Shown: positions 1 to 64,000 of the stretch, piece after piece
Numbering within the stretch: position 1 is the first letter of the stretch
Layout of the letters: each line of letters starts with the position of its first letter
Assembly (NCBI GenBank): GCA_017397315.1
Contig: JAFQJA010000017.1
Coordinates: 65,804 to 129,803, forward strand
DNA from: Clostridia bacterium
GTDB taxonomy: Bacteria; Bacillota; Clostridia; Monoglobales; Firm-18
Length of the DNA stretch: 64,000 nucleotides
Reading direction: 5' to 3'
Translations under genes and position numbers: made by a program
Notes under the pieces: generated by a model
Told to the model about the DNA's origin: nothing
The model's input: the letters and a program-made list of their open reading frames with translations, nothing else
Database searches by the model: none

Positions 1-207
1 TTTTTCAAGTTTCAATCCGCCACGGCTAACATATTTAAGTTCACCGCCCCGAACTTCTACTATTGCATCTTCCGAAATCATATCTCCTGCTTTATCGCTT
101 CTTTGATTGTTTACAAACACAGAGCCTGACATTATGATGCTTTTTGCTCTTTCTCTGCTTGCAGCATAACCTTGCTCAACTAAATATACATCAAGACGAG
201 TTTTCAA
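1..207 (-). CDS. tlyA: TlyA-family rRNA 2'-O-methyltransferase / hemolysin A, N-terminal part (cut by window edge)
   Basis: Only the first 69 codons lie in the window and the gene continues past position 1. It reads from a TTG at 207, three bases after the dxs stop and with a GAGG-type ribosome binding site inside the end of dxs. The visible part is an S4-type RNA-binding domain (start KTRLDVYLVEQGYA, then RERAKSIIMSG) ending in YVSRGGLKL, which is the hallmark junction between the S4 domain and the FtsJ-like methyltransferase domain in TlyA. Family members 2'-O-methylate 16S and/or 23S rRNA. The tight coupling to dxs is the usual clostridial order. The family call is firm; the catalytic half cannot be seen. 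Confidence 0.88.
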   Translation of the reverse strand, partial: MKTRLDVYLVEQGYAASRERAKSIIMSGSVFVNNQRSDKAGDMISEDAIVEVRGGELKYVSRGGLKLEK

Positions 208-209
208 TT

Positions 210-2009
210 CTACTTAACCTCTTTCAAAATAACTTCCGCAATGCTTTTTGCATCCGTGTTATAGTGCCGTTCCAATTCTGATACACTGCCGTGCGTAACA
301 ACGGCATCATTGTCATAACCAACTTTTGTAACTTTTCCGCCAATAACAGACTGCACAACAGAACCAAGACCTCCATAGGTTACGCCGTCTTCAACTGTTA
401 TTATTTTTCCTGTTTTGCCGTATGACTTTAAAAGCAACTCTTTATCTATTGGTTTAATTGTTCTAATATCAATTATTTCAGCGTCAACACCAGCGATATT
501 AACAGCCTCAACCACTTTTTTAAGACAACAGCCAGAGGTAACAACTGTAATATCCTTCCCTTCTCGTATAACGCTTCCTTTTCCAAAAACAAAGCCACCT
601 GCCATCTCATATTCCAAAGGAAAACGAGGATACCTGATAGCAACAGGACCGTTATAATTATTGACAGCAAATTGTATCATCTGTTCGAAAACTTCATTAT
701 TACACGGCGACAAAACCGCAACATTTGGCATAGACAAAAAGTATGCTAAATCAAGAAGACCGTGATGAGACTCTCCGTCTTCCCCTACAATCCCTGCTCT
801 GTCAACTGCAAAAACCACATGGAGATTACGCATTGCAACATCGTGAACAATATTATCGTATGCTCGTTGCAAAAAACTGGAATATACTGCAACCACAGGA
901 ATATATCCTCCTCTTGCAAGACCTCCTGCAAAGGTAACAGCATGACCTTCTGCAATTCCTACATCATAAAATCTATTTTTAAATTTTTTTGCAAATTCCA
1001 TAAGACCTGTACCGTCAGGCATAGCAGCGGTAATAGCCACAACTTTGTCATTTTGTTGTGCAATAGTTGTTAGTGTCTCGCCAAAAACATCTGATGGTTT
1101 TTTTAAAGACAAATTATTATTTAAAACTTCACCTGTTTTTACATCAAACATACCGATACCGTGAAACTTACTAGGATTTTGTTCTGCAAACGAGTATCCT
1201 GCTCCTTTTTTGGTAATAACATGCACTAAAACCGGAGCATCAATATTTTTAGCCATTTCAAATGCCTCAGTAAGTTCACGAATATTGTGCCCATCAACCG
1301 GACCAATGGTTATAATACCAAGCATTTCAAAAAGGTTGTCATTTAAAAACATGAATTTTACAGCGTCTTTAATATGCTTTAATCCTTTTCCGAGAGATGT
1401 TTCGCCAAGTCGGTCTTTAACACGCTTTTTTGTATTGTGATAGAACTTACCTGTTCTTATTTTACTTAAATACTTTGACATACCGCCTACATTTTTTGAT
1501 ATAGACATTTCATTGTTGTTTAATACAATAGTAATATTTGATTTTAATCTCGAAACATTGTTAAGGGCTTCAAAAGCAAGCCCACCTGTCATTGCTCCGT
1601 CTCCGATTACTGCAACAACATTGTAGTTTTCGCCTTTTAAGTCTCTTGCGTAGGCATACCCCAATGCAGTGGAAACCGAGGTACTGCTGTGTCCGGAATC
1701 GTAGCAGTCCGTATTACTTTCAGAAGTTCTTGTAAAACCACTCACTCCTCCGAAAGTTCGTAAGCCATCAAGGCTTCTGCCCGAAAGTAATTTATGAACA
1801 TAACTTTGATGTCCGACATCCCAAATTATTTTATCATTGCCCGGGTTATAACACTTATGTAGAGCAATAGTAAGTTCAACCGCGCCAAGGTTGGACGCAA
1901 GGTGTCCTCCGTTTTTCGAAACAGCATTTAAAAGTTCTTCCCTAATTTCACTTGACAAAACTTCCAGTTGTTCGAATGTTAAGTTTTTAATATTTATAAA
2001 ATCAGACAT
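210..2009 (-). CDS. dxs: 1-deoxy-D-xylulose-5-phosphate synthase
   Basis: DXS condenses pyruvate and glyceraldehyde 3-phosphate with thiamine diphosphate, the first step of the MEP isoprenoid pathway, in the cytosol. The 599-residue product has the TPP motif GDGAM (residues 136-140) with the paired Asn in NNNEMS about 25 residues later, GGHLASNLG near residue 35, and the transketolase-type central and C-terminal domains. The ATG at 2009 is preferred: AGAGTGGG lies at proper spacing, whereas the in-frame GTG at 2018 would overlap that site. It lies 18 bases after oapA and directly before tlyA. With ispA on the other side of the OLE RNA, isoprenoid synthesis genes flank that RNA on both sides. 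Confidence 0.97.
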   Translation of the reverse strand: MSDFINIKNLTFEQLEVLSSEIREELLNAVSKNGGHLASNLGAVELTIALHKCYNPGNDKIIWDVGHQSYVHKLLSGRSLDGLRTFGGVSGFTRTSESNTDCYDSGHSSTSVSTALGYAYARDLKGENYNVVAVIGDGAMTGGLAFEALNNVSRLKSNITIVLNNNEMSISKNVGGMSKYLSKIRTGKFYHNTKKRVKDRLGETSLGKGLKHIKDAVKFMFLNDNLFEMLGIITIGPVDGHNIRELTEAFEMAKNIDAPVLVHVITKKGAGYSFAEQNPSKFHGIGMFDVKTGEVLNNNLSLKKPSDVFGETLTTIAQQNDKVVAITAAMPDGTGLMEFAKKFKNRFYDVGIAEGHAVTFAGGLARGGYIPVVAVYSSFLQRAYDNIVHDVAMRNLHVVFAVDRAGIVGEDGESHHGLLDLAYFLSMPNVAVLSPCNNEVFEQMIQFAVNNYNGPVAIRYPRFPLEYEMAGGFVFGKGSVIREGKDITVVTSGCCLKKVVEAVNIAGVDAEIIDIRTIKPIDKELLLKSYGKTGKIITVEDGVTYGGLGSVVQSVIGGKVTKVGYDNDAVVTHGSVSELERHYNTDAKSIAEVILKEVK

Positions 2010-2027
2010 TGTTCCCACTCTTTTATA

Positions 2028-2588
2028 TTATTTCTTAAAAATACTGATAACCCTCGCAACACTGTATATAATACTGTTTGCTTTAGATATCGCGAACCCT
2101 TTCCCCAACGCTTTTCCACCAATGGTTAACGATGCAACGAAACCGGTAAGTAATAGCGAAAGTACTATTTCGTCAATATTGTAAACAGTAATTATTTTAG
2201 TGATAATAACCGCTGTTGTGGCACCGCTTATAATGCCCAAAGTATCACCAATTACATCATTACAAATATTAGAAACTTTTTCAGCATTTCTTATAAGCCA
2301 TAGTGATTGTGTTGCACCTTTTATTTTTCCTGCCGCCATTGAATGAAAGGGCGTTTCGTCAGCCGTAGCAACAGCCACACCCACAATATCAAAAACAATA
2401 CCGATAAAAACAAGCACAATTAAAATTAAAAGTGCAGTAAAAATATCAGCTTTCGGAATTAATGCCGACGATAATATGTCCATAGAAACACTTAAAAAAA
2501 ACGACAGAATAACAATAATTATAACCCATTTTGAACCGCCGTTTTTAACATTTGAATTATTTTTAATTTTAATTTTTCTCTTCTTCAC
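2028..2588 (-). CDS. oapA: OLE RNA-associated membrane protein A (OapA)
   Basis: This 186-residue integral membrane protein starts at GTG 2588 behind a clear TAGGAG site. The open frame extends upstream to 2630, but that extension would lie inside the 3' end of the OLE RNA and has no ribosome site. The sequence shows a basic N-terminus (KKRKIKIK) and about four hydrophobic segments (roughly residues 20-45, 50-75, 115-135, 140-160). Between the second and third is the polar stretch ATADETPFHSMAAGKIKGA, related to the CNNM/DUF21 membrane domain. In alkaliphilic Bacillus the homologue binds OLE RNA and holds it at the membrane, and loss of either partner causes sensitivity to alcohols and cold. 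The assignment rests on its position next to OLE, membrane topology and this motif; function here is inferred. Confidence 0.88.
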   Translation of the reverse strand: MKKRKIKIKNNSNVKNGGSKWVIIIVILSFFLSVSMDILSSALIPKADIFTALLILIVLVFIGIVFDIVGVAVATADETPFHSMAAGKIKGATQSLWLIRNAEKVSNICNDVIGDTLGIISGATTAVIITKIITVYNIDEIVLSLLLTGFVASLTIGGKALGKGFAISKANSIIYSVARVISIFKK

Positions 2589-2607
2589 AAAAATACTCCT
2601 AATTAAT

Positions 2608-3217
2608 AAAAAAACAGTGGTAGCGTACAATGTAAACTTTGCAACTTAGGTCTGCCCGAATTTCTCCACAAAACGCCAAATCGTCGCCGAAAAGGCGGTT
2701 CCCCATTATGTTTTGCGTCACCTTGTTACCACAGGTGCTGGCAGATTACCACTTAGTTTGCACTGAAATCCACTGTACGCCTGTATTTCAAACAGCCTAG
2801 GAGTTTTCCTCCACATTCCAAATAATTCTTAGCCTCTTTTGCAGATACGGTTTCAAACAGCTATAACCAAATAGCAGTTGGCCAACTGCCAAATGGTCTG
2901 TTCTGTTATCCACTCGTCTCCACTCACGGCAGGCTACACTACCCACAGCACTTTCGCACCGCAAAGTAGGTTTCATCCTGACTCGTACTTCTCAGAAGAT
3001 GTCAAAAATGTTATGTTGAAGCACAACATCAGGTCTCCACGGAATTAGGGGTCAACGCCCACATGCCATTGCGGATCGCCCCACGTCCTTTCTTCCAGCA
3101 TATGCCCCCGACTGGGCGTCGAAAGCAAACACCACAAGTTTCATCGATGTGCCCTTTTACGGATTTTTAGGCCCGTCTTAGGAATTACAGGATATGACTA
3201 GGATACTGCACCACTGT
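2608..3217 (-). ncRNA. ole: OLE RNA (ornate, large, extremophilic noncoding RNA)
   Basis: This interval has no sensible reading frame and is visibly richer in G and C than its surroundings. It sits between ispA and oapA in the order nusB-xseA-xseB-ispA-[RNA]-oapA-dxs-tlyA, the known setting of OLE RNA. The predicted transcript begins near 3217, seven bases after a promoter. The 5' end (3216-3204, CAGTGGTGCAGTA) can pair with the 3' end (2627-2615, TACGCTACCACTG), giving about 605 nt, which agrees with the roughly 610 nt of the class. Seven U residues follow the stem (2614-2608). Internal hairpins are visible at 2866-2897 (long palindrome) and 3013-3029. OLE RNA forms a ribonucleoprotein with OapA at the membrane and is tied to stress tolerance; its biochemical activity is unresolved. 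Exact ends are inferred. Confidence 0.92.
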
Positions 3218-3223
3218 AATATT

Positions 3224-3252
3224 ATTCTACCATATTTAATATTTAATGTCTA
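3224..3252 (-). promoter_or_regulatory. Sigma-A promoter for OLE RNA
   Basis: On the minus strand, TAGACA (3252-3247) is followed by a 17-base spacer and TAGAAT (3229-3224), each matching five of six consensus bases. The expected start point is A3217, the base just before the CAGTGG that opens the closing stem of the RNA. The promoter begins directly after the ispA stop codon, so OLE could be made separately from the upstream operon as well as by read-through. Confidence 0.72.
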
Positions 3253-3254
3253 TA

Positions 3255-4112
3255 TCAATAATTTCTGTTAAGCAAATAATCGGTAAGTTGTATTAAAAAC
3301 TCGCTTTTATTACCATAACAGGAAATTATATCTTTCGCTTTTTCGCTTATTTCGTTAAGTTTTTCTGTTGCACGGTCAATGCCGTAAAAGTCGACAAAAG
3401 TTTGTTTGTCCTTGTCGCTTCCCACAGGCTTGCCGAGCGTTTTTTCGTCCCCCAAAATATCTAACAAATCGTCTTTAATCTGAAATGCAAGACCTAGGTT
3501 TTCAGCAAACTGTGTAACATTGTCTATGTCTTTCTCCTCCGCATCTGCAGAAATTGCACCAATGTAAGCACCTGCACTAATCAAAGCACCTGTTTTTCTT
3601 CTATGCAAATCTATAAGCATTTCTTTATCAGTTGAACCTATAATGTCAATTACCTGACCGCCTACCATACCGTCAAAACCTGACAGTTTTGCAAGACAAA
3701 GTCCTGCCTCAACATTTTTGTTACAAGGGGACTTCAAAACGGTTTCAAAAGCATAGGTTAAAAGACCGTCTCCTGCAAGCACCGCCAGTGCATCACCATA
3801 AACTTTATGATTTGTGGGTTTTCCACGCCTTAAATCATCATTATCCATACACGGCAAATCGTCGTGTATTAAAGAATAGGTGTGTATAAACTCAAGGGCA
3901 CAGGCATAATGCTTTACATTTTCCATATTTCCGTCGAATAATTTACACACTTCCATAGCAAGTATCGGTCTTATTCTTTTACCGCCATTACTTATTGAAT
4001 AGTTGGCACTTTCGAAAATTATACTGTGATACCCACCACCTTTAGGTGCAAGTTCAGCAAGCCAATTCTCAACAATTTCAATATCATTTTTTAATTGATT
4101 TAAAAAGTCCAT
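3255..4112 (-). CDS. ispA: Polyprenyl (farnesyl/geranylgeranyl) diphosphate synthase
   Basis: This 285-residue trans-prenyltransferase adds isopentenyl diphosphate to allylic diphosphates to give C15 (or C20) products for quinone, carotenoid or lipid-carrier synthesis. It has both aspartate-rich metal-binding motifs: DDLPCMD at residues 84-90 and DDLLD at 214-218. It also has GGKRIRP (43-49) for pyrophosphate binding and the LRRGKPT segment after the first motif. The ATG overlaps the xseB stop by one base, indicating translational coupling. Chain length cannot be fixed by eye; farnesyl diphosphate is the usual product for this operon position. The OLE promoter starts right after its stop. Confidence 0.95.
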   Translation of the reverse strand: MDFLNQLKNDIEIVENWLAELAPKGGGYHSIIFESANYSISNGGKRIRPILAMEVCKLFDGNMENVKHYACALEFIHTYSLIHDDLPCMDNDDLRRGKPTNHKVYGDALAVLAGDGLLTYAFETVLKSPCNKNVEAGLCLAKLSGFDGMVGGQVIDIIGSTDKEMLIDLHRRKTGALISAGAYIGAISADAEEKDIDNVTQFAENLGLAFQIKDDLLDILGDEKTLGKPVGSDKDKQTFVDFYGIDRATEKLNEISEKAKDIISCYGNKSEFLIQLTDYLLNRNY

Positions 4113-4333
4113 TATTCATCTAATCCCTTAAATTCCTGTTTTGCAATTTCTCCGTCTTTTTTAACAAGAATGTTTATTTTCTTTTCTGCTTCATCAAGCA
4201 GTTTGTTGCACGCAGAGGATAATGCCACACCCTTTTCAAAAAGTTCAAGCATTTCGTCTAATGGCAAGTCTCCCTGCTCTAATTTTTTAACTATCTCATC
4301 AAGTTCTTTTATTGATTTTTCAAAATCAGCCAT
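4112..4333 (-). CDS. xseB: Exodeoxyribonuclease VII small subunit
   Basis: The 73-residue small subunit of the ExoVII single-strand nuclease has the typical ADFEKSIKELDEIVKKLE start followed by GDLPLDEMLELFEKG and a second helix, the usual helical hairpin that packs on XseA. Length and sequence are standard. It follows xseA after 14 bases with its own AAAGGAAAG site and overlaps ispA by one base. It is required for nuclease activity of the complex, which trims single-stranded DNA ends in repair and recombination. Confidence 0.95.
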   Translation of the reverse strand: MADFEKSIKELDEIVKKLEQGDLPLDEMLELFEKGVALSSACNKLLDEAEKKINILVKKDGEIAKQEFKGLDE

Positions 4334-4347
4334 AATTATCTTTCCTT

Positions 4348-5514
4348 TCAGTTAACTGTGCATTTTGCACTGCCGTCGCATAGTCTTAAATCTATCACAT
4401 CTCCTGAATTTATGTCAGATACGGACTTTATTATACCCCTTTTACCTGACGCAACAGCAAAACCTCTGGTTAACACAGATAAGGGGTTTAGTGAATTTAG
4501 TTTTGCTACACTTACAGAAAATTTGTTTGCCATTTCATTAAAACTAACCGTAACTGCATTTATAAGATGCTTTTCGCAGTTATCAACTCTAATTCTGTTT
4601 TGGGAAACATAGTCCATCGGACTCTTAACTGCAAAACGAGATAGTACAGAGCGTTTGTAATTAATGTTATTTAAAATTGCATTTAACATTGAGCCGTAAC
4701 TTTTGCTCACAGATGCAGAAAGTTCCACTGCGGATGGAACGGCGAGTTCTGCTGCCGCTGATGGCGTGGGAGCGCGTAAATCCGCAACAAAATCAGATAT
4801 TGAAAAATCTGTTTCGTGCCCTACTGCAGAAATAACAGGGATTTCAGACTGTGCAATTGCCATTGCAACAGGCAGTTCATTAAATGCCCATAAATCTTCA
4901 ATAGAGCCACCGCCTCTCCCCACTATAATAACATCTGCAAGAGAATTCGAATTGATGTACCCAATAGCATTCGCAATCTGGTTTGCAGCGTTTTCACCCT
5001 GCACAAGTACAGGGCAGATTAAAACTTCGCATAGCGGATAACGCCTTGAAATAACATTGACAATATCGCGAACCGCAGCGCCTGTAGGGGAGGTAACTAC
5101 TCCAACAGTTTTAGGGAACTTGGGCAACGCTTTTTTTCGGCTCTGGTCAAAATACCCCTCGCTTTGAAGTTTTTGTTTTAATTGTTCAAAAGCCAGATGC
5201 AAATCTCCAATACCGTCAGGTGTAATACTGTCGATATAAAGTTGGTAACGACCGTCTCTTTCATATACAGATACACGACCTGTAGCAATAACCTTCATAC
5301 CATTTTCAAGCTGAAAACGGATTTTATCTGCACTTCCCTTAAACATAACTGCCGCAATGGCAGAATTTTCATCTTTTAAAGTCATATAACAATGTCCCGA
5401 GGAATGCTGTTTAAAGTTCGACAGTTCACCTTTTACAGAAACATTTATAAGACTTAAATCATCTTCAATTAATGACTTAATGTATTTATTAAGGGCACTG
5501 ACTGATACCGTCAA
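4348..5514 (-). CDS. xseA: Exodeoxyribonuclease VII large subunit
   Basis: This catalytic subunit (388 residues) of ExoVII starts with an OB-fold (VSALNKYIKSLIEDD, VSVKGELSNFK, HSSGHCYMTLKDE) that binds single-stranded DNA. The nuclease domain follows, with GVVTSPTGAAVRDI near residue 137, IIVGRGGGSIEDLWAFN near 195 and the SAVGHETDFSISDFVAD motif near 230. The helical C-terminus ends in the short LTRGFAVA / IKSVSDI segment. It lies one base after nusB and 14 bases before xseB. It is somewhat shorter than the roughly 450-residue Enterobacterial form, as is common in Firmicutes. Confidence 0.96.
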   Translation of the reverse strand: MTVSVSALNKYIKSLIEDDLSLINVSVKGELSNFKQHSSGHCYMTLKDENSAIAAVMFKGSADKIRFQLENGMKVIATGRVSVYERDGRYQLYIDSITPDGIGDLHLAFEQLKQKLQSEGYFDQSRKKALPKFPKTVGVVTSPTGAAVRDIVNVISRRYPLCEVLICPVLVQGENAANQIANAIGYINSNSLADVIIVGRGGGSIEDLWAFNELPVAMAIAQSEIPVISAVGHETDFSISDFVADLRAPTPSAAAELAVPSAVELSASVSKSYGSMLNAILNNINYKRSVLSRFAVKSPMDYVSQNRIRVDNCEKHLINAVTVSFNEMANKFSVSVAKLNSLNPLSVLTRGFAVASGKRGIIKSVSDINSGDVIDLRLCDGSAKCTVN

Positions 5515-5515
5515 T

Positions 5516-5917
5516 TTAATTCCTCCCTATAACTGAAGCCAAAATACCATTAACAAAGCCAGCGTTTTTTTCATTCTCGTAAGTTTTAACAAGTGAAACT
5601 GCCTCGTTGACTGCTACGGTATTCGGTATATCCTCACAATACTTAATTTCAAATATTCCGAGTCTCAGTGAAGCTAAAGATATTTTGGAAATTCTGTTAA
5701 TAGACCAGTCTTTTAAATATTTTGCTATTTCTTCGTCTATTTCTTTTAAGTTCATCTCAACACCAAAAAGAACATTAACTATGTATTTTTTTGCACTTTC
5801 ATCAGTTATTTCTTTTTGTGAATTGTAGATATTTAAAATTTCCTCAACCGTTTCTTTTTGCATATCAGCCTGATATAGCAATTTAAACGCTAAATCTCTC
5901 GCTTGTTTTCGTGTCAT
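5516..5917 (-). CDS. nusB: Transcription antitermination protein NusB
   Basis: This 133-residue all-helical RNA-binding protein works with NusE (S10) at boxA elements during rRNA antitermination. The N-terminal arginine-rich start TRKQARDLAFKLLYQ, and the C-terminal AVNEAVSLVKTYENEKNAGFVNGILASV, are diagnostic. The start codon lies 35 bases inside the end of the preceding lipid kinase gene, so the two are probably translationally coupled. It opens the conserved nusB-xseA-xseB-ispA block. Confidence 0.95.
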   Translation of the reverse strand: MTRKQARDLAFKLLYQADMQKETVEEILNIYNSQKEITDESAKKYIVNVLFGVEMNLKEIDEEIAKYLKDWSINRISKISLASLRLGIFEIKYCEDIPNTVAVNEAVSLVKTYENEKNAGFVNGILASVIGRN

Positions 5918-6863
5918 ACTGACTGTGCTCCTTCCTTTTTGGAACTACAAACTTAAACGCATTTGGTTTAATTTCAAAACTAATACTATCCGAATTAATT
6001 ATTTCACCGTCTACACACACTTTTATTTTTCCGTTTAACGATCTAACTTTAATTTTATGGCACAATTTTGTATTAATTATTTTTTCAATATTCTTTTTGT
6101 AAATGTGCCTTCCTTTCATATAACTGGGTAATAATGAGAGAAACTTCAAACGCGAAATATTTTTTATTACATTTATATTTATAAAACCATTTTTAATATC
6201 GGAAAGAGGATTGCTTTTTATTCCTCCACCGCAATAACAACCGTTTGCAACGGAGATTAGCAGCAATTTGCCGTTGTGTAAACATTCATCTTCGGTTTCT
6301 ATTAACAAATCTGCACCTTTTTTTGCAATTAAATTAATAAGAATTGAAACAAAATAAGCAAAAGGACCTGTAATAAAACTCAACTGTTCTTTTTTATCTG
6401 CTACATTACAGTCAAAACCTATATTAAACATATTAAAGCCGTAACCGCAATTTTCTTCACCGTTTAACTTCGAAGTGTAGAAAATCGCATCCAGCAATTC
6501 TGTTTTGGAAGACATTTGTAGTGAAATATCAAAAAAATCACAGTCAGAAAAATTTCTGCAAAAATCGTTTCCCGTACCAATCGGGACAGCACCCGCCTCG
6601 GCTCCGACACAAGTCATAACACCGTTTATGACTTCATTTATCGTGCCGTCTCCCCCGCATGCAATAAATCTTGCAGGGCCGTTATTCTTACAGTATTCTT
6701 TAACATACGCGGTGGCGTCTCCCTTGTATTGAGTAAAATACACCTCAATATTATTATTAAGGTCATCAGCATTATCTGTTACTTTTTTTATGAATTTTTG
6801 CACTTCTGACTTTTTGCCTGCGTTTTTGTTAATAATAAAAACAGTTTTCATAGTACTACTCAT
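5883..6863 (-). CDS. Diacylglycerol/lipid kinase (DagK/YegS family)
   Basis: This is a 326-residue soluble lipid kinase of the DAGK catalytic family. It shows IINKNAGKK at the start, the nucleotide-binding GGDGTINEV (residues 70-78), the PIGTGNDFCRN motif near 95, and a C-terminal half with a NISRLKFLSLLPSYMKGRH segment typical of the second domain. Members phosphorylate diacylglycerol or related lipids to recycle them into phospholipid synthesis; the substrate is not certain here. ATG 6863 overlaps the stop of the preceding gene; ATG 6851 is an alternative start. Its 3' end overlaps nusB by 35 bases, which is long for this operon. Confidence 0.88.
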   Translation of the reverse strand: MSSTMKTVFIINKNAGKKSEVQKFIKKVTDNADDLNNNIEVYFTQYKGDATAYVKEYCKNNGPARFIACGGDGTINEVINGVMTCVGAEAGAVPIGTGNDFCRNFSDCDFFDISLQMSSKTELLDAIFYTSKLNGEENCGYGFNMFNIGFDCNVADKKEQLSFITGPFAYFVSILINLIAKKGADLLIETEDECLHNGKLLLISVANGCYCGGGIKSNPLSDIKNGFININVIKNISRLKFLSLLPSYMKGRHIYKKNIEKIINTKLCHKIKVRSLNGKIKVCVDGEIINSDSISFEIKPNAFKFVVPKRKEHSQYDTKTSERFSV

Positions 6864-7191
6864 TCCAACTTATAAATTTGTAACTGTCAAGTAATTGAAA
6901 ATACTTGGCAAGCCGAGGATATAAAGGTTGTGCCTTGTCTCCGAATTGAGCTTCCACTTGTTTTCCCAAATCAATAAGATTTTCACTGCCATCAATTAAC
7001 GGCCACAAAAAACTGCCCATTTCATCAAGATGAACATAACTGATTTTTGGTTTTTTAAATAACTTCTGGGCTATTCTGTTAAATACTCCCGTGTTTTCTA
7101 CTTCCAGAGTTACAGCACCATCTTTTTCAGACCAAACAATATGTTCTGACTTTTTTGGCACATTTTCCAAATAATTGTCATTATTTTTCAT
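6856..7191 (-). CDS. PqqD-like protein (RiPP recognition-element fold)
   Basis: The 111-residue protein has the compact winged-helix pattern of PqqD: a strand region (IVWSEKDGAVTLEVEN), then VHLDEMGSFLWPLIDG and ENLIDLGKQVEAQFGD, then a helix ending LDSYKFISW. In peptide-modifying pathways PqqD-type domains bind leader peptides. In this setting, next to an OPT peptide transporter and with no radical SAM or precursor gene nearby, its role is unknown. It overlaps the OPT stop by 11 bases and the next kinase start by 8, so it is tied to both. The family call is from fold-pattern recognition. Confidence 0.72.
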   Translation of the reverse strand: MKNNDNYLENVPKKSEHIVWSEKDGAVTLEVENTGVFNRIAQKLFKKPKISYVHLDEMGSFLWPLIDGSENLIDLGKQVEAQFGDKAQPLYPRLAKYFQLLDSYKFISWNE

Positions 7192-9091
7192 TTTTGTTTT
7201 TTCTCCATAATGAAAACTTTAAAACTGACAGTATAATTATTGCAAACAGTACAACACCGCCTATATTCATAAATATCGGCGATAAACCAAAGCGTGCTGA
7301 TAAATCAAACGCTTTGTCCAAGCCGAATACGGCAAGTAGTGCAAGCAATATACCAACTAAACCTTCACCTGCAATCATACCTGAACAGAACAAAATTCCG
7401 TCATTAACCATTCTTTCTTTTTCTTCTTTGGGTTTATTCATTTTATCAAGCAACAGTCTTACCAAGCCACCAACCATAATACAAGCATTTAGCTGAACAG
7501 GCAGATAAACACCAATAGCAAAAGGCAAAACAGGAATACCCAACACTTCAACAATTACTGCAATAAATACACCGATAAACACAAGACCCCAAGGAAGATT
7601 GCCATCCATAACACCCTCGATAATAAGTTTCATAAGTGTTGCCTGAGGTGCAGCAAGTTGGTCAGTTCCAAATCCCCACGCATTATCTAACAAATATAAA
7701 GTTCCGCCAATAGCTAACGCAGAAGCAACAACGCCAACAATTTCTCCTATTTGTTGTTTCTTAGGCGTCGCACCTAACAAATAACCGGTTTTTAAATCTT
7801 GAGATGTATCACCGGAAATTGCAGAAACAATACAAATAACAGAACCGATTGCAATTGCACTGCACATACCTGCAACACCGGTTGCTCCGGTAAGTTTTAA
7901 AATAAGAGTTGCAATTAAAAGAGTAGCAATAGCCATACCTGACACCGGATTGTTACTGCTTCCTACAAGACCTACCATACGCGAAGATACCGTTGCAAAG
8001 AAAAATCCGAATACAACGATAATAATCGCACCCAAAAATGTTACAGGGATTGCAGGAATAAGCCACACAAGAACAGTAAGTATTGCGATTGACAAAAGTA
8101 CGATTTTCATATTTAAATCTTTAGATGTACGGCTGTTATCAGCAACCTTGCTACCTGACATACTTTTCATTGCACCTGAAAAAGTTTTTACTATCAAAGG
8201 CAATGACTTGATAAGACTAATGATACCTCCTGCAGCCAAAGCCCCTGCTCCAATGTATCTTATATAAGAACTCCATATAGCACCTGCACCGCCCGAAGCA
8301 TACATTTCACTAATGGGGGCTGTACCCGGATACATAACAATGTCAGCACCAAATAAAACAATAACAGGAATTAGCACAAGCCAACTCAAAACACCGCCGG
8401 CAAACATATATGAGGAAATTTTAGCACCGCAAATGTAACCAACACTTAATACTGCAGGATAAATCTGTGTACCTATTTCTCCTGCAAAGCCTTTTACGCT
8501 AGCGGATATTTCGCCGGAAACCAGTTTTATTCCGTCAATAATAAACTTAAATATAGCTGCAAAGCCCATCCCTGCAAAAACAGTAGATGCGTTTGCACCG
8601 CCCTCTTCTCCTGCCAACAATACTTCAGCACAGGCAGTTCCTTCGGGATAAGGCAAAACACCGTGTTCTTTAACAATAAGTGCGTTTCTTAATGGAACCA
8701 TAAAGAATACACCAAGTAAACCGCCTATCAAGGCGATTAAAGTAATTTCCAAAAGTTCAGGTTTTGCAGTTTTTCCCTCTGCAGCCCACAAGAACAATGC
8801 GGGTAATGTAAAAATAGCACCTGCTGCCAACGATTCACCTGCTGAACCAATAGTTTGCACGATATTGCTTTCCAGAATTGAATTTTTACGCATAAGCACT
8901 CGTATTACACCCATTGCGATAACAGCAGCAGGAATTGACGCAGATACTGTCATACCTACTCTTAACCCAAGATAAGCGTTTGCAGCACCAAATATAACTG
9001 CCAGAAGAATGCCCATTACAATTGATGTAATAGTTAGTTCAGGAGTTATTTTCTCCGCCGGCACATAGGGTTTAAAATCTTTATTACTCAT
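7181..9091 (-). CDS. OPT family oligopeptide transporter
   Basis: This 636-residue polytopic protein of the OPT superfamily has about 15 hydrophobic segments. The start TPELTITSIVMGILLAVIFGAANAYLGLRVGMTVSASIPAAVI is the family signature region, followed by NIVQTIGSAGESLAAGA and PYPEGTACAEVL. Bacterial OPT proteins are thought to import oligopeptides or metal-peptide complexes by proton coupling; the substrate is not visible here. It has its own promoter immediately upstream and overlaps the PqqD-like gene. A cytosolic dipeptidase gene (pepD) lies just upstream, which fits peptide import and use. Confidence 0.93.
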   Translation of the reverse strand: MSNKDFKPYVPAEKITPELTITSIVMGILLAVIFGAANAYLGLRVGMTVSASIPAAVIAMGVIRVLMRKNSILESNIVQTIGSAGESLAAGAIFTLPALFLWAAEGKTAKPELLEITLIALIGGLLGVFFMVPLRNALIVKEHGVLPYPEGTACAEVLLAGEEGGANASTVFAGMGFAAIFKFIIDGIKLVSGEISASVKGFAGEIGTQIYPAVLSVGYICGAKISSYMFAGGVLSWLVLIPVIVLFGADIVMYPGTAPISEMYASGGAGAIWSSYIRYIGAGALAAGGIISLIKSLPLIVKTFSGAMKSMSGSKVADNSRTSKDLNMKIVLLSIAILTVLVWLIPAIPVTFLGAIIIVVFGFFFATVSSRMVGLVGSSNNPVSGMAIATLLIATLILKLTGATGVAGMCSAIAIGSVICIVSAISGDTSQDLKTGYLLGATPKKQQIGEIVGVVASALAIGGTLYLLDNAWGFGTDQLAAPQATLMKLIIEGVMDGNLPWGLVFIGVFIAVIVEVLGIPVLPFAIGVYLPVQLNACIMVGGLVRLLLDKMNKPKEEKERMVNDGILFCSGMIAGEGLVGILLALLAVFGLDKAFDLSARFGLSPIFMNIGGVVLFAIIILSVLKFSLWRKNKNEK

Positions 9092-9131
9092 AACTGCTCC
9101 TTTGTTAAATAAATATTTTTATATTATTACT

Positions 9132-9160
9132 ATAATATCATAAAATATATTAAATTTCAA
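9132..9160 (-). promoter_or_regulatory. Sigma-A promoter for the OPT-pqqD-lipid kinase-nusB operon
   Basis: TTGAAA (9160-9155), 17-base spacer, TATTAT (9137-9132) on the minus strand. The -35 hexamer overlaps the stop codon of pepD. With no terminator seen before OLE, transcripts from here could run through nusB-xseA-xseB-ispA. Confidence 0.65.
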
Positions 9161-10578
9161 CATAATTTTTCAAGGACTTTGCATAATAATTCAAAAATTA
9201 TGCGTGTTGATGATATACTTAATTTTTCTTCAGTAGTATGCACTCCAAACATTGTAGGGCCAATAGCAATACAGTCTAAATCTTTAATTGAAGAGGAGAA
9301 AACCGCACACTCAAGACCTGCATGGATTGCTTCAATTTTAGGTTCTGTTTTAAACTTTTCTTTATACACTTTTTTGTATAAATCACGAAGTTCTGAATGT
9401 TTATTATATTCCCAAGGCTGGTATCTGCCTGATTTCTCCCACTTGCAACAATTATGATTTGCAAACTCAACCATTCTTTCCTCTAGAAAGTCAAGTGCTG
9501 TTTTTTTGTTGCTGCGAAGCGCATATTGCATAAGGATATGATTTTTTTCCGTACATAGTATTCCCAGATTAAGAGAGGTTTCTACAAGGTTTGGTATGGC
9601 TTTGCTCATATCAACAATGCCGTTTGGGGTAGTCAAAAGCATATATTTAATTGTGTCAAAAGTTCCCTTGTCAAATACTTCAAATTCATCGTGTTCTTGT
9701 ACTGAAACATCAATTTCAAAATCCGGTTCTCTATCACTTATTTCTTCTTTTACGATTTTTGCGTATTCTGTTATATCATTTACAAAATGCCCTGAATTAT
9801 CTGCCACAACTGTGAAAATATTGCTTACAGGAATTGCATTCGCTTTATCCCCTCCGTTTATGTCAATCAGGTAATAGTCTTTCAAATGATTTAAAAACCG
9901 TGCTGTTAAAGTGTTGGCATTAACTCTCCCCTTGTCTATTTCAACGCCAGAATGACCGCCTTTCAGACCTTTTATGTTTACAGTTATTTTAGTACCTTTA
10001 ACAAGCGTTGTTTTTTTGGAAACATAAATAATAAAATCACTGCCTCCGGCACAAGAAACCGTTATCACATCTTGTTCTTCCGAGTCAAGATTAATCATTC
10101 TTTTCCCTTTTAAAAGACTTACATCAAGGGCACCGGCACCAAGCATACCCACCTCCTCGTTTGTTGTAAAAACCGCCTCAATAGCAGGGTGGGATATATC
10201 ATTACTTGCTAAAATTGCCATAATCATCGCAACAGCAATGCCGTTGTCGGCGCCAAGCGTCGTACCATTTGCCTTAATAAAATCACCGTCAATTACGACA
10301 TCAAGACCATCGGTTTCAAAATTAATGTTGCAATCAGGAGTTTTCTGGCACACCATATCAATATGCGCCTGCAAAATAACAGGAGTTTGAGAAGCATACC
10401 CGGCAGTTGCTTCTTTATATATTATTACATTTTTAACCTGGTCGCAAACATATTTAAGTTTGTTTTCTTTGGCAAAATTAACACAGTATTCGCTTATTTT
10501 GTCCATATTAAATGAGCCGTGAGGAATTTTACATATTTCATTAAAGTATTTAAACACTTCTTTTGCATCAATTTTCAA
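9157..10578 (-). CDS. pepD: Aminoacyl-histidine dipeptidase (peptidase D, M20 family)
   Basis: This 473-residue cytosolic zinc dipeptidase of the PepD/carnosinase type cleaves Xaa-His and other dipeptides. The metal and catalytic motifs are in order: AHIDMV (His72, Asp74), GADNGIAVA (Asp111), and TNEEVGMLGAG (Glu141/142). Lid-domain motifs KGLKGGHSGVEI and the C-terminal AIHAGLECAVFS and GPTMFGVHTTEE complete the family pattern. Translation starts at TTG 10578 behind GGAGGTGG. A TATAAT -10 lies just upstream. It precedes the OPT transporter, which suggests a peptide-use module. Confidence 0.93.
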   Translation of the reverse strand: MKIDAKEVFKYFNEICKIPHGSFNMDKISEYCVNFAKENKLKYVCDQVKNVIIYKEATAGYASQTPVILQAHIDMVCQKTPDCNINFETDGLDVVIDGDFIKANGTTLGADNGIAVAMIMAILASNDISHPAIEAVFTTNEEVGMLGAGALDVSLLKGKRMINLDSEEQDVITVSCAGGSDFIIYVSKKTTLVKGTKITVNIKGLKGGHSGVEIDKGRVNANTLTARFLNHLKDYYLIDINGGDKANAIPVSNIFTVVADNSGHFVNDITEYAKIVKEEISDREPDFEIDVSVQEHDEFEVFDKGTFDTIKYMLLTTPNGIVDMSKAIPNLVETSLNLGILCTEKNHILMQYALRSNKKTALDFLEERMVEFANHNCCKWEKSGRYQPWEYNKHSELRDLYKKVYKEKFKTEPKIEAIHAGLECAVFSSSIKDLDCIAIGPTMFGVHTTEEKLSISSTRIIFELLCKVLEKLC

Positions 10579-10598
10579 AGTTTTCCACCTCCGATATT

Positions 10599-10604
10599 AT
10601 TATA
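10599..10604 (-). promoter_or_regulatory. Possible -10 element for pepD
   Basis: A perfect TATAAT lies on the minus strand 21 bases upstream of the pepD TTG start. No good -35 hexamer is present at 16-18 bases, so the call is tentative. Confidence 0.4.
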
Positions 10605-10634
10605 ACACATATGAATTAAAAAATAAATACGCCA

Positions 10635-10671
10635 ATAAAAAAGCCTTAAAATTAGATTTTAAGGCTTTTAA
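10635..10671 (-). terminator. Intrinsic terminator after the ROK gene
   Basis: A 13-bp stem (10639-10651 with 10657-10669, core AAGCC/GGCTT) with a five-base loop is followed on the minus strand by a T-rich tract. It lies five bases beyond the end of the ROK-family gene and separates the nagA operon from pepD. Confidence 0.8.
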
Positions 10672-10675
10672 TATA

Positions 10676-12052
10676 CTATATTATTTCAGGCAAACTTGCT
10701 GCTGCAACTGACTGTCCCACTCTTCTTGAACTTTCGTCAGGAATGTGTAATTTAATTTTCTTTGCGAGTTCAGGGAATTCCTTATCAAGTACTTCCTGTG
10801 CTCTTGAAAGCAATATGCTTCCTCCTTCTCCGGAAGTAACTCGTCCCATAATTAAAACATGCTTTATGTCATAAAACTCTGTGTAGAATGCAATGGCATA
10901 GCCAAAATATGAACCTATCGTATCATAAATATCTGCTGCTCTTTGGTCTCCTTTAGCCATAAGTTCTTGAACAACTTTAAGTTTTTCAGCAGGTGATAAA
11001 CTTTCATCAAGTTGGATGCCTGCAAATGGTGCAAGTTTGATAACACCGTCTTGTGAAAAGTATTTAACACCGCAACCGTAATCGCCCGACCATTCGTCAA
11101 CCATTGCGTTTTCGCAGAAGTCAACAGGTACGAAAGCAAGTTCGTTAAGCCATCCTGTAATGTTGCCTTCAGGGTCAACATATCCGCCTGCTTCCGAAGT
11201 GCCCATAGCAACACCTAAAACTGCATTGTCGTTTAAATCCATAGCACCTGCCAACGCTGTTACATCACCGTCGTTTGCAACTTCTACAGGTATGTTTTCT
11301 CCAATTTCTTTTGCTACATCAATATACATATTTTTAACTTTCTTTTCAAAGTCTTCTTCGTTAACTTTTAAGAAAAGAGATGCAACCATAATTCTGTTAT
11401 CAACATACACACCTGCACTTGATACACCGATAGCATCAACTCTTGGCATATATGATGCGGCTGTTTTCATAGCGTCTAAAATGCCCTGATAATGATAGTC
11501 TGGGTCTTCGTTAATTTTCGGGAACCACACTACTTCTTCTGAAAACACGCTTTCGCCGTTAACAACAGCACTAACTTTTCTGTCGCTTCCGCCTGCGTCA
11601 AAACCTATTCTGCAACCATCTAAATGTCTGCCGATAGGTACAGCGGCAGATTTGTCCTTTGGGGCATCCTCTAATGAACAAACTATAACTTCAAAAGGTT
11701 TCTCATACACTTTTTCCATAAAATGAACATCAAAATCACGACAACCTTTATCTTTAAAAGCATCTTTAATTTTGTTACCGATAACACTGCTTCCAGCAAT
11801 GTAAACTTTGTAACCGCCGGCAACCCATAAAAGTGCCTTTGTCATTCTCTCAATGAATTTAAAATTCTCTTCATCATGTCCTGTGCCGTCTACAAAAACA
11901 CGCGTTTTATATGTAACGGTATAGCCTTTGTTTCTTTCAACAGCAATAATAATGTCTTGTCCTTCGTATTTTGTTGCTTCCCTCATATCTCTGCACACAA
12001 TCGACAATGGTGCAAATTGCGGGTCAAGTTTGGCGTTAACCTTAAGCCTCAT
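10676..12052 (-). CDS. ROK-family protein with N-terminal extension (putative amino-sugar kinase)
   Basis: The 458-residue protein has a ROK/actin-like ATPase core from about residue 145 (RIGFDAGGSDRKVSAVVNGE, phosphate-1 motif), with DAIGVSSAGV, EVANDGDVTALAGA and LGVAMGTSEAGGYV as further ROK motifs. The classical zinc motif CxCGxxGCxE is absent; only DYGCGVKY is seen. About 145 residues at the front (LDPQFAPLSIVCRDMREATKYEG...) are not part of the usual ROK fold and resemble the extension of a clostridial ROK subgroup. It overlaps nagA by 11 bases, so a role in N-acetylglucosamine use, as kinase or sensor, is a reasonable inference. Substrate unproven. Confidence 0.75.
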   Translation of the reverse strand: MRLKVNAKLDPQFAPLSIVCRDMREATKYEGQDIIIAVERNKGYTVTYKTRVFVDGTGHDEENFKFIERMTKALLWVAGGYKVYIAGSSVIGNKIKDAFKDKGCRDFDVHFMEKVYEKPFEVIVCSLEDAPKDKSAAVPIGRHLDGCRIGFDAGGSDRKVSAVVNGESVFSEEVVWFPKINEDPDYHYQGILDAMKTAASYMPRVDAIGVSSAGVYVDNRIMVASLFLKVNEEDFEKKVKNMYIDVAKEIGENIPVEVANDGDVTALAGAMDLNDNAVLGVAMGTSEAGGYVDPEGNITGWLNELAFVPVDFCENAMVDEWSGDYGCGVKYFSQDGVIKLAPFAGIQLDESLSPAEKLKVVQELMAKGDQRAADIYDTIGSYFGYAIAFYTEFYDIKHVLIMGRVTSGEGGSILLSRAQEVLDKEFPELAKKIKLHIPDESSRRVGQSVAAASLPEII

Positions 12053-13184
12053 ATTTAATCTCTCCCTTAATAATAGTGTTTAAAACATTAAATTCACAGT
12101 CGCAAATTATGATGTCTGCATCTTTGCCAACTTCAAGCGAACCTTTCTTATCACTGATTCCAATTGTTGTTGCAGGATTTAAAGATGCACAGTTCACACA
12201 TTCCCAAAGCGGTATCTGTGAATTAGTGTAAACATTCCACACACCTCGGTTTAAAGGAAGTACACTTCCCGCAATGGTGCCGTCTTCAAGTTTGCATACA
12301 ATATCTCTGTAGATTATTTTCTGACCGCCTAAAGTATATTCACCGTAAGGCAAACCACCTGCAGGCAGGCAGTCGGTAATAAAACATAATTTTCTTCCTT
12401 TTAGTTTATAAAGCATATCATAAAGTGCGGGCGAAACATGAAATGTATCAACAATCAATTCACAAGAAACATCAGAATTTAATGCCGCGGTAACTACACC
12501 GGGCGCTCTGTGAGTAAGAGGTGTCATAGCATTAAATAAATGCGTAGCGTGAGACACTCCTTTTTTTACAGATTCCATAGCACAGTTATAATCTGCAGAT
12601 GTGTGTCCCATAGAAATTACTACATCTGTCTCATCTTTTATTTTTCTTATTTCATCAAAATCTCCAACATCTTCTTCAGGAGCAAGAGTTATTATTTTAA
12701 TAATATCGGCGTATTCTTTAACAAATTCCGCGTCAGGCTTCAGTATGTATTTTTCATCTTGTGCCCCTTTTTTCGAAGCACTGATAAAGGGCCCTTCAGC
12801 ATGACAGCCCAAAATAGTACTGCCTTCCCAGTTCTCACTTTCTTTTTTAAGTTTTCTTAGTATTTCGAGTGCTTTTCTTATTACAGACATATCCTCGGTC
12901 ATTGTTGTAGGAAGATAGCCCGTAACACCGTTTTTAAGAAGTGCATTTGAAATAGTTCTGATGCTTTCTTCATCACCATCGCAAGTGTCTTTCCCAACAT
13001 AACCGTGAATGTGCAAATCAATAAGACCAGGTGCAACATATCCGCCTTTAGCATCTATTACCGAAGCATCAGCAGGAACATCATCCTTTGGCACAATACC
13101 AAGAATAACATCTGAATATAAAATAACGCTGTCTTCAATAATTCTGTCTTTCAAAATGATTTTTCCGTTAATTATAGCCTTCAT
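12042..13184 (-). CDS. nagA: N-acetylglucosamine-6-phosphate deacetylase
   Basis: NagA removes acetate from GlcNAc-6-phosphate, feeding amino sugars into glycolysis or wall recycling. The 380-residue product is an amidohydrolase with the metal-binding LIDLHIHGY (HxH at 58-60), CHAEGPFIS, SMGHTSADY and THLFNAMTPL motifs and FITDCLPAGG near the active-site Asp. ATG 13184 is chosen because a strong GAGGAG site lies 9 bases upstream; the frame is open for 13 codons further upstream but those would overlap the promoter. First gene of a two-gene operon with the ROK protein. Confidence 0.94.
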   Translation of the reverse strand: MKAIINGKIILKDRIIEDSVILYSDVILGIVPKDDVPADASVIDAKGGYVAPGLIDLHIHGYVGKDTCDGDEESIRTISNALLKNGVTGYLPTTMTEDMSVIRKALEILRKLKKESENWEGSTILGCHAEGPFISASKKGAQDEKYILKPDAEFVKEYADIIKIITLAPEEDVGDFDEIRKIKDETDVVISMGHTSADYNCAMESVKKGVSHATHLFNAMTPLTHRAPGVVTAALNSDVSCELIVDTFHVSPALYDMLYKLKGRKLCFITDCLPAGGLPYGEYTLGGQKIIYRDIVCKLEDGTIAGSVLPLNRGVWNVYTNSQIPLWECVNCASLNPATTIGISDKKGSLEVGKDADIIICDCEFNVLNTIIKGEIKYEA

Positions 13185-13209
13185 TTTATAAACACTCCTC
13201 TTTTTTTGC

Positions 13210-13238
13210 AGTATATCACACAATTATCTTATTTGCAA
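13210..13238 (-). promoter_or_regulatory. Sigma-A promoter for nagA-ROK
   Basis: TTGCAA (13238-13233), 17-base spacer, TATACT (13215-13210) on the minus strand, about 25 bases upstream of the nagA start codon. Confidence 0.68.
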
Positions 13239-13269
13239 CTATAATTAACATTTTTTGTATGTGAAAGTT

Positions 13270-13303
13270 TACAAAAAAGAGATGTGATTTCACATCTCTT
13301 TTA
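13270..13303 (-). terminator. Intrinsic terminator after ileS
   Basis: A stem with core AGAGATGTGA/TCACATCTCT (13275-13287 with 13290-13302) is followed on the minus strand by a run of T. It lies a few bases beyond the ileS stop and closes the rimP-to-ileS operon. Confidence 0.82.
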
Positions 13304-13306
13304 GCA

Positions 13307-16081
13307 TTATTCAATTACACTTGCACATCTGTCGCACAATTCTTCAATTTTGTTGCCTACTGTTTCACTGTACATCCAGCAACGAGCGCATTTTTCGCCT
13401 TTTGGAGCGGTTACTTCAATCTTAACTCCTGCAAGGTTTTCTGCTTTATATGCGTTGTCAGTCGCCTCGTCAATAGATTTAAGATGTGCACTTGAGGTAA
13501 TAAATATTGTAGAAAGTTCACTTTCTATTGATTTTATAAAATCGTAATTTTTGTCATCTGCATAAACAGTAACATTAGCACCCAAAGGATGTCCGATAAG
13601 TTTTTCCGCTCGTGCAATTTCAAGTGCTTTCGAAACATCATCTCTTAATTCTAAAATCTTGTTCCATTTTTCTTCCAATTCACTGTCAAAAGCACTTGCG
13701 TCAACATCTTTCATATCTGTTAAGAATACACTTTCGGCATCATCCTCTTTTTTGTGAGGCATATAACTCCAGATTTCTTCAGCAGTAAACGAAAGAATTG
13801 GTGCAATCATTCTTACGAGCGAATCAAGAATAATATACATTGCAGTCTGAGATGACCGTCTTAATTTATCATCTTTCTTTTCACAGTATGTTCTGTCTTT
13901 TATTACATCTAAATAGAAATTACTCAAATCAACAACACAGAAGTTGTGAACAGCATGATAAATCAGATAGAATTCGTAATTTTCATATGCAGTGTTTACT
14001 TTTTCTATAAGTTTGTTAAGTCTCATCAAGATATATCTGTCAATTTCTTCTAAATTACCAACCATATCGCAGTCAGGATTAAAGTCTGAAATTGAACCCA
14101 AAATGTATCTTGCTGTGTTTCTTATCTTTCTGTAAACTTCTGACAACTGTTTTAACAAATCTTTTGAAATTTTGACATCTGACTTGTAGTCCGAAGAAGC
14201 TGCCCAAAGTCTTAAAATATCTGCACCGTATTCGTTGATAATTTCAATAGGCGGAAGCCCGTTACCCAAAGATTTTGACATCTTTCTCTTTTCTTCGTCT
14301 ATAACAAAACCGTGTGTTAATACTGTTTTATAAGGTGCAACTCCGTTTTTGGCAACAGAAGTCAAAAGCGAAGATTGGAACCAGCCTCTGTACTGGTCGT
14401 TGCCCTCCAGATACAAGTCAGCCGGGAAATCAAGTTCAGGACGAAGTCTTACAACCGCCTCGTGTGAAGAACCGCTGTCAAACCAAACATCCATTGTATC
14501 TGTTTCTTTAACAAAATCACTGCATCCGCAAGAACACTTGTAACCTTGAGGCATTAAGTCTTTAGCATCAAGTTCAAACCATGCATTTGTGCCTTTTTCA
14601 CCAAAGATTTTAGCAACATAATCAATAGCATCAGGGTCAATTACGGGTTTTTTGCAATCAGCACAGTAGAAAATCGGAATAGGCACTCCCCATAACCTTT
14701 GACGCGAAATACACCAGTCGCTTCTTTCTGCAACCATGCTGGAAATTCTGTCTTCACCCCACGCAGGTATCCAGTTAACATTTTTAATTGCTTCCAACGC
14801 TTTGTCCTTAAACCCGTCAACAGAAGCAAACCACTGCTCTGCAGCACGGAAAATAATAGGATTACCGCATCTCCAACAGAAAGGATAACTGTGAGTTATA
14901 GGTTCGATTGCAAGTAACGAATCAGTCGACTTTAACTGTTCGATAATTGCATCGTTTGATTTTTTATAATACATTCCTGAGAACTGACCTGCATGTTCGT
15001 TTAACACACCTTTAGAATCAACAGGAACAACCATAGGCACATCATAATTTTTACAAGCCATATAGTCCTCTGCACCATGACCGGGAGCAGTATGAACACA
15101 ACCTGTACCAGCATCTAAAGTAACATGGTCGCCATTAATTACAAGCGAATCTCTGTCAAGGAACGGATGAACACAAACCATTTTTTCAAGGTCTCTGCCT
15201 TTAAAAGTTTTTACAACTTCATATTCATCAAATCCTACTGCTTTTTGAACTGCGTCGATAAGTTCTGTAGCAAGAACATAAATATCACCGTTTTGAACTT
15301 TAACTAATGAATATTCGAAGTTTCCGTTTAATGCAATGGCCACATTACCGGGTAATGTCCATGTAGTAGTTGTCCATATAACAAAATATACGCTGTTCTT
15401 TAAATCGCCAAATAAACCATTGTCTTCTTTAACTTTGAATTTAACATAGATTGAATTTGTAGTATCGTCTTTATACTCGATTTCTGCTTCAGCTAAAGCA
15501 GTTTCGCAATCGGTGCACCAGATAACAGGCTTTAAGCCTTTATAGATATATCCGTTTTTAGCCATAGCACAGAATGTTTCAATCTGTTTGCCTTCGTATT
15601 CAGGCTGAAGTGTAATATATGGCACATCCCATTTTCCGAAAACGCCAAGTCGTTTAAATTGAGTACGCTGATTGTCAATGTACTTTTCAGCAAACTCCTT
15701 GCAAACTTTTCTGAATTCAGCGGGAGATACTTCACTTCTGTTAATACCAAGTTTTTTAATTGCCTGTCTTTCGATGGGCAAACCGTGGGTATCCCAACCC
15801 GGAATAAACGGAGCATTATAGCCGGTCATACTTTTGTGCTTGATGATAATATCCTTTAAAACTTTGTTAAGGGCATGACCGATGTGTATGTCGCCGTTAG
15901 CAAAAGGAGGACCGTCATGCAAAATAAATGATGGCTTTCCTTCATTTTTCTTAAGCATTTTTTCGTACAAGTCTGACTTTTCCCACACTTCCAAAGTTTC
16001 GGGTTCCTTTTTAGGTAATCCTGCTCGCATAGGAAATTCAGTATTTGGTAAATTCAAAGATTTGCTGTAATCTTGTGCCAT
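13307..16081 (-). CDS. ileS: Isoleucyl-tRNA synthetase
   Basis: This class I synthetase (924 residues) charges tRNA-Ile. HIGH is at residues 66-69, KMSKS near residue 597, the editing domain lies between (TTTTWTLPGN, TGCVHTAPGHG), and a C-terminal zinc finger CARCWMYSE...CDRC is at the end. The zinc finger and length mark the bacterial (eubacterial, mupirocin-sensitive) type. ATG 16081 sits 10 bases after a GGAG site; a TTG at 16087 is too close to it. No T-box leader fits in the 62-base gap after ribF, so it is apparently co-transcribed with that operon. Confidence 0.97.
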   Translation of the reverse strand: MAQDYSKSLNLPNTEFPMRAGLPKKEPETLEVWEKSDLYEKMLKKNEGKPSFILHDGPPFANGDIHIGHALNKVLKDIIIKHKSMTGYNAPFIPGWDTHGLPIERQAIKKLGINRSEVSPAEFRKVCKEFAEKYIDNQRTQFKRLGVFGKWDVPYITLQPEYEGKQIETFCAMAKNGYIYKGLKPVIWCTDCETALAEAEIEYKDDTTNSIYVKFKVKEDNGLFGDLKNSVYFVIWTTTTWTLPGNVAIALNGNFEYSLVKVQNGDIYVLATELIDAVQKAVGFDEYEVVKTFKGRDLEKMVCVHPFLDRDSLVINGDHVTLDAGTGCVHTAPGHGAEDYMACKNYDVPMVVPVDSKGVLNEHAGQFSGMYYKKSNDAIIEQLKSTDSLLAIEPITHSYPFCWRCGNPIIFRAAEQWFASVDGFKDKALEAIKNVNWIPAWGEDRISSMVAERSDWCISRQRLWGVPIPIFYCADCKKPVIDPDAIDYVAKIFGEKGTNAWFELDAKDLMPQGYKCSCGCSDFVKETDTMDVWFDSGSSHEAVVRLRPELDFPADLYLEGNDQYRGWFQSSLLTSVAKNGVAPYKTVLTHGFVIDEEKRKMSKSLGNGLPPIEIINEYGADILRLWAASSDYKSDVKISKDLLKQLSEVYRKIRNTARYILGSISDFNPDCDMVGNLEEIDRYILMRLNKLIEKVNTAYENYEFYLIYHAVHNFCVVDLSNFYLDVIKDRTYCEKKDDKLRRSSQTAMYIILDSLVRMIAPILSFTAEEIWSYMPHKKEDDAESVFLTDMKDVDASAFDSELEEKWNKILELRDDVSKALEIARAEKLIGHPLGANVTVYADDKNYDFIKSIESELSTIFITSSAHLKSIDEATDNAYKAENLAGVKIEVTAPKGEKCARCWMYSETVGNKIEELCDRCASVIE

Positions 16082-16143
16082 TTTCAACCAACTCCTGTCT
16101 GTATTTAAAAATTAATTATTTTCACTATCATTAAATCATTTTA

Positions 16144-17022
16144 TCATATTAATTCAGTCTTTGCAATATTTACATCGATTTTTAACTGACTTTTTAAATG
16201 GTCAGTACAGTCAAACTTTACAATATTTCTTATTCTCCTCACAAATGCAACTTCAATTTCTTTTCCATATGCATTGCCCGAGTAATCTATTATATGTGTT
16301 TCTACCCTGTCAACCCCGCCTTTTATAGTGGGTTTTCCGCCTACATTGGTAACAGATTTGAATTTTGTTCCGTCAACAGTTGTATATGTAAGATATACAC
16401 CGCTTTTTACAATAATACTGTCAGGCACAATGTTGGCGGTAGGAAATCCTAAAGTTATTCCTATTCCGTCTCCTTTTTCAACTGTTCCTGTTACAAAATA
16501 ATCTCTTCCAAGCATTTCTCTTGCAGATTTAAAATCATTTTGGGAAATTTTTTCGCGTATTAAAGAACTGCTCACAACTTCGCCATTATATTTAACTGCA
16601 TCAACAATGTCAAAGTCAATATTGTTATTTTTGCAAAAAGCAATAATATCCGCAGTACTTCCTTTTCTGTCTTTGCCAAATTTAAAATTAAATCCCACGC
16701 AAATGTATCTGCAGTTTTTAAGATACTTTTCCAAAAACTGTGCCGGTTCAAGATTTTTTAAATTACTGTCAAAGCGTTTTATAAATAAAACATCTGCACC
16801 CATAAATTCAAAAATGCGTTGCCGTTCTTTGTTTGTAGTAATTAATTTAATGTCTTTCGGATTAGCATCAAATGTAAATACACAAGACTTAATTCCATTT
16901 GTTTTTGCGTATTTAACAGCATTTTTTATAAGTACTTCGTGTGCAATATGAACACCGTCAAAAGCACCCAGCGACACCGCGGTGTTGTTTAACAAATCAA
17001 TATCGCAATTTGTAATTTTCAT
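16144..17022 (-). CDS. ribF: Bifunctional riboflavin kinase / FAD synthetase
   Basis: RibF converts riboflavin to FMN and FAD. The 292-residue protein has the N-terminal nucleotidyltransferase domain (LGAFDGVHIAHE, HxxH-type) with the SSSLIREKI motif near 155, and a C-terminal flavokinase domain (GDGIGITLGFPTANI, GVYLTYTTVDG, NVGGKPTIKGG). ATG 17022 follows AGGTG at good spacing. The stop of truB lies 9 bases upstream. The truB-ribF pairing is standard in Firmicutes. Confidence 0.95.
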   Translation of the reverse strand: MKITNCDIDLLNNTAVSLGAFDGVHIAHEVLIKNAVKYAKTNGIKSCVFTFDANPKDIKLITTNKERQRIFEFMGADVLFIKRFDSNLKNLEPAQFLEKYLKNCRYICVGFNFKFGKDRKGSTADIIAFCKNNNIDFDIVDAVKYNGEVVSSSLIREKISQNDFKSAREMLGRDYFVTGTVEKGDGIGITLGFPTANIVPDSIIVKSGVYLTYTTVDGTKFKSVTNVGGKPTIKGGVDRVETHIIDYSGNAYGKEIEVAFVRRIRNIVKFDCTDHLKSQLKIDVNIAKTELI

Positions 17023-17031
17023 TAATATCAC

Positions 17032-17892
17032 CTAACCGAAAAAACACTTTATCATTTTCAAAAAACCATTTTCTTCTTTTGAAACACAAAGAAATTTACC
17101 GCTGTCATCATACACCCTGTACATTTTGTCCTTTTGTAAACCGCTAAAGGTAACAGGGTTACCGTTTAATACCTTTTTTAATATTTCACCATATACCGTA
17201 ACTTTGTCATAGTCGAACATCTTTTCAACAGGTATTAAGTACTTTTCCACACCATCTTTTTCTAAAGTTTCAAGTGTAACTGCATCAGTTATTGTAAACC
17301 CTGCACTCTCCGTCCTTATAAGGCTTGCCATACAGGCACCAACGCCCAGTTTTTCACCAATATCGTGGCACAATGTTCTTATATAAGTTCCCTTGGAACA
17401 CAAAATGTCCAGGCTAACATCATTACCGTCGATCTCTAAAATTTCAATATTATATACGGTTATTTTTCTTGGTTCTCTTTCTATTTCAATACCTTTTCTG
17501 CCTAATTCGTATAACTTTTTACCGTTTACTTTTATTGCAGAAAACATAGGCGGTATCTGAAAAATATCGCCTGTAAACTGTGGTAAAACATTTTTAATGT
17601 CGTCTTTTGTTACATTTGGTATTGTTTCACAAAGAACATTCCCCGAAATATCCTGAGTATCGGTAACCACTCCAAGACGCATAACGGCCGTGTATCTTTT
17701 GTCGGTAACAGTAAGCATATCGGATAACTTAGTGCCGTTCCCGATGCAAACAGGCAAAACACCTTGTGCATCAGGATCCAATGTACCGGTATGACCTACT
17801 TTTTTTATTCCCGTAATACGCCTTACTCTGTATATAACATCGTGCGAGGTCATACCGGGCGGTTTTAATATATTGATAATTCCGTTTAACAT
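17032..17892 (-). CDS. truB: tRNA pseudouridine(55) synthase
   Basis: TruB makes pseudouridine 55 in the T loop of tRNAs. The 286-residue protein opens with GIINILKPPGMTSHDVI and has the catalytic motif GHTGTLDPDAQGVLPV (Asp near residue 38), and the later motifs FSAIKVNGKKLYELGRKG and CSKGTYIRTLCHDIG. It overlaps the DHH phosphoesterase gene by seven bases. Confidence 0.96.
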   Translation of the reverse strand: MLNGIINILKPPGMTSHDVIYRVRRITGIKKVGHTGTLDPDAQGVLPVCIGNGTKLSDMLTVTDKRYTAVMRLGVVTDTQDISGNVLCETIPNVTKDDIKNVLPQFTGDIFQIPPMFSAIKVNGKKLYELGRKGIEIEREPRKITVYNIEILEIDGNDVSLDILCSKGTYIRTLCHDIGEKLGVGACMASLIRTESAGFTITDAVTLETLEKDGVEKYLIPVEKMFDYDKVTVYGEILKKVLNGNPVTFSGLQKDKMYRVYDDSGKFLCVSKEENGFLKMIKCFFG

Positions 17893-18824
17893 ATTACCGC
17901 CATCGCCTCATCATACATAATTTTTTTTGCTTTTTTAACCGGCATATTCAATGTGCAACCGCTTGCCCTCTCGTGCCCGCCACCACCGTATTTTTTTGCT
18001 ATAACAGAAACATCAGGGCCGCTTGAACGCATACTTACTTTAACACCGCCATCAACTTCTTTAAAATAAAAGGCTATTTTAACTGTGTCAATGCTTCTTG
18101 GGTAGTTAACAATTCCGCCCAATTCCGAATCTGTTGCCTTGTATTTGTTTATCACTTTTTTAGTAACAGTTACAGACGCGATTTTGCCGTCTGCTAACAC
18201 TTCAAGCGTTGAAAGAGCCTCTTTTGCAAGTAACAACTCTTTTTGAGAGTTGGTATCAAATATAAATGCGTTAATATAAGAAAAATCAAAATTAAAGCCT
18301 ATCAGTTTCCCTGCAATTTCGTGAGTTCTTAAGGTAGTATTCGAATATGAAAACCGTCCCGAATCAGAAGATATGGCGATATATAAATTTTGTGCAATGT
18401 CATCATCAATATCGACTTGTAAATACTCTAGCAAACAATATATTATTTCACCAGTCGCTGAGGATTTTGCATCAATATAATTAAACATCGCAAAGCCGTC
18501 ATTCGTGCCGTGATGGTCTATGTTTACCGTTTTTTCGCACGACTTGAAAATATCACATCTGCTTTGTAGTCTGTCTATATCTCCACAGTCAACTGCAATT
18601 ACCAAATCGGGAGTTGATACAGTAGAAACCGCATCTTTGATTATTGTGAAAAACTTTGCATCCTTGTCTTTTTCTTCAACAATAACCTCTGCATTTTTGC
18701 CCATTTTCAACAAACCCAGTTTAAGTGCATAAGATGAGCCAAGGCAGTCTCCGTCAACGCTTTTGTGCGGTAAAATTATAATATTGTTGCTCGTTTTTAT
18801 TGCGTTCGCAATATCTGTAAACAT
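17886..18824 (-). CDS. nrnA: DHH-family phosphoesterase (NrnA-type nanoRNase / pAp phosphatase)
   Basis: This 312-residue protein has the DHH domain motifs HKSVDGDCLGSSYAL (residues 19-33), AVDCGD and the DHH signature NIDHHGTND near residue 105, followed by a DHHA1 domain ending in GGGGHERASGC. Family members degrade 2-5 nt RNA fragments and dephosphorylate pAp. The gene is fixed between rbfA and truB in Firmicutes, matching its role in RNA turnover. It starts four bases after rbfA ends. Confidence 0.92.
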   Translation of the reverse strand: MFTDIANAIKTSNNIIILPHKSVDGDCLGSSYALKLGLLKMGKNAEVIVEEKDKDAKFFTIIKDAVSTVSTPDLVIAVDCGDIDRLQSRCDIFKSCEKTVNIDHHGTNDGFAMFNYIDAKSSATGEIIYCLLEYLQVDIDDDIAQNLYIAISSDSGRFSYSNTTLRTHEIAGKLIGFNFDFSYINAFIFDTNSQKELLLAKEALSTLEVLADGKIASVTVTKKVINKYKATDSELGGIVNYPRSIDTVKIAFYFKEVDGGVKVSMRSSGPDVSVIAKKYGGGGHERASGCTLNMPVKKAKKIMYDEAMAVIC

Positions 18825-18828
18825 AATA

Positions 18829-19164
18829 TCATAGTCCTTTTAAAATTTCATTTATATGTGCACCGTACTCAATAGAATGGTCGAGATTAAAGGTAACTTC
18901 AGGTGAAATCCGAAGTTTTAGTCTTGAACCAAGTTCTCGTCTCACAAAACCCGATGCACTGTTAAGTCCTGCAATAGCATCATTTTGTACCTTTTCATCA
19001 CCTAAAACGCTTACAAATACAACGCATTTGCTTAAATCTTTGGAAACATCTGTTGCCACAACACTTACAAGCCCTTTTTTCACTCTCGGGTCTTTTAGTT
19101 CTCTAATTAACTGACTTATTTCCTTTTTGGTTTCTTCATTAATTCTGTTAATTCTGTTTGACAT
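18829..19164 (-). CDS. rbfA: Ribosome-binding factor A
   Basis: RbfA (111 residues) is a KH-like 30S maturation factor needed for 16S rRNA 5'-end processing and cold growth. Visible markers are SNRINRINEETKKEISQLI, DPRVKKGLVSVVATDVSKDLS and LGSRLKLRISPEVTFNLDHS. It follows infB after nine bases, the standard order. Confidence 0.96.
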   Translation of the reverse strand: MSNRINRINEETKKEISQLIRELKDPRVKKGLVSVVATDVSKDLSKCVVFVSVLGDEKVQNDAIAGLNSASGFVRRELGSRLKLRISPEVTFNLDHSIEYGAHINEILKGL

Positions 19165-19173
19165 AAATTACTC

Positions 19174-21408
19174 CTATCTTGGTACTTCCTCCATTATAAA
19201 GCATTCAATAACATCGCCCTCTTTAATGTCATTGTATCGCTCAACACCCAGACCGCATTCGTAACCTGTTGAAACTTCTTTAACATCATCTTTAAATCTT
19301 TTTAACGAGTTAAGCATACCTTCGTGAACAACAATACCGTCTCTAACAATTCGTACTTCGCTGTTACGCTGAATTTTTCCGTCAGTTACATAACAACCCG
19401 CTATAGTACCAACGCCTGAAACTTTGAATGTCTGTCTGATTTCCGCGTGTCCTAATACATTTTCGCGATAGGTAGGCTCAAGCATACCTTTCATAGCTGC
19501 TTCTATTTCTTCAATAGCCTGATAAATAATTCGGTAAAGTCTGATTTCAACATTTTTAAGTGCAGCAGAATCCATTGTCGCTGCAGATGGTCGTACATTA
19601 AAGCCTACAATGATTGCATTTGAAGCAGACGCAAGCATAATGTCAGACTCGTTTACTGTACCAACTGCACCGTGAATTACATTAATTCTTACCTCGTCAT
19701 TTGAAAGTTTAACAAGTGATTGAGTAACCGCCTCAACAGAACCTTGTACATCCGCTTTTACAATAATGTTAAGGTCTTTAATCTGACCTTGCTCAATCTG
19801 GTCAAACAATGCATCAAGAGAGATAACCTGCTGTGTCGACTTGTTGTATTCTTCTTTAATCTTCTGTTTTCTGTTTTCGACAACCTCACGCGCCTTACGC
19901 TCGTCAGTAACAACATAGAACAAATCTCCGCCTTCAGGAGTTTCACTTAAACCGATAAGTTCAACAGGAACACAAGGTCCAGCAGTTTTAACTTTTTTGC
20001 CCTTGTCATCTGTCATCGCTCTTACTTTACCTACTGCAGTACCCGCAACAACTACATCACCTGTTTTAAGTGTACCGTTTTGGACCAATACTGTAGCAAC
20101 AGGGCCTCTTCCCTTATCAAGTTTTGCTTCAATAACAGTACCTTTTGCAAGTCTGTTGGGGTTTGCTTTTAATTCTTTCATATCCGCAACCAAAAGCACC
20201 ATTTCAAGCAAGGTATCAACATTCTCGCCTTTTAGTGCCGAAATAGGTACACAAATAGTGTCTCCACCCCATTCTTCAGGCACAAGACCGTGTTCTGTTA
20301 GTTGTTGTTTTACCAAATCAGGATTAGCCGTATCTTTATCAATTTTATTAATAGCAACTATAATATTAATATTTGCCGCTTTCGCGTGATTTATAGCCTC
20401 AATTGTCTGTGGCATAATACCGTCATCTGCTGCAACCACCAAAATTGCAACATCTGTAACCTGTGCTCCCCTTGCTCTCATAGAAGTAAACGCTTCATGT
20501 CCGGGTGTGTCAAGAAAAGTAATATCTCTGTCGTTTATTCTTACTCTGTAAGCACCGATATGCTGAGTAATACCGCCTGCTTCAGTATCAATTACATTTG
20601 TTTTTCTGATACTGTCAAGAAGCTTGGTTTTACCATGGTCAACATGACCCATAACAACAACAACAGGTGAACGGTCAACCAAATCTTCTTCCTTATCCTC
20701 TACATCATTAAATAATATATCTTCTTCTGTAATTATGACCTCTTTTTCGACTTCAGCGTTAAATTCAGTCGCAATTAACGCCGCGGTATCAAAATCAATG
20801 GTCTGACTTACAGACGCCATTACGCCAATCATCATAAGGCACTTAACAACTTCAGCAGCAGGTCTGCCAAGTTTTTCGGCAAAGTCGCCTACAGAAATTT
20901 CATCTCCGATTGCAACCGTGATCTTTTCAGCCTTTTGTTTTTTCTCTTTGTTTAATTTGATTTCTTCTTTGTCAAATTTTTCGTTTTTCTTTCCCTTTTT
21001 GATTTTTTGTTTTCCGCCTGCTAGGTTGTCTCCCTTTATATTGTCAGGTACAAGTTCCTCAATTTTTTCAGTGTCGTATTTGTCAAGGTCAACATTTGAC
21101 TTTCTTGTATCAACATAATGTTTTTCTTTTTTGCTGATTGTTGTTTCCGTCTCTTTCGAAACAGTAACTTCTTCCTTTTTCTTTTCTTTTTTTGGCTTTT
21201 CTTCAAGTTTTTTCAGTATGAAATCAAATTCTTCAACTTGATATTTTTGAGTAAAGTACTCCAAAATTATATCAAGTTCATTGTTTGAAATTGAACTTGA
21301 GGTGGTTTTGGCTTTGCTACCGAATTTCGTTAACAATTCCATTACCTCATTTTTATCAACATCTAAATCCTTGGCAAATGAACTAATTTTTATTTTTGCT
21401 ACTGCCAT
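19174..21408 (-). CDS. infB: Translation initiation factor IF-2
   Basis: IF-2 is the GTPase that delivers initiator tRNA to the 30S subunit. The 744-residue protein has an N-terminal IF2_N domain (residues 1-60), a lysine/glutamate-rich linker (65-165), a second IF2_N segment (165-220) and the G domain with GHVDHGKT (254-261), DTPGHE (300-305) and NKID. Domains II-IV follow, with [13 protein letters not shown] and the C-terminal [18 protein letters not shown]. The N-terminal region is short compared with that of many Bacilli and Proteobacteria. ATG 21408 follows AAAGGGTGAT. Confidence 0.97.
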
Positions 21409-21423
21409 ATAATCACCCTTTCA

Positions 21424-21732
21424 TCAGTTTGTTATTACAAACTTACAAATCACTTCTGCAAATTTTTCATCATTTACTGAAACACAAGCGGTTAGTTCTC
21501 GTCCTAATGCGTTTCCCAAAACGGACATTGTCCCTGCCCTTAAAAGTTTCACCTTATAGTGTCCGCATTTGTCTGTAACTTTTTTAACAGTTGATGCGGA
21601 AGCATCACAGGCAAGTATTACCAGTTTGCTTTTGTTCCCTCTTACACTTGCTACAACGCTTTCTGTTCCGTCTGACAAAAGCCCGGCTTTTTTCGCAAGT
21701 CCTAAGTATCCTAACACTTTGTTATCTAACAT
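21424..21732 (-). CDS. ylxQ: L7Ae-family RNA-binding protein (YlxQ)
   Basis: This 102-residue protein has the L7Ae/L30e fold pattern: YLGLAKKAGLLSDGTESV, KSKLVILACDAS, YKVKLLRAGTMSVLGNALG. Such proteins bind kink-turns in RNA; the ylxQ gene is fixed between ylxR and infB in Firmicutes. ATG 21732 is chosen because GAGGAGTG is correctly spaced; the frame extends to 21747. It overlaps ylxR by 11 bases. L7Ae-type proteins such as OapC are known partners of OLE RNA, but that partner is a different paralogue, so no link is claimed. Confidence 0.88.
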   Translation of the reverse strand: MLDNKVLGYLGLAKKAGLLSDGTESVVASVRGNKSKLVILACDASASTVKKVTDKCGHYKVKLLRAGTMSVLGNALGRELTACVSVNDEKFAEVICKFVITN

Positions 21733-21997
21733 TACTGCACTCCTCATATATTTCCTCGGGTACTTTTGTTTTAAGCCCTCTTGATAAACCGTTTGTTTTT
21801 TTTAATTTTAAAATGCAGTCCTGTTTGTTGCAAACATATACTCCTCTTCCGCCCGTATTCCTGACTTCAACAGTACCGTCTTTTAATTTTGCAACTCTTA
21901 TAAGTTGTTCCTTGGGCAAAACACTTCTGCATGATATACACATTCTCTGAGGAACATATTTCCCATCTTTAAAGATTTTTTCGTGTTTCAAAATCAA
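21722..21997 (-). CDS. ylxR: YlxR family nucleic acid-binding protein (RnpM)
   Basis: The 91-residue protein has the DUF448 signature PQRMCISCRSVLPKEQLIRV near residues 16-35 and GRGVYVCNKQDCILKLKK. In Bacillus subtilis the homologue binds RNase P RNA and modulates its activity. Translation probably begins at TTG 21997, overlapping the nusA stop in an ATTGA arrangement; TTG 21991 is also possible. Always found between nusA and infB in this group. Confidence 0.9.
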   Translation of the reverse strand: MILKHEKIFKDGKYVPQRMCISCRSVLPKEQLIRVAKLKDGTVEVRNTGGRGVYVCNKQDCILKLKKTNGLSRGLKTKVPEEIYEECSNVR

Positions 21998-23028
21998 TCA
22001 TCTTCTTCGCCTTTAATAATATCTATCTTCCAGCCTGTAAGTTTTGCTGCCAATCTTACATTTTGTCCCTCTTTTCCGATTGCAAGGGATAACTGACTTT
22101 TCGCTACAACCGCTGTGCAGATTTTGTTTTCTTCGTCAACTGTTACACTCTCCACATCAGCAGGCGCAAGTGCTGCCGCAATGTATTCTGCAGGATTTTC
22201 GCTGTACTTAATAATATCAATTTTTTCACCGTTTAATTCATCAACTATGTTTTGAACCCTTGTTCCCTTAGAACCTACGCAAGCACCGATTGGGTCGACA
22301 TTTTCATCAGTTGAATAAACAGCAATTTTTGTTCTTGAACCGGCTTCCCTTGAAATACTTTTAATTGCAACAACTCCTGACTGAATTTCGGGAACTTCAA
22401 GTTCAAACAGTTTTCTTACCAAACCTGAGTGAGTTCTTGAAATAACAATCTGCGGTCCTTTTGTGGTTTTCTGCACTTCAACTACATATACCTTAATTCT
22501 TTGGTTTGGTCTGTAATTGTCTGTTTCAACCTGTTCCTGAGGCATAAGCATTGCTTCCACATTGCCGAAATTAATCATAATGCTCTTTCTTTCCACTCTT
22601 TGAACAATACCTGAAACAATGTTGTTTACCTTGTCTGAAAATTCATTGTAAACCATTGATCTTTCTGCTTCTCTTATACGCTGTGTAACAACCTGACGGG
22701 CTGTTTGTGCGGCAATTCTGCCAAATGTCTGGGGAACCGTCTGTTCCTCAAAAACATCACCCTCTTCAAATTTGGGGTTAATTTTCTTTGCTTCCTTAAC
22801 TGAAATTTCACAATCAGGTACATTTACTTCTGCAACTATATCTTTTCTTATAAAAACATTCATACTACCTGTTTTTCTGTCAATTTCAACTCTTACATTT
22901 TTATTGCTTCCGTAATTCTTTTTGTAAGCAGATACAAGCGCCTGTTCCAACGCTTCAATAAGTACATCTCTGCTTATGCCTTTTTCCTTTTCAAACTGCT
23001 CCAATAATGTAACAAAATCTTCACTCAT
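21994..23028 (-). CDS. nusA: Transcription termination/antitermination factor NusA
   Basis: NusA (344 residues) binds RNA polymerase and nascent RNA. It has the N-terminal polymerase-binding domain (EDFVTLLEQFEKEKGISRDVLIEALE), an S1 domain (SGIVQRVERKSIMINFG), and two KH domains (PIGACVGSKGTRVQNIVDELNGEKIDII; LAIGKEGQNVRLAAKLTGWKIDI). The acidic repeats of the E. coli form are absent, as usual in Firmicutes. ATG 23028 follows GGGAGTGAT; an in-frame GTG at 23040 is part of that site. Confidence 0.96.
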   Translation of the reverse strand: MSEDFVTLLEQFEKEKGISRDVLIEALEQALVSAYKKNYGSNKNVRVEIDRKTGSMNVFIRKDIVAEVNVPDCEISVKEAKKINPKFEEGDVFEEQTVPQTFGRIAAQTARQVVTQRIREAERSMVYNEFSDKVNNIVSGIVQRVERKSIMINFGNVEAMLMPQEQVETDNYRPNQRIKVYVVEVQKTTKGPQIVISRTHSGLVRKLFELEVPEIQSGVVAIKSISREAGSRTKIAVYSTDENVDPIGACVGSKGTRVQNIVDELNGEKIDIIKYSENPAEYIAAALAPADVESVTVDEENKICTAVVAKSQLSLAIGKEGQNVRLAAKLTGWKIDIIKGEEDD

Positions 23029-23046
23029 TTTTTTAATCACTCCCTG

Positions 23047-23502
23047 TTAAAATTTAAAAACAACATTTGCTTTAGCAATGTTTTTTCTTTCAATTTTTAA
23101 TTCTTCTCCATCACGCAATAAAACGACAGTCGTAATATCAGTGCTTAAAAGTTTTCCTGTAACTTCTTTGTCCTGACCTTTTACTAACTTAACTTTTATT
23201 TCTTCACCTGTTGCATCTAAAAAATGTTTGTCAGTTTTAAGCACTCTTTCGATACCAGGAGATGAAACTTCTAAAAAGTAAGCATCAGGTATTAAGTCTT
23301 CGCGGTCTAAGTACTCGCTTAATTCTCTGCTTATTTTTTCGCAGATATCAAGGTCTACTCCCTCTTCGCTCCAAACATAAATACGCAAAAACTTGTGAGG
23401 ACCTTCTTTTACAAATTCAACATCGTAAATACTGTAACCGTAATTTTTTGAAATTAGCTCACCTTGTGTAAAAACAATCTCTTCCGTTTTCGAGTAAGCC
23501 AC
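23047..23502 (-). CDS. rimP: Ribosome maturation factor RimP
   Basis: RimP (151 residues) is required for early 30S assembly. It shows the two-domain pattern with GYSIYDVEFVKEGPHKFLRIYV, GVDLDICEKISRELSEYLD, and SPGIERVLKTDKHF at the centre, then an Sm-like C-terminus. GTG 23502 has an AAGGGAGTG site at good spacing and is preferred over ATG 23520, which has none and directly abuts the leader hairpin. First gene of the nusA-infB operon. Confidence 0.93.
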   Translation of the reverse strand: MAYSKTEEIVFTQGELISKNYGYSIYDVEFVKEGPHKFLRIYVWSEEGVDLDICEKISRELSEYLDREDLIPDAYFLEVSSPGIERVLKTDKHFLDATGEEIKVKLVKGQDKEVTGKLLSTDITTVVLLRDGEELKIERKNIAKANVVFKF

Positions 23503-23524
23503 AGTTTTCACTCCCTTCATAAAA

Positions 23525-23551
23525 CAAAGAGTGGGTAAAACCCACTCTTTG
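23525..23551 (-). promoter_or_regulatory. Leader hairpin between rimP promoter and rimP start (attenuator-like) and probable iorB terminator
   Basis: A perfect 12-bp stem (CAAAGAGTGGGT / ACCCACTCTTTG) with a three-base loop is followed on the minus strand by TTTT. It lies downstream of the rimP promoter and about 23 bases upstream of the rimP start, so it is in the 5' leader. It can also end transcripts coming from iorB. Similar GTGGG hairpins ahead of rimP are, from memory, common in Firmicutes. Whether it terminates or controls translation is not known. Confidence 0.7.
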
Positions 23552-23574
23552 CAAAAACCTTATAATGTAAAGAT

Positions 23575-23603
23575 ATTATACCACAAAAACTTTAAATAAT
23601 CAA
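23575..23603 (-). promoter_or_regulatory. Sigma-A promoter for the rimP-nusA-infB operon
   Basis: TTGATT (23603-23598), 17-base spacer, TATAAT (23580-23575) on the minus strand, with an expected start near 23568, about 65 bases upstream of rimP. Confidence 0.78.
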
Positions 23604-23630
23604 GTCTTTTTTAAAAAAACTTTAAATTAT

Positions 23631-24203
23631 TTACTTACAGTTGTACCCAAGTTCAAAAGCAGATACATTTACTTCATAAAACTTTTCGGGTACTGTTTCT
23701 TTTATAACATCAAGCCACACCTGTTTGTCGATATTCATTTTTGACGCCAACACGCCAATTAATGCAACATTAACCGCCTTTACATTTCCTGCCTCTAATG
23801 CAAGTTTTGTTGCATCAACAGAAATCATCGAAACACCTTTTTTCTCGATTTTGCCTAGTATGTTTTCGGGATATTGTTCTGCACCTATTATAACAGGCAT
23901 CGGGTCAATCTGCTGTGTATTAACAATCAGTTTACCGTCATTTTTAAGGTAATCGAGGTATCTGTATGCCTCAAGCTGTTCAAAAGCAAGAATAATGTCT
24001 GCACCACCTTTGTCAATAATTGGCGCATATACTTTTTCGCCGTAACGAACATAAGTTACAACGCTTCCGCCTCTTTGGCTCATACCGTGAACTTCTGAAA
24101 CTTTAACATCAAAACCCTGTTTTATGGCAACATTACCTAAAATTCTGCTGGCAAGAAGTGTGCCCTGACCGCCAACACCTACAATCATAATACTTTTATT
24201 CAT
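23631..24203 (-). CDS. iorB: Indolepyruvate ferredoxin oxidoreductase, beta subunit
   Basis: The 190-residue gamma-type domain of a 2-oxoacid:ferredoxin oxidoreductase has the diagnostic IMIVGVGGQGTLLASRIL start, EVHGMSQRGGSVVTYVRYG, and PVIIGAEQYPENI. With IorA it oxidises aryl pyruvates (from Trp, Phe, Tyr) to aryl-acetyl-CoA with reduction of ferredoxin. ATG 24203 follows GGAGGTGG; the frame extends to 24224 inside iorA. It overlaps iorA by eight bases and is the last gene of the long ylxM-to-iorB run. Confidence 0.93.
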   Translation of the reverse strand: MNKSIMIVGVGGQGTLLASRILGNVAIKQGFDVKVSEVHGMSQRGGSVVTYVRYGEKVYAPIIDKGGADIILAFEQLEAYRYLDYLKNDGKLIVNTQQIDPMPVIIGAEQYPENILGKIEKKGVSMISVDATKLALEAGNVKAVNVALIGVLASKMNIDKQVWLDVIKETVPEKFYEVNVSAFELGYNCK

Positions 24204-25932
24204 TGTTGCCACCTCCAATTGCACCTAATTTACACATTTTAGTACACAAACCGCAACCATTACACTGTGTTTTGTCAATTTCAACTTTTCCGTCTTTCAA
24301 TGAAATTGCAGGACAGCCTATTTTCATACATTGTTTGCAGTTTACGCACTTTTCTTTGTCAATGGTAAGCGGGCCGGGGAATTTAACTCCCTTTAAAAGT
24401 GCACAAGGGCGTCTTGAAATTATAACCGAAGGTTCTTCTTTAACAACTTCTGCCTTAACGACTTTTTCAAAGTTTAAAACATCAAAGGGATCAGCAACTA
24501 CCACATTTTCTATACCTACAGCCTGGCAAAGTTTAACCAAATCAACCTGACTTGTTACTTCTTTTTTAATTGTATATCCTGTTGTTGGATTATCCTGATG
24601 ACCTGTCATGCCGGTTATTGAATTATCAAGAATAATAACAGTGCTTACTCCTTTGTTGTAAACAATATCAACTATTCCTGTTATACCGCTGTGCATAAAT
24701 GTTGAGTCGCCGATAATTGCAACAGTTTTATTTTTAAATTCCTTATTACCTGTTTTTTCAATGCCATGTGCCATACCGATACTTGCACCCATACATACAC
24801 AAAAATCAATACTCTGAAGCGGTGCTAGTGCACCTAATGTGTAACAACCAATATCACCGCATACTGACATACCAAGTTTTTTAAGAACATAGAACATACC
24901 TCTGTGAGGGCAACCGGGGCACATAACAGGAGGCCTTACAGGCACCTGTTCGTCAATAGTAAATGTATTTACATCTTTGCCGTCAATCGCCTTTTTAATG
25001 AAGTTTGTGCTGTATTCGCCAAGTAAACTGAATGTGTCTTTCCCAATTACATCTATGCCTAAAATTTTGCAGTGGTTTTCAATAACAGGGTCTAATTCTT
25101 CTATAACATAAACCTTGTCAACTTTACTCGCAAAATCTTTAATAAGTTTTTCAGGCATAGGATAAACCATACCAAGTTTTAAGAAAGAAGCATTTGGAAA
25201 CGCTTCTTTTGCATACTGATAGCAAATACCGGAAGATATAATACCGATTTTTGTATCATTCATCTCAACAGTATTCAATGAACAATTTTCTGCATATTCC
25301 GACATATCTTTCAAACGCTGTTCAACATAAATATGGCGTTTCTTAGCCATAGCAGGCATCATAACTGTCTTCATCGGGTTCTTCTCGTACGCCTTAAATT
25401 CCACTTCTTCTCTGTCGCAAATCTCAACAAGACTTTGAGAATGTGCAACTCTTGTTGTAAGTCTTAAAATGATGGGAGTATCAAACTTTTCACTTAAATC
25501 ATAAGCAAGTTTTATGTACTCTTTACACTCTCCGCTGTCTGATGGTTCAACAACTGGAATTTTGGCAGCCATAGCAAGCATTCTGGTATCTTGCTCGTTT
25601 TGTGAACTGTGCATACCGGGGTCATCAGCAATACAAACAACCAGACCGCCGTTAACACCTGTATATGACGCAGTAAAAAGCGGGTCTGCCGCCACATTAA
25701 ATCCTACATGTTTCATACAAGTCGCAGCACGGCTTCCGCCAAATGACGCACCTATTGCAACTTCTGCGGCAACTTTTTCATTTGGTGCCCATTCTGAATA
25801 AATTTCATCATATTTTGCAATGTTTTCTGTAATTTCAGTACTTGGTGTACCCGGATAAGAAGCAACAACTTTTACGCCTGCTTCATATATACCACGAGCA
25901 ACTGCCTCGTTACCAAGCAAAAGTTTTTTCAT
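24196..25932 (-). CDS. iorA: Indolepyruvate ferredoxin oxidoreductase, alpha subunit
   Basis: This 578-residue subunit contains the pyrimidine-binding domain (ASYPGTPSTEI, residues 24-34), the TPP-binding domain (CPGCPHRGMFY, GDIGCYTLG, GDSTFMHSGITG) and, in the last 55 residues, two 4Fe-4S motifs CVNCKQCMKIGCP and CNGCGLCTKMCK for electron transfer to ferredoxin. It catalyses decarboxylating oxidation of aromatic 2-oxoacids. It follows the acyl-CoA ligase gene after 12 bases with a strong GGAGG site. Confidence 0.95.
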   Translation of the reverse strand: MKKLLLGNEAVARGIYEAGVKVVASYPGTPSTEITENIAKYDEIYSEWAPNEKVAAEVAIGASFGGSRAATCMKHVGFNVAADPLFTASYTGVNGGLVVCIADDPGMHSSQNEQDTRMLAMAAKIPVVEPSDSGECKEYIKLAYDLSEKFDTPIILRLTTRVAHSQSLVEICDREEVEFKAYEKNPMKTVMMPAMAKKRHIYVEQRLKDMSEYAENCSLNTVEMNDTKIGIISSGICYQYAKEAFPNASFLKLGMVYPMPEKLIKDFASKVDKVYVIEELDPVIENHCKILGIDVIGKDTFSLLGEYSTNFIKKAIDGKDVNTFTIDEQVPVRPPVMCPGCPHRGMFYVLKKLGMSVCGDIGCYTLGALAPLQSIDFCVCMGASIGMAHGIEKTGNKEFKNKTVAIIGDSTFMHSGITGIVDIVYNKGVSTVIILDNSITGMTGHQDNPTTGYTIKKEVTSQVDLVKLCQAVGIENVVVADPFDVLNFEKVVKAEVVKEEPSVIISRRPCALLKGVKFPGPLTIDKEKCVNCKQCMKIGCPAISLKDGKVEIDKTQCNGCGLCTKMCKLGAIGGGNNE

Positions 25933-25944
25933 AAAACCTACCTC

Positions 25945-27582
25945 CTATTGAATTTCATTTTGCTTTGCTACAAGATTTTCAGTGCTGTACATTTTTCTCA
26001 ACTTCGGTTTTTCTATCTTACCGGTAGCATTTCTGGGCACTGGTGCAAAAATAAACCTGTGAGGTCTTTTATATCTGGGTAATTTATGGCAAAACTCGGC
26101 AATTTCCTCTTCTGTCATTGTTTCACCATCTTTAACCTGAATAATAGCGGCGGCAATTTCACCAAGACGAGCATCGGGTAAACCAATAACCGCAGTATCG
26201 CTTATTTTACAGTTCTTACGCAAATAATCCTCTATCTGCACAGGATATAGATTTTCACCGCCGGAGATAATAACATCTTTCTTTCTGTCAACAAGATATA
26301 TAAAACCTTCTTCATCCTCCTGTGCCATATCACCTGTAAACAGCCAGCCATCTTTTATCACTTCGTTAGTAGCCTTTTCATCTTTATAATAGCAAAGCAT
26401 TACGCCCGGGCCTTTAACTGCCAGTTCGCCGACATCTCCTTTTTTTACCGGTTGACCCTTCTCATCAACTATTTTAACTTCCCAACCATAGCCTGCCTTA
26501 CCTATAGCACCGACATGTTCAATGTTATCCATACCAAGATGAACACAACCCGGACCTATTGATTCGCTAAGTCCATAGTTAGTATCATATTTATGTTTAG
26601 GGAAAACAGTTTTCCATCTCTTAATTAAACTCGGAGGTACGGGCTGTGCCCCGATATGCATAAGCCTCCATTGGTCTAAGCGGTAATCATCTAAATTAAT
26701 ATCCCCTCTGTCCAGAGCGTCAAGCAAATCCTGTGCCCACGGCACAAGCAACCACACTATTGTGCATTTTTCTTCTGAAACGGCTTTTAAAATCCATTCA
26801 GGCTTAACACCTTTTAAAAGCACCGCTTTACCGCCAACCATAAAACTGCCGAACCAGTGCATTTTTGCTCCCGTATGATAAAGGGGAGGAATACATAAGA
26901 ACACATCATCTTTTGTTTGCTGATGATGGTTTTGTTCTGTCTTGACTGCATGCATAAGACTTCTGTGAGCATGAACTATTGCCTTGGGAAAGCCTGTAGT
27001 CCCCGAAGAAAAGTAAATTGCTGCCAAATCGTCATCTGTCATAGAAATTGCGGGAGTATTTGAAGAGCAATAAGTTACAAGGCTGTTATAGTTTTCCGCA
27101 AAAGTAGGGCAATCGTCTCCAACATAAAGTTTTGTATGTACCCTTGGAATGCAGTCGCATATTTCTTCAATACGACCAATAAATTCAGGACCGAATATCA
27201 AAACATCACAGTCTGCAAGTTTTAAACAATATTCAATTTCATCTGCAGTATATCTGTAATTTAGCGGAACAGCCATTGCTCCCGCCTTTAAAACGCCAAA
27301 ATATATAGGAAGCCACTCAAGGCAGTTCATAAGTAAAATTGCAACTTTGTCCCCTTTTTTAATTCCTCTTGCAAGCAAAAGATTAGCAAAGCGATTTGCC
27401 CTTTTGTTAAACTCGCTCCACGATATTTCAGTTCTGTATGACTCGTTGGGACTTGCCTCAATTAATGAATACTCACGCCAGGTCATTTTAGACTGATTTT
27501 CATATTTTGGATTTATTTCTACCAATGCAATGTCATTGGGATATAAATCTGCATTTCTGTTAAGAATGTCGGTAATTGGCAT
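25945..27582 (-). CDS. AMP-forming acyl/aryl-CoA ligase
   Basis: The 545-residue ANL-superfamily enzyme has the P-loop-like YFSSGTTGFPKAI (A3), YGLSESIG (A5), GWLFTGDMAQEDEEGFIYLVDRKKD (A7-A8) and the C-terminal catalytic lysine in NATGKIEKPKLRK (A10). It activates a carboxylic acid with ATP and joins it to CoA. Its position before iorAB suggests an aromatic acid such as phenylacetate or indoleacetate as substrate, which is inference only; medium or long-chain fatty acids are alternatives. The N-terminus carries an unusual stretch of about 20 residues (REYSLIEASPNESYRTEIS) between the first helix and the WSEFNKRANR motif. Confidence 0.85.
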   Translation of the reverse strand: MPITDILNRNADLYPNDIALVEINPKYENQSKMTWREYSLIEASPNESYRTEISWSEFNKRANRFANLLLARGIKKGDKVAILLMNCLEWLPIYFGVLKAGAMAVPLNYRYTADEIEYCLKLADCDVLIFGPEFIGRIEEICDCIPRVHTKLYVGDDCPTFAENYNSLVTYCSSNTPAISMTDDDLAAIYFSSGTTGFPKAIVHAHRSLMHAVKTEQNHHQQTKDDVFLCIPPLYHTGAKMHWFGSFMVGGKAVLLKGVKPEWILKAVSEEKCTIVWLLVPWAQDLLDALDRGDINLDDYRLDQWRLMHIGAQPVPPSLIKRWKTVFPKHKYDTNYGLSESIGPGCVHLGMDNIEHVGAIGKAGYGWEVKIVDEKGQPVKKGDVGELAVKGPGVMLCYYKDEKATNEVIKDGWLFTGDMAQEDEEGFIYLVDRKKDVIISGGENLYPVQIEDYLRKNCKISDTAVIGLPDARLGEIAAAIIQVKDGETMTEEEIAEFCHKLPRYKRPHRFIFAPVPRNATGKIEKPKLRKMYSTENLVAKQNEIQ

Positions 27583-27599
27583 TATAATACTTTCTCCTT

Positions 27600-30011
27600 T
27601 TATTTAACAACAATATTAACCAACTTATTGGGAATAACAATAGTTTTTACTATATCTTTCCCGCTGATCAGTTCTGCGATTTTCTCATCGGCAAGAGCAA
27701 TTTTTTCTATTTCTTCTTTAGTTGCAGTTGCCAAAACATCTACTTTGCTCTTTATCTTACCATTAATCTGAACAACTATTTCATAACTGTCATCAATAGT
27801 TTTTTCTTCATCAAACTGAGGCCATGAACTGTCTGTAATATGACCTTCAAAACCTGCAATTTCCCACAATTCTTCAGTAATGTGAGGTGCTATCGGGTTT
27901 AACAAAGTAATAAATGTTTTGAATTCGCCTTTTGTGATTTTACCCACCTTGCTTACTTCGTTAATAAGTGCCATAAGCGAAGCAATGGCAGTGTTGAATT
28001 TCATTTTGTCAATATCCGAGGTAACCTTTTTGATTGTTTTGTGCATTTCGGTTTCAAGTTCGGGTGAGTATGACATATCGTCAACTAAAATATCCTGCAA
28101 ATTCCATACTCTTTCTAAAAACTTGTAACAACCTTTAACACCGTTCATTGACCACGGTGTTGCCTGATCGAAAGCACCAATAAACATTTCGTATGCTCTG
28201 AATGTATCAGCACCATAATCATTTACAACATCATCAGGATTAATAACATTACCCCTTGATTTCGACATTTTTTCGCCGTTTTCACCTAATATCATACCAT
28301 GAGATGTTCTCTTCTGATACGGCTCTTTTGTAGGAACTGCACCAATGTCATATAGTGCTTTGTGCCAAAATCTTGAATACAACAAGTGAAGTGTAGTATG
28401 CTCCATACCGCCGTTGTACCAGTCAACAGGCAACCAGTAATTCAATTTTTCCTCTGATGCCAATTCATCAGCATTTGTTGGATCGATATATCTTAAGAAA
28501 TACCATGAAGAACCTGCCCATTGAGGCATAGTGTCCGTTTCTCTTTTTGCTTCTCCTCCGCATTTCGGACAAGTAGTGTTAACCCAGTCAGTAAGTTTAA
28601 CAAGCGGAGACTCACCATCTTCGCCCGGTTCAAAATTCTCTGTTTTAGGTAAAGTTAAAGGCAACTGTTCATAAGGTACAGGTACCCATCCACATTTATC
28701 GCACCATACAAGAGGAATAGGTTCTCCCCAATAACGCTGACGCGAGAACACCCAGTCGCGTAGTTTATAATTAACTTTTCTGACACCTACTCCTTTTTTC
28801 GCCAAATCTTCAATGATTGCAGTTTTAGCCTGTGCAACAGACATTCCGTTTAAGAAGCCGGAATTAACCATAACACCGTCTTCAACATCTGTGTATGCTT
28901 CTTTTTGCACATCTTCTCCACCTGCAACAACTTCAATAATAGGCATACCGAATTTTTTTGCAAAATCCCAGTCTCGTGTATCGTGAGCAGGAACAGCCAT
29001 AATAGCGCCTGTGCCGTATGTTACAAGAACATAATCAGAAATCCACACAGGAATTTCTGCACCGTTTACAGGGTTGATTGCAGTAACACCTTTTAACATT
29101 ACACCTGTTTTGTCCTTTGCAAGTTCAACTCTTTCAAACTCGCTCTTTTTAGATGCCATAGTCTTATATTCCAGAACTTCAGCATAATTCTCAATCTTAT
29201 CTTTATACTTTTCAATAAATGCATGTTCTGGAGACAAAACCATATATGTAGCACCAAACAAAGTATCAGGTCTTGTTGTATAAACTGTAATTAACTCGTC
29301 GCAGTCCTTAATTGCGAACTTAACCTCGGCACCTTCTGAACGGCCAATCCAGTTTTTCTGTTGTAATTTAATTTTTTCCAAAAAGTCCAATTCGTCCAAA
29401 TCATCAATCAGACGCTGTGCATACTCTGTAATTTTAAGCATCCATTGTGATTTTTCTTTTTGAACAACCTCACTTCCGCAACGCTCGCAAACGCCGTTTA
29501 CAACTTCTTCGTTTGCAAGACCTACTTTACAGCCCGTACAGAAGTTGATAGGCATCTTTGTTTTGTACGCCAAGCCTTTTTCAAATAATTTTAAGAAAAT
29601 CCATTGTGTCCATTTGTAGTAGTTTGGGTCAGTAGTATTAATTTCTTTTGACCAGTCAAAAGAAAAACCAAGCATTTTTAACTGTCTTTTAAAGTTTTTA
29701 ATATTTTCCTGTGTAACGATTTCAGGATGAATGTTATTCTTAATAGCAAAATTTTCCGTAGGAAGACCAAAAGCGTCCCAACCCATAGGAAACAGTACAT
29801 TATATCCCTCAAGGCGTTTTTTTCTTGAAATAATATCTAAAGCGGTGTAACCTCTCGGATGGCCTACATGTAGTCCGTGCCCTGACGGATACGGAAATTC
29901 AACGAGACCGTAAAACTTGGGTTTTGAATAATCTTCTCCCGCTTTAAAAGTTTCGTTTTCATCCCAGTGGTTTTGCCATTTTTTCTCGATTTCCTTATAA
30001 TTGTAATTCAT
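27600..30011 (-). CDS. leuS: Leucyl-tRNA synthetase
   Basis: A class I synthetase of 803 residues with the HIGH-type motif HVGHP (residues 48-52), KMSKS in [12 protein letters not shown] near residue 575, the zinc-domain cysteines [15 protein letters not shown], the CP1 editing domain ([19 protein letters not shown]) and a C-terminal domain. It is translated two bases after rsfS and has no room for a T-box. Standard bacterial length. Confidence 0.97.
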
Positions 30012-30013
30012 AA

Positions 30014-30370
30014 TTACTCCTCCAATAGTTTTGAAATATCAACTTGTTTACCATCGGACCACAAATGTTCAAGGTTGTAAAAATCTCTTGTTTCACCATA
30101 CATTATGTGAACAATAATGTCTTTGTAATCAAGTAAAATCCATGTACCTGTACCGTAGCCTTCTTTGTGATAGCCAACTTCTGCCTCATGACCTTCCATG
30201 CAGTATTCAACTTCGTCTGCAAGGGCTTTAACATGTGTTGATGATGTACCTGTGCAGATAACAAGATAATCTCCCAACTGGCTTATTTCTCTTATATCTA
30301 TTACTTTAATATCGTTGCCCTTTTTAGAATCTAACGCTTTTACTGCGGTTTTAACCATTTCCAAACTCAT
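30014..30370 (-). CDS. rsfS: Ribosomal silencing factor RsfS
   Basis: RsfS (118 residues) binds L14 and blocks subunit joining when nutrients are scarce. Markers are [42 protein letters not shown] and [14 protein letters not shown]...[10 protein letters not shown]. The ATG overlaps the yqeK stop (ATGA). The nadD-yqeK-rsfS order is conserved in Firmicutes. Confidence 0.95.
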
Positions 30371-30930
30371 ATTTTACATCCTTTCATCAAAAAATGATTC
30401 ATTGCATTCACTGTCTCTGTATGTAACATTCTGTTTGATGAAACAAGTTTTAATATGGTATATTTTAAAACCATAAAAATTGCTTCATCTAATTTTTCGA
30501 ATGCTTTTTGCCTTATGTTTTCAACTTCGGGGTAGTCTCTGTTACATTCAATAGCATCAGCAATATATATTATTTTCGTAAGAAGTGGCATTTCTGCTTT
30601 AGATGTTGTGTGATAGTATATTGCGTCAAAAATTTCAGGATCATCAATTCCCAATTCGATTTTAACATAATATGCTCCTACCGATGCATGTAAAAGTTTT
30701 GGTTCTTTTACAATAAAATCTTCCAACTCAACACCGTTCTTTTTTGCATAGTCTATCATTTCCTCATAAGAAAAGTCTTTAACTATGTCGTGCAAAAGGC
30801 CTGCGATATACGCTTTTTCTTTGTCGGCGCCGTATTTTTCAGCAAGTTTTACAGCCATATCCTTAACACCAAGACTGTGCTTGTATCTTCTTGGCGACAT
30901 TATTTTTTCAATATATTTTTCATAATCCAT
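30367..30930 (-). CDS. yqeK: HD-domain diadenosine tetraphosphate hydrolase (YqeK)
   Basis: This 187-residue HD-superfamily metal-dependent phosphohydrolase shows HSLGVKDMAVKLAEKYG, the HD motif in GLLHDIVKDFS, HASVGAYYVKIELGI, and YHTTSKAEMPLLTKIIYIADAIE. YqeK proteins split Ap4A symmetrically into two ADP. It lies between nadD and rsfS, with five bases to nadD. Confidence 0.93.
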   Translation of the reverse strand: MDYEKYIEKIMSPRRYKHSLGVKDMAVKLAEKYGADKEKAYIAGLLHDIVKDFSYEEMIDYAKKNGVELEDFIVKEPKLLHASVGAYYVKIELGIDDPEIFDAIYYHTTSKAEMPLLTKIIYIADAIECNRDYPEVENIRQKAFEKLDEAIFMVLKYTILKLVSSNRMLHTETVNAMNHFLMKGCKI

Positions 30931-30935
30931 TTTCG

Positions 30936-31544
30936 CTAATCCTTTTTATACAAATCATGTTTTAAAATGTATTCATGAACACGCTTTGGTAAAATTTGTT
31001 CTGTGTTTTGTTTTTTGTTAAAAGCTTCCCGTATCATAGTTGATGAAATTTCAGGACCGCATCCGTCTAACAGTATAATTTCACCGCCGTACCTTTTTTG
31101 TACCTTTTGGCACTCTTCTTTTATATTAAAACAGGTATCCGACTTTCTGTTGATAACTAAAACAGAAGCATATCTAAATATCTCATCAGGTTCTTTCCAC
31201 TCGTCAATATCATATACACAGTCTGCACCTATAATAAAATACAACTTGTCGTTTTTATATTTTTTGGAAAGTTCCCTAAGAGTTTCGAATGTATAACACA
31301 CACCTTCACGGGTTATCTCTATATCGGATACCATATAATTTTCATATTCATTTACTGCACACAATACCATGTTATATCTGTGCATTCCGCCTGTTATTCT
31401 GCTGTTATCTTTATGAGGAACAGTCCCCGCAGGAATAAAAATAATTTTATCAAGGTCTTCCTGTTCCATAGCCAGTTTTGCCATATACAGATGACCGTTA
31501 TGAATGGGGTCAAATGTTCCTCCTAAAATACCGATTTTATTCAT
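30936..31544 (-). CDS. nadD: Nicotinate-nucleotide adenylyltransferase
   Basis: NadD (202 residues) makes deamido-NAD from nicotinate mononucleotide and ATP. It has the nucleotidyltransferase motif GILGGTFDPIHNGHL (residues 4-18) and the ISSTMIREA motif near residue 165. ATG 31544 follows TAGGTG; it overlaps trmD by eight bases. Confidence 0.95.
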   Translation of the reverse strand: MNKIGILGGTFDPIHNGHLYMAKLAMEQEDLDKIIFIPAGTVPHKDNSRITGGMHRYNMVLCAVNEYENYMVSDIEITREGVCYTFETLRELSKKYKNDKLYFIIGADCVYDIDEWKEPDEIFRYASVLVINRKSDTCFNIKEECQKVQKRYGGEIILLDGCGPEISSTMIREAFNKKQNTEQILPKRVHEYILKHDLYKKD

Positions 31545-32226
31545 TATTTTCACCTATTAAATCAGGTCTTTTTATTTTGGTTCTTTCTAAACTTTGTCCT
31601 TTTCTCCAACTCTCGATATTTTTGTGATGACCGCTCAAAAGCACCTCAGGAACTTTTCTGCCCATAAATTCAGGCGGTCTTGTGTACTGAGGATACTCAA
31701 GCATATTATTGTAATGAGACTCGTCAATAAAGGACATATCATCAGATAATACCCCCGGCACAAGCCTTGCCACACAGTCTGCTACAACTGCAGCGGGAAG
31801 TTCTCCGCCGGTCAGTACATAATCACCGATTGACAATTCAAAGTCAACTATTTCTTCGATAATTCTTTCGTCAACGCCTTCGTAATGTCCGCAAAGCAAA
31901 ATTATATGTTCATAAGTTGCAAGTTCCTTTGCAACTTCCTGATTAAATACCTTGCCCTGCGGGGACATATAAATCACTACAGGCTTTGTTTCAGTACTGT
32001 CAACAATACTTTTATACGCGTCGTAAATTGGTTGGGGTTGCATTACCATTCCCATACCTCCACCGTATGGATAATCATCAACACGGCGGTGCTTGTCCTT
32101 GGAAAAGTCGCGAATGTTAATGCAATTTACCTCTATTTTATTGTTTGCCCGAGCCCTGCCAATTATGCTTTCTGACAAAATATTATCTACCATTTCAGGG
32201 AATAAAGTAAGAATATCAATTCTCAT
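31537..32226 (-). CDS. trmD: tRNA (guanine-37-N1)-methyltransferase
   Basis: TrmD (229 residues) is the SPOUT-class enzyme that forms m1G37. It has DILTLFPEMVD, the AdoMet-knot motifs CGHYEGVDERI and SIGDYVLTGGELPA, and the C-terminal LLSGHHKNIESWR. It overlaps rimM by 11 bases. Standard length and place in the rpsP-rimM-trmD cluster. Confidence 0.97.
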   Translation of the reverse strand: MRIDILTLFPEMVDNILSESIIGRARANNKIEVNCINIRDFSKDKHRRVDDYPYGGGMGMVMQPQPIYDAYKSIVDSTETKPVVIYMSPQGKVFNQEVAKELATYEHIILLCGHYEGVDERIIEEIVDFELSIGDYVLTGGELPAAVVADCVARLVPGVLSDDMSFIDESHYNNMLEYPQYTRPPEFMGRKVPEVLLSGHHKNIESWRKGQSLERTKIKRPDLIGENNE

Positions 32227-32707
32227 TAAAGTATTCCTCCGTTAAGCAAACATCAATTCTGTTACTGTCAATATTTATACCTTTAACAATTTCCTTAATT
32301 GCAGGAACAAGTATTTCTTTTCCGTCATCTGATTTCACAACATAAACATCATTTGCCTTCAACTGTAAAACCTCATCAACTTTGCCAACCAACTCTCCGT
32401 TATTGTATACACAAAGCCCTATTAAATCAACGATAAAATAAGTGTTTTCGGGAAGTTTTGGCAAAGAAGATTTTTTAGCAAAAACTACTTTGTTAATAAA
32501 CTCCGGTGTGTCGTCAATAGAATTCACTCCTGAAAGTTTAATAATAAACAGATTTTTTTGCTCACGGGAATTAGTAATTTCGTACTGTTTTTCGTTAATA
32601 TATACAGTTTTTATCTGCTTAAAAAAGTCGAACCCATCACACCATGGTGCAAGTTTCATTTCGCCTTTTAAGCCGTGTGTATTCACAATTTTCCCGATTT
32701 CAAGCAT
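32216..32707 (-). CDS. rimM: 16S rRNA processing protein RimM
   Basis: RimM (163 residues) assists assembly of the 30S head by binding S19. It has the start EIGKIVNTHGLKGEMKLAP, a PRC-barrel C-terminal domain (TYFIVDLIGLCVYN, ELVGKVDEVLQ, ILVPAIKEIVKGI). ATG 32707 follows GAAGGAGAG; an upstream in-frame start at 32725 lies before that site. A hairpin occupies the 62-base gap after khpA. Confidence 0.94.
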   Translation of the reverse strand: MLEIGKIVNTHGLKGEMKLAPWCDGFDFFKQIKTVYINEKQYEITNSREQKNLFIIKLSGVNSIDDTPEFINKVVFAKKSSLPKLPENTYFIVDLIGLCVYNNGELVGKVDEVLQLKANDVYVVKSDDGKEILVPAIKEIVKGINIDSNRIDVCLTEEYFNEN

Positions 32708-32736
32708 AAAGATACTCTCCTTCAAAAAAGCATTGT

Positions 32737-32765
32737 AGGGAAGAAAACAATTAAGTTTCCTCCCC
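32737..32765 (-). other. Intercistronic hairpin between khpA and rimM
   Basis: A stem of about nine pairs (minus strand GGGAGGAAA with TTTCTTCCC, one G-U pair) fills much of the khpA-rimM gap. There is no U-run of terminator type, so it may be an RNA stability or processing element. Function unknown. Confidence 0.4.
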
Positions 32766-32769
32766 TTGC

Positions 32770-32997
32770 TTATATAATATCAACAATAACTTTTTTACCC
32801 GTTTTGGCAGAAGCACTGCGAATAACGGTACGAATTGCTTTTGCAATTCTTCCCTGTTTGCCGATAACCTTGCCCATATCACCTTCAGACACACGCAACT
32901 CCAAAGTTATCGAAGTTTCTGTTTCAGTTTCTGTAACTGTTACGGCGTCTTTGTCATCAACAAGTGATTTGGCAATAAACTCCAATAGTTCTTTCAT
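32770..32997 (-). CDS. khpA: KH-domain RNA-binding protein KhpA
   Basis: This 75-residue single KH-domain protein has the GxxG loop in GDMGKVIGKQGRIAKAIRTVIRS. KhpA pairs with KhpB/EloR and affects cell elongation and RNA stability in Firmicutes. It lies between rpsP and rimM, the usual place. Confidence 0.94.
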   Translation of the reverse strand: MKELLEFIAKSLVDDKDAVTVTETETETSITLELRVSEGDMGKVIGKQGRIAKAIRTVIRSASAKTGKKVIVDII

Positions 32998-33019
32998 AGA
33001 TTAATACTCCTTTTGCTTT

Positions 33020-33253
33020 TTAGCATTCTTTAAGCAATTTCTTTACGGTGTCTGTAGGTTGTGCACCGTTCTTAATCCATTTTTCTGCTTTTTCTTTGTC
33101 AATGTTGATTGTTGAAGGGTCTGTCAAAGGATTGTATGTGCCGATTTCTTCGATAAAACGACCATCACGAGGATATCTTGAGTCAGCAACTACAACACGG
33201 TAAAAAGGACTTTTTTTAGCACCCATTCTCTTTAAACGAATTTTTACTGCCAT
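33020..33253 (-). CDS. rpsP: Ribosomal protein S16
   Basis: The 77-residue 30S protein starts [25 protein letters not shown] and contains [19 protein letters not shown]. It follows ffh by 26 bases with a GGAGGTG site. Standard length. Confidence 0.97.
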
Positions 33254-33279
33254 TTTAATTCACCTCCAAAATTAATTAT

Positions 33280-34611
33280 CTATGCTAAAGGAAATTTCAT
33301 TTTCCTAAAGGCACCTTTTTTATTCATTTTGCCAAACTGCTTGAACATTTTTTGCATCTGTTCAAACTGCTTTAAAAGAGTATTTACCTGCTGAACATTT
33401 GTTCCGCTTCCCATAGCAATTCTTTGTTTTCTGCTCGAATTGATAATGGATGGATTTGAACGCTCTTTTTTTGTCATACTTTTAATTATTGCTTCAATGT
33501 GAGCCAGTTTCTTCTCGTCAACCGTTGCACCCTGCAAAGTTTTTGCATCAACACCGGGTATCATACCCAAAAGATTTTCAAGAGGACCCATTTTTTTCAT
33601 TTGCTCCATCTGGTCTAAAAAATCATCAAGGTCAAATTGTTGCTTGCGAAGTTTTTCCTCTAATTCTTGAGCTTTCTTTTCATCAAATGCCTGTTCCGCC
33701 TTTTCAATAAGAGACAAAACATCACCCATCCCAAGAATTCTTGATGCCATTCTGTCAGGATAAAAAGGCTCAAAATCTTCAGGTTTTTCACCTGCACCTA
33801 TAAATTTAATCGGTTTGCCCGTGATTTTTCTTACTGATAGCGCCGCACCGCCTCGGGCGTCGCCGTCTAATTTAGTAAGAATAACACCGTCAATGTCCAA
33901 CTGTTCGTTAAAACTGCTGGCAACATTTGATGCGTCCTGGCCTGTCATAGCATCAACCACAAGCAAAGTTTCATTTATGTTAACAGAACTTTTAATGTTC
34001 TTTAACTCCTGCATTAAATCTTCATCAATATGAAGTCTTCCGGCAGTATCGATAATTACTATATCGTTGCCGTACTTTTTAGCGTGTTCAATCGCCTGTT
34101 TCGAAATATCAACAGGGTCTTTACTGTTGGGATTTTTAAATACCGGAATGTCAAGTTTTTCACCAACAACACATAACTGGTCAATAGCCGCAGGTCTGTA
34201 AACATCACAGGCAACAAGCAAAGGGCGTCTCCCCTGCTTTTTGAACATCCCGCCCAGTTTTCCCGCAGTAGTAGTTTTACCTGCACCCTGCAAACCTGTC
34301 ATCATAATAACCGTAGGCGGTTTTGAGGAAATACTTATTTTAGCGTTTTCACCGCCCATTAGTGCGGTTAATTCCTCATTTACTATTTTAACTATCTGCT
34401 GTCCGGGTGTAAGAGATTCCATAACCTCCGCGCCTGATGCTCTTTCAGTAACAGCGGTAATAAATTCCTTTACCACTTTAAAGTTAACATCAGCCTCCAA
34501 AAGTGCAAGTTTAACCTCTCGCATACCCTCTTTCAAGTCTGCTTCGGATATTTTACCTTTGCCTCTTAACTTTTTAAAAACACCTTGCAGTTTTTCAGAT
34601 AAGTTGCTCAT
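33280..34611 (-). CDS. ffh: Signal recognition particle protein Ffh
   Basis: Ffh (443 residues) is the SRP GTPase that binds signal sequences and 4.5S/6S RNA. It has the N domain, the G domain with GLQGAGKTT (residues 106-114), DTAGR and TKLDGDARGGAALS, and the methionine-rich M domain (FLDQMEQMKKMGPLENLLGMIPG) with the basic RKQRIAMGSG RNA-binding helix. It starts one base after ylxM ends. No SRP RNA gene is seen in the window. Confidence 0.97.
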   Translation of the reverse strand: MSNLSEKLQGVFKKLRGKGKISEADLKEGMREVKLALLEADVNFKVVKEFITAVTERASGAEVMESLTPGQQIVKIVNEELTALMGGENAKISISSKPPTVIMMTGLQGAGKTTTAGKLGGMFKKQGRRPLLVACDVYRPAAIDQLCVVGEKLDIPVFKNPNSKDPVDISKQAIEHAKKYGNDIVIIDTAGRLHIDEDLMQELKNIKSSVNINETLLVVDAMTGQDASNVASSFNEQLDIDGVILTKLDGDARGGAALSVRKITGKPIKFIGAGEKPEDFEPFYPDRMASRILGMGDVLSLIEKAEQAFDEKKAQELEEKLRKQQFDLDDFLDQMEQMKKMGPLENLLGMIPGVDAKTLQGATVDEKKLAHIEAIIKSMTKKERSNPSIINSSRKQRIAMGSGTNVQQVNTLLKQFEQMQKMFKQFGKMNKKGAFRKMKFPLA

Positions 34612-34612
34612 T

Positions 34613-34960
34613 TTATTCCTCTATTCCGCATAACAAAATATATATTTTTTCAATTTCACTATGTACTTCGCCGTCTGTGTTTTCAAGTAGTTTCAATGCT
34701 ATATCCTTTGCCTTTAAAACTTCACTCCGTTGCTTTTGGTATCTTGACAAAGCGCCTATTTTGCTTTCCAGTTCTAAAAGTACATTTTCTGCGCGTTTTA
34801 TATTGTCCCTCACTCCTTGGCGGGTAATTGACAAATGTTCGCTTATTTCGGCAAGAGAAAGGTCTTCGTTATAGTACAAATCTATAACTTCCGCCTGCTT
34901 ATCCGTAAGCATATCGTGATAAAAATCATAAAGCATTATTATACCAAGATTTTTACTCAT
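34613..34960 (-). CDS. ylxM: YlxM-family SRP-associated DNA-binding-like protein
   Basis: The 115-residue protein has a sigma-70 region 4-like helix-turn-helix (LTDKQAEVIDLYYNEDLSLAEISEHLSITRQGVRDNIKRAE). YlxM is always next to ffh in Firmicutes and has been shown to stimulate SRP GTPase in streptococci. ATG 34960 follows GAGGTG; first gene of the large minus-strand operon. Confidence 0.92.
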   Translation of the reverse strand: MSKNLGIIMLYDFYHDMLTDKQAEVIDLYYNEDLSLAEISEHLSITRQGVRDNIKRAENVLLELESKIGALSRYQKQRSEVLKAKDIALKLLENTDGEVHSEIEKIYILLCGIEE

Positions 34961-34999
34961 AAACACACCTCACATACTGTAAAGCAAAAGTACTTTACA

Positions 35000-35028
35000 A
35001 GTATACACAATAAACGAACATTTGTCAA
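35000..35028 (-). promoter_or_regulatory. Sigma-A promoter for ylxM-ffh-rpsP operon
   Basis: Perfect TTGACA (35028-35023), 17-base spacer, TATACT (35005-35000) on the minus strand. A small stem (GTAAAG/CTTTAC) lies between it and ylxM. Confidence 0.82.
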
Positions 35029-35038
35029 TAGTTTTTTA

Positions 35039-35677
35039 TTAATTTCCGTAAATTCCCGCTCTGTCGTTAATAACAAGAATTTTAATCATCGTATCATTAA
35101 GACCAAGGTTGCCTTTTTCATCGCCTTTTAAGTATCCTTTGTCCATAAGCTTTTGCACGGTTGCTTTTGACCATTCAGGGCAATTATTTACTTTATTATA
35201 TGTATTTTCCATTTTCTCACCTCTTTTTTTAAGTTTTGTCATTTCGTCAAGAGGGAAATATTTTCCCGGGCACACTGACCCTCCAAAGTATTTGTGTCCC
35301 TCTATCCTTTTTGCATTAGGCAGTATCTTTTGAAGATACTCTATTAATTGAACTCCGCTTTCAAACTGGCTGTCAGGCATAGAAATTTTTACCGAATGAT
35401 AATCCCCCTGAAAACCAATACTTATTATGTGGCTGTTATGGTTAGCCACACCTGCTCCCACATTTAATCCTCTGCCTTTATAAATCGTGCCGTCAAAAGA
35501 TATAAAATAGTTGTATCCGATTGCAGTCCATCCATTATTAATATGCCACCTTTCAACCTCTTTAACACCTGCCGTTTTGTGTGCCATATGGTGTAAAACG
35601 ATTGTGTCAACCTTATTGGTGTCCAAAGGCGTCATTATGCCTTTTACAATCTGATTTGGAATATTTGAAATCTTCAT
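35039..35677 (-). CDS. N-acetylmuramoyl-L-alanine amidase (PGRP/Amidase_2 type)
   Basis: This 212-residue zinc amidase of the PGRP fold has IVLHHMAHKTAG (zinc His near 29-30), AIGYNYFISFDGTIYKGR, GVANHNSHIISIGFQGD and EGHKYFGGSVCPGKYFP (His and Cys of the second zinc site). It cuts the bond between N-acetylmuramate and L-alanine of peptidoglycan. The last 55 residues (CPEWSKATVQKLMDKGYLKGDE...INDRAGIYG) are a tail seen in clostridial amidases. There is no signal peptide, as in phage endolysins, but no other phage gene is nearby. AAAGGAGGTGAT precedes the start. Confidence 0.9.
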   Translation of the reverse strand: MKISNIPNQIVKGIMTPLDTNKVDTIVLHHMAHKTAGVKEVERWHINNGWTAIGYNYFISFDGTIYKGRGLNVGAGVANHNSHIISIGFQGDYHSVKISMPDSQFESGVQLIEYLQKILPNAKRIEGHKYFGGSVCPGKYFPLDEMTKLKKRGEKMENTYNKVNNCPEWSKATVQKLMDKGYLKGDEKGNLGLNDTMIKILVINDRAGIYGN

Positions 35678-35756
35678 AATATCACCTCCTTTAGTTTAAT
35701 CTATCACGAAAAAAACGACAGTGTGCGACAACTTTGTTAAATTTTTATGTCAGGCA

Positions 35757-35785
35757 TTGATTATTATTTGAATTTTTGTTATTAT
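35757..35785 (+). promoter_or_regulatory. Promoter for SLH protein gene
   Basis: TTGATT (35757-35762), 17-base spacer, TATTAT (35780-35785) ahead of AAAGGAGG and the ATG at 35808. Confidence 0.6.
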
Positions 35786-35807
35786 AATTAAAAAGGAGGA
35801 ATTTAAT

Positions 35808-37004
35808 ATGAAAAAGATTATTTCATTAATTTTAGCGGTATGTACGCTGTTTACAATTGCATACGCTACAGATACACAGGGCCATTGGGCTACAGAAGAA
35901 ATCAAATGGGCAAAAGAGATTAAAGCAATGAACGGCTACCCCGATGGTACATTTAAGCCTGACGAGTTCATCACTCGTGCAGAGGCTTTAAAAACTGTTA
36001 CTATATTATTTAATGTAACAAGCGACGAGAAAAAATTTGACGATGTATCGGAACAGGATTGGCATTATACATATATTAAAGACGGCCACAGCGTAATGCC
36101 ACCGTTTTCAGACAACAACTTTAATCCCGACGAACAAATTACAAGGCAAGACGCAATATATGCAATTATCAAAGCAAAATTCGGCGATGTAACTGCAGAC
36201 GAAAGCGTTGTAGATTTTTACAAGGACGCATACAAAATTGCTGATTACGCAAAAACCGCCGTTTCATTTGCAAAAGAAAAAGAAATTGCAATAGGTTATG
36301 AGGACTATACAATAAGACCTGATATTCCGCTTACAAGAGCAGAATTTGCAAAACTTCTTAAAGTGTCTTACGAAACAGTAATTGAAGAAGAAATTAAGCC
36401 GGAAAAACCTGAAGTTGAAGAACAACAAGTAAAAGTCAGCAACTTTATTCCTGTGTTGTCAGTTTCTCTTACAACCAACGAAGACGGATACGAAGTAAAA
36501 CAAATAAACGGAATTAAACCGGAAAAAGATGTAACTTTCTTAACAACAGCAAGTTTTGACGGTACAATAAAAAAAGGTGATACAATAATCCCGGTTTTCA
36601 ACAATAAAAACTATGTTAAATCTGCAAGAATTCTTGCAACCTGCGACGGCACTACAGTTAATTTCGGCACAGAATATATGATAGATGTCAACAATACAAG
36701 TAACAAATCAAAGTACTATTACGGCGAGATAGAAAACATAGAAAGAAACACTGTTATATTAAAAGATAACGCTAAATCAACAGGCTCTTTCACCCTTGAT
36801 TTCGTGGCAAAATCTGATGCAGAAACATATTTTTACTACACAGGTGCAAACGAAAGAAACAACTTGTATATTGATGACAAAGAAGCGCTGGAATTTGCGG
36901 ACGGAAACATTTACCTTGGCTCTGAGCAAGTAACAACTGCTTATGTTGTTGCCCGTGAAATAGACGGGGAATTAACTGAAATGACTATATATGTAATCAA
37001 ATAA
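35808..37004 (+). CDS. Secreted S-layer homology (SLH) domain protein
   Basis: The 398-residue protein has a signal peptide (MKKIISLILAVCTLFTIAYA) and three SLH repeats in about residues 24-190 (GHWATEEIKWAKE...GYPDGTFKPDEFITRAEA; DWHYTYIKDG...FNPDEQITRQDA; YAKTAVSFAKEKEI...IRPDIPLTRAEF). A Glu/Pro linker (EEEIKPEKPEVEEQQ) follows, then a beta-rich C-terminal half of unknown family. SLH repeats anchor proteins to pyruvylated secondary cell-wall polymer. Only two bases separate it from the radical SAM gene behind it. Confidence 0.9.
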   Translation: MKKIISLILAVCTLFTIAYATDTQGHWATEEIKWAKEIKAMNGYPDGTFKPDEFITRAEALKTVTILFNVTSDEKKFDDVSEQDWHYTYIKDGHSVMPPFSDNNFNPDEQITRQDAIYAIIKAKFGDVTADESVVDFYKDAYKIADYAKTAVSFAKEKEIAIGYEDYTIRPDIPLTRAEFAKLLKVSYETVIEEEIKPEKPEVEEQQVKVSNFIPVLSVSLTTNEDGYEVKQINGIKPEKDVTFLTTASFDGTIKKGDTIIPVFNNKNYVKSARILATCDGTTVNFGTEYMIDVNNTSNKSKYYYGEIENIERNTVILKDNAKSTGSFTLDFVAKSDAETYFYYTGANERNNLYIDDKEALEFADGNIYLGSEQVTTAYVVAREIDGELTEMTIYVIK

Positions 37005-37005
37005 T

Positions 37006-37884
37006 ATGAACTGTAACATTTGCCCGAGAAATTGCAATATTAACAGAGATAAAACTGCAGGCTTTTGCGGAGCAACAAACACCGTAAAAGTTGCAAGGGC
37101 GTCGCTTCATTTCTGGGAAGAACCATGTATAAGCGGTACAAACGGGAGTGGCACAGTATTCTTTTCAGGTTGCAACTTGCGTTGTTGTTACTGTCAGAAT
37201 GAAAAAATAAGCCAACTCCACTACGGCAAAGAAATAACCGTAAAAGAATTGGCGGATATATTTATTAAATTACAGGAAAGCAAGGCACACAACATTAACC
37301 TTGTTACTCCCTCGCACTATCTTTTACAGATAACAAAAGCATTAGACCTTGTAAAAGACAAGTTGAAAATTCCTGTTGTGTATAACTGCGGAGGTTACGA
37401 AAAGGCTTCGTCCTTAAAGTACGCCAAAGATTATATTAATGTTTATTTGACAGATATTAAGTATTTTGATAACAATCTGGCAAAAAAATACAGCAATGCA
37501 CCCGACTATTTTGAAACTGCAATTTCCGCACTTGACGAAATGCTGTCGCAAAAACCTAAAAACACTTTAGACCAAAACGGACTTTTAAAATCGGGGGTAA
37601 TTGTACGGCATATGGTTTTACCAAGCCACAAAGATGACAGCATAAAACTTTTAAGATATTTAAAAGAACGATACGGCACAGACAAGTTCATATTAAGTCT
37701 TATGAGCCAGTACACGCCCTACAAAGAATTACCCTTTAAAGAACTGAACAGAAAAATCACAAGTTTAGAATATATCAGGGTAATAGACGAAGCACTTAAT
37801 CTTGGTTTTACAGACAGTTTTATGCAGGACAGAAAAAGTGCACAAAAAATATATACTCCGCCATTTGATTTGACGGGAATATAA
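37006..37884 (+). CDS. PflX-like radical SAM protein
   Basis: This 292-residue protein belongs to the PflX group related to pyruvate formate-lyase activases. It has the radical SAM cluster CNLRCCYC (Cys56, Cys60, Cys63) and an N-terminal cysteine set CNICPRNCNINR...AGFCG that may bind an additional metal or cluster. GSGTVFFSGCN and LVTPSHYLLQI are group motifs. The substrate is unknown for this group. It starts two bases after the SLH gene, which looks like co-transcription rather than functional linkage. Confidence 0.88.
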   Translation: MNCNICPRNCNINRDKTAGFCGATNTVKVARASLHFWEEPCISGTNGSGTVFFSGCNLRCCYCQNEKISQLHYGKEITVKELADIFIKLQESKAHNINLVTPSHYLLQITKALDLVKDKLKIPVVYNCGGYEKASSLKYAKDYINVYLTDIKYFDNNLAKKYSNAPDYFETAISALDEMLSQKPKNTLDQNGLLKSGVIVRHMVLPSHKDDSIKLLRYLKERYGTDKFILSLMSQYTPYKELPFKELNRKITSLEYIRVIDEALNLGFTDSFMQDRKSAQKIYTPPFDLTGI

Positions 37885-37887
37885 AAA

Positions 37888-37916
37888 ATAAAACCTCTCT
37901 TGCGAGAGGTTTTTTC
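37888..37916. terminator. Bidirectional intrinsic terminator
   Basis: Stem AAACCTCTC (37891-37899) / GAGAGGTTT (37904-37912), loop TTGC, with T-runs on both strands. It separates the plus-strand radical SAM gene from the end of tgt, which converges on it. Confidence 0.85.
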
Positions 37917-39047
37917 TTATATACGAGTGCTTACAATTTCTATTTTTTCTTTTTTGTAAGAGGCAAAATTTCCGTTGTCAAGAGCGTTTCTTATTTCCTC
38001 CATCATGTTATTGTAGAAATAAAGATTGTGCATAACCGCAAGGCGCATACCAAGCATTTCGTTGGCTTTTAACAAATGCCTTAAATATGCCTTTGAGTGA
38101 TTACGGCAAGTAGGACAATCGCAGTTTTCGTCAACAGGACTGTCATCTTTTTCGTATTTGCTGTTATTTATATTTATTATACCTTTTGAAGTAAACAAAC
38201 ATCCGTGCCTTGCATTTCTGCTTGGCATAACACAGTCGAAGAAATCAACTCCGCGGTCAACTGCTTCCAAAATATTTGCAGGAGTACCTACCCCCATTAA
38301 GTAACGAGGCTTGTCTTTTGGCATATAAGGCTCCACTGTTTCAATAATATCATACATTACCTCTGTCGCCTCTCCTACCGCAAGACCTCCTATTGCAAAA
38401 CCGTTGCAGTCAAGGTCTGCAATTTTTTTCATATTTTCCACTCTTAAATCTCTGTATGTTCCACCCTGATTAATACCAAAAAGCATTTGCTGTTTGTTAA
38501 TAGTGTCGTCAAGAGAGTTAAGTCGTTTCATTTCTTTTATACATCTTTCAAGCCATCTTACAGTTCTGTTGGCAGATGCAGAAACATAGTCGTACGGCGA
38601 AGGATTTTCCACGCACTCGTCAAAAGCCATTGCTATAGTTGATGCAAGGTTGCTTTGGATTTGCATACTTTCTTCCGGACCCATAAAAATCTTGTGTCCG
38701 TCAATGTGAGATGCAAAATAAACTCCCTCTTCTTTAATTTTTCTTAAATTCGAAAGAGAAAAAACCTGAAAACCGCCACTGTCAGTAAGTATTGGTTTTT
38801 GCCAGTTCATAAACTTGTGAAGTCCGCCTAATTCCTTAACAGTTTTATCCCCGGGGCGAAGATGCAAATGATATGTGTTGCATAACTCTACCTGGCATTT
38901 CAAATCATTAAGATCAGGAGAAGAAACTGCACCTTTTATTGCTCCAACGGTTCCAACATTCATAAAAACGGGAGTCTGCACGGTACCATGAGGAGTAACA
39001 AATTCACCTCGTCTTGCGTTATTCTCTTTTGAGTATAACTTGAACAT
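37917..39047 (-). CDS. tgt: tRNA-guanine transglycosylase
   Basis: Tgt (376 residues) exchanges G34 for preQ1 in GUN-anticodon tRNAs, a step of queuosine synthesis. Markers: ILTDSGGFQVFSLS near residue 90 (catalytic Asp), FAIGGLAVGE, YLMGVGTPANILEAVDRGVDFFDCVMPSRNARHG (nucleophile Asp), and the zinc site CDCPTC...HLLKANEMLG. It starts 11 bases after queA ends. Confidence 0.97.
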   Translation of the reverse strand: MFKLYSKENNARRGEFVTPHGTVQTPVFMNVGTVGAIKGAVSSPDLNDLKCQVELCNTYHLHLRPGDKTVKELGGLHKFMNWQKPILTDSGGFQVFSLSNLRKIKEEGVYFASHIDGHKIFMGPEESMQIQSNLASTIAMAFDECVENPSPYDYVSASANRTVRWLERCIKEMKRLNSLDDTINKQQMLFGINQGGTYRDLRVENMKKIADLDCNGFAIGGLAVGEATEVMYDIIETVEPYMPKDKPRYLMGVGTPANILEAVDRGVDFFDCVMPSRNARHGCLFTSKGIININNSKYEKDDSPVDENCDCPTCRNHSKAYLRHLLKANEMLGMRLAVMHNLYFYNNMMEEIRNALDNGNFASYKKEKIEIVSTRI

Positions 39048-39058
39048 ATTTTGCTCCT

Positions 39059-40081
39059 TTACATAATGAACATCGCATCACCAAAACTGAAGAAGCGATA
39101 TTTTTCTTTAATTGCTTCGTTATATGCTTTAAAAACATTTTCCTTGCCCGCAAAAGCACTTATGAGCATTAATAAAGTTGACTGAGGCAAGTGGAAATTA
39201 GTAATCAGTCTGTCAATAACTTTAAAATCAAAGGGAGGATAAATAAATATATCTGTCCAGCCTGTGCTTGCTTTAAGTTCACCTTGTTGTGCGACAGTCT
39301 CCAATGTTCTGCAGGTAGTTGTACCCACCGCAACAACTTTGTTTCCGTTTTTTTTGGTGGCGTTTATTAAATCTGCTGTTTTTTGGGTTAACTCATAAAA
39401 CTCACTGTGCATTTTGTGGTTTTCCACAACATCTGCTTTAACAGGTCTGAATGTTCCTAGCCCGACATGGAGAGTAACAAATCCTACATTTACGCCCTTT
39501 TGTTTCGCTTTTTCAAGTAAATCTTGTGTAAAATGAAGACCTGCTGTAGGTGCTGCTGAAGAACCGTCAACTTTGGAATAAACAGTTTGATACCGTTCTT
39601 TGTCCTTAAGCTTCTCTTTTATATAGGGTGGCAACGGCATTTCCCCTATTTCATCAATTATATTTTCATAAAGACCTTCGTACTCAAATCTTACAAGTCT
39701 GTTTCCGTCATTTACAATATCTATAACTTCCGCCTTCAGTTTCCCCTCGCCAAATACAAATCTTTTTCCAACTTTGGCTTTCTTACCCGGTTTTAATATT
39801 ACTTCCCATACATCTGTTTCTTTTCTGCTTAAAAGCAAAAACTCAATAGGCGAGCCTGTATCTTCTCTTACCCCGAAAAGGCGCGCGGGAATAACACGGC
39901 TGTCATTTAAAATGAGACAGTCGCCCTCATTCAAATATTCCAAAATATCGTAAAAATGCCTGTGGCTTAACTCGCCTGTCTTTTTGTCCATAACAAGCAT
40001 TCTGGAACTGTCTCTTTGCTGTAAAGGTTTTTGAGCAATAAGTTCCTGCGGTAGTTGGTAATCAAATTCACTTAATTTCAA
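39059..40081 (-). CDS. queA: S-adenosylmethionine:tRNA ribosyltransferase-isomerase
   Basis: QueA (340 residues) adds the epoxycyclopentane group to preQ1-tRNA. Markers: [24 protein letters not shown] at the start, [43 protein letters not shown] and [16 protein letters not shown] at the end. Translation begins at TTG 40081, overlapping the spoIID stop as TTGA. No preQ1 riboswitch lies in front, since the gene is fused to the spoIID transcript. Confidence 0.96.
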
Positions 40082-41262
40082 TCTATTTCAATCCCTTGAT
40101 AATAATGTGTAAGTATTTCAATGTAATCGTAACCTTGTTTTGCCATTCCGTTTGCACCGTTCTGGCTCATTCCTACCAGGTGTCCGTATCCTCTTCCCTC
40201 AAACACAAATTTTGTGTAATTGGTTTTTGGTAAAGAATCAACTCCATTTTTATCAAGCAAATACAAAGTATCCTGAGTGTTTTGGGTAATTCCGTCCGAC
40301 GATAGTATATACATACTGCTTTTTTCAACAATACCGTCTGTCGTGCAAACAGTACTGTTTTCGCCAACAGGTGTAACTGTAAATGCCTGACTTATGGTGT
40401 GATTTGGAAACACACCTCTGCAACTTTCCTTTTTAAATACTTTTTCACCTTTTGTTCCTTTAACCGTCATTTTTGTTACAACACCATTCTCGGTGGTTTC
40501 ATTTATCACAATGTCGGTAACTGTACCAATTTCATAGCCTTTACTTTCCACAATTTCAGTCGCTTTTGAAACGGTCAATTCGTAAGTCCACTTGTGTCCG
40601 AATACATCTTCTTCCTCATGCTCGTCAGAAACCGCCTGTAAATACGGAATATCACTTCCCCACACATTTACAGCACTTTCAGTGTAACCACCGCTTGATG
40701 CTGAATAGACGGCACTTATAAGTTCACCGTCATACTTAATTGTCTGCCCTTTTGTGTCGTTAACTGCTTTGGTGGTCTTCTCGTTTTCCATAGAAACACC
40801 GCCATATACCTGACAATGCACATACTGACATACATCAAATCCGTCATTTTTATGTTTGTTAAGATGAGCCAAAGCGTAAGTTCTTGAAGCAACAGCCTGT
40901 GCCTTTAATGCTTCTTCTTCAAAATAAGGGGACATTTCCTTGGAAATAACTGACGCAAGATAGTCTTCAATATTAACAATGTTTATTATGTTTATTTTAT
41001 TGTCAGAATTTATAACCAGACGAATAGCCCCGCGATACTGAGAGCCGTTGACTTTCACAAATTCTTCAGGCACAATATCAACTTGTCCGTCAATGTCAGA
41101 TGGATTGTATGTAGTAATTTGTCCGTCAACATTAATTTCAACCATATCTTTTGCATTAGAGCCGTAATAAAGCCCTACACGAATAATAGTTTCATCCTCC
41201 GCATATACATTTACGGAAAAACACATACAAATTATAGTAAATACTAACATTATTTTTTTCAT
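40078..41262 (-). CDS. spoIID: SpoIID/LytB-domain protein
   Basis: The 394-residue protein has a signal peptide ([21 protein letters not shown]) and the SpoIID domain: [35 protein letters not shown] with the catalytic Glu, [17 protein letters not shown], and [19 protein letters not shown] near the C-terminus. SpoIID is a lytic transglycosylase that acts with SpoIIM and SpoIIP in forespore engulfment. ATG 41262 follows GAAAGGTTGAT. Location before queA-tgt is common in Clostridia. It could be a SpoIID paralogue (LytB) rather than the engulfment enzyme itself. Confidence 0.86.
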
Positions 41263-41291
41263 TGTAATCAACCTTTCAAATTCCATTTATT

Positions 41292-41297
41292 ATTATA
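41292..41297 (-). promoter_or_regulatory. Possible -10 element for spoIID
   Basis: TATAAT on the minus strand about 30 bases upstream of the spoIID start. The -35 region is weak and no clear sporulation sigma-E pattern was made out. Confidence 0.35.
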
Positions 41298-41344
41298 GCA
41301 CAAAAAATTACAAAAATCTACTTACAATTTTATGACAAAAACAT

Positions 41345-41373
41345 TTGACATAAAAAGCGAAAAATGGTAATAT
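41345..41373 (+). promoter_or_regulatory. Sigma-A promoter for the asd-dapA-dapB operon
   Basis: Perfect TTGACA (41345-41350), 17-base spacer, TAATAT (41368-41373), then a short leader to TTTGGAGGA and the ATG at 41409. The leader is far too short for a lysine riboswitch. Confidence 0.78.
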
Positions 41374-41408
41374 ATAAGTATGAAAAAATTAGTTTGGAGG
41401 AATATGTA

Positions 41409-42401
41409 ATGAAAAAGTATAATGTTGCAGTAGTTGGTGCAACAGGAATGGTTGGAAGAACCTTCTTAAAAGTGTTGGAAGAGAAAAACCTGCCGGTAGA
41501 AAATTACTACTTATTTTCATCTGCCCGTTCAGCAGGTTCTAAAATAAAATTTATGAATAAGGAGTACATCGTTGAAGAACTAACTGAAAATTCATTTGAC
41601 AGAGGTATTGATATTGCGTTATTCTCTGCAGGTGGCAGTACTTCAGAAAAATTTGCTCCCATTGCCGCAAGCAAAGGCTGTATTGTAATTGACAACAGCA
41701 GTGCATGGAGAATGGACCCCAAAGTTCCTTTGGTAGTTCCGGAAGTAAACCCCGAGGACATTGAATGGAGCAACGGTATTATTGCAAATCCTAACTGCTC
41801 AACAATTCAGGCTATGGTTGCACTTGCCCCTCTTCACAGAAAATACGGAATTAAAAGAATTATTTATTCAACATATCAAGCAGTATCAGGTGCAGGTCTT
41901 GCAGGGTATCAGGATTTGGAAAACGGTATAAAAGGCGAAGCACCGAAAAAATTTCCATATCCTATCGCAGGAAACTGTATTCCTCATATAGATGTGTTCT
42001 GTGATAACGGATACACAAAAGAAGAAATGAAAATGGTTAACGAAACAAGAAAGATTTTAGGCGACGATGAAATTAAAATCACAGCCACAACAGTCAGAGT
42101 TCCGGTATTTAACGGCCACAGTGAATCAATCAATGTAGAACTTAAAAAACCTTTTGATTTGGAAGAAGTATTTGAGTTGTTCAGAAATTCAGAGGGTATT
42201 GTAGTACAGGACGATGTTAAAAATAATATTTATCCTATGGCTATAACAGCAGCAGGAACAGATGATACTTATGTAGGCAGAATCAGACGAGACGAAAGTG
42301 TAGACAATGGACTTAACTTGTGGGTAGTTGCAGATAACATAAGAAAAGGTGCCGCATCAAACGCAGTACAGATTGCAGAAAAAATAATGAACAAAAACTA
42401 A
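41409..42401 (+). CDS. asd: Aspartate-semialdehyde dehydrogenase
   Basis: Asd (330 residues) reduces aspartyl phosphate to aspartate semialdehyde for lysine/DAP and threonine/methionine synthesis. It has the NADP-binding VAVVGATGMVGRT, the catalytic Cys130 in ANPNCSTIQ, TYQAVSGAGLAG and the substrate-binding RVPVFNGHSESI. ATG 41409 follows TTTGGAGGA; the frame is open for 15 codons further upstream but those overlap the promoter. First gene of the DAP operon. Confidence 0.96.
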   Translation: MKKYNVAVVGATGMVGRTFLKVLEEKNLPVENYYLFSSARSAGSKIKFMNKEYIVEELTENSFDRGIDIALFSAGGSTSEKFAPIAASKGCIVIDNSSAWRMDPKVPLVVPEVNPEDIEWSNGIIANPNCSTIQAMVALAPLHRKYGIKRIIYSTYQAVSGAGLAGYQDLENGIKGEAPKKFPYPIAGNCIPHIDVFCDNGYTKEEMKMVNETRKILGDDEIKITATTVRVPVFNGHSESINVELKKPFDLEEVFELFRNSEGIVVQDDVKNNIYPMAITAAGTDDTYVGRIRRDESVDNGLNLWVVADNIRKGAASNAVQIAEKIMNKN

Positions 42402-42424
42402 TGTTTTTTGAAAGGAATGGTTTT

Positions 42425-43309
42425 ATGAAAAACACAGTTTTTACCGGTTCAGGTGTTGCTTTAGTTACACCTTTTAATGAACATGGTGTTGACTTTGAAA
42501 AACTTGGCGAACTGATAGAATGGCATATTGATAACGGCACAGATGCAATTATTGTGTGCGGTACAACAGGTGAACCTGCAACAATGCCTGATGCTGAACA
42601 TTTAAGCGTTATAGAATACGCAGTAAAAAAAGTAAACAAAAGAATACCTTTAATTGCAGGTACAGGCGGTAACGATACAAGACACTGCACAAACCTTTCA
42701 GTTCAGGCTGAAAGACTTGGTGCAGATGCACTCTTGCTGGTTACTCCGTACTATAATAAAACATCTCAAAAAGGTTTGCAAAAACACTTTGAAACTGTAG
42801 CAGATGCAGTAAATATTCCAATGATACTATACAATGTTCCCTCAAGAACAGGTCTTAATATATCAGTATCATGTATGAAAGAACTGGCAAAGCACAAAAA
42901 TATTGTAGGACTAAAAGAAGCAAGCGGTAACATATCTTACGCCTTGGAGGTAATGAAAGAATGTGGGGACGAAATTGATATGTATATCGGCAATGACGAT
43001 ATGATTGTTCCTATGCTTGCTATGGGTTGTAAAGGTGTTATTTCCGTTCTGGCAAATATTTTGCCTCAGGATACACATAACATCTGTGAACTTTTCTTTG
43101 ACAAGAAAACTGACGAAAGCTGTGCGTTGCAACTTAAAGTTTTAGACCTTGTTAAAGCACTGTTTATTGAAGTAAACCCCATTCCCGTTAAAACTGCTAT
43201 GAATTTGATGGGTATGAATGTAGGTTCTCTTCGTCTTCCGCTGTATGAAATGGAAGAAAAAAATCTTGAGTTCTTAAAAGAACAGTTAAAACATTTTGGT
43301 TTGATATAA
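42425..43309 (+). CDS. dapA: 4-hydroxy-tetrahydrodipicolinate synthase
   Basis: DapA (294 residues) condenses pyruvate with aspartate semialdehyde. The TIM-barrel enzyme has GTTGEPATM (47-55), YYNKTSQKGL, YNVPSRTG (Tyr136) and the Schiff-base Lys164 in VGLKEASGN. ATG 42425 follows GAAAGGAATGG. It is 24 bases after asd. Confidence 0.96.
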   Translation: MKNTVFTGSGVALVTPFNEHGVDFEKLGELIEWHIDNGTDAIIVCGTTGEPATMPDAEHLSVIEYAVKKVNKRIPLIAGTGGNDTRHCTNLSVQAERLGADALLLVTPYYNKTSQKGLQKHFETVADAVNIPMILYNVPSRTGLNISVSCMKELAKHKNIVGLKEASGNISYALEVMKECGDEIDMYIGNDDMIVPMLAMGCKGVISVLANILPQDTHNICELFFDKKTDESCALQLKVLDLVKALFIEVNPIPVKTAMNLMGMNVGSLRLPLYEMEEKNLEFLKEQLKHFGLI

Positions 43310-43323
43310 GTGAGGTATAACAG

Positions 43324-44079
43324 ATGATAAAAATAATGTTATGTGGCTGTAACGGCAAAATGGGATATGCCATAAGCAAATTAGTTGAAAATCAAAAAGA
43401 CTGCGAAATAGTTTGCGGTGTTGATATTAATACCAATCAGACTTTTCAATATCCTGTTTTCAAAGATTGCGTTCTTTATAACGGAAAAGCCGATGTAATC
43501 ATTGATTTTTCTCATCCCTCCTGCACCGACGCCGTCGTTGCATACGCAGTAAAAACAAAAACACCTGCAGTTATTGCAACTACAGGTCTTGCAAAAGAAC
43601 AAATATCAAATATAGAAAAAAGTGCTAAAGATGTCCCGCTGTTTTTCTCTGCAAATATGTCCCTTGGGGTTAACCTTATTATAAACCTTGTTTCCCAGGC
43701 ATCAAAACTGTTGCAGGAAAACTTTGACATTGAAATAATAGAAAAACACCATAATCAGAAAATTGATGCTCCAAGCGGTACCGCCCTTGCTATTGCTGAC
43801 GCCATTTCACAGTCGGTTGATTTTGAGACTGAATATGTTTATGACAGACATTCTGTGCGTAAAAAACGAGACGCAAGAGAAATCGGTATTCACGCAATTC
43901 GCGGTGGAAATATCGTAGGCGAACACTGCGTAATTTTTGCGGGAACAGACGAGGTTGTTGAGATAAAACATCAGGCGACCTCAAAAGAAGTATTTGCAGT
44001 TGGTGCTGTTAAAGCCGCAAAGTTTTTATTTAATAAACCAAACGGTCTTTACAGTATGTTAGACTTAATTAACGGGTGA
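43324..44079 (+). CDS. dapB: 4-hydroxy-tetrahydrodipicolinate reductase
   Basis: DapB (251 residues) is the next step of DAP synthesis. It has the nucleotide-binding IMLCGCNGKMGYAIS start, IDFSHPSCTD, ATTGLAKEQ, SANMSLGVNL and the catalytic IEKHHNQKIDAPSGTA. AGTGAGGT precedes the ATG. The stop overlaps the region of the ACT protein start. A DAP pathway is required for both wall peptidoglycan and dipicolinate in spores. Confidence 0.96.
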   Translation: MIKIMLCGCNGKMGYAISKLVENQKDCEIVCGVDINTNQTFQYPVFKDCVLYNGKADVIIDFSHPSCTDAVVAYAVKTKTPAVIATTGLAKEQISNIEKSAKDVPLFFSANMSLGVNLIINLVSQASKLLQENFDIEIIEKHHNQKIDAPSGTALAIADAISQSVDFETEYVYDRHSVRKKRDAREIGIHAIRGGNIVGEHCVIFAGTDEVVEIKHQATSKEVFAVGAVKAAKFLFNKPNGLYSMLDLING

Positions 44080-44084
44080 GTAAT

Positions 44085-44540
44085 ATGACTTTCATTTTAA
44101 ACAGAACAGATGACGCAGTATTAGTAACCATTAACAATGTTAAAAACACCGCTCACGCTTTGGCAGATATTTTTAACGCAGTAGGCGAAGCAGGTATCAA
44201 TGTAGATATGATTTGCCAGACTGCACCTTATAAAGACAAAATTAACCTTTCTTTTACTATTGATAATTCCGACCTTGCAAAAACCCTCACAACAGTCGGT
44301 AACATCAAAAAAAATGAAGACGGACTGATAACAGAAATAAATGGCGGTAATACAAAAATCACAATTTTCAGCGAAATTTTAAAAACAGAAAGCGGTATTG
44401 CAGGTAAATTATTTACTGCATTAAGCAAAAACAATTTACACATAAAATTAATAACTACTTCAGATGTGGAAATATCGGTCCTTGTAGATTATTCAGATGC
44501 AGACAAAGTAATGAGTATATTAGAAAAGGAATTTAATTAA
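44085..44540 (+). CDS. Stand-alone aspartokinase-type ACT protein (two ACT domains)
   Basis: The 151-residue protein aligns by eye with the regulatory C-terminus of aspartokinase. Its first ACT domain has NVKNTAHALADIFNAVGEAGINVDMICQ and INLSFTIDNSDLAKTL; its second has SGIAGKLFTALSKNNLHIKLITTSDVEISVLVDYSDADKV. No kinase domain is present. ATG 44085 follows GGGTGAG six bases after the dapB stop. Aspartokinase II of Bacillus makes a similar beta subunit from an internal start; here it is a separate gene inside the asd-dapA-dapB operon. It may bind lysine or threonine and act on aspartokinase encoded elsewhere, which is inference. Confidence 0.82.
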   Translation: MTFILNRTDDAVLVTINNVKNTAHALADIFNAVGEAGINVDMICQTAPYKDKINLSFTIDNSDLAKTLTTVGNIKKNEDGLITEINGGNTKITIFSEILKTESGIAGKLFTALSKNNLHIKLITTSDVEISVLVDYSDADKVMSILEKEFN

Positions 44541-45799
44541 TGGAACTTTTTGAAACAGAAAAAAAACAAAGTTCTGTAGTAATTGTCGGTGTGCACACCG
44601 GAAACGGCGATGAAATAAATGACTGTACCGAACAATCACTTGATGAATTGGAATTACTTGCACATACTGCAGGAGCAGTATGTGTAGGTCGTTTTGTGCA
44701 AAATAAGCAGTCTCCTGACAGTGCAACATATATTGGAGAAGGAAAGGCGAATGATATTCGCCTTTTTTGCCTTGATAACAATGTAGATATTGCCATATTT
44801 GACGACGAATTAACAGGTACCCAGATAAGAAATCTCGAAGACCTTCTGGAGATAAGAGTAATGGACAGAAGTTCCCTTATACTTGATATTTTTGCCTCAC
44901 GGGCAAAAACAGCAGAAGGCAAACTGCAGGTTGAACTTGCACAGTTAAAATATTATCTTTCGCGTCTTACAGGCTCCTTTGTTAACCTCTCACGACAAGG
45001 AGGAGGCATCGGTACAAGAGGCCCGGGCGAAACAAAACTCGAAACAGACAGGCGTCATATAAGAAACAGAATTTCTACCTTAAAACAGGAATTGGCAGAA
45101 GTTGAAAAAAACAGACAAACTATGCGTAAAAAACGCATTAAAGAAGGCGTTTTGCAAATAGCCATTGTAGGTTATACAAACGCAGGAAAATCAACTCTTT
45201 TAAATTTTCTTACTGATGCCGGTGTTCTGGCAGAGGACAAGTTGTTTGCTACTCTTGACCCCACTTCACGAAAACTTATATTACCCGACGGCACTAATGC
45301 GGTTTTAACGGATACCGTAGGTTTTATCAGAAAACTGCCCCACCACTTAATTAACGCTTTTAAATCTACCCTTGAAGAAGCCGTCGTTGCAGATATGTTA
45401 ATACATGTTGTTGACGGAACTTCGCCTGAAATGACAAACAACATAACGATTGCACAAAATCTGTTAAAAGAATTAAAAGCGGACAATAAGCCTACAATTA
45501 CGGTGTTTAACAAATGCGACAAAGGTTATCCCGACATTATCGGTCTTGAAAACCCGCATATATTGATAAGTGCAAAAACAGGCCACAATGTTGACGGTCT
45601 TTTAAATAAAATTGTAGAATTTTCGCCTTATCAGCGTCTGAAACTAAAGGTGTTAATCCCATACGACAAAGGAAATATTATTTCAGTTCTTTATAAAGAT
45701 GCAAAAATACTTACTGAAAAGCATACAGAAAAAGGTACGGAACTCGAAATTATTATAGACCAACAGACAAAAAGGTTGGTGAATGATTATATTATATAA
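44540..45799 (+). CDS. hflX: Ribosome-associated GTPase HflX
   Basis: HflX (419 residues) is a GTPase that splits stalled 70S ribosomes. It has the HflX N-terminal domain (YIGEGKANDIRLFC, IFDDELTGTQIRNLED, VMDRSSLILDIFASRA), the glycine-rich SRQGGGIGTRGPGETKLETDRR, and the G domain GYTNAGKSTLLN, DTVGFIRKLPHHL, NKCDKG. It overlaps the ACT gene by one base. Its placement in a DAP operon is operon accretion rather than pathway logic. Confidence 0.95.
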   Translation: MELFETEKKQSSVVIVGVHTGNGDEINDCTEQSLDELELLAHTAGAVCVGRFVQNKQSPDSATYIGEGKANDIRLFCLDNNVDIAIFDDELTGTQIRNLEDLLEIRVMDRSSLILDIFASRAKTAEGKLQVELAQLKYYLSRLTGSFVNLSRQGGGIGTRGPGETKLETDRRHIRNRISTLKQELAEVEKNRQTMRKKRIKEGVLQIAIVGYTNAGKSTLLNFLTDAGVLAEDKLFATLDPTSRKLILPDGTNAVLTDTVGFIRKLPHHLINAFKSTLEEAVVADMLIHVVDGTSPEMTNNITIAQNLLKELKADNKPTITVFNKCDKGYPDIIGLENPHILISAKTGHNVDGLLNKIVEFSPYQRLKLKVLIPYDKGNIISVLYKDAKILTEKHTEKGTELEIIIDQQTKRLVNDYII

Positions 45800-46415
45800 T
45801 TACAAAACCATAAAAAAAGAGGACAGTTTTGAATTTATCGAGAAAAAATCAAGATTTATTTGCTATGCCTGTCCCGTAACAACTGAACAACAAGCCCTTG
45901 ACTTCATTGCAAAAATCAGCAAAAAACATTACGACGCAACCCACAATGTGTATGCCTATGCCTTAAAGGAAAACAACATAAGGCGGTACAGTGATGACGG
46001 TGAGCCGTCAGGCACAGCAGGAGTGCCTGTATTAGATGTTATACAAAAAGAAGATTTAGTTGATGTGTGTCTTGTAGTAACAAGATATTTCGGCGGAACA
46101 CTTCTTGGAGCGGGCGGTCTTGTACGAGCATATTCAAAATCAGCAAAATACGGTATCGACGCAAGCGGAGTTTTACAGAAAATGTACTGCTACTGTTACG
46201 AAGTTGACGCGGACTATACTTTGCTTGGTAAGATACAAAACGAAATACTTTCATACGGTTGTATTTTGGGAGAAATACGGTACACTGACAAAGTAACAGT
46301 AAAGTGTTATGTACCGCATCATATAATAGACTTTACAGAAAAACTGACCGACGCCACAAACGGTAAGGTTACTATAAACAAACATAATGAGGGGAGATTT
46401 GTAGATGTTAACTGA
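45783..46415 (+). CDS. yigZ: YigZ/IMPACT-family protein
   Basis: The 210-residue protein has the UPF0029/IMPACT domain: [70 protein letters not shown], with a C-terminal DUF1949-like domain. Members have been linked to translation regulation but the bacterial role is not settled. It overlaps hflX by 17 bases and fhs by 11. Confidence 0.92.
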
Positions 46416-48075
46416 CATACAAATAGCACAAAATGCAAAAATGTTACCTATTGAAGAGGTAGCAAAAAATATTGGCATAGATAAAGATATGCTTGAGTTC
46501 TACGGCAAGTACAAAGCAAAACTTTCAGACGAACTTATAAGAAAAACACAAAATAACAAAGAAGGAAAATTGATTTTAGTTACTGCAATCAACCCTACTC
46601 CTGCAGGTGAGGGCAAAACCACCACAACAGTTGGTCTTGGACAAGCCTTTCATAAAATGGGCAAAAAGGCGATAATTGCACTTCGTGAGCCGTCAATGGG
46701 TCCCGTAATGGGCGTTAAAGGCGGTGCAGCAGGTGGCGGTTATGCGCAAGTTGTACCTATGGATGATATTAACCTTCATTTCACAGGGGATATGCACGCA
46801 ATTTCTGCAGCAAATAACCTTCTTTGTGCAATGATAGATAATCACATACATCAGGGAAATTCACTAAATATTGACATAAATTCAGTTGTATTTAAAAGAG
46901 TTGTAGATATGAACGACAGAGCACTCAGAAATATAATTGTAGGGCTTGGCGGTAAAGTAAACGGAATACCCCGTCAGGACGGATTTATGATTACAGTTGC
47001 ATCTGAAGTTATGGCTATCCTTTGCTTGTCTAAAGACTTTGAAGATTTAAAAAACAAACTAGGCAAAATTCTTGTTGCTTACGATATGGACGGTAATCCC
47101 GTAACAGCAAGCCAGCTTAAAGCAAACGGTGCAATGGCTGTTTTATTAAAAGATGCAATAAACCCCAATTTAGTGCAGACTTTGGAAAATTCCCCCTGCA
47201 TTATGCATGGCGGTCCTTTCGCAAATATTGCTCACGGTTGCAACAGTATAAGAGCAACAAAATTAGGTCTTAAACTTGCAGACTACTGCATAACAGAGGC
47301 AGGTTTCGGTGCTGATTTGGGTGCACAGAAATTCCTTGATATTAAATGCCGTCTTGCAGGATTAAAACCTGATGCAATTGTAATTGTCGCAACTGTCAGA
47401 GCACTTAAATATAACGGCGGTATTCCAAAAGCACAACTTCAGGAAGAAAATCTTGAGGCCCTGAAAAAAGGTATCGTTAACCTGGAAGCACATATTGAAA
47501 ATCTACAGCAGTACGGTGTCCCCTGTATAGTTGCAATTAACGCATTTGGCACAGATACAAAAGCAGAACTAGACTTTATCGCTGATTTCTGTAAAGAAAA
47601 AGGTGCAGAATTTGCTTTGTCAGAAGTGTTTAAAGATGGTGGCGAGGGCGGTATTGCATTAGCCGAAAAAATCATTGAAACTGTAGAAAACAAACCATCT
47701 GATTTCAAGGTTTTATACCCTGACAATATTTCCATCAAAGATAAAATAAAAACAATAGCAACAAAAATTTACGGTGCAGATGATGTAATTTATACTGCAA
47801 AAGCAAACAAAGAAATTGAAAAACTTACAAGCCTTGGTTTTTCCGATATGCCGATATGTATTGCAAAAACACAGTACTCATTAAGTGATGACCAGTCAAA
47901 ACTTGGCAGACCAAAAGGTTTTGATATAACCGTTAAAGAGGTTCGAGTTTCTGCCGGTGCCGGTTTCATTGTTGTATTAACAGGTGAAATAATGACAATG
48001 CCCGGACTTCCTAAAGTTCCTGCAGCAAATAATATTGATATGCTCTCTGACGGTGAAATAGTGGGGTTGTTCTGA
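46405..48075 (+). CDS. fhs: Formate-tetrahydrofolate ligase
   Basis: Fhs (556 residues) makes 10-formyl-THF from formate, THF and ATP, feeding purine synthesis and, in acetogens, the methyl branch of the Wood-Ljungdahl pathway. The P-loop [10 protein letters not shown] is at residues 65-74; [25 protein letters not shown] and [20 protein letters not shown] follow. GAGGGGAGAT precedes the start. No other pathway genes lie in the window, so acetogenesis cannot be claimed. Confidence 0.97.
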
Positions 48076-48494
48076 TGGAAAAATTCATTACCAACAGTGA
48101 AGCCGAAACAATAAGTCTTGGTGAAACTATAGGCAAAACACTAAAATCAGGTAGTATAATTGCTCTTTACGGTGATTTAGGGTGTGGGAAAACAGCCTTT
48201 ACCAAAGGGGTTGCAAAAGCACTTGGGATAAATGAAATCACAAGTCCTACATTCACACTTGTAAATGAGCACTTAAACGGTTTACTCCCCCTCTACCACT
48301 TTGATGCTTACAGAATTGATGCACAGGGTTGGCTGGACAGCGGTTTTGACGAATATCTGTTTGATGACGGCGTTTGTATAATTGAGTGGTCAGAAAACAT
48401 TGAGAGCATTTTGCCGGAAAACACAATTAAGGTAAATATTTCCCGGGACTTAAAAATTAGTGATACAACAAGAATTATTGAAATATCAAGGTGA
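48075..48494 (+). CDS. tsaE: tRNA t6A synthesis ATPase TsaE
   Basis: TsaE (139 residues) is the ATPase partner of TsaB-TsaD in N6-threonylcarbamoyl adenosine synthesis. It has the Walker A GDLGCGKT (33-40), SPTFTLVNEH, LYHFDAYRI, and CIIEWSENIE. It overlaps fhs by one base and tsaB follows. A Noc-box-like sequence lies in its 3' part. Confidence 0.95.
   Translation: MEKFITNSEAETISLGETIGKTLKSGSIIALYGDLGCGKTAFTKGVAKALGINEITSPTFTLVNEHLNGLLPLYHFDAYRIDAQGWLDSGFDEYLFDDGVCIIEWSENIESILPENTIKVNISRDLKISDTTRIIEISR
48437..48452. other. Noc-box-like palindromic sequence
   Basis: TATTTCCCGGGACTTA matches 14 of 16 positions of the Bacillus Noc-binding consensus TATTTCCCGGGAAATA, mismatching at positions 13 and 14. 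It lies within tsaE, about 1.3 kb upstream of the Noc/ParB gene. A single chance match in AT-rich coding sequence is possible; other CCCGGG sites in the window match much worse. Confidence 0.3.
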
Positions 48495-48499
48495 AAACT

Positions 48500-49183
48500 A
48501 TGAAAATTTTAGCAATCGACAGTTGCAGTAATGTTGCAACAGGCGCTGTAGTTGCAGACGGGGTTGTAATAGCAGAATTTTTTATAAATAATAAAAAAAC
48601 TCATTCCGTAAAACTGCTTCCCGCCATAGAAAATATGCTTAATGAGGCAGACCTGACATATAATGACATAGATGTTTTTGCTTGTACTACTGGACCCGGT
48701 TCATTTACAGGGCAAAGAATTGGTGTAGCAACAGCAAAAGCCCTTGCTCACGCTGTAAACAAACCTGTAGTCGGCGTTTCCTCCTTAAAAAGTCTTGCGT
48801 ATAATGTGAGGTGTTTTGACGGTATTATCTGTCCTATTATGGATGCAAGACGCGAGCAGGTTTATACCGCCACATTTGACAACAAACTAAATACTATCAA
48901 AGAAGACCGGGCTATGGCTCTTCGTGATTTATTAGAAGAATTAAAAGGCAAAAGAGTAATTTTTTTAGGCGACGGAGTTGCATCATTTAAAGACACTATT
49001 ACTGTTGCATTAGGGGAAAATGCCTTTTTTGCACCGCCAAATCTTGTTAATTTAAGAGGGAGCAGTGTAGCACTTTGTGCAATTGAAGCGGAAAATCCCC
49101 AGAAATACGACCAACTGTTACCAAGTTATTTGAGAATGTCCCAGGCAGAAAGGGAATTACAAAATAAAAATAATAAGGAGTGA
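48500..49183 (+). CDS. tsaB: tRNA t6A synthesis scaffold protein TsaB
   Basis: TsaB (227 residues) is the pseudo-ATPase partner of TsaD. It has ILAIDSCSNVATGAVV at the start, VKLLPAIENMLNEADL, CTTGPGSFTGQRIGVATAKALAH near 70-90, and VSSLKSLAYN. ATG 48500 follows AAGGTG. The tsaD gene is not in the window. Confidence 0.95.
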   Translation: MKILAIDSCSNVATGAVVADGVVIAEFFINNKKTHSVKLLPAIENMLNEADLTYNDIDVFACTTGPGSFTGQRIGVATAKALAHAVNKPVVGVSSLKSLAYNVRCFDGIICPIMDARREQVYTATFDNKLNTIKEDRAMALRDLLEELKGKRVIFLGDGVASFKDTITVALGENAFFAPPNLVNLRGSSVALCAIEAENPQKYDQLLPSYLRMSQAERELQNKNNKE

Positions 49184-49188
49184 ACACA

Positions 49189-49677
49189 ATGGAAAGACGC
49201 GACAAACACAACTATTATTTAGACATTGCCGAAACTGTCCTTGAAAGAGGCACTTGTTTAAGAAGAAACTACGGTGCAATCATTGTTAAAAATGACGAGA
49301 TTATCTCCACAGGTTACACAGGTGCACCGAGACGCCGTAAAAACTGCATAGACTTGGGCGAATGCAGAAGGGCAAAACTTAACATACCAAGAGGTCAGAG
49401 ATACGAACTTTGCAGAAGCGTACACGCAGAAGCAAATGCAATTATAAGTGCTTCAAGAGACAAGATGCTTGGTGCGACAATGTACATAGCAGGTAAAGAA
49501 GCGGACACAAAAGAACTAATCCCGGATGCTTCAAGCTGTGCAATGTGTAAAAGACTAATAATCAATGCAGGTATTGATAAGGTTGTTATCAGAAATTCGA
49601 AAAACGCATATTCTGTTGTTGATGTTCAGACCTGGATTGACAACGACGAGTCATTAACTGACGAATTAGGTTATTAA
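49189..49677 (+). CDS. dCMP/cytidine deaminase-family protein (ComEB-like)
   Basis: The 162-residue zinc deaminase shows SVHAEANAII (zinc His and catalytic Glu) and a second ligand motif PDASSCAMCKRLIINAG. It begins with a HNYYLDIAETVLERGTCLRRNYGAIIVKND stretch typical of the dCMP deaminase group that supplies dUMP for thymidylate. The sequence TGAPRRRKNCIDLGECRR is a ComEB-like insertion. ATG 49189 follows AATAAGGAG. Substrate assumed by family. Confidence 0.86.
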   Translation: MERRDKHNYYLDIAETVLERGTCLRRNYGAIIVKNDEIISTGYTGAPRRRKNCIDLGECRRAKLNIPRGQRYELCRSVHAEANAIISASRDKMLGATMYIAGKEADTKELIPDASSCAMCKRLIINAGIDKVVIRNSKNAYSVVDVQTWIDNDESLTDELGY

Positions 49678-49724
49678 AAGGCGAAAATATACGAACAACA
49701 TATAGTGAATACAATGAATAATAA

Positions 49725-49733
49725 TGATATAAT
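49725..49733 (+). promoter_or_regulatory. Extended -10 promoter for the Noc/ParB gene
   Basis: TGATATAAT (TG one base before a perfect TATAAT) lies 23 bases upstream of the ATG at 49756, with no good -35. An extended -10 can work alone. Confidence 0.45.
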
Positions 49734-49755
49734 TGACATAAGGAGATGAATACTT

Positions 49756-50568
49756 ATGGAAATTATATCATTATTTAATTCACAGCCAAAAAGCAAATTA
49801 ATAGAAATTGACCCAAACGAAATTGAAACAAACCCCAATCAGCCTAGAAAAGATTTTTATGACCAATCTATTGACGAACTTGCACAGTCAATAAGTAAAT
49901 ACGGTTTAATTCAACCTATAACAGTGAGACGGGGAACAAAAAATAAGTATCAACTTGTGTCAGGCGAAAGACGATTAAGGGCTTGTATAAAAGCAGGGCT
50001 TAAAACAGTAGATGCCATTTTAGTTACTGCCACTAACTGCGACAGTGCAACTATGGCTCTTATTGAAAACCTCCAAAGAGAAAATCTAAATTTTTTAGAA
50101 GAGGGTGAGGCTTACAGTAATCTAATCACAGATTTTTGTCTTACCCAGGAAGAATTAGCGGGTTGCCTTGGCAAAAGCCAGGCGTATATTGCCAATAAAT
50201 TAAGAACATTAAAATTAAGCGAAAAAATCAAAGAGATAATAAGAGAAAATAAATTGACGGAACGACACGCCAGAGCACTTCTTAAAATTGATACAGAAAC
50301 TTTAAGACAAACAGCTGTAGAATATATAGTTAAGAAAAATCTAAATGTAGCGGAAGCGGAAAAATACATAAGTTCTCTTTTGTATAAAAAAGACAGGGAT
50401 AAACCTGACCAAAAACAAATGCGTATAATTAAAGATATAAGGGTTTTTTCAAACACCATAAAACAGGCGATTGATATGATGAAACAGTCAGGAATTGACG
50501 CTTCTGCAAAAAGAATCGAAAATGACGATTATATTGAATATACTGTTAAAATACCAAAAGTAATATAA
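49756..50568 (+). CDS. noc: ParB/Noc-family DNA-binding protein (probable nucleoid occlusion protein)
   Basis: The 270-residue protein has the ParB N-terminal CTPase domain: IETNPNQPRKDF, QSISKYGLIQPITVR, the nucleotide motif GERRLRA (70-76) and ALIENLQRENLNFLEEGEAY. A helix-turn-helix follows (LTQEELAGCLGKSQAYIANKLRTLKL, 130-155) and then a dimerisation tail. It is not next to parA, unlike chromosomal spo0J, and is similar in length to Noc. GAGATG precedes the start. It could equally be a second ParB-like regulator; the Noc call is moderate. Confidence 0.72.
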   Translation: MEIISLFNSQPKSKLIEIDPNEIETNPNQPRKDFYDQSIDELAQSISKYGLIQPITVRRGTKNKYQLVSGERRLRACIKAGLKTVDAILVTATNCDSATMALIENLQRENLNFLEEGEAYSNLITDFCLTQEELAGCLGKSQAYIANKLRTLKLSEKIKEIIRENKLTERHARALLKIDTETLRQTAVEYIVKKNLNVAEAEKYISSLLYKKDRDKPDQKQMRIIKDIRVFSNTIKQAIDMMKQSGIDASAKRIENDDYIEYTVKIPKVI

Positions 50569-50569
50569 A

Positions 50570-50603
50570 AAAAGGTGATGACCGTTGGTCATCACCTTAA
50601 TTT
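50570..50603. terminator. Bidirectional intrinsic terminator
   Basis: Perfect 12-bp stem AAGGTGATGACC (50572-50583) / GGTCATCACCTT (50587-50598) with loop GTT, and T-runs on both strands. It separates the convergent noc and glycoside-hydrolase-like genes. Confidence 0.86.
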
Positions 50604-52556
50604 TTATTTTACACTAAAGAATGTTGCTCTTGCAGTTTCTAATACCACCTTTGCTTTGCCGTCAACAATATCATACTCTTTTCCTGTGCCGTACTCAACT
50701 AATTTGTTACCTGCAACATTAACTGTAATTTGTCTGTCGCCTATAAAGTCAACAGCATATAAAACAGTGCCGTTTTTAGTTTCATAAACACATGTGTGAG
50801 CATTCTGTTCATCTATACTGCTTATGTTGTTGTTCCAGTACGGAATCCACTTTGCATCATCAAGTTCCAAATCATCAAACAATTTCCAGATGTATGAAGC
50901 ATATGCTATATTTCTGATTTTGTTGGGTCTCGGATGAATATTATGTAGAAGAGCAATACTGTAAATGCCTGCCATTGTTCTTACTTTAGTTTTACCTTCC
51001 AACATCTTGTTTTCATCCAAGTTAGAATCAGAAGTGTATGCAATAAAGTTTGCAGGGACACCTAAATTATAACCCATATACTCTGCTCTGAACGCTTCAA
51101 GATTTAAGAAACTCATATCGTCATCAGACAGCTGTTTCTGAATATTTTCGCCATCCCAGTATGAGTCGCAAAATGATAGTGTTGGCATAGTGCAACAAGT
51201 GCTTTGATGGGCATCAACAATACCCCCTCTTTGATGAACAGTTTCGTATAATTCTTTAACATGTTCACGCACCGCCAAAATGGGATATGTAGAGTGAAGC
51301 TTACCGTGTTCATCTCTGTAACCACAACCGTGAGCCTCGTTTGCACATTCCCACGGAATGTATGTACCGTCAGTATAAATGCCGTCTGCACCGTAAACAT
51401 CCATAACATATTTAATTCTTTCCATCCACTCTTTTTTATAGTCAGAGTTGTAACATACCATATATGCTCTTTGTTCAGGACTTCTTTGCCAACCACCGTT
51501 GTAATTACCGGTTTCTGCACAGTTAATATAGTTCTTCCCATCTTTATTGAAGTCAGGCATTAATGTCGAATATTCGTAACCGAAATACAACATTAGTTTT
51601 AATCCGTAATCGTGGCACTCATCAACAAATGCCTTGAATTTTTCTTCATCTTCTGCAAGACCGTAATTTTGAATTATTGTCCAGTCTTCGTGAAGAACAA
51701 GCCATTTTGCCCCTGCATCAGCAGCAATTTTCGGCAATCCCATATTTAGAAAATCATTTTTCCTTACTTTATACATATGAAATCTTCTGTAACAGTCTTT
51801 GTCATACTTAAACGGTTTTACAGGTGTTGCGTGGAAACCAAATGTAAATTCAATGGGGATTAGTGTATCCGCCCACAAATCACTTCTTCCCTGCCAGTTT
51901 TTAGGCATACTGTCTAAAAAAGTTATTTTAAGATTGTTTCCGTCAACTTCAATACAGTTTTCTTCATACTGGAAATACTGTTCTGATTCACCCACGAAGA
52001 CGCCAAGACCTACTTCTTCGTCTCCATACCACACATAAGGCTTAAAGGGCAATTTAATATTTTTAGTTGCTCCGCTGTTCATTTTGTCCTGCGCAGGAAC
52101 AATACTGGACTTGTTGTTGGGCCAGTAATGGAACAAAGACGAATGTGCTTTGTTCATAGGAATATTCAAATAAAGTCCTGTCAGTTCCGGCTTATTTCTT
52201 GGGTTATACTGCCAAAAAGAAGAAATTCTGAATTCCACTTTTACAAAGCCGTCAAATTCAACTGTAACAGTTGCATTTCCTATTGTATTTTCGCAAGTTG
52301 CCGATATAAGTATAACTGCTTTTTCTGCATCCTTGGAATAAACAAAATACTCAAAATTGTTCCATTCACCTGTTTTTCCGCTGAAATCCGCATCTAAAGT
52401 TATAGGTGCTTCCAACAACTCTTTATCTAAAGAGATAATAGATGTGGGAACAAAAGATTTTTCGAAAGTATATTTTCTACCCCATACAAAAAACTCCGCT
52501 TTATTACCGTGAACTTCTAATTTTGTGTCTGTCCAATCACCAAATACACTTTTCAT
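50604..52556 (-). CDS. Glycoside-hydrolase-like TIM-barrel protein
   Basis: The 650-residue protein has an N-terminal beta-sandwich of about 270 residues, then a TIM barrel. Barrel features include WLVLHEDWTIIQNYG, YGLKLMLYFGYEYSTL, an acidic strand end GADGIYTDGTY near residue 390 (candidate catalytic Asp), GGIVDAHQS and SYWDGENIQ (second acidic candidate). A small beta C-domain follows. It resembles uncharacterised glycoside hydrolases (GH123/DUF6067-like) by layout; the family is not certain. There is no signal peptide, so it should act in the cytosol on imported sugars. ATG 52556 follows GGGGGA. The frame is open to 52652 but this would overlap the promoter and leader hairpin. Confidence 0.6.
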   Translation of the reverse strand: MKSVFGDWTDTKLEVHGNKAEFFVWGRKYTFEKSFVPTSIISLDKELLEAPITLDADFSGKTGEWNNFEYFVYSKDAEKAVILISATCENTIGNATVTVEFDGFVKVEFRISSFWQYNPRNKPELTGLYLNIPMNKAHSSLFHYWPNNKSSIVPAQDKMNSGATKNIKLPFKPYVWYGDEEVGLGVFVGESEQYFQYEENCIEVDGNNLKITFLDSMPKNWQGRSDLWADTLIPIEFTFGFHATPVKPFKYDKDCYRRFHMYKVRKNDFLNMGLPKIAADAGAKWLVLHEDWTIIQNYGLAEDEEKFKAFVDECHDYGLKLMLYFGYEYSTLMPDFNKDGKNYINCAETGNYNGGWQRSPEQRAYMVCYNSDYKKEWMERIKYVMDVYGADGIYTDGTYIPWECANEAHGCGYRDEHGKLHSTYPILAVREHVKELYETVHQRGGIVDAHQSTCCTMPTLSFCDSYWDGENIQKQLSDDDMSFLNLEAFRAEYMGYNLGVPANFIAYTSDSNLDENKMLEGKTKVRTMAGIYSIALLHNIHPRPNKIRNIAYASYIWKLFDDLELDDAKWIPYWNNNISSIDEQNAHTCVYETKNGTVLYAVDFIGDRQITVNVAGNKLVEYGTGKEYDIVDGKAKVVLETARATFFSVK

Positions 52557-52581
52557 AATAATCCCCCAAACCGTAGTCTTT

Positions 52582-52614
52582 AAAAAGGGTGCAATGTAAA
52601 CTACACTACACCCT
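52582..52614 (-). terminator. Terminator for the SLH gene that lies in the 5' leader of the GH gene
   Basis: On the minus strand a 13-step stem (52614-52602 with 52598-52586, one mismatch and one G-U pair, loop GTT) is followed by TTTT. It lies 35 bases after the SLH protein stop, but also downstream of the GH gene promoter, so it could act as an attenuator for that gene. Confidence 0.7.
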
Positions 52615-52623
52615 ATAATAATT

Positions 52624-52652
52624 ATTTTACCTAACAATATTATATTTGTCAA
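52624..52652 (-). promoter_or_regulatory. Sigma-A promoter for the glycoside-hydrolase-like gene
   Basis: Perfect TTGACA (52652-52647), 17-base spacer, TAAAAT (52629-52624). The TGA stop of the upstream SLH gene is part of the -35 hexamer. The expected start point (about 52617) is just upstream of the leader hairpin. Confidence 0.72.
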
Positions 52653-54907
52653 TCTTTTTTTACAGCAACAAGTACACGAATTCTTCCACCCTCGTTTATT
52701 TCTTTGTCATAGTATGCCGTTATGTTATATTTTGTCAAATCCGTTACCTCATTTAAGTCAGTCTGCATATACGAGTTTCCTGATTTTACAAAGGCACTCG
52801 CGTTGCCGTAAATAACATAATCTCCTTTTTTTGTTTTAATAATATCACCTGAAATATCATCAACAGATGCAGATAACTGTTTCAAAGAAATGTATTCAAC
52901 TGCGGAGTTGCCATCTAATAAAATGCCCACTCCTCCGCCTGTTTTAACACTTACGCCTGATATGGTTGCACCCTTGTATGAATAAGAATTCCAGTTGGCA
53001 AGACAATTGAAAGTTTTTACCGAACCGGCAGTGTTAAGTTGTGAAGAAGTAACTATTCCATAGATATACATATCTCCTGTTACATTGTTTAAAAACAGTT
53101 CTGATATTTCACCATCAGAATTTTTGGAATAATAAATAACATCGCCTGATTCCAGTTCAATTCCGTCTATTCGCGACATATATGTTTTAGTATAAGCAGT
53201 TGGTTCTCCCGCTTTCGTTCCCGAAATATCTAGTATCTGAACATTTGGAGAAATTTTATTTTTACCTATGTAATTATTATTCGCATCAACAACTCCGTAT
53301 ATGCTTCCTGAATCGTTCCTAACGGCTATAGATGCAATTCCATCATTATTAAAACTAACAGTTACTATTTTGTTGATAAAATTACTGTAATCAACATTTG
53401 TGCGGAAGTCAGCACTTGTTCCGTCTGCACGGACAATACTAATACAATTCGAAGAAATGGTATTGCCGTCGGCAGTAGAGAACTGTTTTATCCCTGTGGA
53501 TTTCAGATATCCGTTAATTATTCCCACTGCCTCTTTCGGTTCTAACACCCCTGCTACATCGCCGTTTCTTCCCAACAACAGCGTTACAGTATCACCATAA
53601 TTGTGCACACCTTGAGATGACAAACTATTGTAAGCAGACGCTCCCTCAAGTTTGTATGTAACTCCCGACACCGTAACTAATGTGGGCATATCCTTGTTTG
53701 GCGATGCGCTTTCATAAACCCCCGTTACTTTTTTGGAGTAAGCATAAACTGTGTTTAATGCTTTTGAATAGTAAACAACATCATAACGGCTTATGCTGTT
53801 TGCAGTTGATTTTGTACCGTCTTTAATAACAGTATAATTTCCAATGTCAAGCCCGTAAGATTTGTACCATTCATTCGAATACGCAATAATAGGACCTTCC
53901 AAAGTGTCTTTGTTTAATATTCCGTAATCTAAAACGCCTTCTGAATTTTTATAAGTTGTTAAAATATCCCCCGGATTAATTTGATTTAACATAGCAGACA
54001 GCGTTGATTTACTACCCTTGTTATATACGGAAATCGAAGTATCAATGTCTGTAGCCATCGTCTTTCCGTTTTCGTAAACAATAACTTTATTATCTAAAAT
54101 TTGATAAATATTGTAAGCAGTAACTTGCTGATTGTAAGGAACAAAAATTACAAGGTCTTTATTGTCTTTTAATACCGCATCGCCTTTTTTACCTACATTT
54201 TCTCTGTTAAAATCCGAAGAAATGTTATATGTACCCTCGCTTGTGTTTATTTTATTTCCGCCCACACTGCTGTCCTCTTTTGATGTTGCAATTAACACGC
54301 AGTCCTCGACTATTGTGTAGTCAAATACAGAAATGTAGTCTCGGTCAGTATTTTTCGAACAGGTGTTTAGCATATTATATACAAGGTTCATTACATTACG
54401 CCTTGTCATATTGTCCCCTACATTTGCAGTAACATTTTCGTCAAGATTTAAGTTTTCTGCCATTCCCACCTGACCGTAGGGCCATGAAACGCCGTAATCC
54501 TCACTAGTGTAACCAAGAAGTTTTAAACAAACTGTTACTGCCTCTTCATAAGTTACATTCTGTTCAGGGCGGAATGTGAAATCAGGATAACCCGTAATTA
54601 CACCGTTTTTTACTGCAACTGATACGAAAGGTGCCGCCCAGTGTTTATACGACACATCTTTAAAAGGTGATATGGCTGATTGCTTGGCGACTGTGTTTTT
54701 GTAAGAAGACGCAGTAATTGCAATTTTGGAGAATTCCGCACGGGTTACATAATCATCAAGACGCAAATTTCCGTCAGGGTCTCCCTGCATAATACCTAAT
54801 TCTTTTAATAATGTCGCTGTTCCGTAATCATCATAAGTTGATGCACTTATATTAATTGCCGGCAAAAGCAACATGCAAGCCAACATTAAGCAAATTATCT
54901 TTCTCAT
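52649..54907 (-). CDS. Secreted SLH-domain surface protein
   Basis: The 752-residue protein has a signal peptide (MRKIICLMLACMLLLPAINISA) and SLH repeats in about residues 20-190: LLKELGIMQGDPDGNLRLDDYVTRAEF, FVSVAVKNGVITGYPDFTFRPEQNVTYEEA and a third weaker one ending NMTRRNVMNLVYNML. The remaining 550 residues are beta-rich with repeated short motifs (GDVIYYSKNSDGEI, RYDVVYYSKALNTVY) and no domain I recognise. ATG 54907 has CGGAGG at good spacing; ATG 54913 is too close to it. It is the last gene of the MacAB-type operon, nine bases after the stop of the permease. Confidence 0.88.
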   Translation of the reverse strand: MRKIICLMLACMLLLPAINISASTYDDYGTATLLKELGIMQGDPDGNLRLDDYVTRAEFSKIAITASSYKNTVAKQSAISPFKDVSYKHWAAPFVSVAVKNGVITGYPDFTFRPEQNVTYEEAVTVCLKLLGYTSEDYGVSWPYGQVGMAENLNLDENVTANVGDNMTRRNVMNLVYNMLNTCSKNTDRDYISVFDYTIVEDCVLIATSKEDSSVGGNKINTSEGTYNISSDFNRENVGKKGDAVLKDNKDLVIFVPYNQQVTAYNIYQILDNKVIVYENGKTMATDIDTSISVYNKGSKSTLSAMLNQINPGDILTTYKNSEGVLDYGILNKDTLEGPIIAYSNEWYKSYGLDIGNYTVIKDGTKSTANSISRYDVVYYSKALNTVYAYSKKVTGVYESASPNKDMPTLVTVSGVTYKLEGASAYNSLSSQGVHNYGDTVTLLLGRNGDVAGVLEPKEAVGIINGYLKSTGIKQFSTADGNTISSNCISIVRADGTSADFRTNVDYSNFINKIVTVSFNNDGIASIAVRNDSGSIYGVVDANNNYIGKNKISPNVQILDISGTKAGEPTAYTKTYMSRIDGIELESGDVIYYSKNSDGEISELFLNNVTGDMYIYGIVTSSQLNTAGSVKTFNCLANWNSYSYKGATISGVSVKTGGGVGILLDGNSAVEYISLKQLSASVDDISGDIIKTKKGDYVIYGNASAFVKSGNSYMQTDLNEVTDLTKYNITAYYDKEINEGGRIRVLVAVKKD

Positions 54908-54921
54908 TTTCATTCCTCCGT

Positions 54922-56097
54922 TTAATCATATCGCAAAGCGTCAATAGGATTAAGTTTTGATGCTTTTTTTGCAGGGAAGTACCCGAAAAACATACCTATT
55001 GCTACTGACACCGAAAAGGCAACAAGTATTGCAAGAATTGATGGTGTTGCGGTAACTCCCAGAATTTTACCCGCGACTATCGAAGATACGCACCCAAAGG
55101 CAATTCCGATAAAACCGCCCATAGAACTTGTAGTTGCCGCCTCTACAACAAACTGGCTCATAATATCCCACGGTTTTGCTCCAAGGGACTTCCTTATTCC
55201 TATTTCCCGTGTCCTTTCAGTAACTGATACAAGCATGATGTTCATAATTCCTATACCGCCAACCAAAAGGGATATTCCCGCTATTCCGACTAATATTGCA
55301 GTTAATGTTCCCATTAGTTCATCAACTGTATCAACTAAATCCGCAACAGCAGTAACTGTGTATAAATCAGAATTGTCGAAAATCGAATACAGATAATTTT
55401 CAACTAATTTTTTAACTTTTGTTACATCATCTTTTGATGTTGAAGCCACAACATAGGAACTGATAGTCTTTTGGCGAGACAACAGCGTTGCACAGGTGTA
55501 CGGTATGTATACTATATCATCTGCACTGCCTTCCTCGCTCCCTGCACTTTCCTCTAAAACCCCTACAACGGTATAATCGTTGCCGTTTATTTTAATCTTT
55601 TCACCCACGCAGGAAAATGTTTCAAAATAGTTTTTCGCAATATAAGAACCTATAACACACACCTTTTGCCTTCGTTCAACATCTATGTACTGCAAAAATC
55701 TTCCGCCGCCTATTTCAAGTTCTTTTATGTCTTTGTAATACTCATTAACACCAGTAACTGTAGTCTGATTATTTTCCGTGTCCACCTTTAATGTTACTGA
55801 TGCCATTACTGTTGGCGATATTCCGATTATGTCATCACTGTTATCTTCCGCAAATGTAAGCATATCATCAGGCGTTACAGTTCTTGAACTGCCTCTTCCT
55901 CTTACATTTACATTCACAAGATTAATACCTGCACTTTCAAAAGCATCAATCATTGTATTTGAAAATCCGTCAACAATGGACACCAGAATTATTACTGCGG
56001 CAACGCCGATAATAATACCAAGCATGGTTAGGAAGGAACGCATTTTACTTGCCTTTAAACTTTTCATAGCAAGTATAAACGATTGTTTTATATTCAT
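54922..56097 (-). CDS. MacB/FtsX-type ABC transporter permease
   Basis: The 391-residue protein has a first membrane helix (RSFLTMLGIIIGVAAVIILVSIV, about residues 18-42), a large extracytoplasmic MacB-core domain (GRGSSRTVTPDDM, VIGSYIAKNYFE), and three C-terminal helices with ERTREIGIRKSLGAKPWDIMSQFVVEA and the final FFGYFPAKKASKLNPIDALRY. It pairs with the ATPase behind it. ATG 56097 follows GGAGGG; the longer frame to 56220 overlaps the ATPase gene. Confidence 0.94.
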   Translation of the reverse strand: MNIKQSFILAMKSLKASKMRSFLTMLGIIIGVAAVIILVSIVDGFSNTMIDAFESAGINLVNVNVRGRGSSRTVTPDDMLTFAEDNSDDIIGISPTVMASVTLKVDTENNQTTVTGVNEYYKDIKELEIGGGRFLQYIDVERRQKVCVIGSYIAKNYFETFSCVGEKIKINGNDYTVVGVLEESAGSEEGSADDIVYIPYTCATLLSRQKTISSYVVASTSKDDVTKVKKLVENYLYSIFDNSDLYTVTAVADLVDTVDELMGTLTAILVGIAGISLLVGGIGIMNIMLVSVTERTREIGIRKSLGAKPWDIMSQFVVEAATTSSMGGFIGIAFGCVSSIVAGKILGVTATPSILAILVAFSVSVAIGMFFGYFPAKKASKLNPIDALRYD

Positions 56098-56098
56098 A

Positions 56099-56782
56099 TT
56101 ATCCCTCCCTGATAACTTCATCTGACACAATTTTACCGTCCTGTATCCGTACAATTCGTTTTGCCTTTTGTGCCACCGACATATCATGGGTAATAAGGAC
56201 AACAGTTTTCCCCTCATCATTTAATGAAGAAATAAAATCAAGCACATCTTTGCCTGTTTTTGAATCAAGAGCACCCGTCGGCTCGTCAGCAAGTATAAGT
56301 TGCGGGTCTCCTGCCAACGCTCTTGCAATAGATACTCTTTGTTGCTGACCGCCTGACAACTGAGACGGATATTTGTCCGCTCTGTCGGGAAGCCCTACTT
56401 TTTCCAATGCTGACATGGCTTTCAATCGGCGTTCTTCGGGCTTCATCGCTTTATAAACAAGAGGTAATTCCACATTTTCCAAAACTGATAATTTTGGTAT
56501 TAAATTATATTGCTGAAATATAAAGCCCAATCTTCTGCCCCTTACATCAGCAAGTTGTATTTCGTTCATACAACTTACATCTTCACCATCTAAAAAATAT
56601 TGTCCGTAAGTTGGCACATCAAGACAACCAATAATATTCATAGCAGTTGATTTTCCAGAGCCCGACTGTCCGACGATTGCAACAAACTCGCCATCTGCTA
56701 CAGACAGATTTATGCCATCTAATGCTCTGATTTCACTGTCTCCATCACCATATATTTTATATATATCTTTTAATTCTATCAT
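56099..56782 (-). CDS. MacB/LolD-type ABC transporter ATPase
   Basis: The 227-residue ATPase has Walker A GQSGSGKST (38-46), the Q-loop QYNLIP, the signature LSGGQQQR near 140, Walker B LILADEPTGALD and the switch His in VLITHD. It starts in ATGA overlap with the membrane fusion gene and is followed by the permease after one base. Together these form a tripartite exporter of a mechanotransmission type that pushes substrates through the envelope without transporting across the inner membrane. Confidence 0.96.
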   Translation of the reverse strand: MIELKDIYKIYGDGDSEIRALDGINLSVADGEFVAIVGQSGSGKSTAMNIIGCLDVPTYGQYFLDGEDVSCMNEIQLADVRGRRLGFIFQQYNLIPKLSVLENVELPLVYKAMKPEERRLKAMSALEKVGLPDRADKYPSQLSGGQQQRVSIARALAGDPQLILADEPTGALDSKTGKDVLDFISSLNDEGKTVVLITHDMSVAQKAKRIVRIQDGKIVSDEVIREG

Positions 56783-58509
56783 GGTCTGCCACCCATCATT
56801 CCGCCTGATGGCATACCAACTGATGGCATACCTCCGCCCATCATTCCGCCTGGCATAATGCCTTGCATATTTGAAGATGCTTCGGCTGACCTTTGAGTAA
56901 CATATACAATGTCGCCCTCGTTTAATCCTGATACAATTTCAATGTTGTTGTCATCATTAATGCCTGTTTCAACTTTAACTGCAGTAAATCCCGCAGGCAC
57001 ATTTCGAGGTATCATTTTTTCGGTTGTTTCGGCGTCCTTTTGTTTTTTTGCATCAGAGGATTTTACATATACGAAATTACCTCTTTGTATTGCAGAAACG
57101 GGAACAGTAAGTACATTTTGTTTTGACTGCACCACAATATTGGCACTTACATTCATTCCCGGTATTATACCTTCCGGCTCGTTTATTACAACTGTTACGG
57201 GGTAAGATGTAACACCGTTTGTTGATGAGCCGATTAAACTTACATAATCAACAAAACCCGTGAAAGTTTTGCCCTCAATCGCATCAACTGTGATGCTTAC
57301 TTCCTGACCCACTTCTATTTTTGTTACATCAAGTTCGTCAACATTAATTTTAAATAACAATCTTGAAAGGTCAGCAATTACTGCCATGGGAGAAGAATTG
57401 TTACTTTGAGAAATGTCTAAATTATCTCCCGCTTTGGAATTTTTCTGCAACACCGTACCTGAAATAGGTGCTTTTATATCGTAATTTTCCAGATTGTCAT
57501 ACTGGTTGTCAAGGGACAACTGTGCATCTTTTAACGAATTGGTGCGTTCTCTTAAAGTTTTGTTAACAGAGTTGCTGTCAAGCACCGCAACAACACCATT
57601 TTTATAAACTTTGTCCCCCGTGCTTATTATCATCCGTTCAACTTTACCGCTTACTTCTGCCTCGATAGTTTCAGAAGCGTTATATTTGAAAGTTCCGCTG
57701 TCGTTACAAGCAACATCACCTGCTATTGCTGTTGCAGTATCACCTTCCCTTATTGAACCGGGATTATCAACTAAAATTTCAACATTTTTTATTGCAGCTC
57801 CGTAACTGTTTATAAGTTCTCCCGAAGTAATTTTTGTAACTGTTCCTGTGGTTTCGTAGAAGGAATTGTCAAGTTTAACTGATGCCGTCTGTCCTATGTA
57901 TAAAGTTTTTGCATCCTCTGCAATAAAAGGTATTGAAAGAAGCATTTTTGAACTGTCAATTACATCTGCAATTTTTGTTCCGCTGTTTACCTTGTCTCCC
58001 ACATCAACATAAACATTTGTAACAACTCCGTTTATAGGTGCTTTCACATTTAAATTGCTTACATCTTCCAATGCGGAATTATAGTTGTTGGTGGCATTAT
58101 CCAAAGATATCTGAGATTTTGAAATACTGTTTTCCATATCTTTGGTATCTATTTTATAAAGTAACGCATCTTTTTCAACCACATCACCTTCCTGAAAATA
58201 GTCAGCAATTATTTCGCCTTTTACGAGAGAAGTAATGTCGTACTGGTCATTTGCTTCAACAGTACCGGTACCGCTTATTATAACGCTTATATTTCCCAAT
58301 TTCACGGTTGCAGTTGCAATTTCGTTATTTCCCCGTCTATTTTTTCCGAACCCCGAAAAAATCAATCCCGCAATCAAAAAAACAACTAATACGACAGCAG
58401 TTATAATAAGTATTTTTTTCTTTTTGGGCAGTTTTGTAAATTCGTCTTTTTTCTCAACAACAAAACCTTTCGACTTTTCATAAGTTTCTACTATTTTTTG
58501 TGGTATCAT
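56779..58509 (-). CDS. Membrane fusion protein (HlyD/RND periplasmic-adaptor family)
   Basis: The 576-residue protein has a membrane anchor (about residues 32-52, ILIITAVVLVVFLIAGLIFSG), two lipoyl-like blocks (DYFQEGDVVEKDALLYKIDTKD; VNVKAPINGVVTNVYVDVGDKV), a barrel and a C-terminal domain (VPVSAIQRGNFVYV, VETGINDDNNIEIVSGLNEGDIVYV). It is longer than the usual 400 residues because it holds a second lipoyl/coiled-coil set (residues 280-370). The tail is rich in Met and Gly (GIMPGGMMGGGMPSVGMPSGG). It is a partner of the MacB-like permease. Substrate unknown. Confidence 0.92.
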   Translation of the reverse strand: MIPQKIVETYEKSKGFVVEKKDEFTKLPKKKKILIITAVVLVVFLIAGLIFSGFGKNRRGNNEIATATVKLGNISVIISGTGTVEANDQYDITSLVKGEIIADYFQEGDVVEKDALLYKIDTKDMENSISKSQISLDNATNNYNSALEDVSNLNVKAPINGVVTNVYVDVGDKVNSGTKIADVIDSSKMLLSIPFIAEDAKTLYIGQTASVKLDNSFYETTGTVTKITSGELINSYGAAIKNVEILVDNPGSIREGDTATAIAGDVACNDSGTFKYNASETIEAEVSGKVERMIISTGDKVYKNGVVAVLDSNSVNKTLRERTNSLKDAQLSLDNQYDNLENYDIKAPISGTVLQKNSKAGDNLDISQSNNSSPMAVIADLSRLLFKINVDELDVTKIEVGQEVSITVDAIEGKTFTGFVDYVSLIGSSTNGVTSYPVTVVINEPEGIIPGMNVSANIVVQSKQNVLTVPVSAIQRGNFVYVKSSDAKKQKDAETTEKMIPRNVPAGFTAVKVETGINDDNNIEIVSGLNEGDIVYVTQRSAEASSNMQGIMPGGMMGGGMPSVGMPSGGMMGGRP

Positions 58510-58548
58510 ATAATATTTCCTCCTGAAACACCAACTTAATATGTCTTA

Positions 58549-58554
58549 ATTATA
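58549..58554 (-). promoter_or_regulatory. Possible -10 element for the exporter operon
   Basis: TATAAT on the minus strand about 40 bases upstream of the adaptor gene. The -35 region is weak. The start is preceded by CAGGAGGAAA. Confidence 0.4.
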
Positions 58555-58587
58555 TAACACAAATATTAACAAATTATGAACATATTA

Positions 58588-58623
58588 TAAAAAAAAAGTA
58601 AATAAAGCCGTTCGGCTTTATTT
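58588..58623 (-). terminator. Intrinsic terminator overlapping the uvrA stop
   Basis: A 10-bp stem AAATAAAGCC (58600-58609) / GGCTTTATTT (58614-58623), loop GTTC, followed on the minus strand by ACTTTTTTTTT. The stem contains the uvrA stop codon. Confidence 0.8.
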
Positions 58624-61443
58624 ACCTAAAACTTTTTTTAAATATATTCCTGTATATGACTTATCTGATTTTGCCACCTCTTCGGGGGTACCCGTTGCAA
58701 CAATCTCTCCGCCTTTGTTACCTCCTTCAGGACCCAAATCTATAACATAATCAGAAACCTTAATAACATCAAGATTGTGCTCTATTACTATAATGGTATT
58801 ACCGTTGTCCGCCAACGCCTGCAACACATCAATTAACTTGTGAACATCTGCAATGTGAAGTCCCGTTGTTGGCTCGTCCAGAATATATACCGTCTTGCCC
58901 GTACTTTTTCTGCACAACTCTGTCGCAAGTTTTACCCTTTGTGCCTCACCGCCTGATAAAGTTGTCGAAGGCTGTCCTATTTTGACATAGCCAAGGCCTA
59001 CCTCCTGCAATGTTTTTAACTTTTTGTGTATTTTAGGGAGGTTTTCGAAAAACTCAACGCCCTCGTCAACTGTCATATCCAAAACATCGCTTATATTTTT
59101 ACCCTTATATTTAACACTTAATGTTTCTCTGTTATATCGTTTGCCCTTACACACCTCACAAGGCACATAAACATCTGGCAAAAAGTGCATTTCTATCTTA
59201 ATTATGCCGTCGCCTGTGCAAGACTCGCAACGACCGCCTTTGACATTGAAACTAAATCTACCTGCACCATATCCTTTTTCATGTGCTTCGTTTGTTGAAG
59301 CGAACAATTCCCTTATGTCAGCAAAAAGACCGGTATATGTCGCTGGGTTTGAGCGGGGCGTACGGCCTATAGGCGACTGGTCAATATCAATTACTTTATC
59401 AAGGTTTTCGATCCCTGTTATTTCTTTACACTTACCCGCCTTTTTCTTTGAACCGTTTAATAAAAAGGCAAGTTTTTTGTAAAGAATTTCGTTAATCAGA
59501 GATGATTTTCCAGAACCCGAAACACCTGTAATACAAGTAAAAGTACCAAGAGGAATATCAACATCAATATTTTTAAGATTGTTCTCGCAAGCACCTTTTA
59601 TCGATAAAAATTCACCATTTCCTTCTCTTCTTTCTTTTGGAATTTCTATCTTCTTCTGGCCACTTAAATAAAGACCCGTTTCTGACTTTTCGCACTTCTT
59701 AATATCCTCAACTGTACCTTGTGCAATAATTTCTCCGCCTTTTACACCTGCACCGGGACCCATATCAATAACGCAATCCGCCGCATACATTGTTTCTTCG
59801 TCGTGTTCGACAACAATAAGGGTGTTCCCTATGTCGCGGAGTTTTTTTAGTGCCTGTATTAATTTTTCGTTGTCCCGCTGGTGTAACCCTATGCTTGGCT
59901 CGTCTAAAACATAAAGTACTCCCATTAAATATGAACCTATTTGTGTTGCCAGCCTTATTCTTTGTGCCTCTCCTCCTGATAAAGTTCCTGCAGACCTTGA
60001 AAGACATAGATAATCAAGACCTACATTAACCAAAAAGCCAAGTCTTTCGTTAATTTCTTTCAGTATTTGTCTGGCAATTATTTTTTCTCTGTCAGTAAGT
60101 TTTAAATCCCCAAAAAAATCACATGCTTCGCTTATTGACATATTGGCAATACTGTCAATATTATAGCCGTTTATTGTAACCGCAAGTGCCGTTTTGTTAA
60201 GCCTTGCACCTTCGCAATCAGGACATATTGTGTTAGACATATATGTCTCTATCTCATTTTTAACCCACTCTGAATTAGTATCATGGTATCTTCTTTCTAT
60301 ATTGTTTATTACGCCCTCAAATGATGCAAAAAACTTACCGCTACTGCTCTTTCTTTCATACTGGAATTGTATTTTTTTCCCTTTTGTGCCATACAAAATT
60401 GCATCTAATGCCTCTTCGGGCAAATCTTTTACAGGCGTATCCAAATCAAAACCATAATGGTCTGCAAGACCGTCCAAATACATTCTTGCCATACTTTCAG
60501 CATTGACATTCCAGCCTGTAGCAGCAATAGCACCGTCATTAATGGACTTGTTTTTGTCCTTTATGATGTAATCCGGGTCTACTTTCTGGTAATTGCCAAG
60601 TCCAAGACAGGTAGGACACGCCCCAAAAGGATTGTTAAATGAAAACATTCTGGGAGATAGTTCCTCTATACTTATTCCGCACTTTTCGCAGGCATAATTC
60701 TGGCTGTAAGTATCCCTTTCGCCCGTATCTGCATTTTCAATAACAATAATACCGTTTGTCTGCTTAAGTGCCGTTTCTATGGAATCTGCAAGCCTTTTCT
60801 TTATATCGTTTTTGATTACCAGTCTGTCTACAACAATTTCTATTGTATGCTTCTTGTTTTTGTCAAGGTCAATTTTATCTTCCAGACGGTACATAATTCC
60901 GTCAACCTTTACCCTTGCATAACCGCTTTTGTAAAAGCCCTGAAGCATTTTTGTATGCTCCCCTTTTTTCTCTCTTATAATTGGGGCTAAAAGATAAATT
61001 CTCGTGCCCTCATCCATTGATAAAATGCTGTCTACCATCTGGTCAACTGACTGCTGTTTTATCTCATCACCGCACTGCGGACAGTGAGGAACACCTATTC
61101 TTGCAAATAAAAGTCTTAAATAATCATACACTTCCGTTACTGTTCCAACTGTAGACCGTGGATTTTTAGAAGTAGTTTTCTGGTCTATTGATATTGCAGG
61201 AGACAAACCTTCAATAAAGTCAACATCAGGTTTGTCCATCTGTCCCAGAAACTGTCTGGCATAAGACGACAGGGACTCCACATATCGTCTTTGACCTTCT
61301 GCATATATTGTGTCAAACGCCAAAGAAGACTTACCTGAACCGCTAAGCCCTGTAATTACTACCATCTTGTTTCTTGGAATAGTAACATTTATATCTTTTA
61401 AATTGTGTTGTCTTGCTCCTTTAATTACAATATTCTCATTCAT
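58618..61443 (-). CDS. uvrA: Excinuclease ABC subunit A
   Basis: UvrA (941 residues) recognises DNA damage with UvrB in nucleotide excision repair. It has two ABC units, with Walker [10 protein letters not shown] (32-40) and GVSGSGKSS near 645, signatures [17 protein letters not shown] and [16 protein letters not shown], and zinc-finger cysteine pairs ([35 protein letters not shown]). It overlaps uvrB by eight bases. Confidence 0.98.
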
Positions 61444-63391
61444 TCAACTCACCTTTAAGCTGTTTTATCTCATCACGAAGCATTGCAGCCTTTTCAAATT
61501 GTAACTCGTATGCCGCAATCTGCATTTCATTTGTTAACCGTATTATTTCTTTGTCAATATCTTTGGGTATTGGTTTTTGCCGTTCTTCTTGCAATGCCGT
61601 TACTGTTTCAATAGAACCCATAACATCTTTTGAAACTGACCTTGGAATTATGTTGTGTAATTTGTTGTAATCGTCCTGAATTTTTCTTCGCCTGTTGGTT
61701 TCATCTATTGCATATCGCATACTGTTTGTAATTTTATCTGCATACATAATAACTCTGCCGTCAACATTTCGTGCCGCTCTGCCCACAGTTTGAATGAGTG
61801 AAGTTTCGGAACGCAAAAAGCCCTCCTTGTCCGCATCTAAAATTGCCACAAGAGAAACCTCGGGAATGTCAAGACCTTCTCTTAGAAGGTTAATGCCCAC
61901 TAAAACATCAAATTCTCCCATTCGTAGTGAGCGGATTATCTCCACACGCTCTAAAGTTTCAACCTCAGAATGAAGATATTTTACTTTTACTCCAAGATTT
62001 TCATAATACGCGGTTAAATCCTCCGCCATTTTCTTTGTAAGCGTTGTAACTAAAACGCGTTGATTGTTGGCGACTGCTTCGTTTATTTCACCATATAAAT
62101 CATCTACTTGACCGCTGACTGGTCTTACAATAATATCAGGGTCCACAAGGCCTGTAGGTCTTATCACCTGTTCTACAGTTTTAACAGAATGTTCTTTTTC
62201 ATACACGCCGGGAGTTGCACTTACAAATATCGCCTGATTAATTTTACCTTCAAATTCTTCAAAATTAAGAGGTCTGTTGTCGTATGCGCAAGGCAGTCTG
62301 AAGCCGTATTCAACTAAAGAGGTCTTTCTTGCTCTGTCCCCGTTATACATCCCCCGCACCTGAGGCAAGGTAACATGTGATTCATCAACAACAAGCAGAA
62401 AATCGTCAGGGAAATAGTCCATTAAAGTATAAGGAGCAGTTCCGGGTTCTCGTCCGCTTATTATTCTTGAATAGTTTTCTATGCCCTGGCAAAAACCGAT
62501 TTCCGAAAGCATCTCAATATCGTAATTAGTCCTTTGTGCAATTCTTTGTGCTTCTAAAAGTTTGCCGTTGTCGTTGAAGAATTTTACCCTTTCGTCTAAT
62601 TCTTTTTGTATCTGTCCTATTGCCTTTTTCATTTTCCCTGAAGTTGTTGCATAGTGAGAATTAGGATATATCGCAATGTGTTTTCTATCGCCCAAAACTT
62701 CACCTGTCAAGACATTAATCTCTGTAATTCTGTCTATTTCATCGCCAAAAAATTCAACTCTAACCGCATTTTCCGACTGCGATGACGGAAATATTTCCAG
62801 AACATCACCTCTGACACGAAACTTTCCCCTTATAAAATTAATGTCATTTCTCTCATACTGCATATCTACAAGTTTTGACAGTATGTCGCTCATTGGCTTA
62901 ACCATACCAGGACGCAGAGAAATTACTAAATCAGTGTAGTCTTCGGGGTCTCCTAAACCGTATATACAACTTACGCTTGCAACTATTATAACATCTCGTC
63001 TTTCAAACAATGCCATTGTAGCGGAATGACGCAGTTTGTCAATTTCGTCGTTAATTTGCGAGTCTTTCTCAATAAATGTATCTGTAACTGGAATGTATGC
63101 TTCCGGCTGATAATAATCGTAATATGAAACAAAGTATTCTACAGCATTGTTGGGGAAGAACTCTTTAAATTCGCCGTATAACTGGGCTGCAAGAGTTTTA
63201 TTGTGCGCCAAAACAAGAGTAGGCTTTTGAACCTGCTCTATTACTTTTGCTATTGTATATGTCTTACCCGAACCCGTTACACCCAAAAGCGTCTGAAATC
63301 TGTTGTTATTAATAACGCTGTCAGAAAGTTCTTTTATTGCTTTGGGCTGGTCTCCGGTAGGCTCAAATTTTGAGACTACAGAAAACTTCAT
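61436..63391 (-). CDS. uvrB: Excinuclease ABC subunit B
   Basis: UvrB (651 residues) is the damage-verifying helicase-like subunit. It has Walker A GVTGSGKT (37-44), the beta-hairpin [27 protein letters not shown] (Walker B), the helicase motif [10 protein letters not shown] and a C-terminal UVR domain ([27 protein letters not shown]). ATG 63391 has GAAGTGG at fair spacing; the frame is open to 63418. Confidence 0.97.
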
Positions 63392-63413
63392 TAATACCAC
63401 TTCCCATCTTTTT

Positions 63414-63442
63414 ATCATACCACTATATATAATTTATGTCAA
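63414..63442 (-). promoter_or_regulatory. Sigma-A promoter for uvrB-uvrA
   Basis: Perfect TTGACA (63442-63437), 17-base spacer, TATGAT (63419-63414). No LexA-type box (GAAC-N4-GTTC) was noticed around it. Confidence 0.8.
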
Positions 63443-63443
63443 T

Positions 63444-63486
63444 AAAAAACTACCCTTATCAGTATTGCTGATAAGGGTAGTTTTTT
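63444..63486 (-). terminator. Intrinsic terminator after the SPOCS/LysM gene
   Basis: A 19-bp stem, with core ACTACCCTTATCAG/CTGATAAGGGTAGT and a five-base loop, bounded by A6 and T6. It overlaps the stop of the SPOCS/LysM gene and lies directly before the uvrB promoter. Confidence 0.9.
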
Positions 63487-64000
63487 ATGCAATTATAAGC
63501 TTCATTCCAGGGGTTATTTCTCCTGATAAATTGTTGTCAACAATTATCTTGTCTGCGGTTGTTCTGTATTTTTTTGCAATTTCCCATAAAGTATCATCTT
63601 TTCCCACAAAATAAATTTTAATGAAACAGTTGTTTGTATTTGAAACCGACTGTTCTTCAACGGTTATGTCAGAAATGTAATTGATATTGTGTTTAGAAAT
63701 AATTTTTGTATCTATGGTTGCTATAATGCGAAATTCAAGTTGAGCAGGACCTGCAATGTTGTAACTGACACTGTCAACTGTTACAAACACATCACAAAGC
63801 ATTTTCTCATTTATTCCCTCGCACTCAATGTACTGTGTAAATTTATGTTTGTGAGTATAACAGTTAATAGGACTCTCGCCGTCGTCTGCCATATATAATA
63901 CATCTACTTCCATAATCCCGCCGACGCACACTTTGTTTCCCTCGATTATTGTGTCGGCAATATTGGGTTTTGCACATATTCTGAATACCTGACAAATATC
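63485..64000 (-). CDS. SPOCS (DUF3794) and LysM domain protein, SipL-like (N-terminal part cut)
   Basis: The frame is open from the right window edge, so the start lies outside. The visible 171 codons begin DICQVFRICAKPNIADTII and hold a SPOCS/DUF3794 repeat (GIMEVDVLYMADDGESPINCY, QYIECEG, VSYNIAGPAQLEFRIIATI). A C-terminal LysM domain follows (FVGKDDTLWEIAKKYRTTADKIIVDNNL...PGMKLII). This layout matches SipL, the SpoIVA-interacting spore coat and engulfment protein of Clostridia. In-frame GTG 63931 is internal, not a start. The part visible supports the SPOCS/LysM family; calling it SipL is an inference. Confidence 0.82.
   Translation of the reverse strand, partial: DICQVFRICAKPNIADTIIEGNKVCVGGIMEVDVLYMADDGESPINCYTHKHKFTQYIECEGINEKMLCDVFVTVDSVSYNIAGPAQLEFRIIATIDTKIISKHNINYISDITVEEQSVSNTNNCFIKIYFVGKDDTLWEIAKKYRTTADKIIVDNNLSGEITPGMKLIIA

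Follow-up and report, generated by a model that had tools for sequence, protein, structure and literature searches.

A full-length OLE RNA gene and its core protein partners in a small-genome Clostridia species of the ruminant gut

Results

The window (the whole 64-kb stretch of DNA analysed here) belongs to an uncultured Clostridia species of the ruminant gut that has a small genome. Its minus strand carries, in this order, nusB (5516-5917), xseA (4348-5514), xseB (4112-4333), ispA, an OLE RNA gene, oapA and dxs. The first three genes were named from Pfam, whereas ispA (3255-4112, farnesyl diphosphate synthase), upstream of the RNA, was named from NF045485 (318.9 bits, cut-off 275) and dxs (210-2018), downstream, from TIGR00204 (661 bits, cut-off 466). 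The ispA-OLE-oapA-dxs context, with a membrane protein gene just downstream of the RNA, had been described in a sequence-only reading of the same DNA, and the gene order, coordinates and names were right.

OLE RNAs are among the largest structured bacterial RNAs, and their biochemical function is unassigned; they are already known by the thousands, with 2,822 Bacillota genomes counted in one survey (PMC11332333). The OLE family model (RF01071; Infernal, Rfam 15) matches the minus strand at 3230-2601 over its full length (model positions 1-616 of 616), with 467.9 bits and an E-value of 3.6e-134 for a gathering score of 50, and OLE is the sole Rfam family matched within the window. The sequence-only reading had proposed an OLE RNA on this strand and had staked the proposal on such a match, which is what was found. 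Its description of a GC-richer noncoding interval of about 605 nt also holds: the GC content is 46.7% in 2608-3217 and 37.2% window-wide, and the longest open reading frame lying entirely within the interval has 59 codons for amino acids. We place the full-length type gene at 2601-3230 and the RNA proper at about 3217 to 2608, on the basis of the RF01071 match, of the pairing and of the covariation in an alignment of 40 sequences. The host assembly, 917 kb long and 84% complete, has a single OLE copy. That this is OLE, accompanied in its genome by partners of its ribonucleoprotein, is practically certain. The window OLE fits the known RNA class, and none of its features departs from that class.

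In the window OLE, 137 of the 158 pairs of the Rfam model are standard and 21 are non-standard. The RNA is closed by a helix P1 of 8 bp, in which 3217-3210 (ACAGUGGU) pairs without mismatch with 2621-2614 (ACCACUGU; minus strand, span 2614-3217) and which is absent from the Rfam consensus structure. P1 was delimited from sequence and covariation: in the alignment of 40 OLE RNAs (A1; 166 pairs, P1 included), seven of its eight pairs vary on both sides and 86% of the cells are paired. A run of T directly follows the P1 end (2614) on its 3' side. Over the whole alignment, 88.2% of pair cells are standard, 132 of the 166 pairs have changes on both sides and the covariation score is 0.536, against 70.5%, 98.9 pairs and 0.204 in shuffles of A1; sliding the partners by 1-3 columns left 41-45% of cells paired and a covariation score of at most 0.14.

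Since P7, P8 and a long P9 are present, the window OLE is of the full-length type and is neither of the published variants; the traits of variant 1 and variant 2 (shortened P7-P9, absent P7/P8) were not seen in it. Its loops L4 (CCUAAAAAU), L5 (GCCCA), L6 (AAUGGCAU) and L9 (UUGGCCAA) have family-like sequences. These loops serve dimerisation in OLE cryo-EM structures (PMC12286853), and the A-rich L4, the L5/L6 kissing loops and the palindromic L9 can all be recognised in the window OLE at the level of sequence. Likewise, the kink-turn sequences of P5 (J4a/5 with J6/7, for OapC), AAGGGCACAUCGAUGAA and CCGUGGAGACC, agree with the conserved columns, and the G-C pairs in P6 are invariant across 40 of 40 aligned sequences. 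In two relatives the L9 loop has another sequence than the usual GGCC core, UGCGCA in L014:1501-2114 (G008) and GGGCCC in L006:1501-2103 (G053); both altered loops are again self-complementary, as expected if L9 pairs with its own copy in a dimer. At another locus (L080:2667-3583, DOHN01000138.1), the OLE profile match comes in three pieces, with two extra stretches of about 110-130 nt between them.

The OLE copies of sister species are 94-95% identical to that of the window, intact, and carry compensatory changes. Together with the presence of all helices, the high score, an intact promoter and oapA, and the retention of OapB and OapC (see below), this argues against a decaying, no longer functional OLE in a shrinking genome. 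Such decay might have been suspected from the size of the genome (917 kb at 84% completeness), from the 21 non-standard pairs and from the variant OLEs of reduced gut genomes, which have lost helices and partners (PMC11332333), and we consider it extremely unlikely.

A sigma-A promoter of OLE is predicted at 3224-3252 on the minus strand (TAGACA at 3252-3247, a 17-nt spacer, then TGG and the -10 element TAGAAT at 3229-3224), with 10 of 12 consensus matches plus a TG extension in a consensus scan. Taken alone, the window promoter is at chance level in the region (9 promoter-like sites against 7.3 expected), and its weight comes from the comparison across OLE loci rather than from the single site. 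Indeed, a promoter of equal quality lies at most 45 nt before the conserved GCAGUAU in 54 of 61 non-redundant OLE loci, for counts of 4.5 ± 2.1 (maximum 10) in 200 dinucleotide shuffles and of 5-6 in upstream control zones. This suggests that an own promoter is general among OLE genes. The ole gene of Halalkalibacterium (H.) halodurans lies within an operon and also has its own promoter (PMC9723947); the conserved promoter is therefore not put forward as a new find, and only its generality is added. In the window, the sigma-A-like promoter and P1 both point to a predicted start at about 3217. The 5' boundary of 3217 set by the sequence-only reading is thus the first nucleotide of P1 as well as the predicted transcription start.

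A promoter directly before the RNA would also suit an OLE by descent whose main role is in cis, that of a long structured 5' leader setting the level of OapA (and Dxs). In favour of this, nearly all oapA genes lie about 20-100 nt after OLE with no clear terminator between them, and one clade has an oapA ribosome-binding region, GCAGGAU, whose complement AUCCUG forms part of P1 on its 3' strand. A purely cis-acting role would not allow OLE and oapA to be kept on different contigs, and it is made less likely by two relatives, G009 and G011, in which both are kept in just this way. Moreover, the processed OLE of H. halodurans is abundant, membrane-bound and works with OapB and OapC (PMC9723947). 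We regard a leader of this kind as quite improbable. In the OLE of these two relatives (L028:1501-2083 in G009, L020:1501-2069 in G011), upper P9 and the palindromic kissing loop are missing, so that the lost OLE-oapA linkage coincides with the loss of one dimer contact in 2 cases. We also considered whether P1 might generally act as a switch with the ribosome-binding site of oapA and rejected this, as the complementarity occurs in one clade only and is absent from the window. The clade concerned belongs to the Clostridiaceae (loci L056, L058, L061, L063-L066 and L068), where a local switch is possible.

The oapA gene (2028-2588, minus strand; 186 aa) has a GTG start at 2588 and an AGGAG ribosome-binding site at 2600-2596, directly after OLE; it was assigned from its open reading frame, an alignment (A2) and an AlphaFold model. 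OapA is below every Pfam and NCBIfam cut-off, the best match being CNNM at E 0.18. As these collections give it no name, it is identified by synteny, motif and fold. It aligns with OapA proteins from 59 named genome loci, at 58 of which OLE is located directly upstream, and it carries DxxxD at D111/D115 and FHSM at 81-84. The model has a pLDDT of 84.7, and its best PDB matches are CNNM/MtCorB structures 7m1t and 7m1u (Foldseek; probability 1.00, TM 0.56, E 0.022). The OapA records of the nearest named MAGs (yak and goat gut, "Clostridia bacterium") are 93% and 85% identical. When compared with known OapA for the DxxxD motif, the multi-helix membrane protein type, the basic N-terminus, the CNNM-like fold and the adjacency to OLE, no difference was found. 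In comparison with the MpfA/CorC/CNNM proteins (PF01595), the model matches MtCorB, whereas CBS and CorC/HlyC domains are lacking and the score is 11.9 bits for a family cut-off of 28.4.

The sequence-only reading had recommended looking for oapB and oapC homologues, and both proved to be encoded elsewhere in the host genome. OapB (89 aa), encoded between map and infA, was missed by the Pfam KOW model, recovered via its map/infA position and then confirmed against the OapB crystal sequence; its best PDB match is OLE-associated protein B (7k9b, E 5.2e-8, residues 6-84). An OapC/YbxF-type protein of the L7Ae family is encoded between rpoC and rpsL, and its best PDB match is YbxF (4lck, E 2.6e-11), VGLRQ aligning to IGTKQ with its conserved glycine. 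A search for an MpfA-type CNNM Mg2+ exporter gave no match in the host genome at E <= 0.001; this and the other genome-wide absences reported here rest on searches of genome assemblies. The ribosomal protein bS21, described in the literature as another OLE partner, was found neither in the host assembly (G000, 84% complete) nor in G001, and the neighbour gene is missing from both too. In the sister genome G002, the N-terminal part of bS21 is present at a contig end. Given this contig-end bS21 and the absence of the neighbour gene from G000 and G001, a real loss of bS21, considered at first, is not concluded for the host, which may still encode it.

Among 60 related genomes, OLE is present in 25, and OapA in the same 25 and in G055, which has OapA alone. 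MpfA-type CNNM proteins over the cut-off were found in 2 of the 25 genomes with OLE and in 30 of the 35 without (Fisher p 1e-9, shared ancestry ignored); within family f4, the counts are 0/10 and 27/28 (p 2e-8, shared ancestry again ignored). The MpfA test covers genomes of one order. A global anticorrelation of MpfA and OLE has been published (PMC11332333), and the near-exclusion seen here agrees with it at the scale of one order. More generally, the distribution of OLE, OapA and MpfA in this lineage repeats trends that have been published on a global scale. Because two relatives with OLE also carry MpfA, the replacement of MpfA by OLE is not strict. OapC is more frequent in genomes with OLE (22/25) than in those without (15/35; p 4e-4, with shared ancestry ignored as above), whereas OapB does not separate the two groups (23/25 and 29/35). 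The C-terminal VTNxELRR of OapB occurs in most genomes with OLE and in some relatives without it (G003, G006, G037), and in genus g9, which has large genomes and no OLE, it has changed to TADSEIRK or a similar sequence (L090:6062-6331, L129-L179), a difference confounded by phylogeny.

Two relatives appear to have OapA without OLE. In the rumen MAG RUG11213 (G060), the operon at L085 (CACXFJ010000034.1) reads xseA-xseB-ispA-oapA-tlyA; ispA ends at 3905 and oapA begins at about 4007, leaving a gap of about 100 nt (slot 3885-4012). At L087 and L081, its closest relatives, whose OapA proteins are 55-59% identical to that of L085, OLE lies between ispA and oapA in a gap of about 700-800 nt. No OLE was detected near the L085 oapA or, with E-values of up to 10 allowed, anywhere in the 1.7-Mb assembly. 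L085 is thus a candidate for a natural OapA-only genome, in which the RNA gene would be gone from its operon slot unless the short gap stems from an assembly error. In G055 (900 kb, estimated 100% complete), the interval from proS to the L20 leader/infC encodes an OapA homologue (L122:1441-2085; G055:C2:206385-206909), which is 34% identical, keeps DVVGD and has no FHSM; searches of this genome, including the surroundings of oapA, found neither OLE nor an MpfA-type CNNM protein. Both OLE-less OapA proteins keep F66, D67, G70, D111, G114, D115, S121, G122, K159 and K163. Both lack FHSM (81-84), which is 85-98% conserved per residue in OapA proteins with OLE; the association is not absolute, since the relative L087 has OLE and carries LLSM there.

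Discussion

Full-length OLE has been modelled on H. halodurans, Clostridium acetobutylicum and C. botulinum (Fernando and Breaker 2024). The window OLE resembles these in covering the whole model, in having every helix (P7, P8 and the long P9 among them) and the conserved loops, and in its own promoter (here predicted), with ispA upstream and oapA directly downstream; the operon differs in that dxs, and not tlyA, follows oapA. Among reduced gut genomes (TANB77, RF39), most have a shortened OLE and lack OapB and OapC (PMC11332333), whereas the small genome of the present host keeps a full-length OLE, OapB and OapC.

The reading that we favour, and judge likely, is that the window encodes the core of an OLE ribonucleoprotein that is tethered to the membrane via OapA and takes the place of MpfA-type exporters. 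Transcription of the RNA would begin at about 3217, at a promoter of its own, and would also reach it by read-through from ispA; oapA, 20 nt downstream of P1, would be part of the same transcript. OLE would then dimerise through the conserved L4, L5/L6 and palindromic L9 loops and be held at the membrane by binding OapA, with OapC sitting on the P5 kink-turn and OapB on the P12.2/P13 region. Such a complex most likely replaces MpfA-type exporters in the homeostasis of Mg2+ or other divalent metals and in stress homeostasis. Dimerisation, tethering by OapA and replacement of MpfA are proposed from homology, from genomic exclusion, from the CNNM-like fold of OapA and from published genetics, the sensitivities described in H. 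halodurans being to Mg2+, cold and ethanol (PMC9723947, PMC11332333). As regards mechanism, the likeliest in our view is that OapA would be the CNNM-like membrane part that handles the metal and that the RNA would gate or scaffold it; we give this part of the reading about an even chance.

It has also been proposed that OLE is a ribozyme or a signalling RNA with ties to, for example, c-di-AMP or ribosome components (PMC11332333); the connection of OLE to metals would then be indirect. The conserved, SD/anti-SD-like P6 binds bS21 in H. halodurans (PMC12054373), and the invariance of the P6 G-C pairs in all 40 aligned sequences could be read in the same sense. However, the P6 pairs are unchanged in genus g17 (L018, L022; G024, G042), where bS21 was found in neither genome, and bS21 binding alone thus does not explain their invariance. 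Catalytic activity of OLE is not reported in the cited literature, and the strongest genomic association is with the presence of OapA and the exclusion of MpfA. We therefore hold a ribozyme or signalling role with an indirect metal link to be unlikely, and we retain the membrane-tethered complex as the preferred reading.

OapA and OLE have been held perhaps never to occur apart (PMC11332333). The two OapA-only candidates (n=2) are a lead in this respect and hint at a core function independent of OLE and at a candidate RNA-dependent motif. One tentative and rather doubtful scenario drawn from these sequences is that the OapA core, probably handling divalent metals via DxxxD, works independently of the RNA, that OLE is an added regulator engaging FHSM, and that some lineages dropped the RNA. 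Such genomes, if confirmed, would allow the protein's own role to be separated from that of the RNA.

The locus itself is of interest because a well-formed OLE and all its core partners are retained although the genome is small, against the trimming trend, and the system may thus come close to a minimal complete one. The comparative by-products, i.e. the OLE/MpfA near-exclusion within one order, the widespread promoter and the two OapA-only candidates, are more useful. The sequence-only reading had described the host as apparently a sporulating clostridium. The scan does not show this: in the scanned parts of the window, the only protein of this kind is a SpoIID/LytB-domain protein (40078-41286) that scores 176 with the stage II sporulation protein D model, below the true SpoIID cut-off of 235, and the genome is small. 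Two S-layer homology domain proteins are encoded in the window, at 35808-37004 and 52649-54913.
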